From: Candidatus Binatia bacterium
Lineage (GTDB): Bacteria > Vulcanimicrobiota > Vulcanimicrobiia > Vulcanimicrobiales > Vulcanimicrobiaceae
Assembly (NCBI GenBank): GCA_035544215.1
Contig: DATKHY010000001.1
Coordinates: forward strand, 124,001 to 188,000
Length of the DNA: 64,000 bases
Reading direction: 5' to 3'
The notes beneath the pieces were generated by a model. That model was given only the letters and a program-made list of their open reading frames with translations, did not search any database and was not told where the DNA came from. Numbering within the stretch: the stretch's first letter is position 1; each line of letters starts with the position of its first letter. Positions 1 to 64,000 of the stretch are shown here, in pieces. The translations under genes were made by a program, and so were the position numbers.

Positions 1-385
1 CGCGGGCGGCGCCGGACCCGTTGCGCTCGCCGCCCGCCATCGGATGCGTGGCGACGAAGTTCGCGACGCCGGCGGCGGCCGCGACGAGCGGCGCCTTCAC
101 GGACGCGACGTCCAGCACGAGCGCCGGCGCGCGGGGCCGGCCGGCCAGCCGCTCGAGCTCGCGCAGCGTCGGCTCGAGGTGCGTCGCCAGCACCAGCGTG
201 TCGGCTTCCCTGGCGAGCGTCTCGGGCGCCACGGCGGCGTCGATCGCACCGACTTCGGAGGCCGCGTCCAGCGCCGCGGGATCGACGTCGTAGCCGATCA
301 CGTAGACGCCGTTGCCTCGAGCGTGAAGGCCGATGGATCCGCCCATCAGGCCGACGCCGAAGATACCGAGCACCCGGCCGATCAC
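1..385 (-). CDS. tyrA: Prephenate dehydrogenase (TyrA), 5' part only
   Basis: NAD(P)-dependent oxidative decarboxylation of prephenate to 4-hydroxyphenylpyruvate in tyrosine synthesis. The gene runs off the left edge; about 128 codons are present. The GTG start at 385 gives an N-terminus of the form MIGRVLGIFGVGLMGGSIGL, with the Rossmann GxGxxG motif at about residues 10-15. Further on, DVASVK (about residue 90) and HPMAGGERNGSG (about residue 110) are typical of the TyrA family. The start overlaps the aroH stop (GTGA), so translation is probably coupled, and both genes should share the attenuator-like leader upstream of aroH. The C-terminal dimerisation domain lies outside the window, so any additional ACT domain cannot be judged. 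Confidence 0.93.
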   Translation of the reverse strand, partial: MIGRVLGIFGVGLMGGSIGLHARGNGVYVIGYDVDPAALDAASEVGAIDAAVAPETLAREADTLVLATHLEPTLRELERLAGRPRAPALVLDVASVKAPLVAAAAGVANFVATHPMAGGERNGSGAAR

Positions 386-813
386 GACGCGCGCACCAGA
401 TCGGGCCGAAGCGTCGCCGCGCCATCGAGATAGACGTGCTCGATTTCATGCGCGTTCCGCGCGGTGTTCACGTGCATCAGCACGCGGATGCAGCGGCCGA
501 GCGCTCCGGGCACGTCGACCTCGGAAAAATGCAACATCGGAATGTGGATCCATCCCATTTCGCGCGCCGCGAGCGCGGGGAAGCACGCGCGCAGGTCGGG
601 CGTCAGGCTGAAGAGCACGGAGGCGATGTCGTCGAGATCTATCGCGTTGCGCTGCGTCATCTCGCTCAGGAGCCGCTTCGTGGCGCGCGCGATCGCAGGC
701 GTGCTGTCGGCGTCCGCCGTGATGGCGCCCCGGATGCCTCGGAAAACACGAACCCCCGCCGGGTCGGCGGGGGTTTGCGTTGTCGATTGCTGTTTCTTGC
801 CAGTACCGTGCAA
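382..813 (-). CDS. aroH: Chorismate mutase, AroH class
   Basis: Claisen rearrangement of chorismate to prephenate, the branch point to Tyr and Phe. The protein matches the monofunctional AroH fold known from Bacillus subtilis: FRGIRGAIT near the N-terminus, SLTPDLRACFPALAARE in the middle, GRCIRVLMHVNT, and HVYLDGAATLRPDL near the end, where the conserved Arg and Tyr of the trimer active site fall. No ATG or GTG is available at the expected N-terminus. I chose TTG at 813 because GGTGAGG lies 7-8 bases upstream and overlaps the leader-peptide stop. This adds about 20 residues before the conserved core, and they contain the sequence of a 10-bp GC hairpin. The start is uncertain; the function is not. 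Confidence 0.92.
   Translation of the reverse strand: MHGTGKKQQSTTQTPADPAGVRVFRGIRGAITADADSTPAIARATKRLLSEMTQRNAIDLDDIASVLFSLTPDLRACFPALAAREMGWIHIPMLHFSEVDVPGALGRCIRVLMHVNTARNAHEIEHVYLDGAATLRPDLVRAS
751..775 (-). terminator. GC-rich hairpin, candidate attenuator of aroH-tyrA
   Basis: Perfect inverted repeat AACCCCCGCC / GGCGGGGGTT (10 bp) with a 5-nt loop. On the reverse strand it is followed by TTCGTGTTTTCC, a weak T-rich tract. It lies 50 bases after the stop of the aromatic leader peptide and just before the conserved part of aroH. Position and shape fit an intrinsic attenuator. The poor U-tract and the placement inside the 5' coding part of aroH (if TTG at 813 is the start) leave room for a translational rather than transcriptional role. 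I found no convincing alternative antiterminator pairing by eye. Confidence 0.6.
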
Positions 814-824
814 AACGCTTTCCC

Positions 825-884
825 TCACCAACCTCGAAGGCGGCAATAGTAGAACGAATACCCGTACGAGCCCAACGTCCACAT
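825..884 (-). CDS. Aromatic-rich leader peptide, 19 residues
   Basis: An ATG-to-TGA reading frame encoding MWTLGSYGYSFYYCRLRGW. Seven of nineteen residues are aromatic: Trp2, Tyr7, Tyr9, Phe11, Tyr12, Tyr13 and Trp19. It sits between a promoter-like sequence and a GC hairpin, directly upstream of chorismate mutase and prephenate dehydrogenase. This is the classical layout of amino-acid attenuation, in which ribosome stalling at scarce aromatic codons changes downstream folding. The stop codon (TGG TGA GGG) overlaps the Shine-Dalgarno-like GGTGAGG of aroH, so translational coupling is also possible. No Shine-Dalgarno precedes the ATG; with the proposed -10 the transcript would start almost at the ATG (leaderless). 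The function is inferred. Confidence 0.72.
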   Translation of the reverse strand: MWTLGSYGYSFYYCRLRGW

Positions 885-892
885 GATGTTCA

Positions 893-924
893 ATTATGCA
901 ACCACACCTAGTGGTGCTTGTCAA
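893..924 (-). promoter_or_regulatory. Candidate sigma-70 promoter for leader-aroH-tyrA
   Basis: Reading the reverse strand, TTGACA (924-919) is a perfect -35 match and CATAAT (898-893) a 5/6 match to -10. The spacing is 20 bases, longer than the ideal 17. Transcription would start around 885, at or next to the leader-peptide ATG. Confidence 0.5.
901..915. promoter_or_regulatory. Small palindrome between -35 and -10, possible operator
   Basis: ACCAC-N5-GTGGT is a perfect 5-bp inverted repeat lying entirely inside the spacer of the proposed aroH promoter and in the short gap to the divergent glcD. A repressor bound here would block the promoter. It does not match the E. coli TrpR or TyrR operator as I know them. 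A short palindrome could also occur by chance. Confidence 0.3.
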
Positions 925-953
925 GGACGCGCCGCTCTTGTCCAGCGAAGTTC

Positions 954-2345
954 ATGGAGATGCTGCGAGAGCGCTTGATCGACGCCCTAGGCGTCGAGGC
1001 GGTGAAGACGGCCCACGAGGACCTGGCGGTCTACGCGTTCGACGCCTACACGGAGGGCGGGGCACCTTCGGCGGTCGTCCTGCCCGCCTCGAGCCGCGAC
1101 GTCAGCGCCGTGGTGAAGGTCGCGCGGGAGTTCGGGGAGCCGATCGTCGCGCGAGGAGCCGGCACCGGGCTCTGCGGCGGCGCCGTGCCGACCGCCGGCG
1201 GAATCGTCCTCTCGTTCGCTCGGATGAACCGGATCCTCGAGCTCGACGAGCGCAATCGCCGCGCCCGCGTGCAGTCGGGCGTCATCAACCTCGACCTGTC
1301 GCGCCACGTCGCGCCTAGCGGCCTGTTCTACGCCCCCGACCCGTCCTCGCAGCTGATCTCGACGATCGGCGGCAACATCGCCACGAACGCCGGCGGGCCG
1401 CACTGTCTCTCTTACGGCACGACCGTGAACCACGTGCTCGCGCTCGAGGTCGTAGACGATTGCGGTGAGGTGTTCGCGACGAGCGTCGACGACGCCGGTT
1501 ACGATCTCACGGCCGCACTCGTCGGCAGCGAAGGCACGCTCGGCATCGTGACGTCGGCCTGGCTGCGCCTGCTCGCCTTTCCCGAGGCCGTGCGGGTCTG
1601 GGTCGCCGCGTTCGGCGACATAGATTCGGCGTCGGAGACAGTCTCTTCGATCATCGGCGCCGGCATCGTTCCGACGGCTCTCGAGATGATGGACGCCGTG
1701 ATCACGCAGGCGGTCGAGGCCGCATTCGGAGCGGGATATCCGACCGATGCTGGAGCGGTGTTGCTCGTCGAACATGCCGGCCTGGAAGAGGACGTCGAGG
1801 CAGTGGAGGCGGCGATCCACGCGATCGTCGCGCACCACGGTGCGCGCTCGTGGCGCAGCGCGCGCACCTCGGCGGAGCGCGCCGCGCTGTGGGCGGGGCG
1901 AAAGGGTGCGGCGGGCGCCACGGGACGCATCGCGCCCAACTACTACACGCAGGACGTCTGCGTTCCGCGGAGCCGGTTACCGCAGGCGCTGCGCGCCGTC
2001 GAGAGCGCGGCCGCCGCCAACGGCGTCACGGTCGGCAACGTCTTTCATGCCGGCGACGGAAATCTCCATCCGCTGCTGATGTACGACAAACGCGATCGAA
2101 AGCAGGTCGCCGCCGTCGTCGAGACCGGCAACGCGATCTTGCAGACCGCGATCGACTTAGGCGGTACGATCAGCGGAGAGCACGGCATCGGCTGGGAGAA
2201 GCGCGACGCGATGACGCGCGTCTACTCCACGGCAGACCTCGCGACGATGGGGCGCGTGCGCGACGTCTTCGATCCGGCGCGCGCGCTCAATCCGGAGAAG
2301 ATCTTTCCCAACGGATCGCGCTGCCCCGAGGTCACGCCGCCGTGA
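954..2345 (+). CDS. glcD: FAD-linked 2-hydroxyacid dehydrogenase, GlcD type
   Basis: Flavoprotein of the glycolate oxidase/D-lactate dehydrogenase family that oxidises a 2-hydroxyacid to a 2-oxoacid. The N-terminal half is a PCMH-type FAD-binding domain with RGAGTGLCGGAVPTAGGIVL (about residues 70-90) and IGGNIATNAGGPH (about 135). The C-terminal FAD-oxidase C domain holds HAGDGNLHPLL (about 365) and ISGEHGIGWEKR (about 410), where the metal and substrate ligands lie. ATG 954 was chosen because the residues after it align with the usual family start. Divergent from aroH. The stop overlaps the glcE start (GTGA), so the two are co-translated. The substrate cannot be told from sequence. Confidence 0.9.
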   Translation: MEMLRERLIDALGVEAVKTAHEDLAVYAFDAYTEGGAPSAVVLPASSRDVSAVVKVAREFGEPIVARGAGTGLCGGAVPTAGGIVLSFARMNRILELDERNRRARVQSGVINLDLSRHVAPSGLFYAPDPSSQLISTIGGNIATNAGGPHCLSYGTTVNHVLALEVVDDCGEVFATSVDDAGYDLTAALVGSEGTLGIVTSAWLRLLAFPEAVRVWVAAFGDIDSASETVSSIIGAGIVPTALEMMDAVITQAVEAAFGAGYPTDAGAVLLVEHAGLEEDVEAVEAAIHAIVAHHGARSWRSARTSAERAALWAGRKGAAGATGRIAPNYYTQDVCVPRSRLPQALRAVESAAAANGVTVGNVFHAGDGNLHPLLMYDKRDRKQVAAVVETGNAILQTAIDLGGTISGEHGIGWEKRDAMTRVYSTADLATMGRVRDVFDPARALNPEKIFPNGSRCPEVTPP

Positions 2346-3565
2346 CCGCGACGCAGGAGCGCGTCAAACCGGAGAATGCCGCGGCGGTCGGCGAGCTCGT
2401 CGCGCGCTGCGATGCCGCGGGACAGAAGGTCTGGATCGTCGGCGGAAACACGCTCGACGGTATGGGTTTCCCGCCGGAGCGCGTAGACGTTACGCTCGAC
2501 ACGACGCAGCTGACCGGAGTCGTCGCGAACGAGCGAGCGGATCTCACGATCGCGGTGCGCGCGGGCTCGCCGCTACGCGACGTCGCCACGCTGCTCGCCG
2601 CGCAGGGGCAGTTCGTGCCGTTTGACGCGCCGCAGCCGCACTACGCGACGATCGGCGGCACGCTGGCGGCGGGGTGGCTCGGACCGCGCCGCCATCTGTA
2701 CGGCCGCGTTCGTGACTACGTCATCGGTTCGGTCATCGTCTTGGCCGACGGAACGATCGCTCGCGCCGGCGGCATGGTGGTCAAGAACGTAGCGGGCTAC
2801 GACATGAGCCGGCTCTATGTCGGCTCGTTCGGCACGCTCGGCGTGCTCGTCCAGGCGAATTTCAAGACGGCACCCCAGCCGCCGCACGCGCGCGCCTTCG
2901 TCGCCCCGCTCCCGGAGCACACCCGCGAGCGCGCCTGCACGCAGCTCGCGACGCTGCCGATACGGCCGGCGGCCGCGTTTTGGGTGGAGGGCTTCCACAA
3001 CGCGATCGACGGCGACGACGGCTCAGAAGGGCGTATCGTCGTGTCGATCGAGGGCAGCGAAGCGCTACTGGAGCGCGCGACGCGCGATCTCCGTTCGGCA
3101 CTGGGCCGCGCCGGCGTGCCCGAGACCCGCGTCGTCGACGCGGGCGCACGCGAGGCGTTCGAGCGGGTCGTCGACGCATACGTCGGTTGCCTGGGTGAGC
3201 GCTCGATCACGTATCGGCTCTACCCCGCGGCCGAGGAATCGCAACGATGCGCGCTCGCCCTGCACGAGCTCGCGGGACGCTTCGGGCTGCGGGCCGAGAG
3301 CATCGTCGACGTGATGAACGGAGACGTCGTGCTGCGTATCAGCGACCTCGACACGCGCGCGCTGGGCTCGAAGATCGAGAACTTCGACGACGCGCTGCAC
3401 GACACGGAGCCGCGCGCGCAGGTCGTCGCGGGCAAGCACTCGCACCGCCCGTACTTGCGCGTCTGGGGCGAGGCACCCGCGGCGATCGAGCGGATGCGCG
3501 CGCTCAAGTTGCGCTTCGACCCGAACCGGACGCTGAATCCCGGCCGCTTCGTCGGCGGAATCTAG
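2342..3565 (+). CDS. glcE: FAD-binding subunit of glycolate oxidase, GlcE-like
   Basis: Second FAD-binding subunit of a glycolate-oxidase type complex, about 407 residues. The N-terminal FAD_binding_4 domain has VWIVGGNT, YATIGGTLAAGWLGPRR and VKNVAGYDMSRLYVGSFGTLG (roughly residues 100-180), all typical of GlcE. It starts at GTG 2342, overlapping the glcD stop, and ends one base into the next gene (TAGTG). In E. coli, GlcD and GlcE work with the iron-sulfur protein GlcF. No GlcF follows here, so the electron acceptor is unknown or encoded elsewhere. Confidence 0.87.
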   Translation: MTATQERVKPENAAAVGELVARCDAAGQKVWIVGGNTLDGMGFPPERVDVTLDTTQLTGVVANERADLTIAVRAGSPLRDVATLLAAQGQFVPFDAPQPHYATIGGTLAAGWLGPRRHLYGRVRDYVIGSVIVLADGTIARAGGMVVKNVAGYDMSRLYVGSFGTLGVLVQANFKTAPQPPHARAFVAPLPEHTRERACTQLATLPIRPAAAFWVEGFHNAIDGDDGSEGRIVVSIEGSEALLERATRDLRSALGRAGVPETRVVDAGAREAFERVVDAYVGCLGERSITYRLYPAAEESQRCALALHELAGRFGLRAESIVDVMNGDVVLRISDLDTRALGSKIENFDDALHDTEPRAQVVAGKHSHRPYLRVWGEAPAAIERMRALKLRFDPNRTLNPGRFVGGI

Positions 3566-4407
3566 TGAACGTTCTTCTCATCGGCGGCTCCGGCTTCGTC
3601 GGACGGCATCTCGCCGCGGCTTTGCGCGAGCGTGGCGACACATTAGCGGTGGCGTCGCTGCGCGAGCCCGCCGAGGCGGCGCGCGTGGCGGCGGCATGCG
3701 ACGCCGTCGTCAACCTCGCCGGAGAACCGCTCGCGCAGCGCTGGAACGCGGAGCTCAAGCGGCGTATTGAGGAGAGCCGCGCGGACTTGCCGCGGCGTTT
3801 TCTCGAGCTCGTCGCGCGCGACTCGCGACGGGCAGCTGTCTACGTGAGCGCCTCGGCGATCGGCTATTATGGCACGAGCGAGACGGCGACGTTCGACGAG
3901 GAGAGTCCGCCGGGCGACGGCTTCTTGGCACACGTATGCGTGGCGTGGGAACGCGAAGCGCGCCGCGCCGCAGATCTCGGCATGCGCGTCGCCATCGTGC
4001 GAACCGGCGTCGCTTTAGGAACCGACGGCGGCGCGCTGGCCAAGATCCTCCCGCCGTTTCGCGCCGCTGCCGGCGGCCGCGTCGGCAGCGGGCGCCAGTG
4101 GCTTTCGTGGGTACACATCGATGATCTCGTAGGGATCTATCTCATGGTGCTCAACCGGGAAATTGACGGCGTGGTCAACGCCTGCGCGCCGAATCCGGTG
4201 ACGAACGCGGAGTTCACCGCGGACCTGGGCGCCGCGTTGCACCGCCCTACGAAGCTGCCGGTTCCGACTATCGCCCTGCGTGCGCTGCTGGGCGAGGGCG
4301 CCGACATCCTGCTCAAGGGACAGCGCGTGCTGCCGCGCCGAACCGAGCTGATCGGCTATCGCTTTCGCTTTCCCGAGCTCAAAGCGGCGCTAGCGAATCT
4401 ACTTTGA
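3565..4407 (+). CDS. TIGR01777-family NAD(P)-binding epimerase-like protein
   Basis: Extended SDR protein of 280 residues, of the YfcH/SulA-like TIGR01777 family. VNVLLIGGSGFVGRHL at the start is the Rossmann GxxGxxG. NLAGEPLAQRWNAELKRRIEESR, YVSASAIGYYG (about residues 93-103), VRTGVALGTDGGAL and LSWVHIDDLV are signatures of the family. The C-terminus (RRTELIGYRFRFPELKAAL) is the DUF1731 tail. The GTG start shares one base with the glcE stop, so it is probably the third gene of the operon. The true reaction of this family is poorly known. Its 3' end overlaps the convergent trxB by 29 bases. Confidence 0.86.
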   Translation: MNVLLIGGSGFVGRHLAAALRERGDTLAVASLREPAEAARVAAACDAVVNLAGEPLAQRWNAELKRRIEESRADLPRRFLELVARDSRRAAVYVSASAIGYYGTSETATFDEESPPGDGFLAHVCVAWEREARRAADLGMRVAIVRTGVALGTDGGALAKILPPFRAAAGGRVGSGRQWLSWVHIDDLVGIYLMVLNREIDGVVNACAPNPVTNAEFTADLGAALHRPTKLPVPTIALRALLGEGADILLKGQRVLPRRTELIGYRFRFPELKAALANLL

Positions 4408-5320
4408 ACTCGAGCGCCTCGAGATATTTCTCTGCGTCCATCGCGGCGCGGCATCCGGCGCCGGCCGCCGTTACCGCCTGCCGATACCGGAAATCGTTCA
4501 CGTCTCCGGCGACGAAAACGCCCTCGACGTTCGTCGACGTGCCGTCGGGCGAGACGATGTAGCCGCGTTCGTCCAGGTCGAGCTGCCCGGAGAAGACGGC
4601 GGTGTTAGGCGTGTGCCCGATCGCGACGAAGAGCGCGTCCGCTTCGACGTCTTCCACCGTGCCGTCGACGACGTTCTTGACGCGCAGCCCGGTAACGTGC
4701 GTGTGACCGAGGACCTCGTCGACGACGCTGTTCCAGAGAACGTGGATCTTTTCGTGCGAGAGCAGGCGTACGGCCATGATCTTGCTCGCGCGCAGGCGAT
4801 CGCGGCGGTGGACGATCGTGACGCTCCTGCCGAAGCGGGTGAGGAACAGCGCTTCCTCCGCTGCCGAGTCGCCGCCGCCGGCCACGAAGATGCGCTTGTC
4901 GCGGAAGAAGGCGCCGTCACACGTCGCGCAGCTCGATACGCCGCGGCCGCGCAGACGTTCCTCGCCGGGGATCTCGAGCCAGCGCGCGCTCGCGCCGGTC
5001 GCGACGATCACCGTTTCGGCTTCGTAGCGGGCGTCCGCAGTTGCTACGGCCAACGGACGGTCGGTGAAGTCGACGGACTCGACGTCGACGTTCTCGATCC
5101 GGGCTCCGAAGCGCTCGGCCTGCTCGCGGAAGCGAATCATCAGATCGGGACCCATGATGCCTTCGGCAAAGCCCGGGTAGTTTTCGACGTCCGTCGTAAG
5201 CATGAGCTGGCCGCCGTAGAGGCCACCGGCGAGAATCAGCGGCTTCAAGTTGGCTCGCGCCGCGTACACGGCTGCGGTCAACCCAGCCGGGCCAGACCCG
5301 ATGATGATGACGCGTTCCAT
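4379..5320 (-). CDS. trxB: Thioredoxin-disulfide reductase
   Basis: NADPH-dependent flavoenzyme that reduces thioredoxin, 313 residues. IIIGSGPAGLTAAVYAARA at the N-terminus binds FAD. SSCATCDGAFF (about residues 135-145) is the redox CxxC. VAGGGDSAAEEALFL (about 152-166) is the NADPH site, and GVFVAGDVND near residue 275 is the second FAD motif. The start MERVIIIG at 5320 fits the family; the open frame continues upstream without homology. It runs convergently into the TIGR01777 gene with a 29-base overlap and diverges from the HTH-MBL gene. Confidence 0.95.
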   Translation of the reverse strand: MERVIIIGSGPAGLTAAVYAARANLKPLILAGGLYGGQLMLTTDVENYPGFAEGIMGPDLMIRFREQAERFGARIENVDVESVDFTDRPLAVATADARYEAETVIVATGASARWLEIPGEERLRGRGVSSCATCDGAFFRDKRIFVAGGGDSAAEEALFLTRFGRSVTIVHRRDRLRASKIMAVRLLSHEKIHVLWNSVVDEVLGHTHVTGLRVKNVVDGTVEDVEADALFVAIGHTPNTAVFSGQLDLDERGYIVSPDGTSTNVEGVFVAGDVNDFRYRQAVTAAGAGCRAAMDAEKYLEALEFKVDSLAPL

Positions 5321-5393
5321 TGCGCTATCTTTCGACTCGCCGCCCCGCATCCCGGTTGCAGACAGTTCGTCGCGGCCCGTCGAAGCGTGACGC

Positions 5394-6233
5394 ATGGCGA
5401 TACAGGCGATACCCCTGGAGGATACGTTTGCGGACGTCTTGCGCAAGGCGATGCGCGGCGTCGGCGTTACCGAGAAGCAGCTCGCCGATTCGACCGGCAT
5501 TCCGGCCGCGACGATCGGCGAATGGCTCAAGGAGAAGGGCGCCGCGAACGACGCGCAGGCGCGCACGCTCGCGACCATCCTGCGGCTCGACGGCGGAAAG
5601 CTCGCGGACAGCGCGGCGCAGCGATGGACTCCGCCGCCGATCGAGCTGCCCGACGTGCGCCGCCACTCCCAGGAGCCGCACCCGAGCAACGGCTATGTCT
5701 TCTTCCTCGACGGCGGCCGTGAGGCCGCGCTGGTCGATCCGGCGGGCATTCCGCAGAACCTGCTTCGCCTGTTGCGCGACGGCCATTACCACTTGCGTTA
5801 CATCCTCGTCACGCACAAGCACCCCGATCACTGCGACGCCACTGCCGACGTCGCCGCGGCCTTTCCCGCGGCGAAGATCGTGATGCACGCGCTCGACGTG
5901 CACGCCATCGGCTCGCTGGCGAGCAAGGCGACGCTGCTGCGCGACGGCGAGACGCTCCCGTTCGGCGAAGGCTCGAAGATCCGCATGCTCCACACACCCG
6001 GCCACACGGACGGCTCCTCGTCGTATCTTTTCCAGGATGCCCTGTTCTCGGGCGATACACTCTTTGCAGCCAGCGTCGGGGGCGCATTCGGCGACGCCAG
6101 CACCTACAACGACATCCTCAACAGCGTGCGGAGCAAGCTCTTCTCGCTGCCCGACGATACGGTCGTCATGCCGGGCCACGGTCCGCCGACGACGATCGAG
6201 CTCGAGAAAAAACACAACCCGTTCTTTGCATAG
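5394..6233 (+). CDS. HTH domain fused to metallo-beta-lactamase-fold hydrolase
   Basis: 279 residues in two parts. Residues about 1-75 form an XRE/HTH_3-like helix-turn-helix (EKQLADSTGIPAATIGEWLK). Residues about 85-275 are a glyoxalase II-like metallo-beta-lactamase domain with the metal motif THKHPDHCD (about 140-148), HTPGHTDGSS (about 197), FSGDTLF (about 215) and a C-terminal MPGHGPPTT. All metal ligands are present, so hydrolase activity is likely, probably on a thioester or similar small substrate. The HTH may make it a DNA-binding sensor or may have become a structural module. Divergent from trxB, which hints at a redox or aldehyde-stress context. Confidence 0.85.
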   Translation: MAIQAIPLEDTFADVLRKAMRGVGVTEKQLADSTGIPAATIGEWLKEKGAANDAQARTLATILRLDGGKLADSAAQRWTPPPIELPDVRRHSQEPHPSNGYVFFLDGGREAALVDPAGIPQNLLRLLRDGHYHLRYILVTHKHPDHCDATADVAAAFPAAKIVMHALDVHAIGSLASKATLLRDGETLPFGEGSKIRMLHTPGHTDGSSSYLFQDALFSGDTLFAASVGGAFGDASTYNDILNSVRSKLFSLPDDTVVMPGHGPPTTIELEKKHNPFFA

Positions 6234-6281
6234 CGCACGACAGTCCAGCGCGATACAGCCTCGCGGGCGTGGTGGCGTCGG

Positions 6282-7313
6282 CTACCGCACCGTTCGATAG
6301 CTGATTGCGGCGTCTCGTGCGGCCTGCACCCCGTCCGTAATCCGCCCGACGGGCTTTCTGCCACGCGGATAGTTCCAGAAGTAGACGATGTTAGAGTAAA
6401 ATCCGGGAGGTCCGGCAATCTGAGTCGCTTGCTGCTTAGGGTTGTCGTCGTTATACACAGCCACTGCGCCGGGATCGTCGAAATCATTAAGGTTAGTCGT
6501 GCTCACGTACGTCGCCTTGCCGCCGCTTATGCCGATGCGAGTGAGGCACGCGTATGAGATTTTGCACGTTTCCGCCCAGGCGGGGATTACCCAGTACCTT
6601 CCATCCCAAAGAATTGCGGAGACATTGAGGTAGTATCCCGGAAGCCCGATGGCAACGAGGCTCTTGGCCTTGCTCGGCAGATAGGCAAAATCTGCGGGGA
6701 GGCAGGTGGGGTCGGAATTGTAGTAGCCGCAGCCATCGGTCACGAGCAAATTGTCGTTGCTATCGTAGCCGAGGGCGTAGTAACCGGCAAGAAACGAGTC
6801 GGTATAGGTGCGCGGCTCTCCCGTGCCGTGCCTGTAGATAGAGACGCCCTTGAACCAGTTGGCAACCGCCAGATCCCCGCTGCGTTGATCGACCGCGCAC
6901 GACAGCGGCGCGTACGCTGCGAGCGTTCGTATCGGCGTCTCGCCGCCGTGCGCGTACTCGACGACGTCGTCGGCGCCGAAGTCGGTGATGTACACGTTGT
7001 TTGCAGCGTCGACGCACGCTCCGCGGGGCACCTTGAAACCATAGAGCGTTTGTACGAGCGTCTGCTGCCAGTAGCGATACACGCCGACGGTGCCCCTTTG
7101 TTGCCTGGACGTGCCGATGTCGTTAGATACGTACAGCAGGTCCCATTTTGCGGCTCCTCCATCCATCCGGGCGCGCCAATGCTCCCGGACAACGACCTTG
7201 GCGGCGGACGACGCCAGCCCAGGAATAGCTCGCACTTGCGGCGAGACGCTGCATGCCACAAGTGACATGCCGACCATGCTGGTGACAACGGCGTAGCGGC
7301 TTAGACCTAACAT
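6282..7313 (-). CDS. Predicted lipoprotein, NHL/beta-propeller-like repeats
   Basis: 343-residue exported protein of unknown function. It starts at ATG 7313 with GGGAG eight bases upstream. A hydrophobic leader ends in the lipobox LVAC (Cys at about residue 21). The body has repeated propeller-like blades: DLLYVSNDIG, VYRYWQQTLVQTLYGFKVPRGACVDAANNVYITDFGADDV, WFKGVSIYRHG and LVTDGCGYYNS, ending in WDGRYWVIP and VYFWNYPRGRKP. Such proteins are common in Eremiobacterota as I recall, with no known role. A decayed relative of the same type lies at 62985-63458. Confidence 0.75.
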   Translation of the reverse strand: MLGLSRYAVVTSMVGMSLVACSVSPQVRAIPGLASSAAKVVVREHWRARMDGGAAKWDLLYVSNDIGTSRQQRGTVGVYRYWQQTLVQTLYGFKVPRGACVDAANNVYITDFGADDVVEYAHGGETPIRTLAAYAPLSCAVDQRSGDLAVANWFKGVSIYRHGTGEPRTYTDSFLAGYYALGYDSNDNLLVTDGCGYYNSDPTCLPADFAYLPSKAKSLVAIGLPGYYLNVSAILWDGRYWVIPAWAETCKISYACLTRIGISGGKATYVSTTNLNDFDDPGAVAVYNDDNPKQQATQIAGPPGFYSNIVYFWNYPRGRKPVGRITDGVQAARDAAISYRTVR

Positions 7314-7428
7314 TTTGTTGCTCCCTGGTCATCGCGGCGGTCGCGCCCGTGGCGTAGCCGTCACGAAAACTCCTCCCGACGCAGCATGCCGTTATCCCCG
7401 CCCGATACTACGCCATTCCTCGCACGCG

Positions 7429-7704
7429 CTAATCGCGGTAGAAGTACGGATCGAGGACGGAAACCGCCGTCACGGAATCGATCGGCAGTCCGTTGCGCGA
7501 GGCGGCGTCGCGGATCGCGGCCTCGTTCGGACCGTCGTAGATGCAGAAGGTTTTCCGTTTGTCGGCCGACACGTAGGAATGCACCCAGGTCACCCCGTTT
7601 TCCGCGTTGCGTCCGACAACCGTCAGGCACGCCTGGCTGCCATCTTCAGTCGGCGGGATGTGCAGCCCGTCGGGGAACGTGCGCTCGACCATAAACCTCG
7701 GCAT
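7429..7704 (-). CDS. DUF4242 family small protein
   Basis: 91-residue cytoplasmic protein matching the DUF4242 pattern: MPRFMVERTFPDGL at the start, then TWVHSYVSADKRKTFCIYDGP and AIRDAASRNGLPIDSVTAVSVLDP. Relatives have a ferredoxin-like fold and one (SCO4226) binds nickel; function is otherwise unknown. A strong Shine-Dalgarno (GGAGGTGAT) precedes the ATG at 7704. It stands alone between two reverse-strand genes, with about 60 bases on its 5' side and 115 on its 3' side, neither holding a clear terminator. Confidence 0.82.
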   Translation of the reverse strand: MPRFMVERTFPDGLHIPPTEDGSQACLTVVGRNAENGVTWVHSYVSADKRKTFCIYDGPNEAAIRDAASRNGLPIDSVTAVSVLDPYFYRD

Positions 7705-7765
7705 GAATCACCTCCGCTAAGCCCTGCTTCATTGTGACAGAACGGGCTCGAGAACCTTCGAGTAC

Positions 7766-8143
7766 TTAGCGAGATGTCGCGGGAACGTTCACCGAGACGC
7801 CGTCGCCGCCCGTAATGGTCGCGCCGCTCTGTTTCGGCGCGGTATCCGACTCTCTGATCAGCTCGAACTGCAGCACGGCCTGCCCCGAACGCGGGAGCGA
7901 CACGTCGTAGCGCTGCGGCGAGCAGACCTTCGGCGTACAGAAGGCCGCGAGCCATCCGACGGCAACATTGGACGTCTGAAGCCGAATCGTCGCGTTGGGG
8001 CGCCCGGTCACTTCCAAGCGATACTTGGCCGCGTCGGCACTCGTCGTCTGCAGGTCCGCGCCGGTCCACGGCTGGATCGAAAGACGCGTAGCGGGCTGAG
8101 CCAGCGCAAGCAACATGGCGACGCCGCAGAGGATTTGCATCAC
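7766..8143 (-). CDS. Small exported protein of unknown function
   Basis: About 125 residues with an N-terminal signal peptide (CGVAMLLALAQPA), then a beta-rich domain containing two cysteines (FCTPKVC) that may form a disulfide. No family recognised. Start is GTG 8143 or ATG 8140; either overlaps the stop of the upstream ABC permease, so it is the last gene of the phosphoesterase-ABC transcript. It may be a periplasmic partner of the exporter, but only the position supports that. Confidence 0.6.
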   Translation of the reverse strand: MMQILCGVAMLLALAQPATRLSIQPWTGADLQTTSADAAKYRLEVTGRPNATIRLQTSNVAVGWLAAFCTPKVCSPQRYDVSLPRSGQAVLQFELIRESDTAPKQSGATITGGDGVSVNVPATSR

Positions 8144-8901
8144 GTACGCAGTTTATACCCGATCGCCATCATCCTCAACACGATGGCGAGCGCGACCGCG
8201 GCGAGCAGGACGATCATCGTGACGGAAAACTCAGGCGCCAGGAAGCTCTGTCCGGTGAAGCTGCGGCGAAACGCATCGATCGTGTAGAAGATCGGGTTGA
8301 ACAGCTCGAACGTCTGCAGCGGCCGCGGCAGCATCTTCGCATCGGTGAAGACGCCGCCCACGAAGGTGAGCGGCGTGATGACGAACGTCGTGAGGATCGC
8401 GATGTGGTCGAATTTGTCCGCGATCAAGCCGAAGATCAGCCCGAGCGCCGAGAAGAGAATCGACACGAGCGCGATCACACACAGGTACAGCGCCCAATCG
8501 TGCGGCGCCGTGTGCACCAAGACCACGCCGAGCCCGGTGATGAGGCCGGCGATGAGCAACGCGCGCGCCAGGCTGCCCAGCACGTAGCCTGCAACGATCT
8601 CTCCCGCGGACATCGGGGCGATCAACAGCTCCTGAATCGAGTTCATGAAGCGACCCTGAAAGAGCGAGCTCGAGCACTCGCCGTAGGATGCGTCGATGAC
8701 TTGCAGCATGATCAGGCCCGGGATGAGGAACTGCGCGTAGGTCACGCCCTGCACGCTCGGGATCCGGCTCCCGATCGCAATCCCGAAGACGAAGACGTAG
8801 AGCAGCGTCGTGATTATCGGCGGCCAGATCACCTGGTTGATGATCTTGAGGCTGCGAATGATCTCGCGCTTGACGAGCGTCCAGAGTCCGATGGTATTAA
8901 T
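8140..8901 (-). CDS. ABC-2 type transporter permease
   Basis: Membrane subunit of an ABC-2 exporter (NodJ/DrrB type) with about six helices, for example PPIITTLLYVFVFGIAIG, AQFLIPGLIMLQVI, VLGSLARALLIAGLITGLG, ALGLIFGLIADKF and the final FSVTMIVLLAAVALAIVL. The conserved N-terminus GLWTLVKREIIRSLKIINQV lies upstream of the first in-frame GTG (8832), and there is no ATG, GTG or TTG between it and the ATPase stop. The only plausible initiator is ATT at 8901-8899, with GGAG ten bases upstream, giving NTIGLWTLVKRE. I extended the gene to that codon; the conservative start is 8832. It is co-transcribed with the ATPase. Confidence 0.85.
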   Translation of the reverse strand: MNTIGLWTLVKREIIRSLKIINQVIWPPIITTLLYVFVFGIAIGSRIPSVQGVTYAQFLIPGLIMLQVIDASYGECSSSLFQGRFMNSIQELLIAPMSAGEIVAGYVLGSLARALLIAGLITGLGVVLVHTAPHDWALYLCVIALVSILFSALGLIFGLIADKFDHIAILTTFVITPLTFVGGVFTDAKMLPRPLQTFELFNPIFYTIDAFRRSFTGQSFLAPEFSVTMIVLLAAVALAIVLRMMAIGYKLRT

Positions 8902-9619
8902 TTCGCGTCAGCTCCAAGAAGACGTCTTGCAGGGACTCGCCCTCCGCCACGAGCTCTTCGGTCGGCTTCTCCGTCACGATGCGGCCGTGTCGCACGATCG
9001 CGATGCGCCGGCAGAGCTCTTCCGCCTCCTCGAGATAGTGCGTGGTGAGGAAGACGGTGAGGCCATCCGCGTTGAGCGCGCGCAACCAGCGCCACAACTC
9101 GAGGCGCAGCTCGACGTCGACGCCGGCGGTGGGCTCATCGAGAATGAGCAGCTTGGGCTCGTGAATCAACGCGCGAGCGAGGGACAGCCGGCGCTTCTGA
9201 CCGCCCGAGATCTTCGTGTACTCGAGGTGCGCGTGCGACGTGAGTCCGAATCGTTCGAGCAGCATGTCGGCGCGCTCCGCAACAGCCTTCCCGCGCAATC
9301 CGTAGTACCCCGCGGCGAAGATGAGAACGTCGCGTATCGAGAGATAGCGGTCGAAATTGTACTCCTGCGGCGAGAGGCCGATCAGCCCCCGGGCGTGCCG
9401 CCATTCGTGGTCGTTGTCGTAGCCGAAGATGCGAATGCTGCCCGCGCTCTTGCGGGCCAAGCCGACGATCGCGTTGATCGTGGTCGTCTTGCCGGCGCCG
9501 TTGGGTCCGAGAAAACCGAAGAACTCGCCGGCGGCGACGCGCAGCGAGATTCCGTCGACGGCGGTGAACGCGCCGTAACGCTTCACGAGATTGTCGACTT
9601 CGATCGCGGGCGCTAACAG
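8897..9619 (-). CDS. ABC transporter ATP-binding protein (ABC-2 exporter)
   Basis: ATPase partner of the downstream ABC-2 permease. Walker A is LGPNGAGKTTTIN; the signature is KISGGQKRRLSLARALIHEP; Walker B is LLILDEPTAGVDVELR; the H-loop is TTHYLEEAEEL. The first canonical start is GTG 9586, but that removes the first beta strand normally seen in the family. In-frame upstream codons read APAIEVDNLVKRYG, so initiation probably occurs at CTG 9619 (or another non-standard codon), just after the stop of the phosphoesterase gene at 9630. The substrate of such exporters cannot be predicted. Confidence 0.88.
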   Translation of the reverse strand: MLAPAIEVDNLVKRYGAFTAVDGISLRVAAGEFFGFLGPNGAGKTTTINAIVGLARKSAGSIRIFGYDNDHEWRHARGLIGLSPQEYNFDRYLSIRDVLIFAAGYYGLRGKAVAERADMLLERFGLTSHAHLEYTKISGGQKRRLSLARALIHEPKLLILDEPTAGVDVELRLELWRWLRALNADGLTVFLTTHYLEEAEELCRRIAIVRHGRIVTEKPTEELVAEGESLQDVFLELTRN

Positions 9620-9629
9620 GCTCGACGAA

Positions 9630-10361
9630 CTATGGAATAAAACCCTTGAATCCTTTGTAGCGATGACGGCGGAGGGTAGCGATCAGCTCCGCACTCTCCG
9701 GAATCCCACACGCAGCCAGTTGGGTTGCGACACGCTTGGTGTCGAACGCAACGCGCCGGTGTTTCACCTGCCAGCCTCCGTGCCGCTCCGTCAGGATCGC
9801 ATAGCACGCGCGCGGGTCGCCATCCTTCGGTAAGCCCGCGGACGCCACGTTCACGAGCAGCTTGCCGCGCCACATCCGCACGTAAGGGAGGTGTAGATGC
9901 CCGAAGGCGATCGTGGTCGCGCGTTCCTTCCCGATGAGGCGGCGCAACACGTCTGCCTCCGCGTCCGGCCAGAGATGCTCGTCGTCGGTCTTGGGATTCG
10001 CGTGGACGATGAGCAGCTGGTTATCGTCCTCGCCGATGCGCAGCGCGAACGGGAGCGCTTGGAGCCAAGATCGCCAGCTGTCGCCGATCTCGCGGCGCGT
10101 CCAGTCGACCTGGGCGCGCTTGACCGGCTCCAATGTTTCGCTCGAACTCTCCTCGCCGATATAGCGATCGGTGTTGCCGCGCACGCACGCCGCGCCGATT
10201 TCCTCCAGGCGCTGCAAGACCTTCTTCGGCTTCGGGCCGTCTAGGCAGAGGTCGCCCGCGACGACGATCGCTTCCGCGCCGCCCTGCGATGCAAGGTCGG
10301 CGAGGCAGGCATCGAGCCCGAGGAGGTTGCCATGGATGTCGGAGAGGACGGCGATTCGCAT
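9630..10361 (-). CDS. Metallophosphoesterase (YfcE/diadenosine phosphatase type)
   Basis: 243-residue calcineurin-like phosphoesterase. All metal motifs are present in order: LSDIHGNLLGLDA (residues 6-18), VAGDLCLDGPKP (about 34-45), VRGNTDRYIG (about 60-70), IVHANPKTDD (about 117) and AFGHLHLPYVR (about 153-163). It probably acts on phosphodiesters or phosphoproteins; the substrate is unknown. It starts 12 bases after the amidinotransferase-like gene and ends 10 bases before the proposed ABC ATPase start, within one reverse-strand run from 13555 to 7766. Confidence 0.87.
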   Translation of the reverse strand: MRIAVLSDIHGNLLGLDACLADLASQGGAEAIVVAGDLCLDGPKPKKVLQRLEEIGAACVRGNTDRYIGEESSSETLEPVKRAQVDWTRREIGDSWRSWLQALPFALRIGEDDNQLLIVHANPKTDDEHLWPDAEADVLRRLIGKERATTIAFGHLHLPYVRMWRGKLLVNVASAGLPKDGDPRACYAILTERHGGWQVKHRRVAFDTKRVATQLAACGIPESAELIATLRRHRYKGFKGFIP

Positions 10362-10373
10362 CGACCGCCGAGA

Positions 10374-11210
10374 TCAGTCGCGCCGCAAGACGAGGGCGAG
10401 CATCGCCGGCGTGACGCCGATCTTGGTGAAATCATACAGGTCGATCGACTCGACCCCGATGCCGGCGCGCCGCATGATCGACAGCGACGTGCGATACCGT
10501 ATGTCCGCGATGACGTGCCGCTCGTCCAAGCACAGCACGCCGGCGCCGAGCTCCTCGCCGCGCTCTAGCACGATCGTCTTGAAGCCGGCGAACGCGGACG
10601 CGTCGGCTTTGTCGCCGCCGAGCACGATCGTGTCCTGCGAGACTGCGCAGACCACGGAGCGCAAGGCCGGCACGCCGGGCGCGAGCTTGACCTCCCTGAC
10701 TGAAAACCCGTGACTCCGCGCGAGCTCCGCGAAGCCACGGCGTCCCAGCTCGTTGCCGCGCGTCCCGACGCCGACGAACGCCGTGTTTCCCGCCATCACG
10801 ACGTCGTTGCCGTCGAGCAGTCCCGGCGCGGCGATGTGGCCGGCGATCGGCACGTCGATCCTCGCGAACTCCGACTGCATTCGGTCGACTTCGCCACGGC
10901 GCGACGAGGCCGTGAGGCGCATCATCACCGCGCCATCCGCGAACGCGGCTGCGGCGTCGCCGGCTGCGACTTCGTACGGATCCGATGCGTGAGATTCAAA
11001 AACCGTGACCTCGACCCCGCAGTACTCGAGCGTCTTGCGTAGCACGTCGTGCTGCTCGAGCGTTCGCGCGTACACGCTGCCGGGCTCGCCGGGGAGCGGG
11101 CGCGCGTTCTCGATGGCCCGGGTCGGCTGCACGAGCACGACGGCGATGAGACGCCCCGTCGGCGACGCCACCAGCCGTGGGCCGTAACTGAGCGCGCGAT
11201 GCGTCGTCAT
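10374..11210 (-). CDS. Amidinotransferase/DDAH-fold protein, probable pseudoenzyme
   Basis: 278 residues of the pentein fold (dimethylarginine dimethylaminohydrolase, arginine deiminase and relatives). Family segments are clear: LVQPTRAIENA at the start, FADGAVMMRLTASSRRGE (about residues 90-107), LLDGNDVVMAGNTAFVGVGTRGNELG (about 132-157), AVSQDTIVLGG, and a C-terminal DLYDFTKIGVTPAMLALVL. At the site where DDAH has the catalytic His (LHL) this protein reads ALRSVV. At the catalytic Cys (TCLSLR) it reads TPAMLALVL. Both catalytic residues therefore seem lost, which suggests a ligand-binding or regulatory role. The start overlaps the upstream stop (ATGA). Confidence 0.75.
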   Translation of the reverse strand: MTTHRALSYGPRLVASPTGRLIAVVLVQPTRAIENARPLPGEPGSVYARTLEQHDVLRKTLEYCGVEVTVFESHASDPYEVAAGDAAAAFADGAVMMRLTASSRRGEVDRMQSEFARIDVPIAGHIAAPGLLDGNDVVMAGNTAFVGVGTRGNELGRRGFAELARSHGFSVREVKLAPGVPALRSVVCAVSQDTIVLGGDKADASAFAGFKTIVLERGEELGAGVLCLDERHVIADIRYRTSLSIMRRAGIGVESIDLYDFTKIGVTPAMLALVLRRD

Positions 11211-13555
11211 CGCGCCGTGTAGGGTTCCGGCGTGGGGGCCTCGGTGAAGAACGAGCTCATGTCCGAGGCCAGCAGATCGTTGAGCGTCAAGGGTGGCAGC
11301 CCGAAGATCTCTTCTTCGGTCTTTACCACGCTCGCCGCGCTGAGATGCTCGTCGCCGACGTAGCCGCGTCGCGCCAGCGGCGACACGACGATGGCATAGC
11401 TCCGCATGGGATTGACGTGATCGACCGCAGGAGCCTCCAAGCCTTCCGGGACGACAAAGACGGCCGTCGAGCTCCAGTGCGGCGTATGCGAGACGTAATC
11501 GACGATCTTCCCGAGCGCGCGGTCCGCGCCACGCACGCTCGCGACGTCCGCGCTCGCCGGCAGCCAGACGTAGGTGAAGCTCGGCTCGCGGTCCGCCTGC
11601 ACGTAAGGCTGCATGTCGCGTACAAACTCGTCCGCGCGCGTCGCGTCGTCGATCTTCGGGTTCCAGCCCGCATAGTCGAGGTCCGCGTTGCCGTCGAGCG
11701 CCGCCAGCGCCGGCACGTCGAGATGATATACGGAGCCGTCGTAACCGGAGAGGCGCAGCAGGCCGCCATAGTCGCGGAAAGTCAGTCCGGCGCGGCCCAA
11801 TGCGTTGAACAGATAGCCCGTGCGGCCGTAGTCCTCGGGATCGGCGCCGTGGCCGTTCATCGGCGCGCGCGTCGTTCCGGCCGCTGCGGTGAGCTGCGAA
11901 AAGAGCGTCGCGTCGGCGGCGGTCGCGAACTGCCTCGCCACGTCGAGGTCGGCGTCGGAGGCGTAGAAGTTGTCGGCGAGCGCGTACGTGCGGGCCAAGG
12001 CGTGCAGGTTCGGCGTATCGCTCTCGACATAGCGGCTCAGCGACGAGTCGCCGTCGCCGTGCGCGGCGCCTGAATCGTCCTTGAGTTCGCCGAGCATCGC
12101 GTCGTACGTCTGCGTGCCGACCGCCACGTACACGACGTGATCGATCGCGTCGCTGCGCTTGTTCGAGCGCAGCGGCGGAATCACCGGATTGAAGCGCGCT
12201 ACGCGCGGCGTTCGATTGTAGCGCAGTGCGGCGAGCGTGGCCTTGACCAGCGACGTGTGCTTAAGATCGATCCGTTGGAGCATTCCCCAGCCGTCGACGC
12301 CCTTTCCGGCGACGACGTACAGGTAGCGGCCGTCGCGCGACAGCGCGAGTGCCGTCGGATACCATGCGGTTGGGATGAGACCGTAGCGATAGCGGGCCGG
12401 TTTGCGCGCGTCGAGCACGGCGACGGCGTTGAGCCCGGCGAGCGCGACGTAGAGGCGCTTCCCGTCCGGGCTGAGCGCTTCCGCACTCGGCTCCGCGCCG
12501 TAGGGCGCGCCAGGATAGAGGCGCAGGTCGAGCCCGCGTGCAACGCGCGGCGCGCCGGCCAGGTCGACGACCGCGACGCGGTCCACGTTCGCGAGCGCGA
12601 TATAGGCGTAGCGGCCGTCGCCGCTCACGACCGTCGCACCGGGGACGGCGCCGCCGACGACCTGCGTGCCGTCCGGCGCAGGATCCATCCGAATCGCAGC
12701 CGGATCGCCCGCGTTCGATCCCCCGAGCGCGAGAACGGTGAGCGAAGAGGAGCGCGACGGATCGAAGGCCGGCGCGGCGAAGTGCGGCCGGCTGACCGGC
12801 GGCACAAGGGCGCTGTAGCTGGAAAGGCCGCTACCCGTAGCCAGGACCGCGCCGCTGTCCGCGGCTACGTAAAAAGGAAAGTCGCCGACGGCTACGGAGC
12901 GCTGAACCGCACGCGTCGCGAGATCGATCACAACGACGGCGTCGCCCAAGTTGTCCGCGACGTACGCGGTACGGCCGTCGCGAGCGATCGCGATTCCGGC
13001 GGGAAATGCGCGGCGGCTCCCCTGCGCCGGCAAGGCGATCGGCTGCGCCTCGGGCGTGAGCTGACCACTCGCGTCGAGATCATAGACGCGCACGACGCCC
13101 GCACCTCCGTCCGATGCGAGGACGATCGTGCGCGACGCATCGCTCGGGTCGCGCGCAGCCGCGACGCCCATAAAAAACGACGCGGACGGATCGTGGTAGA
13201 CGCTGGCGAGCTTCATGCTGCGCGTATCGACGACGGCGAGCGAGTAACCGCGCACTAACATTCCGCCCGAGGCGAGCGTCATCGTCGCCGAGCCGTTGCC
13301 GTCGTTGGACACAATGGCATAGCGGCCGTCCGGCGAAAGCGCCAGCCCAAGCGGGTCCGCTCCGACGAACAGGCTTTCGCCCACCGGCGCCGCGATACGG
13401 CCGTTCGGGAGGATGGCGCTCGTCGGGTGGATGCGATCGGCGCCGGTTGGGCGGATGCCCGCCGGTGCAGAATACATTATCAACGGTGCCGGACGAGGCC
13501 CGGCACCCAATAAAACGGCGCCCAACAGCGCCGCTGCAAATGGCTTAAACGACAC
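11207..13555 (-). CDS. Exported beta-propeller (YVTN/YncE) plus phosphoesterase-domain protein
   Basis: About 780 residues. From GTG 13555 the protein begins VSFKPFAAALLGAVLLGAG, a signal peptide; the frame stays open upstream but without a better start. Residues about 30-440 hold YVTN-type propeller blades (GLALSPDGRYAIVSNDGNG, IARDGRTAYVADNLGDAVVVID, SPDGKRLYVALAGLNAVAVLDA, SRDGRYLYVVAGKG). Residues about 455-775 resemble the phosphoesterase/phospholipase C-like family (HVVYVAVGTQTYDAMLGE, TYALADNFYASD, YVWLPASADVASVRGADRALGKIVD). The usual ENxT-type first motif reads VAVGTQTYD, so catalysis is uncertain. Probably periplasmic. Divergent from the PKS gene by only 62 bases. Confidence 0.8.
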   Translation of the reverse strand: MSFKPFAAALLGAVLLGAGPRPAPLIMYSAPAGIRPTGADRIHPTSAILPNGRIAAPVGESLFVGADPLGLALSPDGRYAIVSNDGNGSATMTLASGGMLVRGYSLAVVDTRSMKLASVYHDPSASFFMGVAAARDPSDASRTIVLASDGGAGVVRVYDLDASGQLTPEAQPIALPAQGSRRAFPAGIAIARDGRTAYVADNLGDAVVVIDLATRAVQRSVAVGDFPFYVAADSGAVLATGSGLSSYSALVPPVSRPHFAAPAFDPSRSSSLTVLALGGSNAGDPAAIRMDPAPDGTQVVGGAVPGATVVSGDGRYAYIALANVDRVAVVDLAGAPRVARGLDLRLYPGAPYGAEPSAEALSPDGKRLYVALAGLNAVAVLDARKPARYRYGLIPTAWYPTALALSRDGRYLYVVAGKGVDGWGMLQRIDLKHTSLVKATLAALRYNRTPRVARFNPVIPPLRSNKRSDAIDHVVYVAVGTQTYDAMLGELKDDSGAAHGDGDSSLSRYVESDTPNLHALARTYALADNFYASDADLDVARQFATAADATLFSQLTAAAGTTRAPMNGHGADPEDYGRTGYLFNALGRAGLTFRDYGGLLRLSGYDGSVYHLDVPALAALDGNADLDYAGWNPKIDDATRADEFVRDMQPYVQADREPSFTYVWLPASADVASVRGADRALGKIVDYVSHTPHWSSTAVFVVPEGLEAPAVDHVNPMRSYAIVVSPLARRGYVGDEHLSAASVVKTEEEIFGLPPLTLNDLLASDMSSFFTEAPTPEPYTAR

Positions 13556-13617
13556 GGGAGGTATGCCATTACCAGGACGGTCTCGCGGACCCTGCCGACG
13601 GGGAGGCACGGCGCTCG

Positions 13618-14667
13618 ATGAATCCGGACGCCCGCGTGCTCGCGGTCGCTACGGCCGTGCCTCCGTACGCGCTGGGTCAAGCGGAAGTGATGCGGCGCAT
13701 CGAGCTCGCACTGGGGCCGCGTTCCCGTGAGATCATGCGCTTGCTTCCAATGTTCGGCAACACCGGCATCGATCGACGCTACTCCAGCGTACCGATCGAG
13801 TGGTACGAGGGTCTCCACAAGTGGCCGGAACGCAACCGCGTCTATCTCGACTCGGCGCTCGACCTGCTGGAGACGGCTACGCTGCGCGTCTTGGCCGCCG
13901 CGGGTCGCGGCATCGACGAGATCGACGCCATCGTCGCCGTGTCGACGACGGGCATAGCGACGCCGAGCCTCGACGCGCTGCTCATGGAACGCATGCGGCT
14001 GCGCCGTGACGTGCGGCGTCTGCCGATCTTCGGGCTCGGCTGCGCGGGCGGCGCCATCGGCCTCTCGCGCGCCGCCGCGATGGCCCGCAACGATCCCGGC
14101 TCGCTCGTGCTCTTCCTCGTCGTGGAGTTGTGCGCGCTCTGCTTTCGCCGCGACGACTTCACGAAGAGCAACATCGTTGCGACGGCGCTCTTTGGCGACG
14201 GCGCTGCGGCGGCTTTGATCTCGAGCGAAGGTGAAGGCGCGCGCATCACGGGCGGCGGCGAATACACGTGGCCCGACTCGCTCGACGTCATGGGATGGGA
14301 CGTCACACAGGAGGGGCTGAAGGCGATCTTCTCGCGCGACATCCCCGAGCTCGTCACGACGAAGCTGCACGATGTGGCCGTCGCGTTCTTGGCCGAGCAC
14401 GGCCTGACCCTGCGCGACATCGACTCCTTCGTCTGCCATCCCGGCGGAGCCAAGGTGCTCGACGCGCTCGAGGTGGCGTTCGAGCTCGAGCCTGGCACCC
14501 TCGTGACGTCGCGCGACGTGCTGCGCGACTACGGCAACATGTCGGCGGCGACCGTCATGTTCGTACTGGAACGCGCGATCGGCGATTCACAGCCGTGGCG
14601 CCGCGCGCTGGTCAGCGCCCTCGGACCGGGCTTCACGGCCGGCTTCACGCTGCTCGCCAACGAGTGA
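13618..14667 (+). CDS. Type III polyketide synthase (chalcone/stilbene synthase-like)
   Basis: 349-residue homodimeric ketosynthase that extends an acyl-CoA with malonyl-CoA units. The catalytic triad is visible: Cys in FGLGCAGGAIGLSRA (about residue 142), His in VCHPGGAKVLDALE (about 283) and Asn in DYGNMSAATVMFVLE (about 316). The N-terminus (ARVLAVATAVPPYALGQAEV) and the end (VSALGPGFTAGFTLL) match bacterial alkylpyrone/alkylresorcinol synthases such as BpsA. It overlaps by GTGA an ICMT-like methyltransferase, the same pairing as bpsA-bpsB of B. subtilis, so the product is probably a methylated alkylpyrone. That product is inferred. Confidence 0.92.
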   Translation: MNPDARVLAVATAVPPYALGQAEVMRRIELALGPRSREIMRLLPMFGNTGIDRRYSSVPIEWYEGLHKWPERNRVYLDSALDLLETATLRVLAAAGRGIDEIDAIVAVSTTGIATPSLDALLMERMRLRRDVRRLPIFGLGCAGGAIGLSRAAAMARNDPGSLVLFLVVELCALCFRRDDFTKSNIVATALFGDGAAAALISSEGEGARITGGGEYTWPDSLDVMGWDVTQEGLKAIFSRDIPELVTTKLHDVAVAFLAEHGLTLRDIDSFVCHPGGAKVLDALEVAFELEPGTLVTSRDVLRDYGNMSAATVMFVLERAIGDSQPWRRALVSALGPGFTAGFTLLANE

Positions 14668-15164
14668 GCGTTCTTTGGATCGTTCTCGCGCTCGTCGCGC
14701 TGCAGCGCGTCGTCGAGCTCTTCTACTCCACGCGCAACACGCGCCGGCTGCTCGCGGCCGGCGGCGTGGAAGCCGGCGCGGTGCAGTATCCGTTCATCGT
14801 GCTGCTGCACGCGGCATGGCTCGTCAGTATGGCCGCGCTGATTCCGCCCGCGACCGCGCCGAACTGGTGGCTGCTCGGCATCTACGCGGCTCTGCAGCCG
14901 CTGCGCCTGTGGACGATCGCGACGCTCGGCCCGTATTGGACGACGCGGATCATCAGCGTCCCCGGCGCCCCGCTCGTGCGCAGCGGTCCCTACCGTTTCG
15001 TGCGGCACCCCAACTACGCGATCGTCTGCGCCGAGATCGCGCTTCTTCCGCTGGCGTTCGGCGCGCTCGAGATCGCCATCGTCTTCTCGATCCTCAACGC
15101 GTCGCTGCTCTCGTGGCGCATCCGCGTGGAAGAACGCACACTGACTGCACGGAGAGGCTCGTAG
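14664..15164 (+). CDS. Isoprenylcysteine carboxyl methyltransferase-family protein (BpsB-like)
   Basis: 166-residue integral membrane methyltransferase. About four to five helices (VLWIVLALVALQRVVELFY, FIVLLHAAWLVSMAALI, NWWLLGIYAALQPLRL) precede the SAM-binding ICMT signature LVRSGPYRFVRHPNYAIVCAEI (about residues 111-132) and the C-terminal RIRVEERTL. In B. subtilis the homologue methylates alkylpyrones made by the adjacent type III PKS. The GTG start overlaps the PKS stop. The last codons and stop lie inside the left arm of the 152-bp inverted-repeat element that begins at 15150, so the C-terminus may have been altered by its insertion. Confidence 0.88.
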   Translation: MSVLWIVLALVALQRVVELFYSTRNTRRLLAAGGVEAGAVQYPFIVLLHAAWLVSMAALIPPATAPNWWLLGIYAALQPLRLWTIATLGPYWTTRIISVPGAPLVRSGPYRFVRHPNYAIVCAEIALLPLAFGALEIAIVFSILNASLLSWRIRVEERTLTARRGS

Positions 15165-15301
15165 CCCCGCAGCGAGGCGTGCGACTTTTCCGCAAAAGAC
15201 AGGATGTCGTATTCCTTTGGTGTTGCGGAAAAGCGCGCGAGCAGGAGCCCACACGGATGTGGGCGACGAGCGTCCGAGTCGCGGGGCTACGAGCCTCTCC
15301 G
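15150..15301. mobile_element. 152-bp element with 21-bp perfect terminal inverted repeats (MITE-like)
   Basis: The left arm 15150-15170 and right arm 15281-15301 are exact reverse complements over 21 bp. Nested inside are CTTTTCCGCAA (15185-15195) against TTGCGGAAAAG (15223-15233), and a hairpin CCCACA-CGGA-TGTGGG (15248-15263). There is no coding capacity. It lies between convergent genes, supplies the stop of the ICMT-like gene, and ends four bases before the stop of the MocR gene. It could be a non-autonomous transposable element, a REP/BIME-type unit, or a bidirectional terminator. No clear target-site duplication was found by eye. Confidence 0.6.
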
Positions 15302-15305
15302 CGCG

Positions 15306-16766
15306 TTACGATGCGATTGGTGTGAGTTTCGCGAAGGCGCGGGACAGGCGTGCGATGCCTTCGCTCGCCTCTTCGATACCGAGGTCGCCGAACGAGAGGC
15401 GCAGCGCGGGCGGGCCGCTGCGCGTCGGATAGAATGGCTCCGACGGCATGACCAGCACGCCCTCGCGCGCGCACGCATCGAACGCGGCCTGCGTCGAGAT
15501 GCGCGGCGGGAGCGGGAGCCACACGTTGACGCCGGCGCCAGGGGAACGCACCTCGGTCCACGCCGCCACGGGCGACAGCTCCTCGACGAACGCGTCGCGA
15601 CGCTTGCGGTAGATCGCTCGCGTCGAACGCAAGTGACGCTGGTACGCCGGGCTGTCCATGAAGCGCCATAGGGCGCGCTGCGTGAGCGTCGAGGTAAAGA
15701 CGTCGGCTTGAATCTTGGCGGCCTCGAGCGCCTCGGCGATGCCGCCCTTCGCGTAGAGATACCCGATCCGCAGCGCTGGGAAGATCGACTTCGAGATGCT
15801 CTCCATCAGGATGACGCGCCCGTCCGTGTCGTGCGCGGCCAGTGGCGGCGGAGCCGGGGTGTCATACGTAAGCTGCCAGCCCGTCTGATCCTCGAGCACC
15901 ACGACGTCGTAGCGGCGCGCGAGCGCTACGATCTGCTTCGCGCGCCGGCCCGGCAGCACGGCGCCGGTGGGATTCGCGGCGACGGGATTGGTGTAGAACA
16001 GCCGCGGGCGGTACTCGGCGAACACGCGCTCCACGTCGTCGGCCCGCACACCGTCCGCGTCGCCGCGCACCTCGACGTACGTCACACCGCGCGCGTCGAA
16101 CACGCCGAGGCTGCCCCAATAGGTCGGGCTCTCGCTGGCGACCACACTGTGGTCGTCGAGCAGCACGGTCGCGACGATGTCCGCGGCCTGCTGCGCGCCG
16201 GAGCAAACGATGATGTCGACGGGCTCCGCGCCGCATCCGCGCTGGCGCAGAAACGACGCGAGCCGCGCACACAGCTCCGGATCGCCCGTCGACGACCGGT
16301 ACTGCATCACTTCCGGCGAATCGTCGAGCAGCGTGCGGTGGAAGGCGCGCGCGAAGTCGTGCAGCGGGAAGGTCTCGGGCGCCGGATGGCCGCTCGCGAG
16401 GCTGATCGCCCCCGGCTCCGTCGCATGCGTCAGACGCTCCATCACGCCCTCCAGACGCGCGGCACGCGCGAACCGTCCGACGTCGGGTTCCCAGCGCCGC
16501 GCGAAGGGCTCGCCGCGATCCGGCGGCGCCGCGACAAACGTGCCCTTCCCGGGCCGCGCGATCGCGCGGCCGCGCGCGGCGAGCAGCTCGTACGCCTGCG
16601 AGACCGTCACGAGGGCGCACCCGAGCGCTCGCGCGAGATCGCGCATCGGCGGCAAACGATCGCCGGGAACGACTGCCTCGCGCTCGATCGCATCGACGAT
16701 GCGGTCGGCCAGTTGAACGTAGAGCGGGCGCGGGTCGCTCGGCTCAAGCTTTAACGATTGCAGCAA
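15306..16766 (-). CDS. MocR-type regulator: GntR HTH fused to PLP aminotransferase domain
   Basis: 486 residues. Residues about 1-75 are a GntR winged helix (PLYVQLADRIVDAIEREAVVPGDRLPPMRDLARALGC is the typical start, TVSQAYELLAARG the recognition region). Residues about 110-480 form a fold-type I aminotransferase domain with GHPAPETFPL, IIVCSGAQQAADIV, NPTGAVLPGRRA, VLEDQTGWQLTYD and the PLP lysine in ESISKSIFPALRIGY. MocR proteins act as transcription factors sensing PLP or amino compounds; a true aminotransferase is possible. TTG 16766 is the only start giving the complete HTH. Between its start and the malic-enzyme stop lies a palindromic repeat. Confidence 0.88.
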   Translation of the reverse strand: MLQSLKLEPSDPRPLYVQLADRIVDAIEREAVVPGDRLPPMRDLARALGCALVTVSQAYELLAARGRAIARPGKGTFVAAPPDRGEPFARRWEPDVGRFARAARLEGVMERLTHATEPGAISLASGHPAPETFPLHDFARAFHRTLLDDSPEVMQYRSSTGDPELCARLASFLRQRGCGAEPVDIIVCSGAQQAADIVATVLLDDHSVVASESPTYWGSLGVFDARGVTYVEVRGDADGVRADDVERVFAEYRPRLFYTNPVAANPTGAVLPGRRAKQIVALARRYDVVVLEDQTGWQLTYDTPAPPPLAAHDTDGRVILMESISKSIFPALRIGYLYAKGGIAEALEAAKIQADVFTSTLTQRALWRFMDSPAYQRHLRSTRAIYRKRRDAFVEELSPVAAWTEVRSPGAGVNVWLPLPPRISTQAAFDACAREGVLVMPSEPFYPTRSGPPALRLSFGDLGIEEASEGIARLSRAFAKLTPIAS

Positions 16767-16776
16767 TCAGCAGTAG

Positions 16777-16821
16777 CCTGTCCTGAGCGAAGCTGCGCTT
16801 GGCGCAGCGGAGTCGAAGGGG
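16777..16821. repeat. Palindromic intergenic repeat, long form (TCCTGAG...GTCGAAGGG)
   Basis: A 45-bp unit: outer parts TCCTGAGCGAAG and GGAGTCGAAGGGG flank a 7-bp stem GCTGCGC-TTG-GCGCAGC. It fills most of the gap between the malic enzyme stop and the MocR start. A short form lacking the central stem sits at 38601-38621. The TCCTGAG/TCGAAGG motif pair is a dispersed repeat I recall from several bacterial genomes. Confidence 0.65.
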
Positions 16822-18267
16822 TCAGACGTTTGCGCTGAGATCCTCTATCTGGTCTTTTGTCGGGATGCGACGAGCGACGCCGTCCTCCACGGCCGCCGCC
16901 GCGACGCCCTTGGCCACTGCCTCGACGACGCGAGGATCGAATACGCTGGGAATCACGTACTCCGCGCTGAGCTCCGATTCCGCGACGATCTCTGCGATCG
17001 CGTACGCCGCCGCGAGCTTCATGCGATCCGTGATGCGCCGCGCGCGCACGTCGAGCGCACCGCGGAAGATGCCTGGAAAGGCGAGCAGGTTGTTCACCTG
17101 ATTCGGGAAGTCCGAGCGGCCGGTCGCGATGACGGCCGCGACCGGCGCCGCAACGTCGGGCATGATCTCCGGCGTCGGGTTGGCCATCGCGAACACGATC
17201 GGATCGCGCGCCATCCGCGCGATGTGCTCGGGCTGCAGGATCCCCGGCGCGGAGACGCCGATGAACACGTCCGCGCCCTCGAGCACGTCCCGCAGGGATC
17301 CACGGCGGTTTTCGCGATTGGTGTGCTCCGCGAGCCACCGCCAGTGGGGATTCTCGTAGTGGTCGGTGCGGTTCAGCGCACCTGAACGGTCGACCGGGAT
17401 CACGTCCTTGACGCCCGCGCCGAGCAGCATTTTGATCGTCGCGGTCCCCGCCGCGCCGCTGCCCGACACGACGACCTGCAGCTCCGACAACGGTTTGCGC
17501 ACGACGCGGGCGGCATTAATCAGCGCCGCCAGTATGACGACGGCCGTGCCGTGCTGATCGTCGTGCATCACGGGAATGTCGAGCGCGTCGATCAGACGGT
17601 CTTCGATCTCGAAGCAGCGCGGCGCGCTCACGTCTTCCAGGTTGATGCCGCCGAAGACCGGCGCGATGCGCACGACGGTCTCGACGATCTCGTCGACGTC
17701 CTTGGTGTCGAGGCAGATCGGAAACGCGTCGATGTCAGCGAACTGCTTGAAGAGCATCGCCTTGCCCTCCATCACCGGCAGCGCGCCCAGCGGCCCGATG
17801 TCGCCGAGGCCAAGCACGGCCGTGCCGTCGGTAACGACGGCGACGGTGTTGCGCTTGACGGTTAGCTGAAACGCCTTGCTCGGATCCGCCGCGATCGCCA
17901 TCGACACGCGCGCCACGCCCGGTGTGTAGACCGTCGAGAGGTCCTGCCGGTTCTTCACCGCGATCTTCGAATCCACGCGGAGCTTGCCGCCGACGTGCGC
18001 GAGGAAGGTCGAGTCGTTCGCGAAGATGATGCGAGCGCCGTCGATCGCCTCGACGGCGCGGCGGAGATCGTTGGCGGCGGCCTCCGACGCGACGCCGATC
18101 GTCACGTCGCGCACCACGCGGCCCTTTGCGACCGAATGCATGTCGACGGCCCCAATCGTCCCGCCGGCGTCGCCGACCGCGTTGGCGAGGACGCCGAAGG
18201 CGCCCGGCTCGTTCGGCATGTCGATGCGCAGGATCAGGGTCAGTGCGATGGCAGGCTGCGTAATCAT
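16822..18267 (-). CDS. NAD(P)-dependent malic enzyme with N-terminal ACT domain
   Basis: Oxidative decarboxylation of malate to pyruvate, 481 residues. An ACT domain (ALTLILRIDMPNEPGAFGVLA, residues about 8-75) suggests allosteric control by a small ligand. The catalytic part has YTPGVARVSMAIA (about 114), AVLGLGDIGPLGALPVMEGKA (about 150-170), NLEDVSAPRCFEIE with the metal ligands, MHDDQHGTAVVILAAL, and the dinucleotide site VVVSGSGAAGTATIKMLLGAG. GVSAPGIL and FAMANPTPEIMPD follow. Together with PPDK at 46-49 kb this could route C4 acids to PEP, although the genes are far apart. Confidence 0.93.
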   Translation of the reverse strand: MITQPAIALTLILRIDMPNEPGAFGVLANAVGDAGGTIGAVDMHSVAKGRVVRDVTIGVASEAAANDLRRAVEAIDGARIIFANDSTFLAHVGGKLRVDSKIAVKNRQDLSTVYTPGVARVSMAIAADPSKAFQLTVKRNTVAVVTDGTAVLGLGDIGPLGALPVMEGKAMLFKQFADIDAFPICLDTKDVDEIVETVVRIAPVFGGINLEDVSAPRCFEIEDRLIDALDIPVMHDDQHGTAVVILAALINAARVVRKPLSELQVVVSGSGAAGTATIKMLLGAGVKDVIPVDRSGALNRTDHYENPHWRWLAEHTNRENRRGSLRDVLEGADVFIGVSAPGILQPEHIARMARDPIVFAMANPTPEIMPDVAAPVAAVIATGRSDFPNQVNNLLAFPGIFRGALDVRARRITDRMKLAAAYAIAEIVAESELSAEYVIPSVFDPRVVEAVAKGVAAAAVEDGVARRIPTKDQIEDLSANV

Positions 18268-18275
18268 GTCGTTCT

Positions 18276-19607
18276 TTAGTTTCCGCTGACCGTCATCTCG
18301 GCGACGCGAAACGACGGCGAGACGACGGCACCGTCGAAACGCAAGTCGTTCGCGACGGCGTCGATGCCGGCCAGCATTTCCGCGTACTGTCCCGCGACGG
18401 TAAACTCATCGATCGGATACGCGATTTCGCCGCCCTCGATGAAAAAACCGCGTGCGCCGCGGCTATACGTGCCGGAGGCGTGCTCGGTCGCAAAGCCGAT
18501 CGTGTCGACCACGAGCACGCCGAGCGGTGTCGCGGCGATCATCTCCGCGAGCGTCATCGAGCCCGGCTCCAGATAGAAGTTGCTCGGACCCACGCCGCCG
18601 CCGGTCGAGTTGCCGGTGCTCGCCGCGCCGAGCTTGCGCGCATAGTAGGTGTCGTACAGGAACGTCTGCAGGACGCCGCGTTCGAAGACCGGCGTGCGCC
18701 GCGTCGGGACGCCCTCGCCGTCGAACGGGGAGCTCCCGAGGCCCGCGATTAGGCGGCCGTCGTCGACCACCGACACGAGGTCGCTGCCGATCTTGTTCCC
18801 GACCCGGCCGGTGAGCCAGGAGTTGGCCACGGCGACGTTCGCGCTCGAGACGGCTGCGAAGACGTCGTCAAGGATCGACGCCGCGACGTCGCGCTCGAAG
18901 ATGACCGGAACGCCCATCGTCGGCGGCTTGCGCGCGCCGAAGAGGTCGACGGCGCGGCGGACGGCCGTGCTCGCGACCGCCTCGAGCCCCTCGAGGTCAC
19001 GCTGGTAGCGAGCCGCGGTGCCGTAGTGCGCGATGCGCTTGACCCCGCCATCCAAGGCGACGGGTCCGGTGGATCGGCCGACGCGAGTCCACGCGTATCC
19101 GGCCCCGAAGCCGTTCGTGTTCGCGAGGGCCGTGACCGCGACCGCATCCGTGTAGTGCGAGCCGCTGGAGTTGACGACGCGTGCGTCGGCCTCGCGGATG
19201 AGGCGCTCGAGCCGCAGCGCCTCGTCGATCTTCTCTAGGCTGTCGCGCTCCGCGATCGCCGGGTCGCACAGGCTCAAATTCTCGCCGTCGGTCCCGACGC
19301 GATCCGGCAGCCCCGCATACTCGTCGGCTGCGACCAGCTCCGTGTGCGCCACGGCGCGGCGCACCGCCTCGGCCATCCCCTCGGGAGAGAAGTCGGAGGT
19401 CGAGAGCGTCGCCTTGCGTCCGTCGCGGAAGACGCGCAGCAGCAGTCCCTTTCCGGTAGAGCCCTCCAAGCGCGCCACGGCGTCCTCGCGAGCCTCGACG
19501 TGCAGGCGCCGCGCGATCGAGACCGCTGCTTCGGCGCTCTCCGCGCCACACTTGCGCGCGGTATCAAGAGCCTGCTGCGCCAGCGCGATCGCCGCCGCTT
19601 CATCCAT
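18276..19607 (-). CDS. pmbA: TldE/PmbA-type metalloprotease subunit
   Basis: 443 residues, partner of TldD in the TldD/TldE proteolytic complex that matures small peptides such as microcins and CcdA antitoxin in E. coli. Diagnostic stretches are ALANTNGFGAGY, GVPVIFERDVAASILDDVF, NSWLTGRVGNKIGSDLVSVVDDG, DGEGVPTRRTPVFERGVLQTFLYDTYYARKLG and GTYSRGARGFFIEGGEIAYP. It lacks the HExxxH of TldD, as expected for TldE. ATG 19607 overlaps the tldD stop by eight bases; the frame extends further upstream inside tldD without homology. TldD and TldE form one translation unit. Confidence 0.92.
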   Translation of the reverse strand: MDEAAAIALAQQALDTARKCGAESAEAAVSIARRLHVEAREDAVARLEGSTGKGLLLRVFRDGRKATLSTSDFSPEGMAEAVRRAVAHTELVAADEYAGLPDRVGTDGENLSLCDPAIAERDSLEKIDEALRLERLIREADARVVNSSGSHYTDAVAVTALANTNGFGAGYAWTRVGRSTGPVALDGGVKRIAHYGTAARYQRDLEGLEAVASTAVRRAVDLFGARKPPTMGVPVIFERDVAASILDDVFAAVSSANVAVANSWLTGRVGNKIGSDLVSVVDDGRLIAGLGSSPFDGEGVPTRRTPVFERGVLQTFLYDTYYARKLGAASTGNSTGGGVGPSNFYLEPGSMTLAEMIAATPLGVLVVDTIGFATEHASGTYSRGARGFFIEGGEIAYPIDEFTVAGQYAEMLAGIDAVANDLRFDGAVVSPSFRVAEMTVSGN

Positions 19608-20997
19608 GCTGCGTGCCGCCGACCGTGATGGACGAGATCTTGACCGTCGGCATGCCGACGCCGACCGGCACGTATTGGCCGCCCTTCCCGCACGTGTAAT
19701 GCCGGCGCGCCAGGCGGCTGTCGTTGCCGACCGCCACGACCTTGCGCATGGCATCCGGTCCGTTTCCGACGATCGTCGCGTTGCGCACCGGCGCCGTGAT
19801 CCTCCCGTTTTCCACCAAGTATCCCTCGCCGACCATGAACACGAAGTCGCCCTTGCTGATCTCGACTTGTCCGCCGGCGAAGGACTTCGCATAGATTCCG
19901 CGGCGCGTCGACGTCAGGATCTCTTCGAAGCTAGAGTCGCCGTTGGGCATGTACGTGTTGCACATCCGCGGCTGCGGCGAGAATCGGAACGACTGCCGCC
20001 GCCCGCTGCCGGTGGATTCCACGCCCATCAAGCGCGCGTTGAGCCGGTCTTGCATATATCCGCGCAGCACGCCGTTCTCGACGAGCACCTTGTGTTGTCC
20101 GGGCACGCCTTCGTCGTCGACGTTTAGGCTGCCGCGCTCCTCCTCGAGGTTCCCGTCGTCGAAGATCGTGACGAGGTCGCTCGCGACCCGCTCGCCGACT
20201 CGCCCGCTGTACAGCGACGTGCCGCGCCGGTTGAAGTCGCTCTCGAGGCCGTGCCCGACGGCCTCATGCAAGAGCACCCCGCCGCCGCCCGCTCCGACGA
20301 TCATCTCCATCTCGCCCGCGGGCGCCGGCGACGCCACCAGGTTGACCGTCGCGATGCGCGCCGCCTCGGACGCGAGCGCCTCCGGCGTCTCGCGATCGAA
20401 ATAGGCGATAGACGTTCGTCCGCCGTCGCCGACGTATCCAGAGCCGCGCTCCTTCTTGTCGCTCGCCACGACCTGGACGCCAAACGTCACGAGCGGCCTC
20501 CGGTCGAACACGAAGCGCCCCTCGCTCGTCGCGATCCAGACCTCCTGCACGTCGTCGACCAGCTGCGCGTTCACGGCGACAACCCTCCGGTCGCAGCGCC
20601 GCGCCGTCGCGTCGGCGCGGTCGAGCAGCGCGACGTAGCGCTCCGGATTCACGGACTCGGCATCGTCACGATGGTAGAGCGATGCGACGCTCTCTGCGCG
20701 CAGCTCGCTGCTGCCCGCCTGCGCCGCCGGGGCGCTGCGCGCGATCAGCGACGCCGCGTCGGCCGTCTGCATCAGCGCGCCGTCGCTCAGGTCGTCGGAG
20801 TAGGCGTAGCCCGCGGACTCCCCAACGACGACGCGTATGCCCACGCCGAGCGTCACGCCGTAAGAAGCGTCGTGAATTCGGCCGTCCTGCAACCGGTACG
20901 ACAGCGTGCGACGCCGTTCGCAGAAAACGTCGGCAAAGTCGCCGCCGCGCCGGAGCGCGCGGCGGATTAGTTGTCCGAGCAGCTGTTCATCGAACAT
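19600..20997 (-). CDS. tldD: TldD metalloprotease subunit
   Basis: 465 residues, catalytic zinc subunit of the TldD/TldE protease. The metal motif HEAVGHGLESDF (HExxxH) lies at about residues 255-266 after GAGGGGVLL. Further signatures are YSGRVGERVASDLVTIFDDG, DDEGVPGQHKVLVENGVLRGYMQDRLNA and ISKGDFVFMVGEGYLVENGRITAPVRNATIVGNG near the C-terminus. ATG 20997 (MFDEQLLGQ) was chosen; the longer open frame upstream is antisense-like sequence inside the gap and dacB. It is followed with overlap by tldE and preceded by dacB at ten bases, suggesting one transcript. Confidence 0.94.
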   Translation of the reverse strand: MFDEQLLGQLIRRALRRGGDFADVFCERRRTLSYRLQDGRIHDASYGVTLGVGIRVVVGESAGYAYSDDLSDGALMQTADAASLIARSAPAAQAGSSELRAESVASLYHRDDAESVNPERYVALLDRADATARRCDRRVVAVNAQLVDDVQEVWIATSEGRFVFDRRPLVTFGVQVVASDKKERGSGYVGDGGRTSIAYFDRETPEALASEAARIATVNLVASPAPAGEMEMIVGAGGGGVLLHEAVGHGLESDFNRRGTSLYSGRVGERVASDLVTIFDDGNLEEERGSLNVDDEGVPGQHKVLVENGVLRGYMQDRLNARLMGVESTGSGRRQSFRFSPQPRMCNTYMPNGDSSFEEILTSTRRGIYAKSFAGGQVEISKGDFVFMVGEGYLVENGRITAPVRNATIVGNGPDAMRKVVAVGNDSRLARRHYTCGKGGQYVPVGVGMPTVKISSITVGGTQHG

Positions 20998-21007
20998 CGC
21001 TAGCGTC

Positions 21008-22390
21008 TTAAAACTCCACCAGGCGATCGACGGCGCGAACGATCGCCGCGTCCGGATCGCCCGGCGATCCGTCGATGAGGAAAGCAAACGCGACGCGGCC
21101 GTGATGCAGCGTGTTCGCAAAGCCGGCGAGCGCGGAGACGTCGGAGAGGTGCCCGCTCTTCGCGCGCACGCGTCCGAGCGCGGTCGTGAAATCGTAGTCC
21201 TCTAGCGTGCCCTCGCGGCCGCCCTGCGGCAAGAGCAGGTAGAGCGCCGGCTCACTGTCGGCGAGCAGACGCGCCACGGTGATCGCCGCAATGCGATCGT
21301 CCGGCGACAGACCGCTGCCGTCGAAGAGCCGAAGCCCGGGCGCCGGAATGCCGAGACGCTCCAAGTAGCGCCGCTCGGCCTCGATGCCGCCGGCATCGTC
21401 GGCGCCGCCGTCAACCTCGCCGCCGATCGTGCGCAGCAACTGCTCGGCGTAGTGATTGTCTGAAACGAACAACATGTGCGACTCGAGAGCCTGCAGCGGC
21501 GCCGAGCGGTGATCCCATAGCACGACTGTGTCGAGCGGAGCGGGACCGACGCCGGGCGCCGAGGCGCTCGCGATGCCGCGCGTCGCGAGCATGGCCCTGG
21601 TCTGCGCGCCCACGTAGGCCGCGACGTTCTGCATGGGCGTCCACACCTTCTGTTCCACGCCGTCCACGGTCTCTTGCGATTCGATCGTGTCGCCGTCGAG
21701 CGAGACGGCGCTGGTCGGCGCGGCGTAATCCTGTCCGTTGTCGTCGCGATCCCAATGCGCATTGAGCTCCGGCCCCGTCATCGCCGTGGCGTCGATCATC
21801 ACGCGGCCGTCGACGCGGCGGAGCCCGGAGCGCGCGAGGACGCCGATGCCGTTGCGCAGATCGCCTGAGACCAACGAGGGGTCGCCCGATCCGATGAGCC
21901 AGAGGTCACCCGTGAGGCGGCCGTCGTCACCGGTGTTGCCGTGCGCCGCGAACATCGTGTGAAAACGGTACGCGGGGCCGAGCGCATCCAGCGCGCTCGC
22001 CGCCACGACGAGCTTCAGCACCGACGCCGGCGCGACGGCTCGCTCCGCGCGCTCATCGAACACCGTCGTTCCCTCGGCCGAAACGACAGCGAGACTCCAC
22101 CCCGCGGCGCCGGCGATCACCGGCGCGAAGGCGCCGTGCAGCCGGCTCAACAATCGGTCCCGATCGCGCGCCGTCCATGGCGGCGCAGCCTCGACGACGC
22201 GTTCCGTCAAAACAGGCGCGGGCTCGCGCGCTTGTGGCGCGAGGAATCTTGGACCCGAATGCGCGCGCGCAACGAGCCAAACCAGCGCTGCTGCGAACAG
22301 CAGTGCCGCGAGTGCAAACGTCCGCCGCTTACGGACGCGCAGCCGTCGAGATCTGCTCCTGAAGCCTACGCTGCTCTTGACGTAACTCAT
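21008..22390 (-). CDS. dacB: D-alanyl-D-alanine carboxypeptidase/endopeptidase, PBP4 (S13) family
   Basis: Penicillin-binding protein that trims or cleaves peptidoglycan cross-links in the periplasm, about 460 residues. A basic N-terminus and one hydrophobic segment (FALAALLFAAALVWLVARA) form a signal anchor. The active-site motifs are SVLK in APASVLKLVVAASALD (about residue 120), SDN in FVSDNHYAEQLL (about 310) and KSG in VRAKSGHLSDVSALAG (about 410). The start is unclear: ATG 22390 or 22402, both inside the 3' end of the aminopeptidase gene (about 60-75 base overlap). I used 22390. Confidence 0.9.
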   Translation of the reverse strand: MSYVKSSVGFRSRSRRLRVRKRRTFALAALLFAAALVWLVARAHSGPRFLAPQAREPAPVLTERVVEAAPPWTARDRDRLLSRLHGAFAPVIAGAAGWSLAVVSAEGTTVFDERAERAVAPASVLKLVVAASALDALGPAYRFHTMFAAHGNTGDDGRLTGDLWLIGSGDPSLVSGDLRNGIGVLARSGLRRVDGRVMIDATAMTGPELNAHWDRDDNGQDYAAPTSAVSLDGDTIESQETVDGVEQKVWTPMQNVAAYVGAQTRAMLATRGIASASAPGVGPAPLDTVVLWDHRSAPLQALESHMLFVSDNHYAEQLLRTIGGEVDGGADDAGGIEAERRYLERLGIPAPGLRLFDGSGLSPDDRIAAITVARLLADSEPALYLLLPQGGREGTLEDYDFTTALGRVRAKSGHLSDVSALAGFANTLHHGRVAFAFLIDGSPGDPDAAIVRAVDRLVEF

Positions 22391-24866
22391 CGATGTCATC
22401 ACGGAGGGCAGTAACTTGCGCCGGAACCTTGGCGCCCTTTCGAATGCGAATGGCGGCTTCCATTGCCTCGCGCCGCAAACGCCCGTCGAAGGCCTGCGTC
22501 GAGAGGCGATCGAGTGCCGGAAGCAGGCGCGCGTCGCCGAGCTTTTCTGCCGTGGCGATCGCTTCCACTGCTACCGGAAAACTCGCGTCGTCCAGCCGTT
22601 GCTCGAGCTCGTCGGCCACGCGCGTTCGCTCGTCTTCCACTAGCGCGCCGATCCGTCCGAGCGCGCTGGTGGCCGCCCGGCGCAGCCCGTCGCTCTCCCC
22701 GGGACGTAGCGCCTCGAGCACGATAGGAAGCGCGCGAGCATCGGACAGCTCGGCCAGGCCGCGCACGGCGCCGCTTTCGACGGCGCCGTTCCACGTGCGC
22801 TGCGTCACCGCCGATCGCAGCACGTCGAACGCCCGCGGGTCGCGCGTCTTGCCGAGTGCCATCAGCGCCGAGCTGCGCACGAAGTAGGAGGCGTGATTCG
22901 CGGCGGTCGCGACGAGCGCGCTCGCGGCGTCGGCGTCGCGAAAGTTTCCGAGGGCCTCCGCCGCGGCTCGCGCGACCTTGGGATGGCGATGCGACAGAGC
23001 GGTGATCAACATCGCGCGCACCCAGGGCGCCCGCGTGGCGCCGATCGCCGCAGCGGCTTCGGCGAGCGCGCCCCAAAACGGCTCGGACTCGAAGAAGCGC
23101 GCGAGCGCCTCGCGCGCGACTCGGCCGCCGTCCTGAGCCAGCTCGCGCGCAGCGCGGATGCGCGCGACGACGTTCGGATCGTCGCGTAGCGCCGTCGCAG
23201 CAAAATCGACGCCGAGCTGGTACGTGACGTCGGCCAAGACGAAGGCGCCCGGATCGAACCGCACTAGCTTGGGTTCGAAGTCGAGCGGTACGGCGATCGT
23301 CTCGTGCTGGCGCTCGATGCGCGCGCGGACGCGCCGCTCCTGAGCCCGTTCCGCCGGCGCGAGCGCGATCTCGACGTCGAACTCGTACGGCGGATGCTCG
23401 GCGTCGATCGTCTGGGTCTGATCGATCGTCACCGTGGCGAGCCGGCGCGCGGCGTCCCACGACGCGCGCACCTCGAGCTTGGGATGGCCTCCCCGGTATA
23501 TCCATTGACTGAAGAAGCCACGCAGGTTTCGGCCCGTCGCGTCTTCGATAGCGCGCACGAAGTCGATCGTCTCTACGTTGCGCTGCGCGTTGTCCCGCAC
23601 GTACTGAGCGACGGCGCGCCAGAAGCGCGAGTCGCCGAGCTCTCCGCGCAGCATGTGCAGCACCGCCGCGCTCTTTTGATAGAGGTGGCGGTCGAAGATC
23701 TCGATGGGATCGCGAAACATGTTGCAGACGATCGGGCGCCGATAGCGCTCGGAATCCTCGCGCAGGTACGCGGTGAGACATTCGAAGATGTCGTAGACGT
23801 ACTCGTCGTAACCGAGATCGGCCTCGCGCCAAACGGCCTCCATGAACGTCGCGAAGCCCTCGTTGAGCCACGCGTGCGCCCAATCGCGGCACGTCAAGAG
23901 GTCGCCGAACCATTGGTGCGCGAGCTCGTGCGACACCAGGGGATCGCTCGAGAAATCGATGTGCGCGGTCTCGTCGTGCAGGGTTCGGTCGGTCTGCGTC
24001 GTCGCGGTCGTGTTCTCCATCCCGCCGAAGATGAAGTCGGTGACCGCGATCTGCGAGTAGCGCGCGTAGGGATAAGCCGTTCCGATGCGCCGCTCGAAGA
24101 GTTCCAACATTTTAGGCGTCGGGCCGAACGAGCGCTCGCCATCGCTCTCGCGGCCCGGGAGCACGTAGTAGTAGACCGGCACGCCGTTGCGCCCCGCCTT
24201 GCCGCTGGCCACCTCGGCGAACGGCCCCACGACCATCGTCATGAGATACGTGCTGTGCGGTATGTCCTGCCGATAGCGGAAGATTGTGTGACCATCTTCG
24301 TCACGGCGTTCCACCATCTCGCCGTTTCCGAGCGCGAACATGCCTTTTGGCGCCACGATCGTCGTCGACGTCGGCTGCTTCTCGTCGGGGTAGTCGATGC
24401 AGGGAAACCAGTAACGCGCGTACTGGTCCTGGCTCTGCGTCCAGACGTGGGCGATTTTCTCGGGGTGCTCCGCCGTCGGCTTGACGAAGAACAGCCCGTG
24501 GCGCGGCTTCACGACGCGATACCGCACGGCGAACGTCGCGCTCTCTCCGGCTGCGATCGGCGGCTCGAAGTCGATCTCGAGCTTTCCCTGCCGCGGGGTG
24601 GCCCGCAGCTCGCTCGCTGCGTGCGCCTCGCCGGAGCGCCGCTCGACTCGCGACACTTCCAGATCCACCGCGTCGAGGAGCAGGCGCGGCACGGCTTCGT
24701 CGAACGCCCGCACGGTCATCGTGCAGACACCGTCGAGCGACTCGTCGGCGAAGTTGGGCGTCAGGTGGAGGTCGATGTGCTCGACCGCGACGACTTTGTC
24801 GGGGCCAAACTGAGGACGCGCGCCGGGCAGCGCGAAAGGCTGATGTTCGTTCGTCTCGTCGCGCAT
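22329..24866 (-). CDS. M1-family aminopeptidase with C-terminal HEAT-like repeats
   Basis: 845 residues. The N-terminal saddle domain is followed by the exopeptidase motif FGGMENTTATTQ (about residue 279) and the zinc motif HELAHQWFGDLLTCRDWAHAWLNEGFATFME (first His at about 313), i.e. HExxH-18-E. After about residue 560 the sequence turns into alpha-helical repeats (AARELAQDGGRVAREALARFF, ALSHRHPKVARAAAEALGNFRDADAASALV, SALMALGKTRDPRAFDVLRSAVTQ) resembling PBS/HEAT repeats instead of an ERAP1-like domain. It ends in a short coiled coil (DDIDELRQEQRRLQEQ). No signal peptide, so cytoplasmic. Confidence 0.92.
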   Translation of the reverse strand: MRDETNEHQPFALPGARPQFGPDKVVAVEHIDLHLTPNFADESLDGVCTMTVRAFDEAVPRLLLDAVDLEVSRVERRSGEAHAASELRATPRQGKLEIDFEPPIAAGESATFAVRYRVVKPRHGLFFVKPTAEHPEKIAHVWTQSQDQYARYWFPCIDYPDEKQPTSTTIVAPKGMFALGNGEMVERRDEDGHTIFRYRQDIPHSTYLMTMVVGPFAEVASGKAGRNGVPVYYYVLPGRESDGERSFGPTPKMLELFERRIGTAYPYARYSQIAVTDFIFGGMENTTATTQTDRTLHDETAHIDFSSDPLVSHELAHQWFGDLLTCRDWAHAWLNEGFATFMEAVWREADLGYDEYVYDIFECLTAYLREDSERYRRPIVCNMFRDPIEIFDRHLYQKSAAVLHMLRGELGDSRFWRAVAQYVRDNAQRNVETIDFVRAIEDATGRNLRGFFSQWIYRGGHPKLEVRASWDAARRLATVTIDQTQTIDAEHPPYEFDVEIALAPAERAQERRVRARIERQHETIAVPLDFEPKLVRFDPGAFVLADVTYQLGVDFAATALRDDPNVVARIRAARELAQDGGRVAREALARFFESEPFWGALAEAAAAIGATRAPWVRAMLITALSHRHPKVARAAAEALGNFRDADAASALVATAANHASYFVRSSALMALGKTRDPRAFDVLRSAVTQRTWNGAVESGAVRGLAELSDARALPIVLEALRPGESDGLRRAATSALGRIGALVEDERTRVADELEQRLDDASFPVAVEAIATAEKLGDARLLPALDRLSTQAFDGRLRREAMEAAIRIRKGAKVPAQVTALRDDIDELRQEQRRLQEQISTAARP

Positions 24867-24925
24867 CTAGGTCGGGTCCAAGCTTACGAGCCGAACGTTT
24901 CCTAGTCCTGTGCCTTGCGGAACCC

Positions 24926-25666
24926 CTATTCCGCGGCGGTTTGCAGGCCTCCGGTCACCTCGATCACTTGCCCGGTGATGAAATCGCGCTGTGGGGCGAT
25001 CAGAAAGCGCACGACGTCGGCCACATCTTCATAACTACCGGCTCGGCCGCGCGGATTGCGCGCTGCGCGCTCGAGAGCCCGTGCCCGGTCGAGGGTCTTC
25101 TCGCGAATGTCGCCGGGCGAAACGACGTTGATGGTGATGCCATGGGGAGCCTCCTCGACGGCGAGGCAGCGCGCAAACGCAACGAGCGCGCTCTTCGCCG
25201 ACTGGTACAGCGAGAAGCCGCGGAAGGGACGCGTTTGACTGGAGCCGAGCATCCCGAAGAAGATCACGCGTCCGAAGCGGGCCTCGCGCATCGCCGGCAA
25301 CGTCGCGCGCGCGGCCAGTACAGCGCTGCGCAGATTACCGTCCAGGGCGTTTCGATAATCTTCGAGCGACGCGTTCGCGAAGCGTTTGACGACGAGTGGT
25401 CCAACCGCATGCACGAGGGTATCGAACGGACCGTGCGCGGCGACCCCGCGCTCGAGCGCGGCCTCCACTGTGCCCGCATCGTCCAAGAAATCGACGCGAA
25501 TCGCGGCCGCATCGACGCCCGCGCCCTCGATTGCGGCCAGCGTCGCGCCGGGCGGCGTCGCGCGGTAGGTGATGGCGACTCGACCGAATCCGTCGCGCGC
25601 AAGCGCGGGAGCGATCCCCGCGGCGAGACCGCCGGCGGCTCCCGTCACGAGCGCGCGCCGCGTCAG
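24926..25666 (-). CDS. SDR-family oxidoreductase, probable CTG start
   Basis: Classical short-chain dehydrogenase of about 246 residues. The cofactor motif is VTGAAGGLAAGIA at the N-terminus, the catalytic segment is ...SLYQSAKSALVAF (Tyr and Lys present), and ITINVVSPGDI and ITGQVIEVTGGL complete the pattern. The only canonical start (GTG 25648) would begin at VTGAAGG and cut off the first beta strand. CTG 25666 gives TRRALVTGAAGG, follows an in-frame TAA directly, and has AGAGG eight bases upstream, so it fits better. It follows the RND gene by 16 bases. The substrate is unknown. Confidence 0.85.
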   Translation of the reverse strand: MTRRALVTGAAGGLAAGIAPALARDGFGRVAITYRATPPGATLAAIEGAGVDAAAIRVDFLDDAGTVEAALERGVAAHGPFDTLVHAVGPLVVKRFANASLEDYRNALDGNLRSAVLAARATLPAMREARFGRVIFFGMLGSSQTRPFRGFSLYQSAKSALVAFARCLAVEEAPHGITINVVSPGDIREKTLDRARALERAARNPRGRAGSYEDVADVVRFLIAPQRDFITGQVIEVTGGLQTAAE

Positions 25667-25682
25667 TTAGGAAACCTCTGTT

Positions 25683-28600
25683 TCACGCGCGCATCCCTAC
25701 CCCGGCCGTCTCGCCACCGAACGGCTCGCCCTCGGCCTGGACGGCGCGCCAATCGGCGCGACGCTCCAGCCAGCCGATCCACGTGTTGTAGATCAGCGGG
25801 ACTAAGAATAGGGTTAAAATAAGCGAGCTCAACAGACCGCCGATGATCACGGTGCCCATCGCTTGGCGCCACTCGCCGCCTTCGGCGAAGCCCAACGCGA
25901 GCGGCAGCATGCCGAAGACCATCGCACAGGTCGTCATGAGAATCGGCCGGAAGCGCGTTCCGGCCGCCTGCAGCACGGCCTCGCGCACGCGCATGCCCCT
26001 ACGGCACAGCGTGTTGGAGTAATCGACGAGCAGAATTCCGTTCTTGGACACGAGCCCGAACAACATTACGATTCCGATCATCGAGATGAGGTTGAGCGAC
26101 TGGCCCGCGTTCGGCTCGACGAGATGCATGAACGAGAGCGCGACCAGCGCACCGATGATCGCGAGCGGCACCGAGAACATGACGATCAATGGCTCGAGGA
26201 AGGAGCCGTACAGGATCACCATGAGCATGTAGACCAGCATGAACGACGTGAGCAGGGCGATTCCCATGTTGGCCATCGTCTCGTTCATGTATTGCGTGTC
26301 GCCTTGCGCAGTGAGTTGCACGCCTTCGGGCAGGAACCCGGGCTCTTTCAGCTTCTTCTCGAGCGGGCCGGTCACCGTGCCGAGCGAGTAGCCCGGCAGC
26401 GTGTCGCCGTAGACGTCGACGACGCGCTGGCGATTCAGCCGTTTGATCTGCAGCGGGGCCTTCGTCCACTGGAAGTTCGCGATGTCCGCCAGCGGAATGA
26501 GCGTGCCGTCTTGCGCGCGGACGCGCACGTCCTGCAGCTGATCGACCGTCGACCGGTCAGAGAGTGGGAACTGCACGCGAACGTCGACGAGCCCGTTTTC
26601 GGAGCGGACGCGCGTGGCGACCGCGCCGTCGATAGCGAACCGCGCGGCGTTCGCGGCGTCGGCCGGGGCGACGCCCAAGATCTCCGCCTTCTGCGGATCG
26701 ATGTTCACGTTGAGCCGCGGCGCCGCGGCCTCGTTGCTAGTCTGGACGTTCACGCTCCCCGGCGTGGCGCGCAGGAACTGCGCGACCTTCTCGGCCGCCG
26801 GCACTATCTCGCTCTCCGGCCCGGAGAGCGAGTAAAAGATCGTGGCGCCCGAGCCGCCGCCGTTGTCGCCGGAGACCTGGAAGTCACCGCCCGGCACGAG
26901 GTAGCCGAGCTTACGGATTTTATCGATCATCTTGTACGTGTCGTGCGTGCGATCGGGCAGCGTCTCCGCGTCGAGCCTCGCGTAGTTGTCGCCGATCGCG
27001 CTGCTCCAGCCCTGCGGCTTGCGCCCGACCGTCGAGCTGACCGACTTGATTCCGTCGATCTTGACGATCGCGTCTTCCAGCTTACTGACGTACTTTTCCG
27101 TCACGAGGATCGGCGTGCCGGGCGGATACGTCACCGTCATGCTGATCTCGCCATTCTGCACTTGCGGCACGAAGTCGAAGTTGATCGGACCCAAGATCGT
27201 GAGCACGACCGCCACCACTACCGGCAACGCGAACGTCACCCACGTGAGGCGCCCAGCGCGGCCGGTCTGGTAGAACCAGCGCGTGATGACGCGCGGCACG
27301 TTCTTGACCGCGTCAAGGCCCTGGCGCGCGAGCCGTCCGGCTCGCGAGTGCCCGTTGGGCGACGGCGACCAGCGGTACGCGATGTTGCTCTCCGGAATCC
27401 TGCGGCGCAGCACGAAGCCGACGGCGTGCCAAACGAAGGCGAGCACGAGAATCAGGACGTCGACCGTGATCGTTGCACTGCGTGAGGCGGTAAGCGTGAA
27501 CGCGTTGATCAAAAGCACCGCGCAAACGAACACGACGAACAGCCCGTGTCCCAGCGCGTACGGCAGCGCGACCGACCTGTACCAGTTGAGAATTTGGTCG
27601 TAGCGCTGGACGAAAGCGTTGAGCAAAAGGACCGCGATGATCATGATCGGCAGGATCGCGTGCAGGTCGGGAACCGGCCACGGTATCAAGTACGTGACGA
27701 GCGCGGCCGCGAGCAGCGTCAGCTCGACCTTCCAGTTGCCCAGTGCGACCATCCACTTTGGCCGAGGGCCCGAGCGCTCGCGGACGCTCCACCGAGCCGC
27801 GAGCAGCGGCGTTAGCGTGAAGGAGACGAGCAGCGAGAAGAGCGTCGCGATGACGATCACCGTGGCGAACTCGCGGAGATACGCCCCGACGATGCCCGGC
27901 AAGAACGCGATCGGCAGGAAGACCACGACGTCGACCATGGTGATCGCGATCGCCGCGCCGCCGATCTCGGTCCGGCCGTTGATCGCGGCGTCCACCGGAT
28001 CTTCTCCGAGGTCTCGATGACGAGTGATGTTTTCCAGCACGACGATCGAGTCGTCGACGAGAATACCGATGATCAGCGATAGGCCCATCAACGACATGAT
28101 GTCGAGGTGGAACCCTAACAGGTTCATCAGCACGAAGGTCGCGAGGATGGACGACGGAATCGAGATCATGATGACGATGGCGTTGCGCCACGCGTGCAGG
28201 AAGAGCAGCATCACGATCATCGTGAGCGCGATGCCCTCGAGCAGCGACTGCCAGACGCCGTTGAGCGACTTCAGCGTGTAGTCGGCCGGCGCGTCGATCT
28301 CGCTGAACGTCAAGTCCGGGAACTGCGCCTCGATTTTCTTGAGCTGCTCGCGCGCGATCTTGGTCGAGGTGATCTCGTCCGAGGTGATGCTGCGCCCGAG
28401 CTCGATATAGACGCGCGGCTGCCCATTGTAGTGCGAGATTGACGTCGGCTCGACGTGGCTGTCGAACGCGTATGCGACGTCGCCTACCTTCAAATTCTTG
28501 TTCGAGCTGCTGGGAACGGGCAGCGGGATCCCCAACAGGTCCTGCGCGGTGTTGATCTCCGCGTGCACCGAGACGCTCGTCTCCTGCGTCTTCTGGCGAA

Positions 28601-29255
28601 GGATGCCGCCGGGCAGGTTGGCGTTGTTGCCCGTGACCGCGGCGAAGACGTCGGCCAGCGTCGCGTTGGTACCGATGAGGCGCTCGGGGATCGGCTCGAC
28701 GTGGAACTCGCGCGCGCTTGCGCCGTAGATGTCGACCGTCTGGACGTTGGGTATGCCCTTGAGGATCGGTTGCAGTTTGTTGTTGGCGAAGTCCGCGAGC
28801 TGTGTCGGCGAGAGCGTCTTCGAGCTGAGCGCGATGTCCATCAACGGCTGAGAGGCGCCGTTCTTGTAGACGCTCGGTGGATCGAGGTCCGCGGGCAAGT
28901 ACACGCGCGCCGCATCCACCCCGCTCTGGACGTTGATCGCCGCGATGTCGAGGTTCGTGCCGAGCTTGAACTGCACGATGATCGACGCCACGCCTTCTTG
29001 CGCCGTGGCGCTGAGCTGGTCGAGGTTGTCGATACCGTCGAGCTGGTCTTCGATCGGCTTGACGATCAGCCGCTCCATCTCTTGCGGCGAGGTGCCCGGA
29101 TAAGCCGAGTAGACGACGACGATGGGAAAATCCGTGCCCGGCGGATTGGAGCTGCGCCCGATCTTCGTGAAGGCGACCGCGCCGAAAATCGCCAGCGCGA
29201 TGAACACCATCGCGGTGATCACGGGGCGGCTAATGGCGAAGCGCGTCAACCACAC
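25683..29255 (-). CDS. RND-family efflux pump inner-membrane protein with extra helices
   Basis: 1190 residues, an HAE1/AcrB-like proton-driven exporter. The N-terminus MWLTRFAISRPVITAMVFIALAIFG, the porter-domain start VVYSAYPGTSPQEMERLI, the TM4 proton-relay helix (GILVDDSIVVLENITRHRDLG) and the second-half counterparts (LFGLVSKNGILLVDYSN, TTCAMVFGMLPLALGFAEGGEWRQAMG) are clear. Usual length is about 1030-1070. The surplus lies at about residues 500-680, between TM6 and TM7, and contains roughly four hydrophobic segments. No membrane-fusion protein or TolC-like gene is adjacent. The 29-residue membrane peptide gene lies just upstream. Confidence 0.92.
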   Translation of the reverse strand: MWLTRFAISRPVITAMVFIALAIFGAVAFTKIGRSSNPPGTDFPIVVVYSAYPGTSPQEMERLIVKPIEDQLDGIDNLDQLSATAQEGVASIIVQFKLGTNLDIAAINVQSGVDAARVYLPADLDPPSVYKNGASQPLMDIALSSKTLSPTQLADFANNKLQPILKGIPNVQTVDIYGASAREFHVEPIPERLIGTNATLADVFAAVTGNNANLPGGILRQKTQETSVSVHAEINTAQDLLGIPLPVPSSSNKNLKVGDVAYAFDSHVEPTSISHYNGQPRVYIELGRSITSDEITSTKIAREQLKKIEAQFPDLTFSEIDAPADYTLKSLNGVWQSLLEGIALTMIVMLLFLHAWRNAIVIMISIPSSILATFVLMNLLGFHLDIMSLMGLSLIIGILVDDSIVVLENITRHRDLGEDPVDAAINGRTEIGGAAIAITMVDVVVFLPIAFLPGIVGAYLREFATVIVIATLFSLLVSFTLTPLLAARWSVRERSGPRPKWMVALGNWKVELTLLAAALVTYLIPWPVPDLHAILPIMIIAVLLLNAFVQRYDQILNWYRSVALPYALGHGLFVVFVCAVLLINAFTLTASRSATITVDVLILVLAFVWHAVGFVLRRRIPESNIAYRWSPSPNGHSRAGRLARQGLDAVKNVPRVITRWFYQTGRAGRLTWVTFALPVVVAVVLTILGPINFDFVPQVQNGEISMTVTYPPGTPILVTEKYVSKLEDAIVKIDGIKSVSSTVGRKPQGWSSAIGDNYARLDAETLPDRTHDTYKMIDKIRKLGYLVPGGDFQVSGDNGGGSGATIFYSLSGPESEIVPAAEKVAQFLRATPGSVNVQTSNEAAAPRLNVNIDPQKAEILGVAPADAANAARFAIDGAVATRVRSENGLVDVRVQFPLSDRSTVDQLQDVRVRAQDGTLIPLADIANFQWTKAPLQIKRLNRQRVVDVYGDTLPGYSLGTVTGPLEKKLKEPGFLPEGVQLTAQGDTQYMNETMANMGIALLTSFMLVYMLMVILYGSFLEPLIVMFSVPLAIIGALVALSFMHLVEPNAGQSLNLISMIGIVMLFGLVSKNGILLVDYSNTLCRRGMRVREAVLQAAGTRFRPILMTTCAMVFGMLPLALGFAEGGEWRQAMGTVIIGGLLSSLILTLFLVPLIYNTWIGWLERRADWRAVQAEGEPFGGETAGVGMRA

Positions 29256-29333
29256 GATCTCAAACCTCTCGGCTTCATTCGTCTTGCTTTACGGCGCGAA
29301 CCGGCCGACTGTTTCAAAAACGGGCCCCGAATC

Positions 29334-29423
29334 CTAGCGTCGGGCCCTGCCTCTGGACACGGCAATCGCCGCCCCGATCCCGGCGACGAGTGCGATGACA
29401 ATCGGCAACGTGAAATTATGCAT
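29334..29423 (-). CDS. 29-residue single-helix membrane peptide
   Basis: Begins MHNFTLPIVIALVAGIGAAI and ends in a basic tail SRGRARR, so one membrane helix with a cytoplasmic C-terminus is predicted. ATG 29423 has TTAAGGG five bases upstream. It lies 78 bases upstream of the RND pump start on the same strand and could be a small regulator or accessory peptide of the pump, like AcrZ in concept. That is inference; no homologue is recognised. The frame also continues upstream across the tRNA remnant, but only the part after the Shine-Dalgarno is credible. Confidence 0.45.
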   Translation of the reverse strand: MHNFTLPIVIALVAGIGAAIAVSRGRARR

Positions 29424-29450
29424 CTTGGCCCTTAAAGAAGAATGAATCAA

Positions 29451-29485
29451 TGCGCGAGACTGGACTCGAACCAGCACGAGATTGC
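29451..29485 (-). repeat. Duplicated 3' end of tRNA-Leu
   Basis: 35 bases match the 3' part of tRNA-Leu(GAG) (variable arm, T arm and acceptor strand, compare 29588-29622) with one mismatch, 137 bases downstream of the functional copy. There is no D arm, anticodon arm or 5' acceptor, so it is not a tRNA gene. Such duplicates typically mark a past site-specific integration at a tRNA 3' end. A further 11-bp inverted copy (29563-29573) lies between the two. Confidence 0.75.
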
Positions 29486-29584
29486 CATTCCCCAGCCGCT
29501 TTCGCGTCCGGGGACCCCAAGGGCTTGAATACCGCTTTGCCCTTCGGGCTCCGCTGCGGGAACAATCTCGTGCCCGCAGAGGTC

Positions 29585-29671
29585 TGGTGCGCAAGACTGG
29601 ACTCGAACCAGCACGAGATTGCTCCCGCTAGCCCCTCAAGCTAGTGCGTCTACCAATTCCGCCACTTGCGC
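29585..29671 (-). tRNA. tRNA-Leu (anticodon GAG)
   Basis: 87 bases including an encoded CCA. The acceptor stem GCGCAAG pairs with CTTGCGC, discriminator A. The D arm contains GGCGGAATTGGTAGACGC, the anticodon arm is CTAGC-TTGAGGG-GCTAG, a long variable arm (class II) is present, and the T arm is CTGGTTCGAGTCCAG. GAG reads CUC and CUU codons. The first 22 bases also encode the last codons and stop of the GloVer lipoprotein gene on the same strand, so the tRNA may be processed from that transcript. The 3' side has a 7-bp hairpin (CTGCGGG/CCCGCAG). Confidence 0.96.
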
Positions 29672-31092
29672 ACGGGAGCCCAGCCCGCTTCGGGGCGGCC
29701 TCCCGGGGGCCCCTGGCTGGGAGGGCGGAGAAGGGCGAGCCGAAAGATCGTGCCGCATCCGCTGAAGCCGAGACATTCGCCGGTCCCGCCGCGAGCCGTA
29801 GCGCCGTAGAGCGCGTCGCCGGGTCCTTCGATGACGCCGTCCGTGGGAGCGGCGCCGTCCTCCGGCGGCCCCTTGAATTCGTGGATGACTCGGCTCGAGC
29901 CGCTAGGCAGGTAAATGACGAACGCCGTTCCGCAGCCGTGCGGAAAAAAGTAGCTCGTGAAACGGCCGCCCGCGGAGGTCGTGCCGTAGAGTTCGTTCTG
30001 ACGCTGGCGCAAAAGCAGACCGGACGGGCCGGGTGGCACCCTGCCCCGCGCGGGGTCGAAGCTGAGCAATACGCGCTCACGGTACGTCGCGCCGGACGGC
30101 ACCAGCTCGAAGACCGTCCCGCATCCGCCGTAGAGGCACGAGCCGGTTCCCCCGCCGAGCGTGGCGCCGTAGAGCCGGCCGTCGGGTCTGCGGGTCAACG
30201 TCGGCGCCGGAAACGCTCCATCGCCAACCGCGCTGCCGCGAAAGCGATATAGCACGATCTTTTTGAAGCCGGCGCGCCGCGGTACCAACTCGTAGACCGT
30301 GCCGCAGCCGGCGTCCGACTCGAAGCAGCTGATGCCGCCCCGCGTCGTGACCCCGTACAGATTCCCGGCGGGATCGAGGACCACTCCGCCCGCGGGCGTA
30401 CTCCCGTCGGCTCCGCCCCGAAAGCGGTACACGACTGTTTCGTCGTAGCGCTGCCCCGCGGGCGTGAATTTATAGACGATCCCGCATCCACGGCCGGCGC
30501 AGCCGGTGCCGCCGCCCAAACCGGTCGTTCCGTAGAGAGTCCCCCTCGAATCCAGAGTTAGCCCGCTCGACGGTTCGGCGCCGTCGCTGCGACCGGAAAA
30601 GCGGTGCAGCGTCTCTTTCTGAAACTCCGATCCGGCCGGCTTCAACTTAAAGACCGTTCCGCACCCGAGCCCCCCTAGACAGTCGAGGTCACCTCCCTCG
30701 AGCGTCGCACCAAAGAGCCCACGTCCCCGACCGCGTGCGACGCCCCAGAGAGGCAGGCTGCCCTCCCGGCGCGCCGTCCGAGAGAGCACGCGCAAAGATC
30801 GATCTCGTGTCAGCTCGTAGACCGTACCGGCTCCGCCTCGAAAACCTGCGGTCGCCGACGTCGTGCCGTAGAAGTTTCCTTTTTGGCCGGGGAGCAACAA
30901 GCCGGCCGGAAAGAGCGGGCTGCGCCGCCTTGCGTTCAGCCGAAAGTTATAGACGACGTCTTCCGTGAAAGTCGCGCCGTCAGCAGCTCGACTTTGTCCA
31001 ATATCCGACATCGGAGGCAGTTGGGGCCGAAGCGCAGCCCCGGGCGAACAGGCAGCCAGCGCCAGCGCCGCGGAGGCCGCCGCCAACTTCAT
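29650..31092 (-). CDS. GloVer-repeat lipoprotein
   Basis: 480 residues. It starts MKLAAASAALALAACSPG, a signal peptide with lipobox LAAC (Cys at about 15). The rest consists of about seven repeats of the pattern G-x-LYG-x-T-x-x-GG ... GCGTVFELxPxG ... LYxFxGxxDGxxPxxG, known as the GloVer tandem repeat (for example GTLYGTTGLGGG, NLYGVTTRGG, GCGTVYELVP, YRFRGGADGSTPAGG). Role unknown; probably a surface-exposed propeller. The start overlaps the oppC stop (ATGA). The C-terminal residues VRKWRNW and the stop are encoded by the 5' end of tRNA-Leu, which suggests the original 3' end was replaced. Confidence 0.85.
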   Translation of the reverse strand: MKLAAASAALALAACSPGAALRPQLPPMSDIGQSRAADGATFTEDVVYNFRLNARRRSPLFPAGLLLPGQKGNFYGTTSATAGFRGGAGTVYELTRDRSLRVLSRTARREGSLPLWGVARGRGRGLFGATLEGGDLDCLGGLGCGTVFKLKPAGSEFQKETLHRFSGRSDGAEPSSGLTLDSRGTLYGTTGLGGGTGCAGRGCGIVYKFTPAGQRYDETVVYRFRGGADGSTPAGGVVLDPAGNLYGVTTRGGISCFESDAGCGTVYELVPRRAGFKKIVLYRFRGSAVGDGAFPAPTLTRRPDGRLYGATLGGGTGSCLYGGCGTVFELVPSGATYRERVLLSFDPARGRVPPGPSGLLLRQRQNELYGTTSAGGRFTSYFFPHGCGTAFVIYLPSGSSRVIHEFKGPPEDGAAPTDGVIEGPGDALYGATARGGTGECLGFSGCGTIFRLALLRPPSQGPPGGRPEAGWAPVRKWRNW

Positions 31093-32042
31093 CCCATGTT
31101 CGGATCGAGGGCGTCGCGGAGTCCGTCGCCGATGTAGTTGATCGCGAGCACCGTTACGAGGATGCACAGGCCAGGGAAGACCGCGGCCCACCACGCGATG
31201 GAGAGATTGCTCTGGGCGCTGGCGAGCATGTTGCCCCACGACGCCGTCGGCGGCTGGATCCCGAGGCCGAGGAACGAGAGCGTCGACTCCAAGATGATGA
31301 CGTTGGCGACGTCGAGGGTGGCCTGCACGACGATTGGGGCGATGGCGTTGGGAAGCAGGTGGCGAAAGATGATACGGCCGTCGCTGTTACCGAGGGCACG
31401 CGCGGCCTCGGCAAACTCGCGCTCGCGCAGGCTCAGGAAGGACGCTCGCACGAGACGCGCGACCGGCGGCCATGAGAGCGCCCCGATGATGATGACGATG
31501 ACTCCGAAGCTCAGCGCCGCCTTCGTCGAGCTCGCGGCGACGATCGCGGTCAGCACGAGCAACAGCGGCAACAGCGGGATCGAGAGGAACACGTCCGTGA
31601 GGCGCATCAGCGCGTAGTCGACCCAACCCCCGTAGTAGCCGGCGATCGCCCCCAGCGTCGCGCCGATCAGCACCTCCATGATGACGGCGAAGAGGCCCAC
31701 CGTCAGCGAGATGCGCGCGCCGAACAGCAACCGCGAGACCAGATCGCGACCGACCTCATCAGTGCCTAGGACGTGACCCCAGCACTGGCTCTGGTCTTGG
31801 AAACAGGGCGGCAGAGGCGTGCCGTTCCAGTGTGGCACGGCCGTCGTTCCGTTGTCGATGAAATTCGGGTCGAACGGCGCCAGCTGCTTGGCGAAAATCG
31901 CCGCCAGCACCATGAGCAGCAGCACGACGAGGCCCGCGATGGCAAGCTTGTGGCGGCGCAAACGCGTCCAGAACGTGACCTTCGTTATCTGGAGCTCGTC
32001 CTCCACGATGTTGTGCGGCAGCGGCAGCGATGGTGCGGTCAT
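31089..32042 (-). CDS. Peptide/nickel ABC transporter permease, OppC/DppC type
   Basis: 317 residues. An N-terminal OppC_N segment with the first helix (LAIAGLVVLLLMVLAAIFA), then LGTDEVGRDLVSRLLFGARISLTVG, and a BPD_transp_1 domain with the ATPase-contacting EAA loop EFAEAARALGNSDGRIIFRHLLPNAIAPI (about residues 218-246). Five to six helices. About 35 residues between helix 1 and LGTDEVGRD form an external loop with CFQDQSQC. It pairs with the upstream OppB at ten bases. No substrate-binding protein or ATPases of this system are in the window. Confidence 0.92.
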   Translation of the reverse strand: MTAPSLPLPHNIVEDELQITKVTFWTRLRRHKLAIAGLVVLLLMVLAAIFAKQLAPFDPNFIDNGTTAVPHWNGTPLPPCFQDQSQCWGHVLGTDEVGRDLVSRLLFGARISLTVGLFAVIMEVLIGATLGAIAGYYGGWVDYALMRLTDVFLSIPLLPLLLVLTAIVAASSTKAALSFGVIVIIIGALSWPPVARLVRASFLSLREREFAEAARALGNSDGRIIFRHLLPNAIAPIVVQATLDVANVIILESTLSFLGLGIQPPTASWGNMLASAQSNLSIAWWAAVFPGLCILVTVLAINYIGDGLRDALDPNMG

Positions 32043-32052
32043 CGTTATCTCC

Positions 32053-33027
32053 TCAGTCGTACTTCACGCGCGGATCGAGCCACGCGTAGACGACGTCGGC
32101 GAGCAGGTTCGAAAAGACGACCAGACATGCCACGAGGAGCAGATAGCCCATCAGCAGTGCCATATCGCTCTGACCGAGCGCGTTATAGAAGAGCCGGCCC
32201 ATTCCGGGCCACGCGAAGATCGTCTCCGTGATGATGGCTCCGGCGATCAGGCTCGGCAGCGAGAGGGCGAGCACCGTGACGACCGGGATCAGCGCGTTCT
32301 TCAAGCCGTGCTTGAACAAGATCGTGCGGAACGGGAGGCCTTTCGCCGCAGCCGTGCGCATGTAGTCGGTGCCCAACACCTCGAGCAGCGATGAGCGCAT
32401 GAACCGGCTAAAGAGCGCGATCGACAGCAGCGAAAGCACCAGCGAGGGAAGGATCAAATGCTGCAGGCGGTCACCGAGATCGAACGTGTCGCTGCTCGAA
32501 ATGCCGGCGGACGGCAGCTGGATCTGATACCCGAACGGCAGCGGGATCCCGTGCACGGCGAACGCGAGCTGCATCATCAGGGCGAACCAGAACACCGGCA
32601 TGGACTGCCCGAAGAACGCGAGCGTCGTGATCGCATAGTCCAGCACCGAGTAGCGATAGACCGCGGACACGATGCCGGCCGTGACGCCGACGACAACGGC
32701 AATGACGAGCGACGCCCCCATCAGCTCGAAGGTGGCACCGAAGCGCTCGATGAGCGCCTGAAACACCGGCTCGGAGTTGCTCGTGGAGTAGCCCATGTCT
32801 CCAACCAGCACGTGCCCCAGCCACTTCAGATACTGAATGGGGACCGGCTGGTCCATACCCAGGTTGTGCCTGAGGCGCGCGATGTCGGCCGGAGTGATGT
32901 GCGGGTTCTGCAAGTAGGGCGCAAGAGGTCCGCCCGGCATATTGTAGAGGATGCCGTACAAGATCACCGATATGGCAAGCAGCAGCGGAATCGCTTGAAG
33001 CGTCCGGCGCACGACGTAGGTGAACAA
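32053..33027 (-). CDS. Peptide/nickel ABC transporter permease, OppB/DppB type
   Basis: 324 residues starting MFTYVVRRTLQAIPLLLAISVILYG, the conserved OppB N-terminus. It continues with DIARLRHNLGMDQPVPIQYLKWLGHVLVGDMGYS, the typical periplasmic loop, and the EAA loop DYMRTAAAKGLPFRTILFKHGLKNALIP (about residues 218-245). The end is FSNLLADVVYAWLDPRVKYD. It lies 21 bases after kce and ten before oppC. The placement after kamB-kamC-kce suggests uptake of peptides or amino-acid-like substrates feeding that pathway; this is inference from neighbourhood. Confidence 0.93.
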   Translation of the reverse strand: MFTYVVRRTLQAIPLLLAISVILYGILYNMPGGPLAPYLQNPHITPADIARLRHNLGMDQPVPIQYLKWLGHVLVGDMGYSTSNSEPVFQALIERFGATFELMGASLVIAVVVGVTAGIVSAVYRYSVLDYAITTLAFFGQSMPVFWFALMMQLAFAVHGIPLPFGYQIQLPSAGISSSDTFDLGDRLQHLILPSLVLSLLSIALFSRFMRSSLLEVLGTDYMRTAAAKGLPFRTILFKHGLKNALIPVVTVLALSLPSLIAGAIITETIFAWPGMGRLFYNALGQSDMALLMGYLLLVACLVVFSNLLADVVYAWLDPRVKYD

Positions 33028-33048
33028 TTTGTCGCGCGGTATTGGACT

Positions 33049-33885
33049 TTAAACCGGCTCGCCCCTCGCTGCCGGCTGCGGCAGGCCTAGTAGCTTCCTG
33101 GCCTGGGCGGGCGTGGCCAGCGCCCGGCCCGCCTCCGCGGCGATGCGCGCGATGCGCGCAACCAGCTCGTCGTTGCGCGCCAGCCTTCCCCGGGCGTAGA
33201 ACAAGTTGTCTTCCAGACCGACGCGGACGTGGCCGCCCATCGCGATCGCGGCTAGCGCCATCGGCAGCTGCTGGCGCCCGATTCCCGCCACCGACCAGGT
33301 GCAGCCCTCCGGCAGATCGTTGACGAGATCGCAGAGGTTCTGAACCGTCGCCTCGAGGCCGCCGGGAACGCCGAGCACGAGGTCGACGTGCTGCGGGAAG
33401 GAGAGCAAGCGCTCTCGCGCGAGCCGCCGCGCGTTGGCGACGTGACCCTTATCGAAGATCTCCAGCTCGGGCCGCACGCCGAACTCGTTCATCTTCTTCA
33501 GGATGCCACGCATGATAGGAAAGCTGTTCTCGAAGATGTCGTCGCCGAAGTTCACGCTGCCGCAGGTCAGCGTCGCCATTTCGGGCCGCAGCTCAAGCAC
33601 GCCGGCGCGCTCCTCTAGCGTCATGCCGATCGCTCCGCCGGTCGAGAACTGCACGATGAGGTCGCTGCTGGCGCGAATCGCATCGTAAGCTTCGCGGAAG
33701 CGCTCGACGCTGTGCGTGTTGGTTCCGTCGTCGTTGCGGCAGTGCACGTGAACGATGGACGCGCCCACCTCGCGAATCGCGCGAGCGGTCTCTCCGAGCA
33801 GTTGCGGCGTGTACGGCAAGTACGGCGTCTGATCGAGGCGCACCTCGGCGCCGACGGGCGCGCAGGTGATGATCAGCGGATCCAT
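33049..33885 (-). CDS. kce: BKACE-family beta-keto acid cleavage enzyme, probable 3-keto-5-aminohexanoate cleavage enzyme
   Basis: 278 residues, zinc-dependent TIM-barrel enzyme that condenses a beta-keto acid with acetyl-CoA and releases acetoacetate and a new CoA ester. Motifs: IITCAPVGAEVRLDQTPYLPYTP at the start, SIVHVHCRNDDG with the zinc histidines (about residues 45-50), QFSTGGAIGMTLEER, TLTCGSVNFGDDIFEN, and VRVGLEDNLFYARG with the catalytic Glu (about 225). The family has many substrates. The two upstream genes (KamC- and KamB-like) favour 3-keto-5-aminohexanoate of lysine breakdown. Eight bases follow the kamC stop. Confidence 0.85.
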   Translation of the reverse strand: MDPLIITCAPVGAEVRLDQTPYLPYTPQLLGETARAIREVGASIVHVHCRNDDGTNTHSVERFREAYDAIRASSDLIVQFSTGGAIGMTLEERAGVLELRPEMATLTCGSVNFGDDIFENSFPIMRGILKKMNEFGVRPELEIFDKGHVANARRLARERLLSFPQHVDLVLGVPGGLEATVQNLCDLVNDLPEGCTWSVAGIGRQQLPMALAAIAMGGHVRVGLEDNLFYARGRLARNDELVARIARIAAEAGRALATPAQARKLLGLPQPAARGEPV

Positions 33886-33893
33886 GCCGGGTC

Positions 33894-35495
33894 TTACGAC
33901 AGCGCCCGATAGGCCGCCTCGACGAAGGCGCGATCTAGGCCGAGCAGCGCCGCAAGCGCGATGGCGTCCGCGCGCGCCGTATCCTCCGCGCCGACTTCCA
34001 CCACGCGATAATCCATGGATTGCGAGAGCAGCTCCAGCGCCTCACCGACGTCTTCCGCTGGAGGCGGAGCGGGTATTCCGCGCAGGCCGCGCACGGTGAA
34101 GTGACGCACGCCGGACGCCGCCGCCAGCCCCTCCAAGTGCGTGGCGAGCAACGCGCATGCGCGCCGCTCGGCCAGGCGCGCGAGCAAGGCGACCGAGAGC
34201 GCCTTCGCCTCGTGCGGCGTCGTCGTGCGCGCGAATTCGTCAACGAGGAGCAGCAGTCGCGGCGCGTCGAGCGCCAGGACGTCTTTGAGCGCCAGCACCT
34301 CCTGTGCGAACGACGAGAGCAGGCCTCCGATGTGAGCCTCGCGTCCCATGCCGAGCCAGCCTATGCGATCGAACAGCCCGACGCGCGCCCGCGCCGCCGG
34401 TACGGGAAGGCCGAACGCCGTGCACGTCGCGACGAAGCCGCACGTCAACAGGCACACGCTCTTGCCGCCCATGTTCGGTCCCGTCAAAACCGCCGCGTCG
34501 TGCAAATCCAGGTCCAACGGCGTAAAGCGCCGTCCCACGCCGCTCAGCTCCGACTCGAGCGGAAGAAACCGAGCCCCTTCGAACTCGAGCGCGGCTTCAC
34601 CGGTCACGACGGGCGGTGCACAACTGAAGCGCTGCGCGAACGCTGCCGCCGCGACGAGCACGTCGAGCTCGCCCAGCGCCTGCGCGGCGGCGAGCAGACC
34701 CGTCGCCCTTTCTCTGACCAGCGAAGAAAGCGCGGCGCGCACGCGCTCCTCGGCTGCGGCGACGGCATCGGCGGCCGCATCACGGCGTTCGAGCGCGGCC
34801 ACGACGTCGGCATCGGGCTCAAGCGCGCAGAGCAGATAGGTCGGCGCCTCGCGCACGACGCGCACGCCTTGCGGCAAACCGCCGCGCACGTCGGCCCGCA
34901 TCACGATGAATTCGTCGCCGCCGAGCTCCTCTCGCCCGAGCTCACCCGCGATGCGCACGCTCTCGCGGCCGCGGAGCGCGTCGAGCTCAGCCTGCGCCGC
35001 CGCGGCACGTGCGCGCGCCGCGGCTAGCTCGCCGTCGAATGCATCCGCAAGATAGAACTCCCTCTCGTTGCGCTGTCCCGTCGCCAAGGCATCCCCGATT
35101 GCTCGCACGGCGTCGTTCCAGAGTGGATCGAGCGCCGGTTCGGATCCGCGTAAGCACTCGATCCGCCCGATCGTCCCACAGAAGCTTCGCAGCTCGAAGA
35201 GCGCCGGGTCCGACAGCGCTTCGCCCATCGTGGCACGCACGATTGCGCCCGTCGCGTCCGGAAGAGAGGCGAGCTCGGAGCGCATCGCCTGTACCGCGCT
35301 GGCGTCAAACGCGGCGGCGACTCGACCGATGCGCCGGGCGCGCGATTGCGCGGCGTTTTCCTCGCCGGGACGAAACGGCGCGAGCTCCGAAAAGAGCCGC
35401 TCGCCGTACGGCGAGACCGGTGCGACGGCCGCATCGAGCCAACCGAACGCGAGCACCTCGGCGCTCGCGCCGTCGAGCAGCTGCGACGGCTTCAC
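33894..35495 (-). CDS. kamC: MutS-related ATPase, KamC-like aminomutase reactivase
   Basis: 533 residues of the MutS/MutS2 ATPase branch without the mismatch-recognition domain. The N-terminal half is helical, with an Ala/Arg-rich coiled coil (GELAAARARAAAAQAELDALRG, then ALERRDAAADAVAAAEERVR). The C-terminal ATPase has Walker A VLTGPNMGGKSVCLL (about residue 338), LGMGREAHIGGLLSSFAQE, Walker B LLLLVDEFARTTTPHEAKAL and the switch ALLATHLEGLAA. MutS-like proteins of this size beside a KamB-type P-loop protein and Kce are found in lysine 5,6-aminomutase clusters, where they are named KamC reactivase. GTG 35495 overlaps the kamB stop. A role in DNA repair is less likely. Confidence 0.78.
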   Translation of the reverse strand: MKPSQLLDGASAEVLAFGWLDAAVAPVSPYGERLFSELAPFRPGEENAAQSRARRIGRVAAAFDASAVQAMRSELASLPDATGAIVRATMGEALSDPALFELRSFCGTIGRIECLRGSEPALDPLWNDAVRAIGDALATGQRNEREFYLADAFDGELAAARARAAAAQAELDALRGRESVRIAGELGREELGGDEFIVMRADVRGGLPQGVRVVREAPTYLLCALEPDADVVAALERRDAAADAVAAAEERVRAALSSLVRERATGLLAAAQALGELDVLVAAAAFAQRFSCAPPVVTGEAALEFEGARFLPLESELSGVGRRFTPLDLDLHDAAVLTGPNMGGKSVCLLTCGFVATCTAFGLPVPAARARVGLFDRIGWLGMGREAHIGGLLSSFAQEVLALKDVLALDAPRLLLLVDEFARTTTPHEAKALSVALLARLAERRACALLATHLEGLAAASGVRHFTVRGLRGIPAPPPAEDVGEALELLSQSMDYRVVEVGAEDTARADAIALAALLGLDRAFVEAAYRALS

Positions 35496-36349
35496 GCGGC
35501 GCGCGCGCCGCGATAGACGTCGAACGCCGGAAGGTCCGTCGCCGCGGCGACTGCGCCGGCGAACTGCGCCGGTTCGAAGGCACGCTCCGATCCGATCGAC
35601 GCGACGGTCACCGCGATCACGTGGAGCGGCCGGCGGCAACGAATCTTCAGTCGTTTCAGCGCTTGTTGCGCGGGGCGCCCGCTCAGCGCGAATTGCGTCG
35701 GGTCGCGTACGACGATTTGACGCGTCTCTGCACGCGCGATGAAGGCTGCCGCATCCGATGGCGTCAGCGCGCCCTCGACGTCGATCCATGCTTCGCCGGG
35801 GTCGAACGCCGCAATGCGCAGCCGTGCGACGAGCGCCGCCGTCTCGGCTACGGCTTCGTCCTTTGTCGGCGCGGTCTCGGCGCCGGCCGCGACGACGATC
35901 GCACCGCCGCTCCCGGACACCGCCGCGACGCGATCGACGGCGCCGTCAATGATCGCGACGTCGCTGCGCGCCAGGAGCTCGTCCACGACGGCGCGCACGC
36001 CCGAGGCCGTCGGCGGTCCCGCCAGCTCGAAGAATCCGCCTGCCGCCGCGCGCACGTAGAGCACGCCGCCGGCGGCGCTGCGCAGTGGCGAGAGGTTCAG
36101 GATCTCCGCGGCCGGTGACGACGGCAGCAACGCGCGCGCCGTAGCAAAGACCGTTCCCGGCCCAAGCCACAGTGATTCGGCGTCGCGGCCGAGCGACGCG
36201 AGCGCGACGCGCACGCCGGCATCGCGCGCCGCTGCGTAGATCGCGCGCACGGTGGTCGTTTTCCCGACACCGCTACCGGTCCCGACGACGAAGATGGTGC
36301 GGGCGCCGGCCGACCGCGCGAGGTTCAAAATCTCGACACCGACTCGCAC
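35492..36349 (-). CDS. kamB: P-loop protein, KamB-like aminomutase reactivase subunit
   Basis: 285 residues. An N-terminal P-loop (TIFVVGTGSGVGKTTTVRAIYAAA, Walker A at about residues 22-32) is followed by a region resembling a dethiobiotin-synthetase/MinD-like NTPase, with ARSDVAIIDGAVDRVAAV near residue 130 as a possible Walker B equivalent. It overlaps the MutS-like kamC by GTGA. The pair KamB-KamC reactivates the adenosylcobalamin enzyme lysine 5,6-aminomutase in fermenting bacteria. The assignment rests on this gene order plus the P-loop; the sequence alone is less specific. GTG 36349 has GAAGG upstream. Confidence 0.65.
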   Translation of the reverse strand: MRVGVEILNLARSAGARTIFVVGTGSGVGKTTTVRAIYAAARDAGVRVALASLGRDAESLWLGPGTVFATARALLPSSPAAEILNLSPLRSAAGGVLYVRAAAGGFFELAGPPTASGVRAVVDELLARSDVAIIDGAVDRVAAVSGSGGAIVVAAGAETAPTKDEAVAETAALVARLRIAAFDPGEAWIDVEGALTPSDAAAFIARAETRQIVVRDPTQFALSGRPAQQALKRLKIRCRRPLHVIAVTVASIGSERAFEPAQFAGAVAAATDLPAFDVYRGARAA

Positions 36350-36364
36350 AAGCTCAGCCTTCAG

Positions 36365-36937
36365 CTATCCGACGTGCAGGGCCTTGAGCACGACAAAAAG
36401 CACGCCGGTGAACGCCAACAGCGCGCCGCCGAAGAGCGCCGCGTAGCGCTCGGCGTGGCGTCCGAGCCAGCGCCCGAGCGTCAGGCCCAGCGTCGTGGAC
36501 GCTACGCTGGTCATCGCGATGATCACGAGCGAGATCGGCATCGGGACGCCGATGTAGAGGATTGAGAAACCGATCCCGAGCGAGTCGAGGCTGATCGCGA
36601 GCGACGCCAAGAGCAAACCCTGGCCACGCGAGAGGTCCAAACGCGACGATTCAGTGAGCTTCGTGCGGCTTTCGCGCACCATGTAGATGCCTAGGCCAAT
36701 GAGGGCGGCGAACCCAATGTAGCCCGCATAATCGCCGATCAGCCTCCCGGCCAGCAGGCCCAGGCCGGCCCCGATGATGTTCATCGAGACCTCGGCGGAT
36801 GCGAACGCGACTCCGATGCGGAACTTGTGGTGTCCGCGCACACCGCCCACTCCGACGCCGACGCTGACAGCGAAGACGTCCAACGCCAGCGCCACCGCCA
36901 CGATGAAAACCTTGAGGATGGCGCCGCCCATGAGCAC
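36365..36937 (-). CDS. mntP: MntP-like manganese efflux protein
   Basis: 190 residues, six predicted helices in two repeats. Each half carries the acidic signature of the MntP/DUF204 family: ALALDVFAVSVGVGVGG (about residues 14-30) and ASLAISLDSLGIGFSI (about 112-127), whose aspartates are required for Mn2+ export in E. coli. Start is GTG 36937 or ATG 36931. It heads the reverse-strand run mntP-kamB-kamC-kce-oppB-oppC, fifteen bases before kamB. A riboswitch (yybP-ykoY type) often precedes mntP; only 32 bases separate it from the divergent permease, so none fits here. Confidence 0.83.
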   Translation of the reverse strand: MLMGGAILKVFIVAVALALDVFAVSVGVGVGGVRGHHKFRIGVAFASAEVSMNIIGAGLGLLAGRLIGDYAGYIGFAALIGLGIYMVRESRTKLTESSRLDLSRGQGLLLASLAISLDSLGIGFSILYIGVPMPISLVIIAMTSVASTTLGLTLGRWLGRHAERYAALFGGALLAFTGVLFVVLKALHVG

Positions 36938-36969
36938 GCTTTGCGCGATGACTTGGTGAAGCTTCCTGC

Positions 36970-37743
36970 ATGAGGCGCGCGTCTTGGGGCCCGATATTTT
37001 TCTTCGCGGCCGTTCTGCTGCTCGTGGGCCTCGCTGCCCCGGTCGCAGCGGTAGTCGCCGCCTTGCCGCCCGCCGAGGCGATCCGGACCTTCGCGCGAGT
37101 CGGCGGGAGCGCGCTGCGCGTTTCGCTGATCGCGTCGGCGGGCGCGACGCTCGTCGCGACGCTGCTGGGCGTGCCCGCCGGTTACTACCTGTCGCGCGAG
37201 CCGGTGCGGATTCGCGCGGCGGCCCTGTTTCTGCTTGCGCTGCCGCTCGCGTTTCCGCCGGTGGCGTCCGGTCTAATGCTCATCTACCTGCTCGGCACGA
37301 ACTCGCCTCTTGGCGCGTGGCTCTCCGCGCACGGCCTAACGGTGCCGGACTCGCTCCTCGGCGTGGGCGTCGCGGAGTTTTTCGTGTCCGGCTCGTTCGT
37401 GGCGATCGCAGCAACGGCCGCGTTCGGCGCGATCGATCCGATCTACGCCGATGCGGCGCGGACTCTCGGCAAAAGCGAGTGGCAGATATTCTCGCGGATC
37501 GCTCTGCCGGCCGCCGCCGGCAGCATCGGCGCGGGGATCGCGTTCGCGTGGCTGCGCGCCGTCGGCGAATACGGGGCGACCAGCATCGTAGCGTTCCATC
37601 CTACGTCGCTTCCGGTCGCGCTCTACGTGGCGCTCTCGGCCTCGGGCGTGCGCGAGGCGCTGGCACTGTGCTACGGATTCGTGATACTCGCGGCCATCGT
37701 GCTCGCGGTTGCCTGGATTTTGCGGCGCGGCGTCGTACACTAG
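36970..37743 (+). CDS. Molybdate/tungstate/sulfate-type ABC permease
   Basis: 257 residues, five to six helices, BPD_transp_1 domain. LRVSLIASAGATLVATLLGVPAGYYLSRE (about residues 50-78) and LALPLAFPPVASGLMLIYLLG match ModB/CysT/WtpB permeases. The EAA loop is DAARTLGKSEWQIFSRIALPAAAGSIGAGIAFAWLRAVGEYGATSIVAF (about 160-208), and GEYGAT is diagnostic of this oxyanion group. No ATPase or binding protein is adjacent, so its partners are elsewhere. It is followed by proline dehydrogenase after six bases. The substrate among molybdate, tungstate and sulfate is not decidable. Confidence 0.87.
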   Translation: MRRASWGPIFFFAAVLLLVGLAAPVAAVVAALPPAEAIRTFARVGGSALRVSLIASAGATLVATLLGVPAGYYLSREPVRIRAAALFLLALPLAFPPVASGLMLIYLLGTNSPLGAWLSAHGLTVPDSLLGVGVAEFFVSGSFVAIAATAAFGAIDPIYADAARTLGKSEWQIFSRIALPAAAGSIGAGIAFAWLRAVGEYGATSIVAFHPTSLPVALYVALSASGVREALALCYGFVILAAIVLAVAWILRRGVVH

Positions 37744-37749
37744 CGCCCC

Positions 37750-38607
37750 GTGCTCCAGAAGAACTTCTATTTTCTCGCGCGGCGGTTCGTCGCGGGCGAG
37801 ACGATCGATTCCGCCATTGAGGCCGTTCGCGCGCTCAACGGCCGCGGAATGTCGGCGACGCTGGACTTCTTGGGCGAGGACGTCGCCGAGCGGGCTGCGG
37901 CCGTGCGGACTCGTGACGTCTATCTCGAGATGCTCGACGCGATCCGAGAGAGCGGCGTCGACTCGAACGTCTCGGTCAAGCTGACGGCGATAGGCCTGCT
38001 GGTGGACGAGGACTTGGCCTTCGAGAATCTCCTAGCCATCGTCGAGCACGCGCAAGGCAATCCGGACCCGTTCGTGCGCATCGACATGGAGGGCTCGCCG
38101 GTGCTGACGGCGACGCTGCGCATCTTCGAGCGCGCCTTCGCGGCGCACCGGAACGTAGGACCCGTGCTCCAGGCGTATCTCAAGCGCACCGCAGGCGACG
38201 TGGAGCGCGCGATCCGCCTGGGCGCGCGCGTTCGCCTCTGCAAGGGCGCGTACAACGAGCCTCCGGACATCGCTTACAAGGACATGCCCGAGATCCGGAT
38301 ACACTATCTCGAGGAGGCGCGTGCACTGCTCGAGCGCGGGTCGTATCCGGGGATCGCGACACACGACCGGCGCTTGATCGCAGCGGTCAAGGCGTTCGTG
38401 ACCGGCGCGGGGATAGCGCGCGACCGTTTCGAGTTCCAAATGCTGTACGGATGCCGGCCGGGCGTGCAGCGCGACATCGTCGCCGACGGATGGCGTCTGC
38501 GCATCTACGTTCCATTCGGAACCCACTGGGCCGGTTATTTCTATCGTCGCGTTCTCGAACGTCGCGAAAACGCACTGTTCGCGCTGTCGTCTATTTTTTC
38601 GTCCTGA
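37750..38607 (+). CDS. Proline dehydrogenase (monofunctional)
   Basis: FAD-dependent oxidation of proline to 1-pyrroline-5-carboxylate, 285 residues, similar to the short PRODH of Deinococcus and Thermus. SVKLTAIGLLVDEDLA (about residues 75-90), VRIDMEGSPVLTATLRIF (about 112), QAYLKRTAGD, RVRLCKGAYNEPP (about 162) and FEFQMLYGCRPGVQRDI (about 226) are the barrel motifs, and YVPFGTHWAGYFYRRVLERREN near the end binds substrate and FAD. GTG 37750 is the start. The stop lies inside the short TCCTGAG repeat. No pyrroline-5-carboxylate dehydrogenase is nearby. Confidence 0.93.
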   Translation: MLQKNFYFLARRFVAGETIDSAIEAVRALNGRGMSATLDFLGEDVAERAAAVRTRDVYLEMLDAIRESGVDSNVSVKLTAIGLLVDEDLAFENLLAIVEHAQGNPDPFVRIDMEGSPVLTATLRIFERAFAAHRNVGPVLQAYLKRTAGDVERAIRLGARVRLCKGAYNEPPDIAYKDMPEIRIHYLEEARALLERGSYPGIATHDRRLIAAVKAFVTGAGIARDRFEFQMLYGCRPGVQRDIVADGWRLRIYVPFGTHWAGYFYRRVLERRENALFALSSIFSS

Positions 38608-38621
38608 GAGGAGTCGAAGGG
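38601..38621. repeat. Short form of the TCCTGAG...GTCGAAGGG repeat
   Basis: GTCCTGAGAGGAGTCGAAGGG carries the same outer motifs as the long unit at 16777-16821 but lacks the central GC stem. It supplies the TGA stop of the proline dehydrogenase gene and the AAGGG that serves as Shine-Dalgarno for the GTG of dtd. Confidence 0.55.
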
Positions 38622-38624
38622 AAC

Positions 38625-39074
38625 GTGCGGGCCGTCGTTCAGCGCGTATCGCGAGCCGACGTTCGCGTCGGTGGGAACGCGATCGGCAAAATCGCCGGCG
38701 GGCTCGTGGTACTGCTCGGGGTCGGCGTCGACGACGGCGCCGGCGACGCCCGAGCGATGGCCGAGAAGATCGCCGGCTTGCGGATCTTTCCCGACGAGCA
38801 TGGTTTGATGAACCGCTCGATCCAAGAGCACGGCGGGGCGGTGTTGCTCGTATCCCAGTTCACGCTGCACGGCGACGCGAGGCGCGGCCGGCGCCCGTCG
38901 TTCGTCACGGCGGCAAAGGAGCCGCAGGCTCGCGAGCTCTACCAGCTGGCTGGTCACACCTTGGAATCACTGGGCGTTAGGGTTGCATACGGCGAGTTCG
39001 GCGCCCGGATGGAGGTCGAGCTGGTCAATGAGGGCCCGGTGACGATTCTCCTCGACACCAAACGAGTGTTCTAG
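38625..39074 (+). CDS. dtd: D-aminoacyl-tRNA deacylase
   Basis: 149 residues. It hydrolyses D-amino acids mischarged on tRNA. The N-terminus VRAVVQRVSRADVRVGG, the catalytic-site segment LLVSQFTLHGDARRGRRPSF (about residues 75-94) and the Gly-cisPro motif region MEVELVNEGPVTILLDT (about 128-144) are diagnostic; here the usual NxGPVT reads NEGPVT. GTG 38625 is preceded by AAGGG from the repeat element. It lies 17 bases after proline dehydrogenase. Confidence 0.94.
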   Translation: MRAVVQRVSRADVRVGGNAIGKIAGGLVVLLGVGVDDGAGDARAMAEKIAGLRIFPDEHGLMNRSIQEHGGAVLLVSQFTLHGDARRGRRPSFVTAAKEPQARELYQLAGHTLESLGVRVAYGEFGARMEVELVNEGPVTILLDTKRVF

Positions 39075-39216
39075 GCCATACCAAGCAACCGCTCGCCTTT
39101 AGAAGGGAGAGCTCTCATCCCGGCTCAACTTTTCGCCCAAACTTTCGACCCCATAGCTGCGTTGTAGTAGGTGGAGAGCAATGCTGCCGCAGTCTTTCGG
39201 CGGCGCGAGGAAATAG

Positions 39217-39561
39217 GTGAACAGAATAATGCCAGGCACAACGGAACAGAACCGGCGGAGCGGCGGCATGTCCGTCCGCGAGGCCGGCCAAAAAGGCGGC
39301 GAGACCGTAAAGCATAAGTACGGCGCGCAGTTCTACGAGGAGATCGGTCGCAAGGGAGGATTGGCGACCAAACAGGCCCACGGCCACGAGTTTTACGAGC
39401 AAATCGGCAAAAAGGGTGGTAAGAAGGGTGGCGAAGCCACGCGGGATCGCTATGGCCCCAACTTCTACGAACGCATCGGACAAAAGGGTGGGCAAAAGGT
39501 CAAGCAGCTCATTGAAGAGGGCAAGCGCGCCGCCACGGCCCAGAAAAAGCGCGCGAGTTAA
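39217..39561 (+). CDS. KGG-repeat stress-type protein
   Basis: 114 hydrophilic residues with four to five copies of a roughly 22-residue repeat: REAGQKGGETVKHKYGAQFYEEIGRKGG, TKQAHGHEFYEQIGKKGGKKGG, ATRDRYGPNFYERIGQKGG. This is the KGG (GsiB/con-10-like) motif of proteins induced by desiccation, starvation or general stress, and such proteins are largely disordered. GTG 39217 has GAGG six bases upstream; ATG 39229 is the alternative. The 142 bases in front hold no other gene and should contain its promoter, but I see no clear consensus. A second gene begins inside its 3' end. Confidence 0.85.
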   Translation: MNRIMPGTTEQNRRSGGMSVREAGQKGGETVKHKYGAQFYEEIGRKGGLATKQAHGHEFYEQIGKKGGKKGGEATRDRYGPNFYERIGQKGGQKVKQLIEEGKRAATAQKKRAS

Positions 39562-40318
39562 AACGGCACGGCTCGGGCTGGGCCTGAGCCTGTTCCTCTT
39601 CGTCACGGTGAGCATCGGCGTGGGCAGTGCGGGCGCATATCCAATGCCTCCGACTCCCATGCCGAAAGCAACTCCGACGCCGTCGCCGCAGCCAACGGGC
39701 AACGTCCTGCCGTTTGACTCGACGTTGCTTTTCGTCCTGGACGATCCGATCTCGTCGAAGGGCGCCAAGGCTGGGCAGATGATTCGCGCCCATCTGAAGA
39801 CCGCGCTCGTCGTCGGCAGCCGGACCGTCGCACCGGCGGGTGCTCCAGAGCAGATCCGGATCGTGGACGCATCGCCGGCCGACATAGCCGATACCTACGG
39901 CTTCGTCGACATCTACTACGAGCCGCTGGCGCTCCCGGACGGACGAATGCTCCCGCTGCGCGCACCCGTCGCGCGTCTGGAGCCGCGCGTTTCGTCCGGA
40001 CACGAGTCCACGGTCGGAGCCGAAGACACCGTCGGCGACATCTTCGTGCCGTACTACCCGCTGTGGCAGATCTTCCGACATGGAAAGAACTTCGTGCTAC
40101 TCTCGGGCTCCGAGTTGCCAGCGCGCACCGAAGCCACGATCTCGGCCCAGCCCAGCGGCTCGATCGGGATCGTGACGCCGCCGCCCCTGCTGCCCGGCAA
40201 CGAGACGCCCAACTCGGCATTCCCCGTGCTCCCGATGGCGACGCCGATCGGCGGAACTCCACAGGCCGCCCGCCTCCCGACGCCCTCGCCGAAGCCTTCC
40301 CCCACGCCCACCGCGTAG
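39512..40318 (+). CDS. Exported protein of unknown function, Pro/Thr-rich flanks
   Basis: About 268 residues. A basic segment and hydrophobic stretch (ARLGLGLSLFLFVTVSIGVGSAGA) form a signal peptide. A Pro-Thr linker (YPMPPTPMPKATPTPSPQP) leads to a domain with VLPFDSTLLFVLDDPISSKGAKAGQMIRAHLKTALVVGSRTVAP, like a small beta-sandwich of unknown family, then TFGFVDIYYEPLALPDGRMLPL-like text and a second Pro-rich tail. No ATG, GTG or TTG lies close to the signal peptide; TTG 39512 or GTG 39488, both inside the KGG gene, are the nearest. The start is uncertain. Confidence 0.6.
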   Translation: MKRASAPPRPRKSARVKTARLGLGLSLFLFVTVSIGVGSAGAYPMPPTPMPKATPTPSPQPTGNVLPFDSTLLFVLDDPISSKGAKAGQMIRAHLKTALVVGSRTVAPAGAPEQIRIVDASPADIADTYGFVDIYYEPLALPDGRMLPLRAPVARLEPRVSSGHESTVGAEDTVGDIFVPYYPLWQIFRHGKNFVLLSGSELPARTEATISAQPSGSIGIVTPPPLLPGNETPNSAFPVLPMATPIGGTPQAARLPTPSPKPSPTPTA

Positions 40319-40370
40319 CGCGATGCTTTGGGGACCCGCTCCCCGAAGAAGCGGCCTAGAAAGCGAGGGA

Positions 40371-41054
40371 ATGATCTTGTTCGTTCGGTTAACGTGCGCG
40401 TTTGCAATTGTCGCGCTGACGACCGTGGCGGGCTACGCCGCGACGCCATCCCCCAAAGCGACCCTGTCGCCGATCCCGCAAGGCACTGAAGTCGCGTTCG
40501 TCCAGACGATTCAAAAAGACTTGATGGCCCGTTTCCCCACGCCGGCCGACGCCGTAACCGCCGGGTACTTTCGCTACGGCAACGAGGATGAAGACGGCGC
40601 TATTAGCTATGCGAACCTGCATTGGCAGAGCGGCAACCCGAAAGAGCCGAGCCAGCTCTGGTACGACGTGCACGGCAATCTCCTCGGCGCCGACTTTTCC
40701 GTGCTGCAGAGCTCGTCGCCGGAGCCGCCCGCGATGTGGGGCGTCAGTTACCGTCGCTGGGTCTCGTTCCGCGCGCACGTACACTACATCCTTAACGGGC
40801 CGAACGGAACCGAGAAGTACGGCGCGACGAGCGTGAAGAAGTTTGTCGCCGCCGGCGGCAACATCGACGACCCACAGCCCGCCGCCATCGTCAAAATGGG
40901 CCTCGCGAAGAACGTCGCCGACATAAAGCGCGTCTTCCTCTTCCCGTCGCTGTGGGACCTCATCGTCTGGGTGAAACCGAATCCGCTCGGCGCGTTCGCG
41001 GAAAAGAACCCGAACGTCACCCCGAGCGCCAACGCCGGCAAAGACGACATGTAG
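40371..41054 (+). CDS. Exported protein of unknown function
   Basis: About 227 residues. It begins MILFVRLTCAFAIVALTTVAGYAATPSP, a clear signal peptide with an AXA-like cleavage site. The mature part has a conserved-looking core (FVQTIQKDLMARFPTPADAVTAGYFRYGNEDEDGAISYANLHWQ is one continuous hydrophilic stretch) rich in Trp and Tyr, and SLWDLIVWVKPNPLGAFAEKNP near the end. No family recognised. ATG 40371 has GAGGG only one base away; TTG 40377 would give better spacing. It follows the other exported gene by 52 bases. Confidence 0.65.
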   Translation: MILFVRLTCAFAIVALTTVAGYAATPSPKATLSPIPQGTEVAFVQTIQKDLMARFPTPADAVTAGYFRYGNEDEDGAISYANLHWQSGNPKEPSQLWYDVHGNLLGADFSVLQSSSPEPPAMWGVSYRRWVSFRAHVHYILNGPNGTEKYGATSVKKFVAAGGNIDDPQPAAIVKMGLAKNVADIKRVFLFPSLWDLIVWVKPNPLGAFAEKNPNVTPSANAGKDDM

Positions 41055-41078
41055 GTTTCGTTTGCGCTACTGCGAGGT

Positions 41079-41788
41079 TTACGGGTGAGGGCTGGGCGAC
41101 GCGCTGCTCTTGGTTAGGCAGTTGGCTTGGACGGCCGTGTACGCGATGTCGACGGCTTTGTCTTCGTGATCGTCGATGGTGGCCCGCTGCGAGTTGAACT
41201 TGAGGTAGCTTTTCACGTCCTTCGCGTCGGCGGGCAGGGCCATCTCGGACGGGCTGAATCCGCCCAGCGCGGGATGGACGCGTTGGATCGGATACCGCAG
41301 CATCGCCTGATACATGCCCTGGAGGTCGATCGAAAGCTGGCGTTGCTTGTCGTAGGCGGTCTGTAAGTCCGCAGCGGCTTGGTGCACCTGCGCTTGCGCT
41401 TGCGGATCGCTCGAGAGGCGGGAGCCGTCGCGTAACTGGTTGATCTCGCTCTGGATCGCGTCGAGCGAGGTCATTAGCGCCGTCACCTGCTTGCCCAACC
41501 GGTCGCGTACTTGGAGAAAGCGCTGCTCGTAGTTGGGCTCGTTGAACAGCTCGTTCAGGTTGTCGAGCTGTACGCTCGCGCCATCGAGCGTACGGTCGTT
41601 GCCCAACATGGGGACGAGCGCCGCGTTAAAGTGATTGGCGAGCGAGTTACAGTACGGAGTCGAGATGACCGTGATGATCGTTTTGAGCGGCCGCGCGCTC
41701 GCCGACGTCGCACTGGGCGAAGGCGGCGGAACCACCACGGCGATCAGCGCCGCAAAGAGATTGAAGATCAGCATGGCGAGTAACTTGG

Positions 41789-41804
<16 letters not shown>
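41079..41804 (-). CDS. Exported coiled-coil protein of unknown function
   Basis: 241 residues. The N-terminus ([22 protein letters not shown]) is a signal peptide, followed by a Pro-Ser linker. The central region ([69 protein letters not shown]) is strongly helical with heptad spacing. It ends in a short Ser-Pro tail. TTG 41804 was chosen because AAGGA lies four to five bases upstream, which makes it overlap rpoD by 16 bases; ATG 41774 has no Shine-Dalgarno. It is the last gene after dnaG-rpoD. Confidence 0.65.
41777..41795. other. Perfect hairpin at the rpoD stop codon
   Basis: CGAGTAAC-TTG-GTTACTCG, an 8-bp perfect inverted repeat with a 3-nt loop, containing the rpoD TAA. No T-run follows, so it is not a standard terminator. 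It could modulate the overlapping downstream start or mRNA stability. Confidence 0.45.
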
Positions 41805-42958
<1,154 letters not shown>

Positions 42959-43013
42959 CGTTTTCGTTTTCACCTCCTCTCTACGAAGTTTCTTTGTTTC
43001 CCGTTTTCGACAA

Positions 43014-44801
43014 TTATCGCTTCAGCTTTGCGACGAGCGCTTCGAACTCTCCCCGCAACTCTTGCGAGACTTCCTGGCCGCCCGCGAGCCGATCGTCGAT
43101 CAGGTCGGACAGCTCCCGGTAACGCCGTCGCTCCTCTTCGAGTTGCAAACGCTCGACCACCCGCTCGAGGTGCGCCCGTCGCTCCTCCGAATCGCCGTAC
43201 CGCACCGCGGAGCTGCGATCGCGCCGGCTCAACTCGGCCAGCACGTCAAGGCTGCCCTGATCCTCGGCGAAGAGTCCGAAGACGTCGGCCGTCGTCGGGA
43301 TCGAGCCCGAGGCCCCGACGATCCTGTCGTAGATCCGCCGGTAGACCTCGTTGCGAAAGCGCGCCGGAGATATGCGATGGCCGTATTCTGCGCCGAGCGC
43401 GGGCTCTTCGAGCAAAATGCCCAGGACCTCGCGCTCGAAGGAGAGCGGTTCCACCGACGTCGTAGCATGGCGGCTTTCGGACAGGCCCCGCGCGCGAGGC
43501 GCGAAGTTGGCGCTGTCGGCGAGAAACCGGCTATTCCGAAGGTCGTCCACGTTCACCTGCAGCCGGGCGGCGACGTATACGCGCCAACGGTCCCATTCCT
43601 CACGCGGCGTTAATCCACGAATCAGGGCCTCGGCCCTCGGCGCAATCTTGGCCGGCGAATCGAACCCGGCGCGCAGCCGTTCGACCTCAATGTCGATCTT
43701 GAACTCGATCGCTCGTCTGGCGCCCTCAAGGAGCCGCCGGAACGCGTCCGCGCCTTGGCTGCGGACGAAGCTGTCGGGGTCTTCCCCCGGCGGCAGTAAA
43801 ACGATGCGTACCGCCGATCCGGTGTGCTCGATGGCTTTAGACGCCACGTCGACCGCTTTGGTTGCAGCGGCGCTGCCGGCGGCGTCGCCGTCGAAGCAGA
43901 GGAATACGTAGTCGGCGTACTTGCGCAGTTCGGCCGCTTGCTCCGGCGTGAACGACGTTCCGAGCGCGGCGACCGCGTTCTGAAAGCCGGCCTGGTGCAG
44001 CGCGATGCAGTCGAGGTAGCCCTCGACGACGATAATCGTGCGATCGCCCTGCGCCGCTTTGCGCGCCAGATTGAGCGCGAATAGGTGGCGCCCTTTGGTG
44101 TGGACAGGCGTCGTCGACGTGTTGAGGTATTTCGGCTCGGCGTCGCCGAGCGCGCGCCCGCCGAACGCGATCACCTCTCCGGTCGTCGAGTACGTCGGGA
44201 TCATGAGACGGTCGCGGTAGAAGTCGTAGTAGCCGCGCTGCCCGGGCTTGACCAATCCGGCCTGCGCGGCGACGGCCAGATCGAACCCGTTGCGCTCCAG
44301 CTCCGCCGCAAGGCTCCCCCAGGAGTCGGGCGCGTAACCCAGCCCGAAGCGCTCGATGGTCTCCGCGGAGAAGCCGCGCCGGCTGCAGTACGCGCGTGCC
44401 CCCGCGCCGGCGTCGGCCGCGAGCATCCGCGCGAAGTAGGCGGCGGCGACTCGATTCGCCTCGTAGATCGCCTCGCGCTCGTTGCGCGCCCGGCTTTCGC
44501 GCGGGCTTTCCGGCTGCAGCTCGACGCCCGCCTTCGCCGCGAGCATGCGGACGGCATCGCCGAAACCGGCGCTCTCGAGCTTCTGCACGAACGTGATGAC
44601 GTCGCCGCCGGCACCGCAACCGAAACACTTGAAGAATCCACGATCCGGGTGCACGTGAAACGACGGCGTCTTCTCGGCATGAAACGGACAGAGTCCGACG
44701 AGGTCGTTGCCGCGCTTGCGCAGCGGCACGTACTGTCCGATGAAGCTCGCGATGTCCACGCGATCGCGGATTTCGCGAAGCGTGCCTTGGTCGTATTTCA
44801 C
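43014..44801 (-). CDS. dnaG: DNA primase
   Basis: 595 residues. The CHC2 zinc finger ([31 protein letters not shown], residues about 38-68) comes first. The catalytic TOPRIM domain follows with [17 protein letters not shown] (about 255) and [15 protein letters not shown] (about 300). The C-terminal helicase-binding region (after about 420) is present. It synthesises RNA primers for replication forks. Start ATG 44801 gives [25 protein letters not shown], the standard N-terminus. Divergent from the HD-domain gene with 59 bases between, and followed by rpoD. Confidence 0.97.
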
Positions 44802-44860
44802 CCGCCGCTACTTTCCGCAATCGGCTGGAGTTTGCTTGCTGCGCGCGAAAGCGACGCCTG

Positions 44861-46072
44861 GTGAAACGCATCTTCGACCCGGTGCACCACTTCATCGAGT
44901 TATCCACAGCGGAAGCGGAACTGCTGGACGTTCCGGTGATGCAACGGCTGCGCCGCCTGCGGCAGCTCGGGCTCGCATACCTCGCGTTTCCGTCCGCGGA
45001 ACATTCGCGCTTCAGCCATGCGCTGGGTGCGCTCGCCATCGGCACGCGTGCCCACGACGAGCTGGCGCGCCACGCTCCCGACCTCTTCGCAAACGCGGCG
45101 GACGGGGCGTACCAGCGCCGCCTCGTCCGCGCTTCGCTTCTGCTGCACGACATCGGCCACGGGCCGTTCAGCCATTCGTGCGAGGCGGTGCTCGGGATCC
45201 GGCACGAAGCGCGAACCGCCGAACTGCTCGCGTTGCCCGAGCTCGCGGACCGCGTCGCCGCCCTCGACGTCGACGTGGCCGACGTGCTGGCGCTCATCGT
45301 GGGAGATCGGGCCGGTCGATACCCGACCCTGCGCGAGATCGTCAGCGGACCGAACCTCGACGCCGATCGGATGGACTACCTGCAGCGCGACGCCTACTTT
45401 ACCGGCGTCGCGACCGGGCGCTACGATGCGGAGCAGTTGATTGCGTCGCTGCGTGCCATCGAACGCGACGGTGCCTTCGCGGTCGGCATCGACCGGCGCG
45501 GGATCGTGGCGCTGGAGTCCTTCGTCATGGCGCGCTACATGATGTTCGCGTCGGTCTACTTCCACCACACGACGCGGATGTTCGAGCACGTGCTGCACGA
45601 GGTGCTGCGCGAGCTGTGGCCGGATCCGCGCGCCCTGGACTCGATCGACGAGTTTCTGCACTGGGACGACTTTCGGGTGATGGATTCGCTGGACTACGAG
45701 AAGAGCTCCGCGGCCAACGCTCTGCGCAACCGCGTACGCGTTTACGCGCTCGCTGCGGAGTTCAACGCCGAGCGCGACCTAACGGCCTTCGAGGCGTGCG
45801 AAGCGGCGTTGCGGGCCCGCTTCGGCGAGCGCAACGTCTGGGCGGACTCGCAGTCGCAGCTGCTGCACCGGCTGCCGTTCGGAATCGGTCAGGAGCAGAC
45901 CATTTGGGTCGACCGCCCCGGCGGCGCCGTGGACGCGCGCGAGGCCTCGGACCTGATCGCCAAGCTCAGCGGCAAGGCCTACTGGCGCAAGCTGTTCGTG
46001 CGCGCTGACGCGGCGCGCAACGCGCGCGCAGAGGCGCGCCGCATCTGCGCCGAGGTCATCGCCTCAGCTTAG
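44861..46072 (+). CDS. HD-domain phosphohydrolase (dGTPase/SAMHD1-like)
   Basis: 403 residues, metal-dependent HD superfamily. The N-terminus RIFDPVHHFIELSTAEAELLDVPVMQRLRRLRQLGLAYLAFPSAEHSRFSHALG is the signature of the YdhJ/SAMHD1-related group, with the first metal His in SRFSHALG (about residue 52). The HD pair is LLLHDIGHGPFSHSCE (about 95-108), and NLDADRMDYLQRDAYFTG (about 165) carries the last Asp. It probably hydrolyses a deoxynucleoside triphosphate or a related nucleotide. GTG 44861 is the start. Its end overlaps the convergent ppdK by nine bases. Confidence 0.9.
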   Translation: MKRIFDPVHHFIELSTAEAELLDVPVMQRLRRLRQLGLAYLAFPSAEHSRFSHALGALAIGTRAHDELARHAPDLFANAADGAYQRRLVRASLLLHDIGHGPFSHSCEAVLGIRHEARTAELLALPELADRVAALDVDVADVLALIVGDRAGRYPTLREIVSGPNLDADRMDYLQRDAYFTGVATGRYDAEQLIASLRAIERDGAFAVGIDRRGIVALESFVMARYMMFASVYFHHTTRMFEHVLHEVLRELWPDPRALDSIDEFLHWDDFRVMDSLDYEKSSAANALRNRVRVYALAAEFNAERDLTAFEACEAALRARFGERNVWADSQSQLLHRLPFGIGQEQTIWVDRPGGAVDAREASDLIAKLSGKAYWRKLFVRADAARNARAEARRICAEVIASA

Positions 46073-48727
46073 GCTGCCGATAGCCGCCTGCGCCGCGGCC
46101 AAGCGCGCGATCGGGACGCGATAGGGCGAGCACGAGACGTAATCGAGCCCCAGTCCGTCGCAGAACGCCACGCTACTCGGCTCGCCACCGTGCTCGCCGC
46201 AGATGCCGATCTTCATCCCATGGCGCGCGCCTCGGCCGAGCTCGACGGCCTGGCGCATTAGGGTTCCGACGCCGCGCCGGTCGAGCACCTGGAACGGATC
46301 TTCCTTGAGAATCCGTTTCTCGAGGTAGACGGGAATGAACGAGGCCTCAGCGTCGTCGCGGCTGTAGCCGTACGTCGTCTGCGTGAGGTCGTTCGTGCCG
46401 AACGAGAAGAACTCGGCGCACTCGGCAAGCTCGTCGGCAACGGTGCAGGCGCGCGGAAGCTCGACCATCGTGCCGATGCGGTAGGGCAGCGTCACGCCGT
46501 GCTCAGCGAGCACCGCATCGGCGACGCGCTTGGCCGCGTCGCGCGTCGTTTGCATCTCCTCCTTCGTGCCGACGCCCGGAATCATGACGTCGGGACGCGG
46601 GTCGGCGCGCCGCCTCTTTAGCTCGCACGCCGCCTCGAAGATCGCGCGCACCTGCATCTCGTAGATCTCCGGGAAGACGATGCCGAGGCGGCAGACCCGC
46701 AGCCCCAGCATGGGATTCTGCTCGTGCAGCTGCTGCACGCGGCGAAGGATCGCTTCTTTGGCGCGGTATTCGGGCGAATCCACCCCCTTGGTCAGCCGCA
46801 GCTCCGTCGTCTCGACGAGCAGCTGCTCGAGCGACGGAAGAAACTCGTGCAGCGGCGGGTCGAGCAGACGGATCGTGACGGGCAGCCCGTCCATCGCCTT
46901 CAAGATGCCGATGAAGTCGCCGCGCTGGAACGGCAGCAGCTTGTCGAGCGCCGCCTGACGCGCCGCTGGGTCCGAGGCCATGATCATCGCATGGACGATC
47001 GGCAGCCGCTCGGGCTGCATGAACATGTGCTCGGTTCGGCACAAGCCGATGCCCTGCGCGCCCAAGTCGCGGGCGCGAGCCGCGTCCTCGGGCGTATCGG
47101 CGTTCGCCCACACCTGCATGCGCCGCAGCTCGTCGGCCCACGACAAGAATGTTGCGAGCCGGTCGGGCAGCCGGCTCGGCGGCCGGATCAGTTTCAGCTC
47201 ACCGAGCGCGACGTTACCGGTCGTGCCGTCGATCGTGATCCAGTCGCCCTCTTTCAACTCCTTGCCGTCGAGGCTGGCGTGCTTCGTGCGGCCGTCGATT
47301 TGCAGCGCATCGCATCCGGCCACGCACGGCTTGCCCATTCCGCGCGCGACAACCGCCGCGTGCGACGTTGCGCCGCCCTTTGCGGTGAGGATGCCTTCCG
47401 CGGCGATCATGCCGTGGACGTCGTCGGGAGTGGTCTCGTTGCGCACGAGTATCGTCTTGCGTCCAAGCTCCTTCCACGCGACGGCGTCGTCCGCCGTGAA
47501 TACGACCTGGCCCGCGGCCGCGCCGGGCGACGCGTTGAGCCCCTTGCACACGACGCCGGCTTTCTCGTCCGGATCGATGCGTGCGTGAAAGAGCTGATCG
47601 AGCGCCTGCGCGTTGACCATTCCGACGGCGCGGCGCTTATCGATCAGGCCCTCGGCCACGAGATCGAGCGCGATCTTCACGGCGGCCTCGGCGGTGCGCT
47701 TCGCGTTGCGCGTCTGCAGCATGAAGAGCTTGCCGCGTTCCACAGTAAACTCGAGGTCCTGCACGTCGCGATAGTGGCGCTCCAGGCGCTGCGCGATCTG
47801 CTCGAACTGCGCGTATACCTGCGGCTGCCGGCGCGCGAGGTCCGCGATCTTCTCGGGCGTACGAATGCCTGCGACGACGTCCTCGCCCTGCGCGTTGTTG
47901 AGGTATTCGCCGAACAGCGCGCGCTCGCCGGTGTTGGGATTGCGCGTGAAGGCGACGCCGGTTCCGGAATCCTCGCCCATGTTTCCGAATACCATCTCCA
48001 TCACCGTCACGGCGGTGCCCCAGTCGTCGGGGATGCGGTTGAAGCGCCGGTAGTCCACGGCGCGCTTGGAGTTCCACGAGTCGAACACCGCCACGATGGC
48101 GCAGCGCAGCTGCTCGCGGACGTCCTGCGGAAACGCCTTGTCAGTGTGTTCGAATACGATCGCTTTGAACCGGTCGACGAGTGCTTTCCAAGTGGCGGCG
48201 TCCAGCTCGGCGTCGTTCTTCGCACCGCGCGCCTTACGCGCGTCGTCGATGAGCTCTTCGAACTCATGCTTGGGGATGTCGAGCACGACGTTGGCGAACA
48301 TCATGATGAAGCGGCGATACGCGTCCCAGGCGAAGCGCTCGTTTTGGGTGAGCCTCGCGAGCCCGGCGACGGTCTCGTCGTTGAGGCCGAGGTTCAAGAT
48401 CGTGTCCATCATGCCGGGCATCGAGACGCGCGCGCCGCTGCGCACGGAGACGAGCAGCGGGTTCTCGGCCGAACCGAAACGCTTGCCGGCGCGCTTTTCG
48501 AGCTCGCCCAGCGCCGCGTCCACCTGCTCCTGCAGGCCGTCCGGGAACTTGCCGCCGGCTTCGTAGAAGCGCAGACACGCGTCGGTCGTGATCGTGAAGC
48601 CGGAGGGCACGGGCAGGCCCGCTGCGCTCATCTCCGCGAGGCCCGCGCCCTTGCCCCCAAGCAGATTGCGGATCGACGCGCCTGCCGGCAGCCTTCCTCC
48701 CTCGTCGAAGAAGTAGACGTACTTCAC
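46064..48727 (-). CDS. ppdK: Pyruvate, phosphate dikinase
   Basis: 887 residues, typical PPDK length. It interconverts pyruvate + ATP + Pi with PEP + AMP + PPi. The ATP-grasp part starts KYVYFFDEGGRLPAG, with LLGGKGAGLAEM and SVRSGARVSMPGMMDTILNLGLND. The phosphohistidine domain has GGATSHAAVVARGMGKPCVAGCD (His at about 455). The PEP domain has GLCRTEHMF, EIYEMQVRAIFEA, the Glu-Leu-Pro stretch MVELPRACTV, FFSFGTNDLTQTTYGYSRDDA, and ICGEHGGEPSS with the catalytic Cys. GTG 48727 overlaps the glyS stop (GTGA). It is the last gene of a long reverse-strand run. Confidence 0.97.
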   Translation of the reverse strand: MKYVYFFDEGGRLPAGASIRNLLGGKGAGLAEMSAAGLPVPSGFTITTDACLRFYEAGGKFPDGLQEQVDAALGELEKRAGKRFGSAENPLLVSVRSGARVSMPGMMDTILNLGLNDETVAGLARLTQNERFAWDAYRRFIMMFANVVLDIPKHEFEELIDDARKARGAKNDAELDAATWKALVDRFKAIVFEHTDKAFPQDVREQLRCAIVAVFDSWNSKRAVDYRRFNRIPDDWGTAVTVMEMVFGNMGEDSGTGVAFTRNPNTGERALFGEYLNNAQGEDVVAGIRTPEKIADLARRQPQVYAQFEQIAQRLERHYRDVQDLEFTVERGKLFMLQTRNAKRTAEAAVKIALDLVAEGLIDKRRAVGMVNAQALDQLFHARIDPDEKAGVVCKGLNASPGAAAGQVVFTADDAVAWKELGRKTILVRNETTPDDVHGMIAAEGILTAKGGATSHAAVVARGMGKPCVAGCDALQIDGRTKHASLDGKELKEGDWITIDGTTGNVALGELKLIRPPSRLPDRLATFLSWADELRRMQVWANADTPEDAARARDLGAQGIGLCRTEHMFMQPERLPIVHAMIMASDPAARQAALDKLLPFQRGDFIGILKAMDGLPVTIRLLDPPLHEFLPSLEQLLVETTELRLTKGVDSPEYRAKEAILRRVQQLHEQNPMLGLRVCRLGIVFPEIYEMQVRAIFEAACELKRRRADPRPDVMIPGVGTKEEMQTTRDAAKRVADAVLAEHGVTLPYRIGTMVELPRACTVADELAECAEFFSFGTNDLTQTTYGYSRDDAEASFIPVYLEKRILKEDPFQVLDRRGVGTLMRQAVELGRGARHGMKIGICGEHGGEPSSVAFCDGLGLDYVSCSPYRVPIARLAAAQAAIGSLS

Positions 48728-50064
48728 AGTTTTTCGCCGAGATACGATTGCAGCGCGTCACCCGCGACGCGGTCCTGCTGCATCGAGTCGCGGGCCCGAA
48801 CGGTCACGCTTGCGTCGCCGAGCGTCTCGTAATCGACCGTGACGCAGAACGGCGTGCCGATCTCGTCCTGGCGGCGGTAGAGCTGACCGATGTTGCCTTC
48901 GTCGTACTGCGTTCGAAACGACGTCCGCAGCGCCGCCTCGATGCCGACCGCACGCTCCACCAACTCCGGCTTGTTGCGCGCCAGCGAGAAAACGGCCACC
49001 TGAACGGGCGCGATCTGCGGGTGAAACCGCAGCACCGTGCGCTCCGTCTCCTTGCCGTTTGGGTCGACGCTGCGCTCGCGCTCGTACGCGTCGATGAGGA
49101 ACGTGAGGACCGTGCGATCGACGCCAGCCGAGCTCTCGATCAGCAGCGGTGTATAGTGCGTCTTGCCGGCCTCGTCGAAGAAGCGCAGGTCCTTGCCCGA
49201 GAGCTTCATGTGAGCGTCCAGGTCGTACGTTCCGCGGTGCGCGATCGATTCGAGCTCGCCCCAGCCCCACGGAAAGAGATACTCCACGTCGACGCCGGCC
49301 TTGGCGTAGTGCGGGCGCTCCGCCTCGCTCAGCTCGTAGAAGCGCAATCGTTCCGATTCGATCCCGTAGCTCGCGTACCAGGCCTTCCGGCGCTCCACCC
49401 ATTCGGCGAAAGAGCCCATGTCTTTTCCGTCGTCGGGGACGAAGTACTCCAGCTCGGCCTGCTCGAATTCGCGCAGCCGGAACGTGAAGTTGCCGGGCGT
49501 GATCTCGTTGCGAAACGACTTGCCGATCTGCGCCACGCCGAAGGGCGGCCGTTTGCGGGCGGTCTGATAGATGTTTTTGAAATTGACGAAGATGCCTTGA
49601 GCGGTTTCGGGGCGCAGGTAGGCGACGGACGACGTGTCTTCCATCGGTCCGACCCAGGTGCGCATCATCAAGTTGAAGTTGCGCGGCTCCGTGAAGGAGC
49701 CTTTGCTTCCGCAGTCGGGGCACTGCGATCTGTCGGGGAGCTGATCGTATCGAAAGCGATGCTTGCAGACCTTGCAGTCGATCATCACGTCGTGAAACGC
49801 ATCGACGTGGCCCGACGCCTTCCAGACGAGCGGATGCATTACGATCGCGGAGTCGAAGGCGACGACGTCGCTGCGCAGCTCCACTGTGTCCCGCCACCAC
49901 GCTCGCTTGACGTTGCTCTTCAGGACCGCGCCCAGCGGGCCGTAGTCCCAAAATCCGTTGATGCCGCCGTAGATCTCGCTCGACTGAAAGATGAAGCCGC
50001 GCCGCTTCGCGAGCGCGGTGATCTCTTCCATCGTGACGCGCGCAGGCGTCGCCGCGGTTTCCAT
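48724..50064 (-). CDS. glyS: Glycyl-tRNA synthetase, single-chain alpha2 type
   Basis: 446 residues, class II synthetase of the eukaryote/Gram-positive/Deinococcus type (not the alpha2beta2 form). Motif 1 and the active site are seen in RRGFIFQSSEIYGGINGFWDYGP, motif 2 in GIFVNFKNIYQTARKRPPFGVAQIGKSFRNEITPGNFTFRLREFEQAELEYFV, and motif 3 near VDRTVLTFLIDAYERE. A four-cysteine zinc module (CKVCKHRF ... CPDCGSKG, about residues 85-115) is inserted. The C-terminal anticodon domain (HPQIAPVQVAVFSLARNKPELV) is complete. ATG 50064 has GAGG four to five bases upstream; the frame is open further but lies within the glycosyltransferase gene. Confidence 0.96.
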   Translation of the reverse strand: METAATPARVTMEEITALAKRRGFIFQSSEIYGGINGFWDYGPLGAVLKSNVKRAWWRDTVELRSDVVAFDSAIVMHPLVWKASGHVDAFHDVMIDCKVCKHRFRYDQLPDRSQCPDCGSKGSFTEPRNFNLMMRTWVGPMEDTSSVAYLRPETAQGIFVNFKNIYQTARKRPPFGVAQIGKSFRNEITPGNFTFRLREFEQAELEYFVPDDGKDMGSFAEWVERRKAWYASYGIESERLRFYELSEAERPHYAKAGVDVEYLFPWGWGELESIAHRGTYDLDAHMKLSGKDLRFFDEAGKTHYTPLLIESSAGVDRTVLTFLIDAYERERSVDPNGKETERTVLRFHPQIAPVQVAVFSLARNKPELVERAVGIEAALRTSFRTQYDEGNIGQLYRRQDEIGTPFCVTVDYETLGDASVTVRARDSMQQDRVAGDALQSYLGEKL

Positions 50065-50071
50065 CGAGCCT

Positions 50072-51229
50072 CTAGATTTGTCCGCGCTCGGGGAAACCCC
50101 CGCCGTAGCGGCGGCCACGCCATTCCACGCCGCGCCCGACGTACGTGCAGAAGAGCGACGTGGCAAAGATCGCGAGCGTCACGGCGAGACCGAGATGAAC
50201 GCCCAAACCGGCGCCGGCGCGGAAGCGCGCGAGCCGCATCCCGGCTTCGGCGATCGCGGCGATCGACGCGGCGGCCAACGCCAGGGCGAAGCCGGCGAGC
50301 CAGGCGTGTCGCGCGAACAGCCCTATCGCCGCGACCGGCGTGAGCGACACGCACGCCAGCAACGCGACGCCGGCCGCGGCGCGGACCGGCTGCCCGCGCG
50401 CCCCGATCGCGAAGTTCTTGACGAAGCCGCGCCAGATCTCCGCGAACGATCGATACATGCGCGTGCGCACCAGACCGTTCGCGCCGAGCAGTGCGATGCG
50501 GAACCGCCCGTCGCGCTTGAATCGCCGGGCGAGCTCCAAGTCTTCCGCGATCTCGTCGCGAACCGCGGCGTGCCCGCCGATCGCGTCGTAGGCTCGCCGC
50601 GACACGAGCACGTACTGCCCGTTGAAGATCGCGACGTCGCGCTTATGCGGATCGTTGACGTCGTCCAGCGGCCCGATCCCGAGCAGAATGACGAACAGGA
50701 TCGTCGGCAACAGCGTGCGCTCCGCGATACCGATCGTCTCCTGATCGCACAGCAGGCTCACGGCGTCGCATCCGTTGTCGAGCGCGTAGCGCATAGCCGA
50801 GGACGCTCCCGGCGGTTCGTGCTCGGTGTCGGCGTCGGTAAAGAGGAGCCACTCCCCGCGCGCAGCCCGAGCACCCTGCGTGAGCGCCCAAGGCTTGCCC
50901 ACCCAGCCCGCGGGAAGCGGCAAACCACCGACGACGCGCAGGCGCGAATGCTCCGCCGCGATGCCGTCGAGGATGCTGCGCGTCGCGTCCTGCGAGCAAT
51001 CGTCGACCGCGACGACTTCGAAATCCGGATAGTCCGTCGCGAGCAGCGAACGCACGCAGCGCTGGATGCGGTCTGCCTCGTTGCGCGCGGGAACTATTAT
51101 CGACAGAGCCGGCAGCGTTGGATCGGGCTCGCGCGGTTCGATGCGCGCACGCGAACGCAGCATGACCTTGAGCGAGCGAATCCCGAACGCAGCGTTCGCG
51201 ACGAGCAAAACGATGACGAGCAACGTCAA
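50072..51229 (-). CDS. GT2-family membrane glycosyltransferase
   Basis: 385 residues. One N-terminal helix (LLVIVLLVANAAFGIRSL), then a GT2 domain with LSIIVPARNEADRIQRCVRSLL (about residues 42-63), VVAVDDCSQDATRSIL, WALTQGARAARGEWLLFTDADTEH (DxD at about 130) and DEIAEDLELARRFKRDG (about 220, ED acceptor motif). Three to four helices follow at the C-terminus. The layout matches glycosyltransferases acting on lipids, such as HpnB or carotenoid glucosyltransferases. TTG 51229 overlaps the SDR stop (TTGA), with two SDR genes directly upstream, so a lipid or isoprenoid modification set is possible. Confidence 0.85.
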   Translation of the reverse strand: MTLLVIVLLVANAAFGIRSLKVMLRSRARIEPREPDPTLPALSIIVPARNEADRIQRCVRSLLATDYPDFEVVAVDDCSQDATRSILDGIAAEHSRLRVVGGLPLPAGWVGKPWALTQGARAARGEWLLFTDADTEHEPPGASSAMRYALDNGCDAVSLLCDQETIGIAERTLLPTILFVILLGIGPLDDVNDPHKRDVAIFNGQYVLVSRRAYDAIGGHAAVRDEIAEDLELARRFKRDGRFRIALLGANGLVRTRMYRSFAEIWRGFVKNFAIGARGQPVRAAAGVALLACVSLTPVAAIGLFARHAWLAGFALALAAASIAAIAEAGMRLARFRAGAGLGVHLGLAVTLAIFATSLFCTYVGRGVEWRGRRYGGGFPERGQI

Positions 51230-52065
51230 GGTAGGTGCTGGACGGCGCGGACGATGCGGTCGCGCAGGCGCAGCGGCAGCAGCGCGAGGACGTTCAGGCC
51301 GTGGGCCGAGCCGAGCACGTAGCGCGCCTTCGGGCGCGGCGCGGCGAGTGCGTGCAGGATCGCTAGCGCCACACGCTCGGCCGGCATTCCCCTTCCCTGT
51401 TGCGATTGGACGAAGCGCAGGAGGTTCTCGAGCGCGGGACGGTAGTGCGGGCGTGCGCCGTCGCCCAGCGCGGCGACCACGCGCTCGCGCGACTCGACGC
51501 CCTTGCGCCAGATCGGCGTGTCGACCGAGGGCGCCTCGATGAGTGAGACCGCGATGGCCGCCGGCGCGAGCTCGAACCGCAGACCGTCGGCAATGGCGCG
51601 AAGGGCGAATTTCGATGCGCTGTACGCTGCGTTGTAGGGCATCGCCAAGCGGCCCGCGATCGACCCCACGAAGACGACCCGCCCTCCCGGCGATGGAAGA
51701 CGCGCCAGCGCGGCTTGCACGAGCGCCAACGCACCGAGGACGTTCACGTCGAACAGCTTGCGCAGCGCGGGAATCGGGATGTGCTCGAGCGGACCGCCCC
51801 TCGCGATACCGGCATTGCTGACCACGCCGAACAACTCTACGCCGCTGGACACGACCTCGCGCATCGCGTCCGCGATCGACGCGTCGTCGGTGACTTCGAG
51901 AAAGACCGGTCGGACGTTCGCGTGTTCGGCGCGCAGCCGCGCGGCGTCGGCCTCGTTGCGGACGCCGGCGAACGCGACGTAACCCGAACGCGCGAGGAGC
52001 ACGGCCGTTGCCGCGCCGATTCCCGTCGAGGCGCCGCTGACGACGACGCCTCGCGGAGGGCTCAC
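51226..52065 (-). CDS. SDR-family oxidoreductase
   Basis: 279 residues, classical SDR. VVVSGASTGIGAATAVLLA at the N-terminus binds NAD(P). VVSNAGIARGGPLEHIP, VVFVGSIAGRLAMPYNAAYSASKFALRAIADGLRFEL contain the catalytic Ser, Tyr and Lys (about residues 136-153). The tail YVLGSAHGLNVLALLPLRLRDRIV resembles SDRs acting on hydrophobic substrates (retinol or steroid dehydrogenase-like). GTG 52065 overlaps the stop of the next SDR upstream. Substrate unknown. Confidence 0.88.
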   Translation of the reverse strand: MSPPRGVVVSGASTGIGAATAVLLARSGYVAFAGVRNEADAARLRAEHANVRPVFLEVTDDASIADAMREVVSSGVELFGVVSNAGIARGGPLEHIPIPALRKLFDVNVLGALALVQAALARLPSPGGRVVFVGSIAGRLAMPYNAAYSASKFALRAIADGLRFELAPAAIAVSLIEAPSVDTPIWRKGVESRERVVAALGDGARPHYRPALENLLRFVQSQQGRGMPAERVALAILHALAAPRPKARYVLGSAHGLNVLALLPLRLRDRIVRAVQHLP

Positions 52066-52874
52066 AGCGAGGCTCGTTCGGCCCGTTGCGCTCGTTCGGC
52101 GCGCGCGTCTCGGTTGAGGCGCCGCTGAATTCGTGCGTTGCCGAAGACTCGGTCGACGAGCCCCGGGAAGAGCTTAGCGATCACGATCGGGACGGCGTAG
52201 TAACGCGGCACGATCACGCAGCGCCGCGGGCGAAATACGGCGCGCACCACGGCGCGAGCCACGATATCGGGGCTCGGAAGCCCGTCGCCCATCGCGACGT
52301 TCATCCGGCTGCGAACGAAGCCGGGCTCGATTAGCGTCACGCCGACTTTCGAGCTGCGCGCCTCGCGCCGTACCGTATCGGTGAGCCCGCGCAGGCCAAA
52401 CTTCGACGCCGAGTAGATCCCCATCACGCCCGCTTCGCCCGCGATTGATCCGACGTTAACGATCGCGCCGCGGCCGCGTGCCATCATTACGGGAAGCACC
52501 GCGTGAATCATGCGCGCGGAGCCGAGCAGATTTACCTCGACAACGCGCTGCAGCTCCTCGTCGGTGTCGTCGCACAGGGCCGGACTCGAGCCGAGGCCCG
52601 CGACGTTTGCCAACACGTCGATCGTTCCGAATGTGTCCAGCGTGGTCTTGACGAGGCGATCGATGTCGGCGCGAACGGTGACGTCGGTCGCGACCGCCAG
52701 AGCGCGAAGGCCGAGCAGTTCGACCTCGCCTGCGAGCCGCCCGAGAACGTTGATCTCGCTCGCCGGAGCGGCCAGCACGACGTTCGCGCCCTGCGCCGCG
52801 AGCGCGCGAACTGTCGCAGACCCGATGTCGCCCGACGCGCCGATTACGATCGCAACTTTGCCGGCGAGCTTCAT
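52062..52874 (-). CDS. SDR-family oxidoreductase
   Basis: 270 residues, classical SDR. KVAIVIGASGDIGSATVRALAAQGA is the cofactor site; VLANVAGLGSSPA and IVNVGSIAGEAGVMGIYSASKFGLRGLTDTVRREA hold the catalytic residues. The C-terminus (RRCVIVPRYYAVPIVIAKLFPGLVDRVFGNARIQRRLN) is amphipathic, again typical of lipid-type SDRs. ATG 52874 (MKLAGKVAIV) was chosen over the longer frame because it matches the family start and overlaps the upstream stop (ATGA). It forms a tandem pair with the next SDR, with limited similarity between them. Confidence 0.88.
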   Translation of the reverse strand: MKLAGKVAIVIGASGDIGSATVRALAAQGANVVLAAPASEINVLGRLAGEVELLGLRALAVATDVTVRADIDRLVKTTLDTFGTIDVLANVAGLGSSPALCDDTDEELQRVVEVNLLGSARMIHAVLPVMMARGRGAIVNVGSIAGEAGVMGIYSASKFGLRGLTDTVRREARSSKVGVTLIEPGFVRSRMNVAMGDGLPSPDIVARAVVRAVFRPRRCVIVPRYYAVPIVIAKLFPGLVDRVFGNARIQRRLNRDARAERAQRAERASL

Positions 52875-53272
52875 CGCTTCTTCTCGCGGTCTTTGAGAAA
52901 TGCGGCCACCGCGCGCTTGCCGGCGCGCGCCAGCCACGCCTCCACGATCACGTCCTTGAGTTCCTTCGACGTGATCTTGCTCAGCTGTATCAGCACTGCG
53001 GGATAACCGTCAAAGTGCGGCGTCGTGAAGTAAACGCCGCGATTGCTCGCGAGCAAGACCTCCTTCATCTCGAGATCTGCGGTACGTACGCCTAAGATCG
53101 GTCCGGTCGGCGCCTTCGCTCCCAGCGCTGCGAGATCCGACTTGCGCAGCGGGCGCTCCCACGCAAAGAATTTCTTGTTGACGATCCAGGCGGCTTTGTC
53201 GGTCGGGGTGCCCTCTTCAGTTACGCCAGGTAGAGCAAGCGCAACCCGCCGGACGTCGCGCCAATTAGCCAT
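52871..53272 (-). CDS. MmcQ/YjbR-family protein
   Basis: 133 residues. It starts MANWRDVRRVALALPGVTEEGTP, and KKFFAWERPLRKSDLAALG, GVYFTTPHFDGYPAVLIQLSKI and EAWLARAGKRAVAAF follow the MmcQ/YjbR (CyaY-like double-wing) fold pattern. Members are thought to bind DNA, but function is unproven. ATG 53272 overlaps the membrane-protein stop by one base (TGATG), and its own stop overlaps the SDR start. The longer open frame lies within the upstream gene. Confidence 0.82.
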   Translation of the reverse strand: MANWRDVRRVALALPGVTEEGTPTDKAAWIVNKKFFAWERPLRKSDLAALGAKAPTGPILGVRTADLEMKEVLLASNRGVYFTTPHFDGYPAVLIQLSKITSKELKDVIVEAWLARAGKRAVAAFLKDREKKR

Positions 53273-54078
53273 CAGGTACGTTCCTTTGACACGCGCTGAG
53301 CGGCTCCGCTCATCGGGCTGGCCAGCCGTTCGGCGAAGATCCACACCGCCGCGACCGCCGCGATGTTGAAGGCGTTGGCGTCCCATGCGTCCTTGCTGTG
53401 AGGAAACACCGGAATCTGCGGCGCCAGCACGAGGGCGCTGAAGACCAAGAGCATGAGCGCAAGCAGTCGCGCGGCGAGAACGTCCGCAACGCGCACGAGT
53501 ATCGCGACGCCGGCGAGCACGAAAGCGACGCCGGTCAGCACGACCCAGAAGGTCTGCCCGGGCGGCAGCCACTTCGGCACGAGCGGCGCGACCGTCGGAA
53601 TGCCGGTCAGGTGTGCCAAACCGAACTCCACCGAGCTAAGTCCGAAGACCCAGCGAGCGACGGCGGCCGTTCGCGCTTGCAGCCGCGAATTTTGAGGCGA
53701 GTACACTGCGTACACGATGGCGGCCGCACAGGCCAAGATGATCTGCTGCCCGACACCGTCCAGGACGCCGATGTAGACGGCCGGGTGCTGCCCGAGGAAA
53801 TGCGGCGCGATGTACAACCGCGGCAGCCAGAAGATGGTGAAAATACCGTAGAGGATGCAGAGCACGATCGCACCGGCCCACGCGGTGCGCTTCGACAGGA
53901 TTGCCGCGCCCGCAACGACGAGGCAGACTCCGGCAACGTACGCCATGATGTGGCGGCCCGGAATGTTGTCGCCGAAAGCCTGAAGCGGCTCATACCCGGC
54001 CGCAAATGCGTCCCACGCGATGTCGATCGCTCCGGTCGCGATCGTCGCAAGGGCATAAACGAAGATCCCGAGCTTCAT
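53272..54078 (-). CDS. Multi-pass membrane protein of unknown function
   Basis: 268 residues with about eight hydrophobic helices (LGIFVYALATIATGAIDIAW, IMAYVAGVCLVVAGAAIL, AGAIVLCILYGIFTIFW, ILACAAAIVYAVY, FWVVLTGVAFVLAGVAIL, LLALMLLVFSALVLAP and a final one). It resembles DoxX/DUF4383-like small membrane proteins in hydropathy but no motif settles the family. ATG 54078 shares a base with the rlmN stop, so it is co-translated with rlmN. Confidence 0.75.
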   Translation of the reverse strand: MKLGIFVYALATIATGAIDIAWDAFAAGYEPLQAFGDNIPGRHIMAYVAGVCLVVAGAAILSKRTAWAGAIVLCILYGIFTIFWLPRLYIAPHFLGQHPAVYIGVLDGVGQQIILACAAAIVYAVYSPQNSRLQARTAAVARWVFGLSSVEFGLAHLTGIPTVAPLVPKWLPPGQTFWVVLTGVAFVLAGVAILVRVADVLAARLLALMLLVFSALVLAPQIPVFPHSKDAWDANAFNIAAVAAVWIFAERLASPMSGAAQRVSKERT

Positions 54079-55169
54079 CAGGATGACGAAGCGTGCGCCT
54101 TGGGCTGGGTTTCCGCGCGGAGTTGGCCGCACGCGGCGGCGATGTCGCGGCCCATATTCTGCCGCACGGTAACCGGCACGCCGGCCTCGTCCGGGATCGC
54201 TGCGAACTTCCAGATCTTGGCTTCGGGCGTCGCTGCGAACGCGGCGTCGGGCGTCGAGTTGTAGGGAATCAAGTTCACGTGATATAGGTGGCCGCGCATG
54301 AGTTTCGCGAGAGCGCGCGCACAGGCCGCGTCGTCGTTGACGCCGTCGAGCATCACGTACTCGAAAAAGATCTTGCGGTTGGTCTTTGCGACGTAGCGCT
54401 CGCAGGCCGCCATCAGTTCCGCGAGCGGGAAGCGCCGGTTGATCGGCATCAGCTTCGAGCGCAGCTCGTCGGTCGGTGCGTGCAGCGATATCGCGAGGTT
54501 GACCTGCAGATGCTCGTCGGCAAACGCGTCGATCTTGTCGACGATGCCGACGGTCGAGATCGTGATGTGGCGATGCCCTAGGCCGAAGCCGTGCGGATCG
54601 TTAAGCAGCGCCACCGCGTCCATGACGGCGGCGTAATTGTGGAACGGCTCGCCCATGCCCATGAAGACCACGTTGGTGACGCGCTTCCCGCGCGTCGCGA
54701 GCCGGCGCGCCAGGAACAGCGCCTGGTCGAAGATCTCGCCGGCGGTGAGGTTGCGGCTGAATCCCGCTTGGCCGGTCGAACAGAACGCGCAAGCGAACGC
54801 GCAGCCGGCCTGCGACGAAATGCAGAGCGTCGTCCGCTCGCCGCGGTGCTCCATCAGCACGGCCTCGACCTCCTTACCGTCGCGGAGCCGAAAGAGAACC
54901 TTGGTCGTCTGACGATCCGACGACTCTTGCAGTACCTCCGGCTCGAGCGACGAGAACGTCACGCCGCTCTCGGTGAACGCCGCGCACAGCTCCTTGGGCA
55001 ACGTCGTGACGTCGCCGACGTTTTCGATCAGCTCCTTCGCTGCGGCGCGATAGATCTGCGCGAGACGATACGGCTTCAGCTCGTATCTGCGCGCGAACTC
55101 GGTGGCGTCGGCGCTACCGGCACGGTTGACGACGTCGCGCAGCCAGATCGCTTGCGGATCGCGATTCAC
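54078..55169 (-). CDS. rlmN: 23S rRNA/tRNA adenine-C2 methyltransferase RlmN
   Basis: 363 residues, radical SAM enzyme methylating A2503 of 23S rRNA and A37 of some tRNAs. The cluster motif is CAFACAFCSTGQAGFSRNL (CxxxCxxC, about residues 118-125). NVVFMGMGEPFHNYAAVMDAV, ITISTVGIVDKID and LAISLHAPTDELRSKLMPIN follow, then VTVRQNMGRDIAAACGQLR near the end, with the second essential Cys. GTG 55169 overlaps the udg stop (GTGA); the long open frame upstream is within udg. Part of the ten-gene run. Confidence 0.96.
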   Translation of the reverse strand: MNRDPQAIWLRDVVNRAGSADATEFARRYELKPYRLAQIYRAAAKELIENVGDVTTLPKELCAAFTESGVTFSSLEPEVLQESSDRQTTKVLFRLRDGKEVEAVLMEHRGERTTLCISSQAGCAFACAFCSTGQAGFSRNLTAGEIFDQALFLARRLATRGKRVTNVVFMGMGEPFHNYAAVMDAVALLNDPHGFGLGHRHITISTVGIVDKIDAFADEHLQVNLAISLHAPTDELRSKLMPINRRFPLAELMAACERYVAKTNRKIFFEYVMLDGVNDDAACARALAKLMRGHLYHVNLIPYNSTPDAAFAATPEAKIWKFAAIPDEAGVPVTVRQNMGRDIAAACGQLRAETQPKAHASSS

Positions 55170-55822
55170 TCGAAGAGCGTCCCTTGCCGGATCTCGACCG
55201 TCTCGACGGCGACCGGCGGCTCGTCGAGCTTCACGCGGACGGCCTTGAGATCGTCCCAGACGAGGCGCTTGACGCCCTCGATCTGACCGCCGGTTTGACG
55301 CAGGATGTACGCCGGGTGGAACGTGACCATTAGCGGCGTGTCGCCCGGACCGATGTACCATCGGCCGCGCATGCGCGTAATTTGAAAGTCGCTTCCCAAG
55401 AACCACTTCGCCGCGGGCGATCCGAGCGCCAAGATGACTTCGGGCGCGACGATCGCGATCTGCTCTTCCAGAAACGGACGGCAGTTCTCCATCTCCTGCG
55501 CGTCCGGCGCGCGATTGCGCGGCCCGTTCGGACCCGAAAACGTCGGCCGGCACTTGACGGTGTTGCAGATGTAGACTCGTTCGCGCGGCAGCCCGATGGC
55601 CAACAGCATCCGGTCGAGCAGCTGACCCGCGCGGCCGACGAACGGGCGCCCGAGCTCGTCCTCCGTCTCGCCCGGCCCTTCGCCGACGACCATGAGCCGC
55701 GCGAACGGATCTCCCTCGCCGTAGACGTTGTTGCGCCGCTCGTAACCGATCGCACACCGTCTGCATGCGGCCGCGGCGGCGGCGGCCTCGGCGAGCCGCT
55801 GCTCGCGCGACGCGTCGTTCAT
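55166..55822 (-). CDS. Type-4 uracil-DNA glycosylase (Fe-S)
   Basis: 218 residues. It removes uracil from DNA. Cysteines of the 4Fe-4S site are CRRC (about residues 20-23), C in YICNTVKCRPT (about 87) and C in MENCRPFL (about 113). The catalytic segment VVGEGPGETEDELGRPFVGRAGQLLDRML (about 45-72) and the C-terminal HPAYILR (about 173) are diagnostic of the TIGR00758 family common in thermophiles and Actinobacteria. It begins three bases after ybjQ and overlaps rlmN. The N-terminal polyalanine helix is unusual but harmless. Confidence 0.94.
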   Translation of the reverse strand: MNDASREQRLAEAAAAAAACRRCAIGYERRNNVYGEGDPFARLMVVGEGPGETEDELGRPFVGRAGQLLDRMLLAIGLPRERVYICNTVKCRPTFSGPNGPRNRAPDAQEMENCRPFLEEQIAIVAPEVILALGSPAAKWFLGSDFQITRMRGRWYIGPGDTPLMVTFHPAYILRQTGGQIEGVKRLVWDDLKAVRVKLDEPPVAVETVEIRQGTLFE

Positions 55823-55825
55823 CGC

Positions 55826-56161
55826 CTAAGTCTGCTCCGTCACGTAAACGGCCTGACCGAACGCCACGACCTCGCAGGCGCCGTCCTCGCCTTCCGAGAC
55901 GAAGAACTGCAGCCCGATCACCGCATTCGCTCCGAGCGCGTCGGCCCGCTTACGTAACGCCTCGAGGGCCTCGGCGCGCAGCTGCTCTGCGTCGCTGAGA
56001 AACTCGGCGCTGGCGAGGCCGATCAGCATACCCAGGCTGCGAAACGTCGAGCGGAGCCGGTTGCGCGGACGCAGCGCCGAGCCCGAGACGTAGCCGAACG
56101 TCCGCGTCGTGCGATAGCCGTCGAGCCGGTCGAACGTGACGATGTTGTCGTTCGCGATCAC
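55826..56161 (-). CDS. YbjQ/UPF0145-family protein
   Basis: About 111 residues. The pattern DGYRTTRTFGYVSGSALRPRNRLRSTFRSL, EALRKRADALGANAVIGLQFFVSE and EVVAFGQAVYV fits the YbjQ family (pentameric alpha-beta proteins once called heavy-metal-binding). Function unknown. GTG 56161 was used because VIANDNIVTFDRL aligns with the usual start; the frame extends to a TTG at 56197. First gene of the reverse-strand run that ends with ppdK, divergent from the GT9 gene by 45 bases. Confidence 0.82.
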   Translation of the reverse strand: MIANDNIVTFDRLDGYRTTRTFGYVSGSALRPRNRLRSTFRSLGMLIGLASAEFLSDAEQLRAEALEALRKRADALGANAVIGLQFFVSEGEDGACEVVAFGQAVYVTEQT

Positions 56162-56206
56162 GGCACCAAGCAGGCGCCCTCGAATTGCCGGTGGCAAATA
56201 ACGGGC

Positions 56207-57181
56207 ATGCCTGAGGTTTCACCGTCGGTACTGATCATCCGCCTCGACGGAATCGGCGATGCACTCGCTCTGGCGCCGTTGCTCGCGGCGCTGCGCCGCC
56301 GAGTAATTCCGGTCGACGTTGTCGCGCGGCGGTCCAACGCCGGCGTCTTCGCCGCAGCCGCCGCGAGACGCATCATAGTCGCCGATTTCGAGCTGCGATC
56401 GAGCTCCGCGGCGAACCTCGGCCGCATCGACGAGTTGGGGCGGTCGCTGCGCGCGCACGACTACTCGCACGTCCTGGTGGCGACGGAAGATCCAGGCGGC
56501 TATCGCCTCGCCGGCGCGGTCGCGGCGCCTACGCGCATCGGGTTCTCGAACGGCTGGGGCAAACCGTTCAAAAGCTTGTGGGCGCGGAGGTTTCTCACGG
56601 CCACCATCTACCGCAGCGCGGGAGTCGACCGGCGCGCGCGGCACGAGTGCGATGTGTTGTTCGGCCTCGGCGCACCACTGATCGGTGAAGAGCGGCCTAC
56701 CAAAGACGCCTCCGAGCTGCGCACGCTCGTGCTCGAACGCGAGCCGCAGCCCGACGAACGCGTCGCCGTACAGATAACGACGAAATGGGAACGCCTCGAT
56801 ATCCCGCTGGAGCATGTCGTCGAACTCGTCCGAAGGCTGGCTGCGAGTGCGGAGTTGCGATTACTCTCGGCTCGAGCCGAAGCGCCCTACGCGGAGCGTG
56901 TCGCGCAGGCGACGGACGCGGCGATCGATTATTTCGACGATTTGGTCGAATGGAAGGCCGCGATCGGCGCGGCGCCCGCGCTCGTCGCGCCGGACTCCGG
57001 TGCGATGCACGTGGCCGGAACGGTGGGCACACCCGTCGTCGGCGTCTTTCCTCCGGGTCGCAACTTCGCGCTGCAAGTGGATCGCTGGGCGCCGTGGGCT
57101 GCGCGCCACCGGATCGTCGGCGCCGGCGACTGCTGGCCGGAGCGCGCGGCGGGCGCGCTCGCGGACCTGCTCTCGGTGTGA
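56207..57181 (+). CDS. Glycosyltransferase family 9 (heptosyltransferase-like)
   Basis: 324 residues. VLIIRLDGIGDALALAPLLAAL at the N-terminus is the GT9 start motif. VDVVARRSNAGVF, SHVLVATEDPGGYRLAGAVAAPTRIGFSNGWGKPF and ALVAPDSGAMHVAGTVGTPVVGVFPPG (about residues 262-290, nucleotide-sugar site) fit ADP-heptose:LPS heptosyltransferases. It implies an outer membrane with LPS-like glycolipids or another sugar polymer. Convergent with DUF2079, one base apart. The acceptor is unknown. Confidence 0.9.
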   Translation: MPEVSPSVLIIRLDGIGDALALAPLLAALRRRVIPVDVVARRSNAGVFAAAAARRIIVADFELRSSSAANLGRIDELGRSLRAHDYSHVLVATEDPGGYRLAGAVAAPTRIGFSNGWGKPFKSLWARRFLTATIYRSAGVDRRARHECDVLFGLGAPLIGEERPTKDASELRTLVLEREPQPDERVAVQITTKWERLDIPLEHVVELVRRLAASAELRLLSARAEAPYAERVAQATDAAIDYFDDLVEWKAAIGAAPALVAPDSGAMHVAGTVGTPVVGVFPPGRNFALQVDRWAPWAARHRIVGAGDCWPERAAGALADLLSV

Positions 57182-57182
57182 T

Positions 57183-58520
57183 CTATTCGCAGGGGCCCGT
57201 GCGGCGGTAGAGCTCGATGCCGCCCACGACCGCGACCTCGGTGTAGCGCGCGTCGAGAAGCAGCCGCGTGAACGCGTCGTTATACTCTCGCAGCCGCGCC
57301 GATTCCGGAAAGTCGCGATCGATCAGCACGAAGCATGCATTCGTATCGATCTGCGGAACCTCGGGAAGCAGACGCGCGTACGGGTCCGTCAGCGCGAGGT
57401 GCGTGTAAGCTTCCTCTTGCGTCGCGATGCTGACCTCGTTGGGGAGCGTCTGTAGAAATTGGTCGAGCGCGACGTCACGCGGCTGCACCGCGCGCAGGTT
57501 CATCCCAGGATGTAACGGGTCGGCCACCGCAAACTCGATTAGGCAGAGAACCACACAGGCGATGGACGCGAGCCGGATGCGCCCCGGGTCGAGGCGCCGC
57601 AGAGTAAACGCAAACGCTACCAGCACGTATCCGATCCACGCCCCCGCATAATGTGTCCCCAGCGTGAACGTCGTCGACATCCGTGAGAGCAGGACCTCCG
57701 CGAGCGGTGCGGCGGCCAGCCAGATCATCCGCGTTCGCAGCGGCAGAAACAGCAGGGGCACGAAAATCAGCAGCAGAAAACCGAGCCGGGCCGCAAGCTC
57801 CGGCAAGATCGCGCCCTCCCCGCTCCACGCGTAGAACCGCTGCGGCCGCCACTGGAACGCCGCATCGGCCGACGCGTGCGGCTGGATGAACGCGAAGAAC
57901 GCGACGAGCACGGCGACACTGATCGCCGCAACCGCCGCCGCGACCTTGCCCCGCGTCGTGCCACGGTAATACCAAGCGCCGAGCGCCCCGGCGATCGCGA
58001 GAAAAGCGCCCTGATCTTCTTTTATCGCCAGCGTCGCCAGTGCAAATACGATCGTCCCGGCGGTGAGGTCGGCATCGAACGCGTAGAGCGTCCAGGCGAC
58101 GGCGGCGGGCGCAAAGCTGTTCTCGTGAAAATCGCCGAAGATCAGGCCGGCCAGCGGCGGATACAACCACGCCACGACCGCGGCAAGCCGCGCGGCGCCG
58201 ACGTCGCCGCGCTCGCGCAAGACGAGCCCGTAGATCGGCGGCGCCACGAGCGCGCCCGCGACGGCGGCGAGAACGATCAGGGTCAGCGGCGAATGCGCCA
58301 GTGCGAGCACGATCCCGACCGGATAGAGTATCGGCGAGAAGTGAAACGCCCAGTGGCTCCCCTCGATCGGATTGCAGAAACACCCGAACGCGCTCGCGGC
58401 AGTCTGGCTGAAGATGCCGAAGTCGACGAGGTTGCGATGCACCGCATACTTCGCCCATCCGAGGGCCGCAAACAGCACCGCGTAGAGCAGACATCCTAGC
58501 CAGAGAAATCGATCGCGCAC
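57183..58520 (-). CDS. DUF2079 multi-pass membrane protein
   Basis: 445 residues, about ten helices. DUF2079 features are visible: HRNLVDFGIFSQTAASAFG (about residues 28-46), HFSPILYPVG, PPLAGLIFGDFHENSFAPAAVAWTLYAF (about 120-147) and ATLAIKEDQGAFLAIAGAL (about 160). The fold resembles GT-C/dolichol-phosphate-type glycosyltransferases, with the acidic D in VDFG as possible catalytic residue. After the last helix comes a soluble tail with LPNEVSIATQEEAYTHLALTDP. It starts three bases after prfB. Substrate unknown. Confidence 0.85.
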   Translation of the reverse strand: MRDRFLWLGCLLYAVLFAALGWAKYAVHRNLVDFGIFSQTAASAFGCFCNPIEGSHWAFHFSPILYPVGIVLALAHSPLTLIVLAAVAGALVAPPIYGLVLRERGDVGAARLAAVVAWLYPPLAGLIFGDFHENSFAPAAVAWTLYAFDADLTAGTIVFALATLAIKEDQGAFLAIAGALGAWYYRGTTRGKVAAAVAAISVAVLVAFFAFIQPHASADAAFQWRPQRFYAWSGEGAILPELAARLGFLLLIFVPLLFLPLRTRMIWLAAAPLAEVLLSRMSTTFTLGTHYAGAWIGYVLVAFAFTLRRLDPGRIRLASIACVVLCLIEFAVADPLHPGMNLRAVQPRDVALDQFLQTLPNEVSIATQEEAYTHLALTDPYARLLPEVPQIDTNACFVLIDRDFPESARLREYNDAFTRLLLDARYTEVAVVGGIELYRRTGPCE

Positions 58521-58523
58521 GCG

Positions 58524-59634
58524 CTATTGCGAGAGCAGCGCGCGGCGTTGCTGCAGATACGGCCAGATGAACGTGTCGATGCCGCCGTCGAGCACGTCGG
58601 CGACGTTGCCGGTCTCGACTTCCGTGCGATGGTCCTTCACGAGCTGATAGGGCTGCAGCACGTAGGAGCGTATCTGCGATCCCCATTCGTTGGCCTGACG
58701 TTCGCCGCGCAGATCCGCGAGCTTGCGATCGTGTTCCTCGGCGGCACGGGCGGCGAGCTTTGCGCGCAAGACTTTCATCGCCACGTCGCGGTTCTGCGCC
58801 TGCGACCGCTCCTGCTGCGACGTCACGATGATTCCCGTGGGTTGATGAATGACGCGCACGGCGGATTCGGTCTTGTTCACGTATTGACCGCCCGCGCCGC
58901 CGGACTTGAACGTCTCGATGCGGACGTCGTCGGGCTTGATCTCGACGCCGGCGTCCTCGCCCGCCTGGACCTCAGGGATGACGTCGACCGCCGCGAACGA
59001 CGTGTGCCGGCGGTGCGCCGCGTCGAACGGCGACAAGCGCACCAGACGATGCACCCCGCGCTCGCTCTCGAGCATCCCGTAGGCGTTGCGCCCGCGAACG
59101 AAAAACGTGATCGACTTTAGGCCGGCCTCTTCGGCCGGGGACTCGTCCACGATCTGAGTCGAAAAGCCGTTCCTCTCCGCCCACCGGAGATACATTCGCG
59201 CCAGCATCTGCGTCCAATCGGCCGCATCGACGCCGCCGGCGCCCGCGAAGACGCTGACGATCGCGTCGTGGGAATCGAATTCACCGCTGAAGCTCGCCGC
59301 CATCTCGAGGGCCTCGACGGATTCCGTCGCGACGGCGATGCTGCGCTCGGCCTCGCTCTCCGCCGCCGCATCGCTTGGGAAGAGCTCGAGTAGCTGACCC
59401 GCGTCGCGCAGCCCTGCGGCGATGCGGTCGACGGCGGTGGTGCGATCGCGCAGCTCGGCTAGCTCCTTCATCACGCTCTGCGCCGATTCGGGATCGTTCC
59501 AAAACGTTTGGGAGCGAGAGCGTTCGTCCAGCTCGGCTATGCGGCGACGCGTGGACGCGTCGTCAAAGACGCTCCTTGAGCGACTCCAAACGTTCCTCGA
59601 GGCGCGCAATGGCTGTCAGGTGCGTGTCGCTCAT
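58524..59634 (-). CDS. prfB: Peptide chain release factor 2, with programmed +1 frameshift
   Basis: About 369 residues after frameshift. The zero frame begins at ATG 59634 (MSDTHLTAIARLEERLESLK) and reaches an in-frame TGA at 59565-59563 after 23 codons. The rest is in the +1 frame from GAC 59564 and encodes all RF2 domains: RLVRLSPFDAAHRRHTSFA (SPF stop-recognition motif, about residue 205) and FKSGGAGGQYVNKTESAVR (GGQ, about 245). The open frame beginning at 59609 is only the +1 part. Low RF2 activity at the UGA should favour the shift and give autoregulation. DUF2079 follows three bases downstream. Confidence 0.96.
59562..59577 (-). promoter_or_regulatory. prfB programmed +1 frameshift site
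   Basis: Reading the reverse strand: AAGGAG CGT CTT TGA C. The internal Shine-Dalgarno-like AAGGAG (59577-59572), one codon, the slippery CTT, the TGA and the following C match the E. coli RF2 site in order and spacing. Confidence 0.94.
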
Positions 59635-59708
59635 ATCGCCGCATTCTGCCCTTGCCGGGTGCGGGCCTCGTCGTGATCGAGCGGCAGCCACAACGACGGA
59701 GGTTTATT

Positions 59709-60098
59709 ATGTTCGTTCAACCGCTCGACGGCCCGCTCGGGCAAAACTCCATTCCGGCCATGACGGGAGGCGCCCAAGGCGAGGGCACGCTGCTTCAAGG
59801 CGGCATCGCACCCACCGCCGGCGACAACATTTCGCGTTTCGTCCCGCCGTGGTACAACCAGGGCAGCGTGGCCGCACCGTACGCGAGCGGCTACGGCAAC
59901 GACGGCTCCGTCCAGGGAATGTTTGGACCCTTGATGGGCGTATTGCAACAGCTGATGCAGATGCTGCAATCGCTGATGGGCTACGGCTGCAGCGCTCCGT
60001 ACGGGAGCGGCAACTGTAGCGGTGGCGGCAACGAGCGGTACTTCCAGAACGCGAGCGGCTCCAGCGAAGGTGACCCGCACCTGTCCTTCAACGGGTAG
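59709..60098 (+). CDS. Hypothetical protein ending at a GDPHLSFNG motif, probably truncated
   Basis: 129 residues, start ATG 59709 with GGAGG six to seven bases upstream. Low-complexity Gly/Gln/Met-rich sequence (FGPLMGVLQQLMQMLQSLMGYG) with two Cys near the end, then FQNASGSSEGDPHLSFNG and TAG. In other proteins GDPHLxFNG opens a longer domain, so this one stops exactly where a domain should begin. After the TAG the same frame is open for 61 more codons (KWLLAAWKRLL at first) but shows no recognisable domain. A nonsense mutation or an exchange at the edge of the low-GC region is likely. Confidence 0.65.
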   Translation: MFVQPLDGPLGQNSIPAMTGGAQGEGTLLQGGIAPTAGDNISRFVPPWYNQGSVAAPYASGYGNDGSVQGMFGPLMGVLQQLMQMLQSLMGYGCSAPYGSGNCSGGGNERYFQNASGSSEGDPHLSFNG

Positions 60099-60795
60099 AA
60101 GTGGCTTCTGGCAGCATGGAAAAGGCTGCTGCCGAGTGCTTTCCGAGACTACGCCAACGAAAGCAACGGTCTAACCGAACCGAGCCCCAGAATTCTGCAT
60201 ATTCCCCGTGGCGTTTATGTAGGGGGCCCGATAGAATTAGCTGGCCCACTGATACCAAGCTTATACCGGAACTGTTATACTGGGTAGTGCGACCGGCCGC
60301 TCGCTGGCAGCGGCATCGCCGGCAACGCGCAAAACGCCGCAATAAATGTGCTTAAACTCGGCCTGTATGCATCTGAGATTCAGCCCCAGCAACAGACACA
60401 GCGTACACCGTTGTACGGTGCTACTCCGGCAGCTAAAAAAGCGGTCCTCCGACGTGGAAGACGGCACCAGCTCTGACGGCAGCTGGTGCCTGGGAATCGC
60501 TTCATGGGAGGCGCGGCGAGATTACCACCGCGTCGCTGTCATGCGACCCTCGCAGACGCCGGATACGGTTCGGCCCTTTAAGGCTTGCGGGCCGCAGGCG
60601 TCGGCCCGAGCTCGTCAAATCGGCAAGTGCAATGTTCCGTGCATCGGCGGCACCGTGTATCCCAAGCCACTTCGTTCGGGTCGCAGCCGCATTCGAGTTT
60701 GTTTGAATCGGTCACAGGGCGCAATTATAGCACGGCCCCAGGATCCGACCGCCGGCTACCGCGTGTTGCAGTAGTCGCCGTGTATGCCGCGGTTC
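60099..60795. other. Low-coding segment at the start of the accessory region
   Basis: About 700 bases with no credible gene. Base composition shifts to lower GC, and ORFs here (the longest 142 codons, 60346-60774 on the plus strand) show no family features or Shine-Dalgarno. The segment includes a 10-bp inverted repeat (60463-60490). It may hold gene remnants or an unrecognised RNA. Confidence 0.5.
60463..60490. other. 10-bp perfect hairpin
   Basis: GGCACCAGCT and AGCTGGTGCC are separated by 8 bases. No T-run follows on either strand, so it is not an obvious terminator. It may belong to a structured RNA or a decayed element in the otherwise empty segment. Confidence 0.45.
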
Positions 60796-61332
60796 TTATA
60801 CTACGGTTATAAGGAGTCGTAATACGGCCGCTATCCGCACAAATCTTACCGCCGCGAAGCCGGCTGCGACAACGAATGCCAGCTCCACCCACTTAACTGG
60901 GATGTCGCCGCTTCGCTCACCGTCGTGTGCAAATGCGAGAATGGACGCGCAGAGGAGCGCCAACATCGCCCACATGCAACTCAAAAAAACTACGCCCAGT
61001 CTAGCTTTGCCTTCTGGCTTGAGGACCTTGTCGATAGACGTGAGTGGCGCCCGGATGAGATTGACAAGAACGGACACACTGGTCATTGTCAGACCAAGGA
61101 GCGTGACAGACGCCGTGATCGCCACTTGATACAGTCCATGCCGGATCTCATACGGGATCAAAGTCAATGGAGCGGGTACGACGGCGACCAGAAGGAAGAC
61201 GACAAATACGATGATGGCGCTCGCCGTGTCCGTCCACGGATTCTCGAGCCAATAATCGAAGCACGTGGTGATTGTCGACTCTTGATATAGGCCCACGGTG
61301 GTCTCATCGGCCTTCGGCTTCGTCTGGTGCAT
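60796..61332 (-). CDS. Membrane protein of unknown function
   Basis: 178 residues with four predicted helices (SAIIVFVVFLLVAVVPAPLTL, YQVAITASVTLLGLTMTSVSVLV, VFLSCMWAMLALLCASILAFA and VELAFVVAAGFAAVRFVRIAAVLRLL). A perfect AGGAGG lies six to seven bases before ATG 61332, so the gene is real. The LLGLTMTSVSVLVNLIRAP stretch is reminiscent of small holin- or immunity-like membrane proteins, but no family can be named. It lies in the low-GC accessory segment. Confidence 0.7.
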   Translation of the reverse strand: MHQTKPKADETTVGLYQESTITTCFDYWLENPWTDTASAIIVFVVFLLVAVVPAPLTLIPYEIRHGLYQVAITASVTLLGLTMTSVSVLVNLIRAPLTSIDKVLKPEGKARLGVVFLSCMWAMLALLCASILAFAHDGERSGDIPVKWVELAFVVAAGFAAVRFVRIAAVLRLLITVV

Positions 61333-61441
61333 TGGGAGCCTCCTGAGGATGTTCTCTGAACGGACCCAGCAAGCCTAGATCCGGTTGCAAGCCACGAATT
61401 GGCGCTGTCGCCCCTTCAAGGAAATTTCGATCGAACCCATA

Positions 61442-62287
61442 CTAATCGCGAATAATGCCGGTATCGTCCCGTATTGGTTGAACGCCGGGCATAAAGTTGG
61501 CTGGTGGCACCAGGACTTTGTGCGCGAAACGCTCCTGTAGCAAATCAATCGGAAATCCGGCCCGACCGCCAACGCTGCCAACGAGTCGCGCTGACTCGAA
61601 AACGCCTCGATTCCCGACGACTGCGCGAGCGAGTTGGACTAACTGCTCTCTGCGCTGCCGGCGCGATCGTTGATCGCCGCGACGTCCAACGCTCAGTTTC
61701 AGTGTGATCGAGCCATCGTGCATCAACTGGCTAACCGTACGTAATGGTGCGGCGAACGGCCCGGCGACTTCGCCGCCTAGTTGCGCCGCTTGAGCCGATG
61801 GAATTGTCAGTTCAAGATACGAAGCAGCCATTTCATTAAGCATGCGAATTAGATCACGGCTGTATATCGGAACGAGCCCAAGGCGCGCAGCGAACTTCAG
61901 GTTGACATATTCGATGAGCTTCCCCGGCCTTGGCGATTCGAAGTAATAGAGAAATCCGACGACGTTCCGATCGAAAAAGCAAAAATACGTTGGCTCAGTA
62001 ATAAACTGGTCCGCGGTGAACGGTAGATTCCGGATCTCGCCATGGTCGCTAAGGTGGCTCTGGTTTTCGCGCCGCGGCTTGTACATGGTTAGGAACGCCG
62101 CCCTCTGAGGATCTGGCCGATGCGGTATAACCCAAATCGGCGTGCCGTCCGACGTCCTTGCCTCGAGGTTCAGATTCGCAGCTTTCGCGCCTACGATCTG
62201 CTCTCGGAACGCGTCTGCGGGAAAGTTCGTCGTGAGCGGCGAGCCATCAAAATGGGTGATCTGCCAAAACTCAATTGTGCGATGCAC
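61442..62287 (-). CDS. Hypothetical protein, 281 residues
   Basis: Cytoplasmic-looking protein starting HRTIEFWQITHFDGSPLTTNFPADAFREQI and continuing with IWVIPHRPDPQRAAFLTMYKPRRENQSHL, YFCFFDRNVVGFLYYFESPRP and IEYVNLKFAARLGLVPIYSRDLIRMLNEMAASYLELTIPSAQAAQLG. The form resembles orphan proteins found in phage or defence islands that begin with a similar RTIEFW phrase, but I cannot assign a family. GTG 62287 is the start, without a clear Shine-Dalgarno. The C-terminal third (after about residue 200) is Arg-rich and of lower coding quality, so a frameshift there is possible. Confidence 0.6.
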   Translation of the reverse strand: MHRTIEFWQITHFDGSPLTTNFPADAFREQIVGAKAANLNLEARTSDGTPIWVIPHRPDPQRAAFLTMYKPRRENQSHLSDHGEIRNLPFTADQFITEPTYFCFFDRNVVGFLYYFESPRPGKLIEYVNLKFAARLGLVPIYSRDLIRMLNEMAASYLELTIPSAQAAQLGGEVAGPFAAPLRTVSQLMHDGSITLKLSVGRRGDQRSRRQRREQLVQLARAVVGNRGVFESARLVGSVGGRAGFPIDLLQERFAHKVLVPPANFMPGVQPIRDDTGIIRD

Positions 62288-62378
62288 TAGCTACGCCGCG
62301 ATCAATGCCAATACCGGAACCGGAGGAAATGCCGCGCGGCAACCTGCCAACTGCACGGAGGCTCGCCGCGACCAGTCC

Positions 62379-62576
62379 TCAGCGTACAGTGCCGTCCGGC
62401 ATAATAGTGAAGGTCCGGTGTGAGCCGACGGGACCTCCTCGCGAGAACGGCATCATGATTGGCTTGTCGATCTTTCTTCCTGGCGGAGTACTCGTCCAGG
62501 TCATGGTCCCGTCATCGATGGTGGCAATGAAGTTGCCGCCGAATGGGTCGTTCATAAGCCCAGCCCATAGCGTCAT
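62379..62576 (-). CDS. Small hypothetical protein, 65 residues
   Basis: Begins MTLWAGLMNDPFGGNFIATI and contains TMTWTSTPPGRKIDKPIMMPFSRGG, ending FTIMPDGTVR. The beta-rich, complete appearance argues for a real gene or a fragment of one. No Shine-Dalgarno is seen. It precedes the 281-residue gene on the same strand by about 90 bases and may be co-transcribed. No family recognised. Confidence 0.4.
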   Translation of the reverse strand: MTLWAGLMNDPFGGNFIATIDDGTMTWTSTPPGRKIDKPIMMPFSRGGPVGSHRTFTIMPDGTVR

Positions 62577-62984
62577 GCCGCGATGATAGCATGACTTGAC
62601 AGCGCTGGCTTATAAGGACTAGAGAAACACCATCCGATCGATTGGATGCTATCCGGACAAGCAGTGATGTCGGTTTGGGAAATGCGCACGCGTGGTCGCG
62701 ATCGTCCACTTGCCATGAAGCCTCGTGCCGGATCCCCAACTCCGGGCCTGCGCCGCCTGCGACGGATGGGCGGGTTTTTAAGCCAGCGAGCGGATACCCC
62801 GCAAAAAGTAGTCCTTGAGGTAGGCTTTTAGGGTGAGCTTTTGACGCCGAGATGGCTCCCGGAAAAGCTGCGCCACCTGGGGCTGCAATCGCCTCCCTGA
62901 TCTCTGGCGCAATCTTCCCAAGCCGTCTTTGCTGTTTACAAGGTGATCTAGTCGTCCGCGAACGGCTTGTCTCCCGGCTCGGGC
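62577..62984. other. Intergenic segment, no gene recognised
   Basis: About 400 bases without a supported ORF, low GC compared with the rest of the window. No repeats or hairpins stand out. Confidence 0.4.
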
Positions 62985-63458
62985 TTATCTACCCGGATCG
63001 GTTCGTTTATAGTGGCCGCGCGCGAGACTTACTGAGTCGCCACCAGGACCTCCTGATAGGCCGTTCACTATGATCTTCGTAGCTTTCCCCCCCGCGGGAT
63101 AGTTGAAAAACATTACGGCCGAACCGCGCTTCGTACGTCCACAGCCCACGTCATGACAAGCAGTCGACGTGATTACGGTCTGCCCCTGGACCCAAAACTG
63201 CAATGTATCCAAAGCATGACTGCCTAGAGGTGTCGCCCCAACTTTCGTTCCCTTGCTCCTATTTATGCTGAACTGATAAATGGCCGGCGTTACCTGATCG
63301 CCCATCGCGAGGTGCTGACCGTCCCACTGCATCCCTCCGGGCCAGCCAATGTATTGGTTCAATGTGGGTACACTTGGCGCCCCACTCTTACAGATGAACG
63401 CAAACAGTGATTTGTTTGTCATCAATAACAGCTCCTCGACTGACGTGGACGAGAACAT
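62985..63458 (-). pseudogene. Fragment of an NHL/propeller-type secreted protein
   Basis: 157 codons corresponding to the C-terminal part of a lipoprotein of the kind seen at 6282-7313. TLNQYIGWPGGMQWDGQHLAMGDQVTPAIYQFSI, TPLGSHALDTLQFWVQGQTVI and VMFFNYPAGGKATKIIVNGLSGGPGGDSVSLA are typical blades and C-terminal phrases of that group. The signal peptide and the first two thirds are missing: upstream codons are out of frame or unrelated. About ten unrelated residues (GHYKRTDPGR) follow the usual end, suggesting a 3' frameshift. A decayed gene in the accessory segment. Confidence 0.65.
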
Positions 63459-63641
63459 TGGCGGTATAGTCTTTCAAGACTTACAAATAGCCTACGAGAC
63501 ATCGCTAACCTTAGGTGCCGCTATCCGCGTCTCATGTCCCTTTGCGCTGCCCCGATGCGCTGACCCTCGAACAACGGAAGCCAAGCCGCGAGAACTGCGT
63601 AAGCGCCGATCCGACGCGGCTCGCGCCTTTCGCTGCCGAAC

Positions 63642-63911
63642 TCAAGCCGCCGGTCTACCCGGTGTGTACGGGCGTTCACACGACGATCCGTCCGGCGAGA
63701 CGTGCAATGGCATCTTCCGGTAGAGCCCTCCGACGAGCTCGTCCCGTATCTCGTTGAGGATTGTCCGCTGCTGCGGAACCGTGAGGCGTTGCAAGGTCAG
63801 CTTCAGCTCCTGAAGATGGTCGCGTGCGCACGTAGCGTCCATTAGCTGCTCCATCGATGGCGCCGGATAGTTCGAGTCCGGATCTTGCTGCGGCACGTCG
63901 AGATACCACAT
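63642..63911 (-). CDS. Small hypothetical protein, 89 residues
   Basis: Begins MWYLDVPQQDPDSNYPAPSM and is mostly helical and charged (ARDHLQELKLTLQRLTVPQQRTILNEIRDELVGGLYRKM), which looks like true protein. The last 20 residues (Pro/Gly/Arg-rich) are less convincing and may lie past a frameshift. An overlapping frame on the same strand (63676-63942) is less protein-like. No family recognised. About 180 bases before it hold nothing recognisable. Confidence 0.4.
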   Translation of the reverse strand: MWYLDVPQQDPDSNYPAPSMEQLMDATCARDHLQELKLTLQRLTVPQQRTILNEIRDELVGGLYRKMPLHVSPDGSSCERPYTPGRPAA

Positions 63912-64000
63912 CGCTCTGCCCTTTCGTGCCCTTCTGGCGCATGGTGAAGTCGCGGCCGCGAGGAATGCTGCCGCATGAGGCCGCGAGGCTACTGGATCGC

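Follow-up and report, generated by a model that had tools for sequence, protein, structure and literature searches.

The window, that is the whole stretch of 64,000 nucleotides analysed here, comes from an uncultured soil bacterium, the Eremiobacterota genome G000, in which it spans positions 124001-188000 of contig C1. On its minus strand, at a locus between a divergent glcD-like gene and aroH, a promoter, a 19-codon leader ORF rich in aromatic residues and a hairpin follow each other in that order before aroH and tyrA. In window coordinates, the features are as follows:

919..924, minus strand: promoter -35 element TTGACA, identical in 24/24 related attenuators and also found in leaderless congeners
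896..901, minus strand: promoter -10 element TTGCAT, with a spacer of 17 and an extended TG at 904-903
885..890, minus strand: predicted transcription start, deduced from the distance between -10 and AUG
825..884, minus strand: leader ORF MWTLGSYGYSFYYCRLRGW (ATG 884, stop TGA 827-825), recognised by its conservation and uniqueness
846..866, minus strand: putative regulatory Tyr/Phe codons Y7, Y9, F11, Y12 and Y13 (Met = 1), where a ribosomal A site leaves region 2 free for region 3
822..833, minus strand: region 2, GGUUGGUGAGGG, the 5' strand of the antiterminator, overlapping the leader stop and the aroH Shine-Dalgarno site
762..773, minus strand: region 3, CCCCCGCCGACC, the 3' strand of the antiterminator, identical with the terminator left arm plus loop
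751..775, minus strand: terminator hairpin AACCCCCGCCG-ACC-CGGCGGGGGTT, 11 bp of which 9 are G-C, loop ACC
741..750, minus strand: U-rich tail CGUGUUUUCC, which also encodes the start of the AroH core
382..813, minus strand: aroH, type I chorismate mutase (Pfam CM_1, E 8.9e-44), start TTG 813
2..385, minus strand: tyrA, prephenate dehydrogenase (Pfam PDH_N, E 2.5e-19), extending past the window edge

The two genes overlap by 4 nt, the tyrA frame runs on to C1:123600, and the next gene is convergent, so that the operon consists of aroH-tyrA only. An alternative aroH start, GTG 828, overlaps the leader stop as GTGA. Prephenate dehydratase (PF00800) was detected in 0/11 genomes of the genus, several of them at least 95% complete, while all control genomes were positive; the operon would therefore supply mainly Tyr. 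The missing enzyme in these 11 congeners may reflect Phe auxotrophy or the presence of an unrelated enzyme.

Regarding the promoter, the sequence-only reading had paired TTGACA with CATAAT. The -35 element is indeed there, at 924-919, but CATAAT was rejected as -10, since its spacer would be 20 bp long and its sequence is not conserved; it lies three bases off the real element, TTGCAT, which stands at 17 bp. The 24 aligned loci follow the pattern TTGACA-N17/18-(TGn)TTnnAT, both TTGACA and the extended TG being present in 24/24. Collecting every TTGACA on the contig to derive a -10 consensus for the genome yielded nothing, because most such sites fall in genes. In 23/24 aligned related attenuators the start codon comes 7-12 nt past the -10 element, and the leader transcript is therefore expected to begin about 0-5 nt from the AUG, which would make the leader mRNA itself nearly leaderless. 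The attenuator proposal needed a transcription start that was not downstream of 825, and the predicted one at 885..890 agrees with this. Between -35 and -10 lies an inverted repeat, ACCAC-N5-GTGGT (window 901-915, minus strand), a possible operator, although the extended TG accounts for part of the repeat and it is not clearly conserved.

The leader ORF, at 884-825 on the minus strand, contains 2 Trp, 4 Tyr and 1 Phe, exactly as first read. Among the 2043 ATG ORFs of 10-30 codons counted in 375 kb of the G000 genome, both strands included, it is the sole one with at least 7 aromatic residues, and its aromatic density is likewise unmatched; at the six-frame aromatic frequency of 5.1%, the probability of at least 7 aromatics in 18 residues is 1.6e-5.

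The proposal had also been made dependent on conservation of the short ORF and hairpin upstream of aroH in relatives, and this was borne out. Among the 12 genus members with an aroH match, eight (G000, G005, G001, G003, G014, G010, G016, and G017) share one arrangement: first TTGACA, then a short aromatic ORF with GGTGAGG where it ends, and finally the hairpin. Their leaders are MWTLGSYGYSFYYCRLRGW, MWSLGSYGYSCYYFRLRGR, MSTSRSYWYSFYCLRRKRR, MWRCYLSFCNRHTRSW (shared by G003 and G010), MWMCYLSFCNRHTRSW, MWRCYISFCYRLSRGW and MTSRRYPYSYPRPSKGSVR, and Tyr is the only aromatic residue common to all of them. The spacers differ among the eight while leader and hairpin persist, the sequence outside the leader, region 2, and regions 3-4 being poorly conserved. 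In the other four (G002, G007, G011, and G012) the promoter lies directly ahead of aroH and there is no leader; in the AroH tree these leaderless congeners form one side of a branch with support 83/87, a pattern that would fit a single loss or a single gain. In G007 (L011), a 5-codon ORF, MGTVW*, overlaps the aroH ATG (ATGGTAG) and is perhaps a remnant or a minimal leader. G008 (L179, C10:169114-169260) retains a leader, MWTWTMYANSFFRDLLQDR, and the hairpin, with the aroH frame breaking right after the latter; no aroH match was found in the G008 genome, and this attenuator might be a relic or have been re-used.

The GC-rich hairpin announced before the chorismate mutase and prephenate dehydrogenase genes is present at 775-751, and it is paired in all members. 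It is followed by the tail CGTGTTTTCC, whose U-tract is interrupted (UUCGUGUUUU) and which is the most T-rich (7 of 10) among 254 comparable stems on the same strand of the 335-kb contig; intrinsic terminators appear rare, and not obviously enriched, in the G000 genome. The sequence-only reading had placed the hairpin within aroH on condition that TTG 813 is the start. This holds more generally: in the seven aroH members examined, no usable start codon was found between the hairpin and the AroH core, and the aroH starts sit at, or just past, the leader stop. The position of TTG 813 is the sole ATG/GTG/TTG start in G005 and G017, the GTG being out of frame in G005, and the sole starts of the G003 group are TTG/GTG codons overlapping the leader end. 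The hairpin is therefore aroH coding sequence, read as P-A/V-D/V-P/S-A-G-V, and the AroH N-terminal peptide predicted from this region contains QSTTQTPADPAGVR. The overlap of the leader stop with the aroH ribosome site had also been seen correctly. A terminator usually lies ahead of the first structural gene, although the mechanism does not need this; here, the start codon and ribosome site of aroH stand upstream of the terminator in every member, which is an unusual layout. In the right arm, the third positions of the codons GCG GGG GTT never vary, even though two of these, GGG and GTT, are minor codons. By comparison, 40/44 degenerate codons for invariant residues of the aroH core do vary, so that the constraint is on the RNA. 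The trpD leaders of G015 and G017 (HWCVHWC / RWCVNWC) likewise have an open frame from a GTGA overlap through the hairpin into trpD; an ATG does exist past the hairpin in these two.

Regions 2 and 3 are complementary at 11/12 positions and, since region 3 is made of the left arm and loop of the terminator, antiterminator and terminator exclude each other, even if the antiterminator is weak in G016. In the eight-sequence alignment A2, 96.6% of the cells in the antiterminator columns 52-63 / 112-123 are paired, as compared to 30-55% when slid, and the terminator is 100% paired. The outermost antiterminator pair switches from G-C to A-U, both sides being changed; covariation is thin, with one double-change pair and most pairs invariant. 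For each of the three outermost antiterminator pairs, the 3' partner falls within the terminator loop, where terminator formation imposes no constraint. Pairing to region 3 beats at least 286/300 shuffles in 6/8 members; the result is modest for G017 (22/300 shuffles as high), and in G016 the antiterminator does no better than shuffles. In the G003 group, the antiterminator folds with an unremarkable energy.

A dependence on ribosome position was observed when stalls were mimicked by folding the nascent RNA with the ribosome-covered part removed. In G000, region 3 holds 0.77 of the region 2 bases at every A-site position through codon 15, and this pairing falls to zero in all eight members once the stop codon occupies the A site. 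Region 2 is held by region 3 at all ribosome positions through the Tyr/Phe codons in G000, G005 and G001, likewise in G017 once the ribosome has started, and from about the Ser-Phe codons in the G003 group. A stall on the Tyr/Phe codons would thus free region 2 and completion of the leader would cover it; the Trp codon adjoining the stop is not placed in this way. Folding finds a 1:2 protector hairpin in the G003 group and in G017; it is absent in G000, G005, and G001, the G000 RNA favouring the antiterminator when no ribosome is present.

These results bear on the claim that the leader senses all three aromatic amino acids. Trp was discarded as a sensed residue: it is missing from the G017 leader, and a ribosome stalled at the ill-placed last Trp codon would sit on region 2, thereby favouring termination. 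The leader would sense Tyr, together with Phe, and sensing of all three aromatic amino acids is not supported. Within the genus, no leader was found ahead of trpE or DAHP synthase, nor was any other convincing attenuator found in the G000 genome.

Beyond the genus, a first covariance model built on the eight aroH leaders recovers the same cassette across the bacterial family, and a second one, built on 25 loci, gives matches in 65/117 genomes of the class at E <= 0.01, these E-values being rough and the weakest matches doubtful. An exact pattern search with region 2 and the terminator recovered only the G003 group, because the spacers vary. The cassette shares the promoter, a GGUCGGUGAGGG-like region 2, and the region 3-4 hairpin, and it precedes the following genes:

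PDT-ACT-DAHP synthase fusion before aroH (pheA-aroF-aroH): leader MLTDRSLAFAYYYYFCRPPGR and others
EPSP synthase (aroA): aromatic leader MSACAFWYRLYYGYTGFVSVEFGAA
anthranilate phosphoribosyltransferase (trpD): Trp leaders
acetolactate synthase (ilvB): leader VLVLVVLI
ketol-acid reductoisomerase (ilvC): leader LVVLVSVLLAVLI
threonine dehydratase (ilvA): leader LVIIAGSII
homoserine dehydrogenase: leader ITTTMTTT
sulfite reductase: leader LLCCCLL
NMT1-type ABC binding protein: leader MCMCC
kinase-ACT-DNA-binding fusion: leader TLATIT

The leader residue tracks the product of the downstream gene, which argues strongly that attenuation is what these leaders have in common. Where the cassette precedes pheA, aroA, or ilvB, the terminator lies upstream of the gene's own ribosome site, so that the aroH version is probably derived, its antiterminator strand having been co-opted as a ribosome site. 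Such a family-wide use of one attenuator cassette appears undescribed.

Such product-matching leaders, of the Cys, Thr, Leu/Val/Ile and aromatic types, were seen at L243-L249 (G025), L252-L255 (G022), L256-L258 (G117), and L201/L202/L204, and a Cys leader also precedes an AhpC-type peroxiredoxin. At L181 and L262, prephenate dehydratase and DAHP synthase are fused in one frame, upstream of aroH in relatives. The TLATIT-led protein (L209:87-1364, minus strand, in G084; L261:807-2084, plus strand, in G083) joins an amino-acid-kinase and ACT domains to a C-terminal winged-helix DNA-binding domain (Trans_reg_C) and is possibly an aspartokinase turned regulator.

Taken together, conservation, mutually exclusive helices and a family of homologous attenuators back the attenuator reading, and we consider, with a probability of roughly 0.83, that the aroH-tyrA leader works as a ribosome-mediated transcription attenuator responding to tyrosine and, with it, phenylalanine. 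Transcription would begin no more than a few bases away from the leader AUG. When charged tRNA-Tyr/Phe is ample, the leading ribosome would reach the UGA and cover region 2, leaving region 3 free to form the 3:4 terminator about 135 nt past the leader AUG, and transcription would end within the first aroH codons. When Tyr or Phe is scarce, the ribosome would stall on codons 7-13, the exposed region 2 would pair with the emerging region 3, no terminator would form, and aroH-tyrA would be transcribed. Since the aroH Shine-Dalgarno site is masked while the antiterminator is paired, the model has to include a refolding step: behind the polymerase, the 3:4 hairpin, being the more stable one, could form again and expose this site in region 2, and aroH ribosomes would then translate through the hairpin as codons.

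A compatible refinement of this tyrosine-tuned attenuator is that the same stalled ribosome acts on both layers, by transcription attenuation and by release of the Shine-Dalgarno site. Region 2 indeed holds both the antiterminator strand and this site in all eight aroH members; however, with pheA-type leaders the gene has its own ribosome site downstream, and we regard the double control as tentative, clearly short of even odds. In a purely translational mechanism, leader and aroH would be coupled, with the ribosome that finishes at the UGA re-initiating or a stalled one uncovering the aroH start, and the hairpin would be just a structured coding region or a translation brake. The leader stop within the aroH ribosome site (the GUGA overlap, with the stop inside the Shine-Dalgarno site) fits such coupling, as do the starts of the G003 group at the leader end and the upstream pairing that covers the Shine-Dalgarno site of this group when no ribosome is present. 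Nevertheless, the RNA-level conservation of the hairpin and U-rich tail, the out-of-frame GTG of G005, and the homologous pheA, aroA, and ilvB terminators, whose position wholly upstream of the genes' own ribosome sites points to an action on transcription, speak against it; besides, coupled re-initiation predicts more AroH at ample Tyr, opposite to the need. This explanation is thus unlikely, and the earlier suggestion that control might be translational survives as a possible second layer, the evidence favouring transcription attenuation first.

That the leader is bound by a protein or ligand (riboswitch, T-box, TRAP-like), with the ORF incidental, is very improbable: nothing specific argues for it except the small inverted repeat of the promoter, no T-box or other Rfam model scores above its cut-off here, the weak matches being chance-like, and a binding domain fits poorly with the low conservation seen everywhere except in the leader, region 2 and regions 3-4. 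A mere coincidence of an aromatic-rich ORF and a common hairpin resembling a terminator, which the unexceptional single-sequence folding (z -1.33) and the marginal aromatic enrichment of the G017 leader taken alone (P 0.06) might suggest, is hardly credible for an ORF unique in 375 kb that persists in eight congeners despite changing spacers and belongs to an attenuator family.

The locus provides sequence evidence of classical attenuation in Eremiobacterota, a phylum for which a literature search found no account of attenuators or riboswitches, and with the cassette the amino acid that limits a given operon can be predicted from sequence in hardly culturable organisms. The aroH version raises the questions of how ribosomes translate a gene whose first codons are its own terminator, and whether control of transcription and control of translation have merged there. 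In its widest form, the proposal would combine an antiterminator strand that is the aroH ribosome site and a coding terminator, one stalled ribosome controlling both transcription and translation, with an uncultured phylum that runs much of its Tyr/Phe, Trp, branched-chain, Thr and Cys biosynthesis through one homologous promoter-to-terminator cassette, swapping only the leader peptide; to this conjunction we give not quite an even chance.

Ribosome-mediated attenuators of trp, pheA and pheST are known in Proteobacteria, and the present one shares with them the residue-rich leader, the alternative antiterminator and terminator, and the stalling logic. It differs from them in that the antiterminator strand and the terminator lie within the ribosome site and coding frame of the structural gene itself, the mRNA of the leader would be nearly leaderless, and the operon is aroH-tyrA. 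While the principle of the mechanism is textbook knowledge, a stop signal inside the controlled gene is a new variant. The nearest functional parallel, compared by function, is the AroR leader before aroF in Corynebacterium glutamicum, likewise a leader peptide attenuating an aromatic-pathway operon; according to the account given in PMC11802643 (citing Neshat 2014), its Phe-Tyr-Phe peptide responds to Phe and not to Tyr, and, unlike here, it precedes a DAHP synthase gene and belongs to another phylum. The actinobacterial trp, leuS and ilvB attenuators are also GC-rich and use leader peptides in high-GC bacteria, the ilvB leader ORF even overlapping the terminator, whereas no multi-aromatic leader before a chorismate mutase is described there (PMC1262725). 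Finally, the pheA-aroF-aroH, aroA, trpD, ilv and cys leaders of other Eremiobacterota represent the same cassette, found with one covariance model, and the pheA, aroA and ilvB members differ from the aroH attenuator in the placement of the terminator ahead of the gene's ribosome site.
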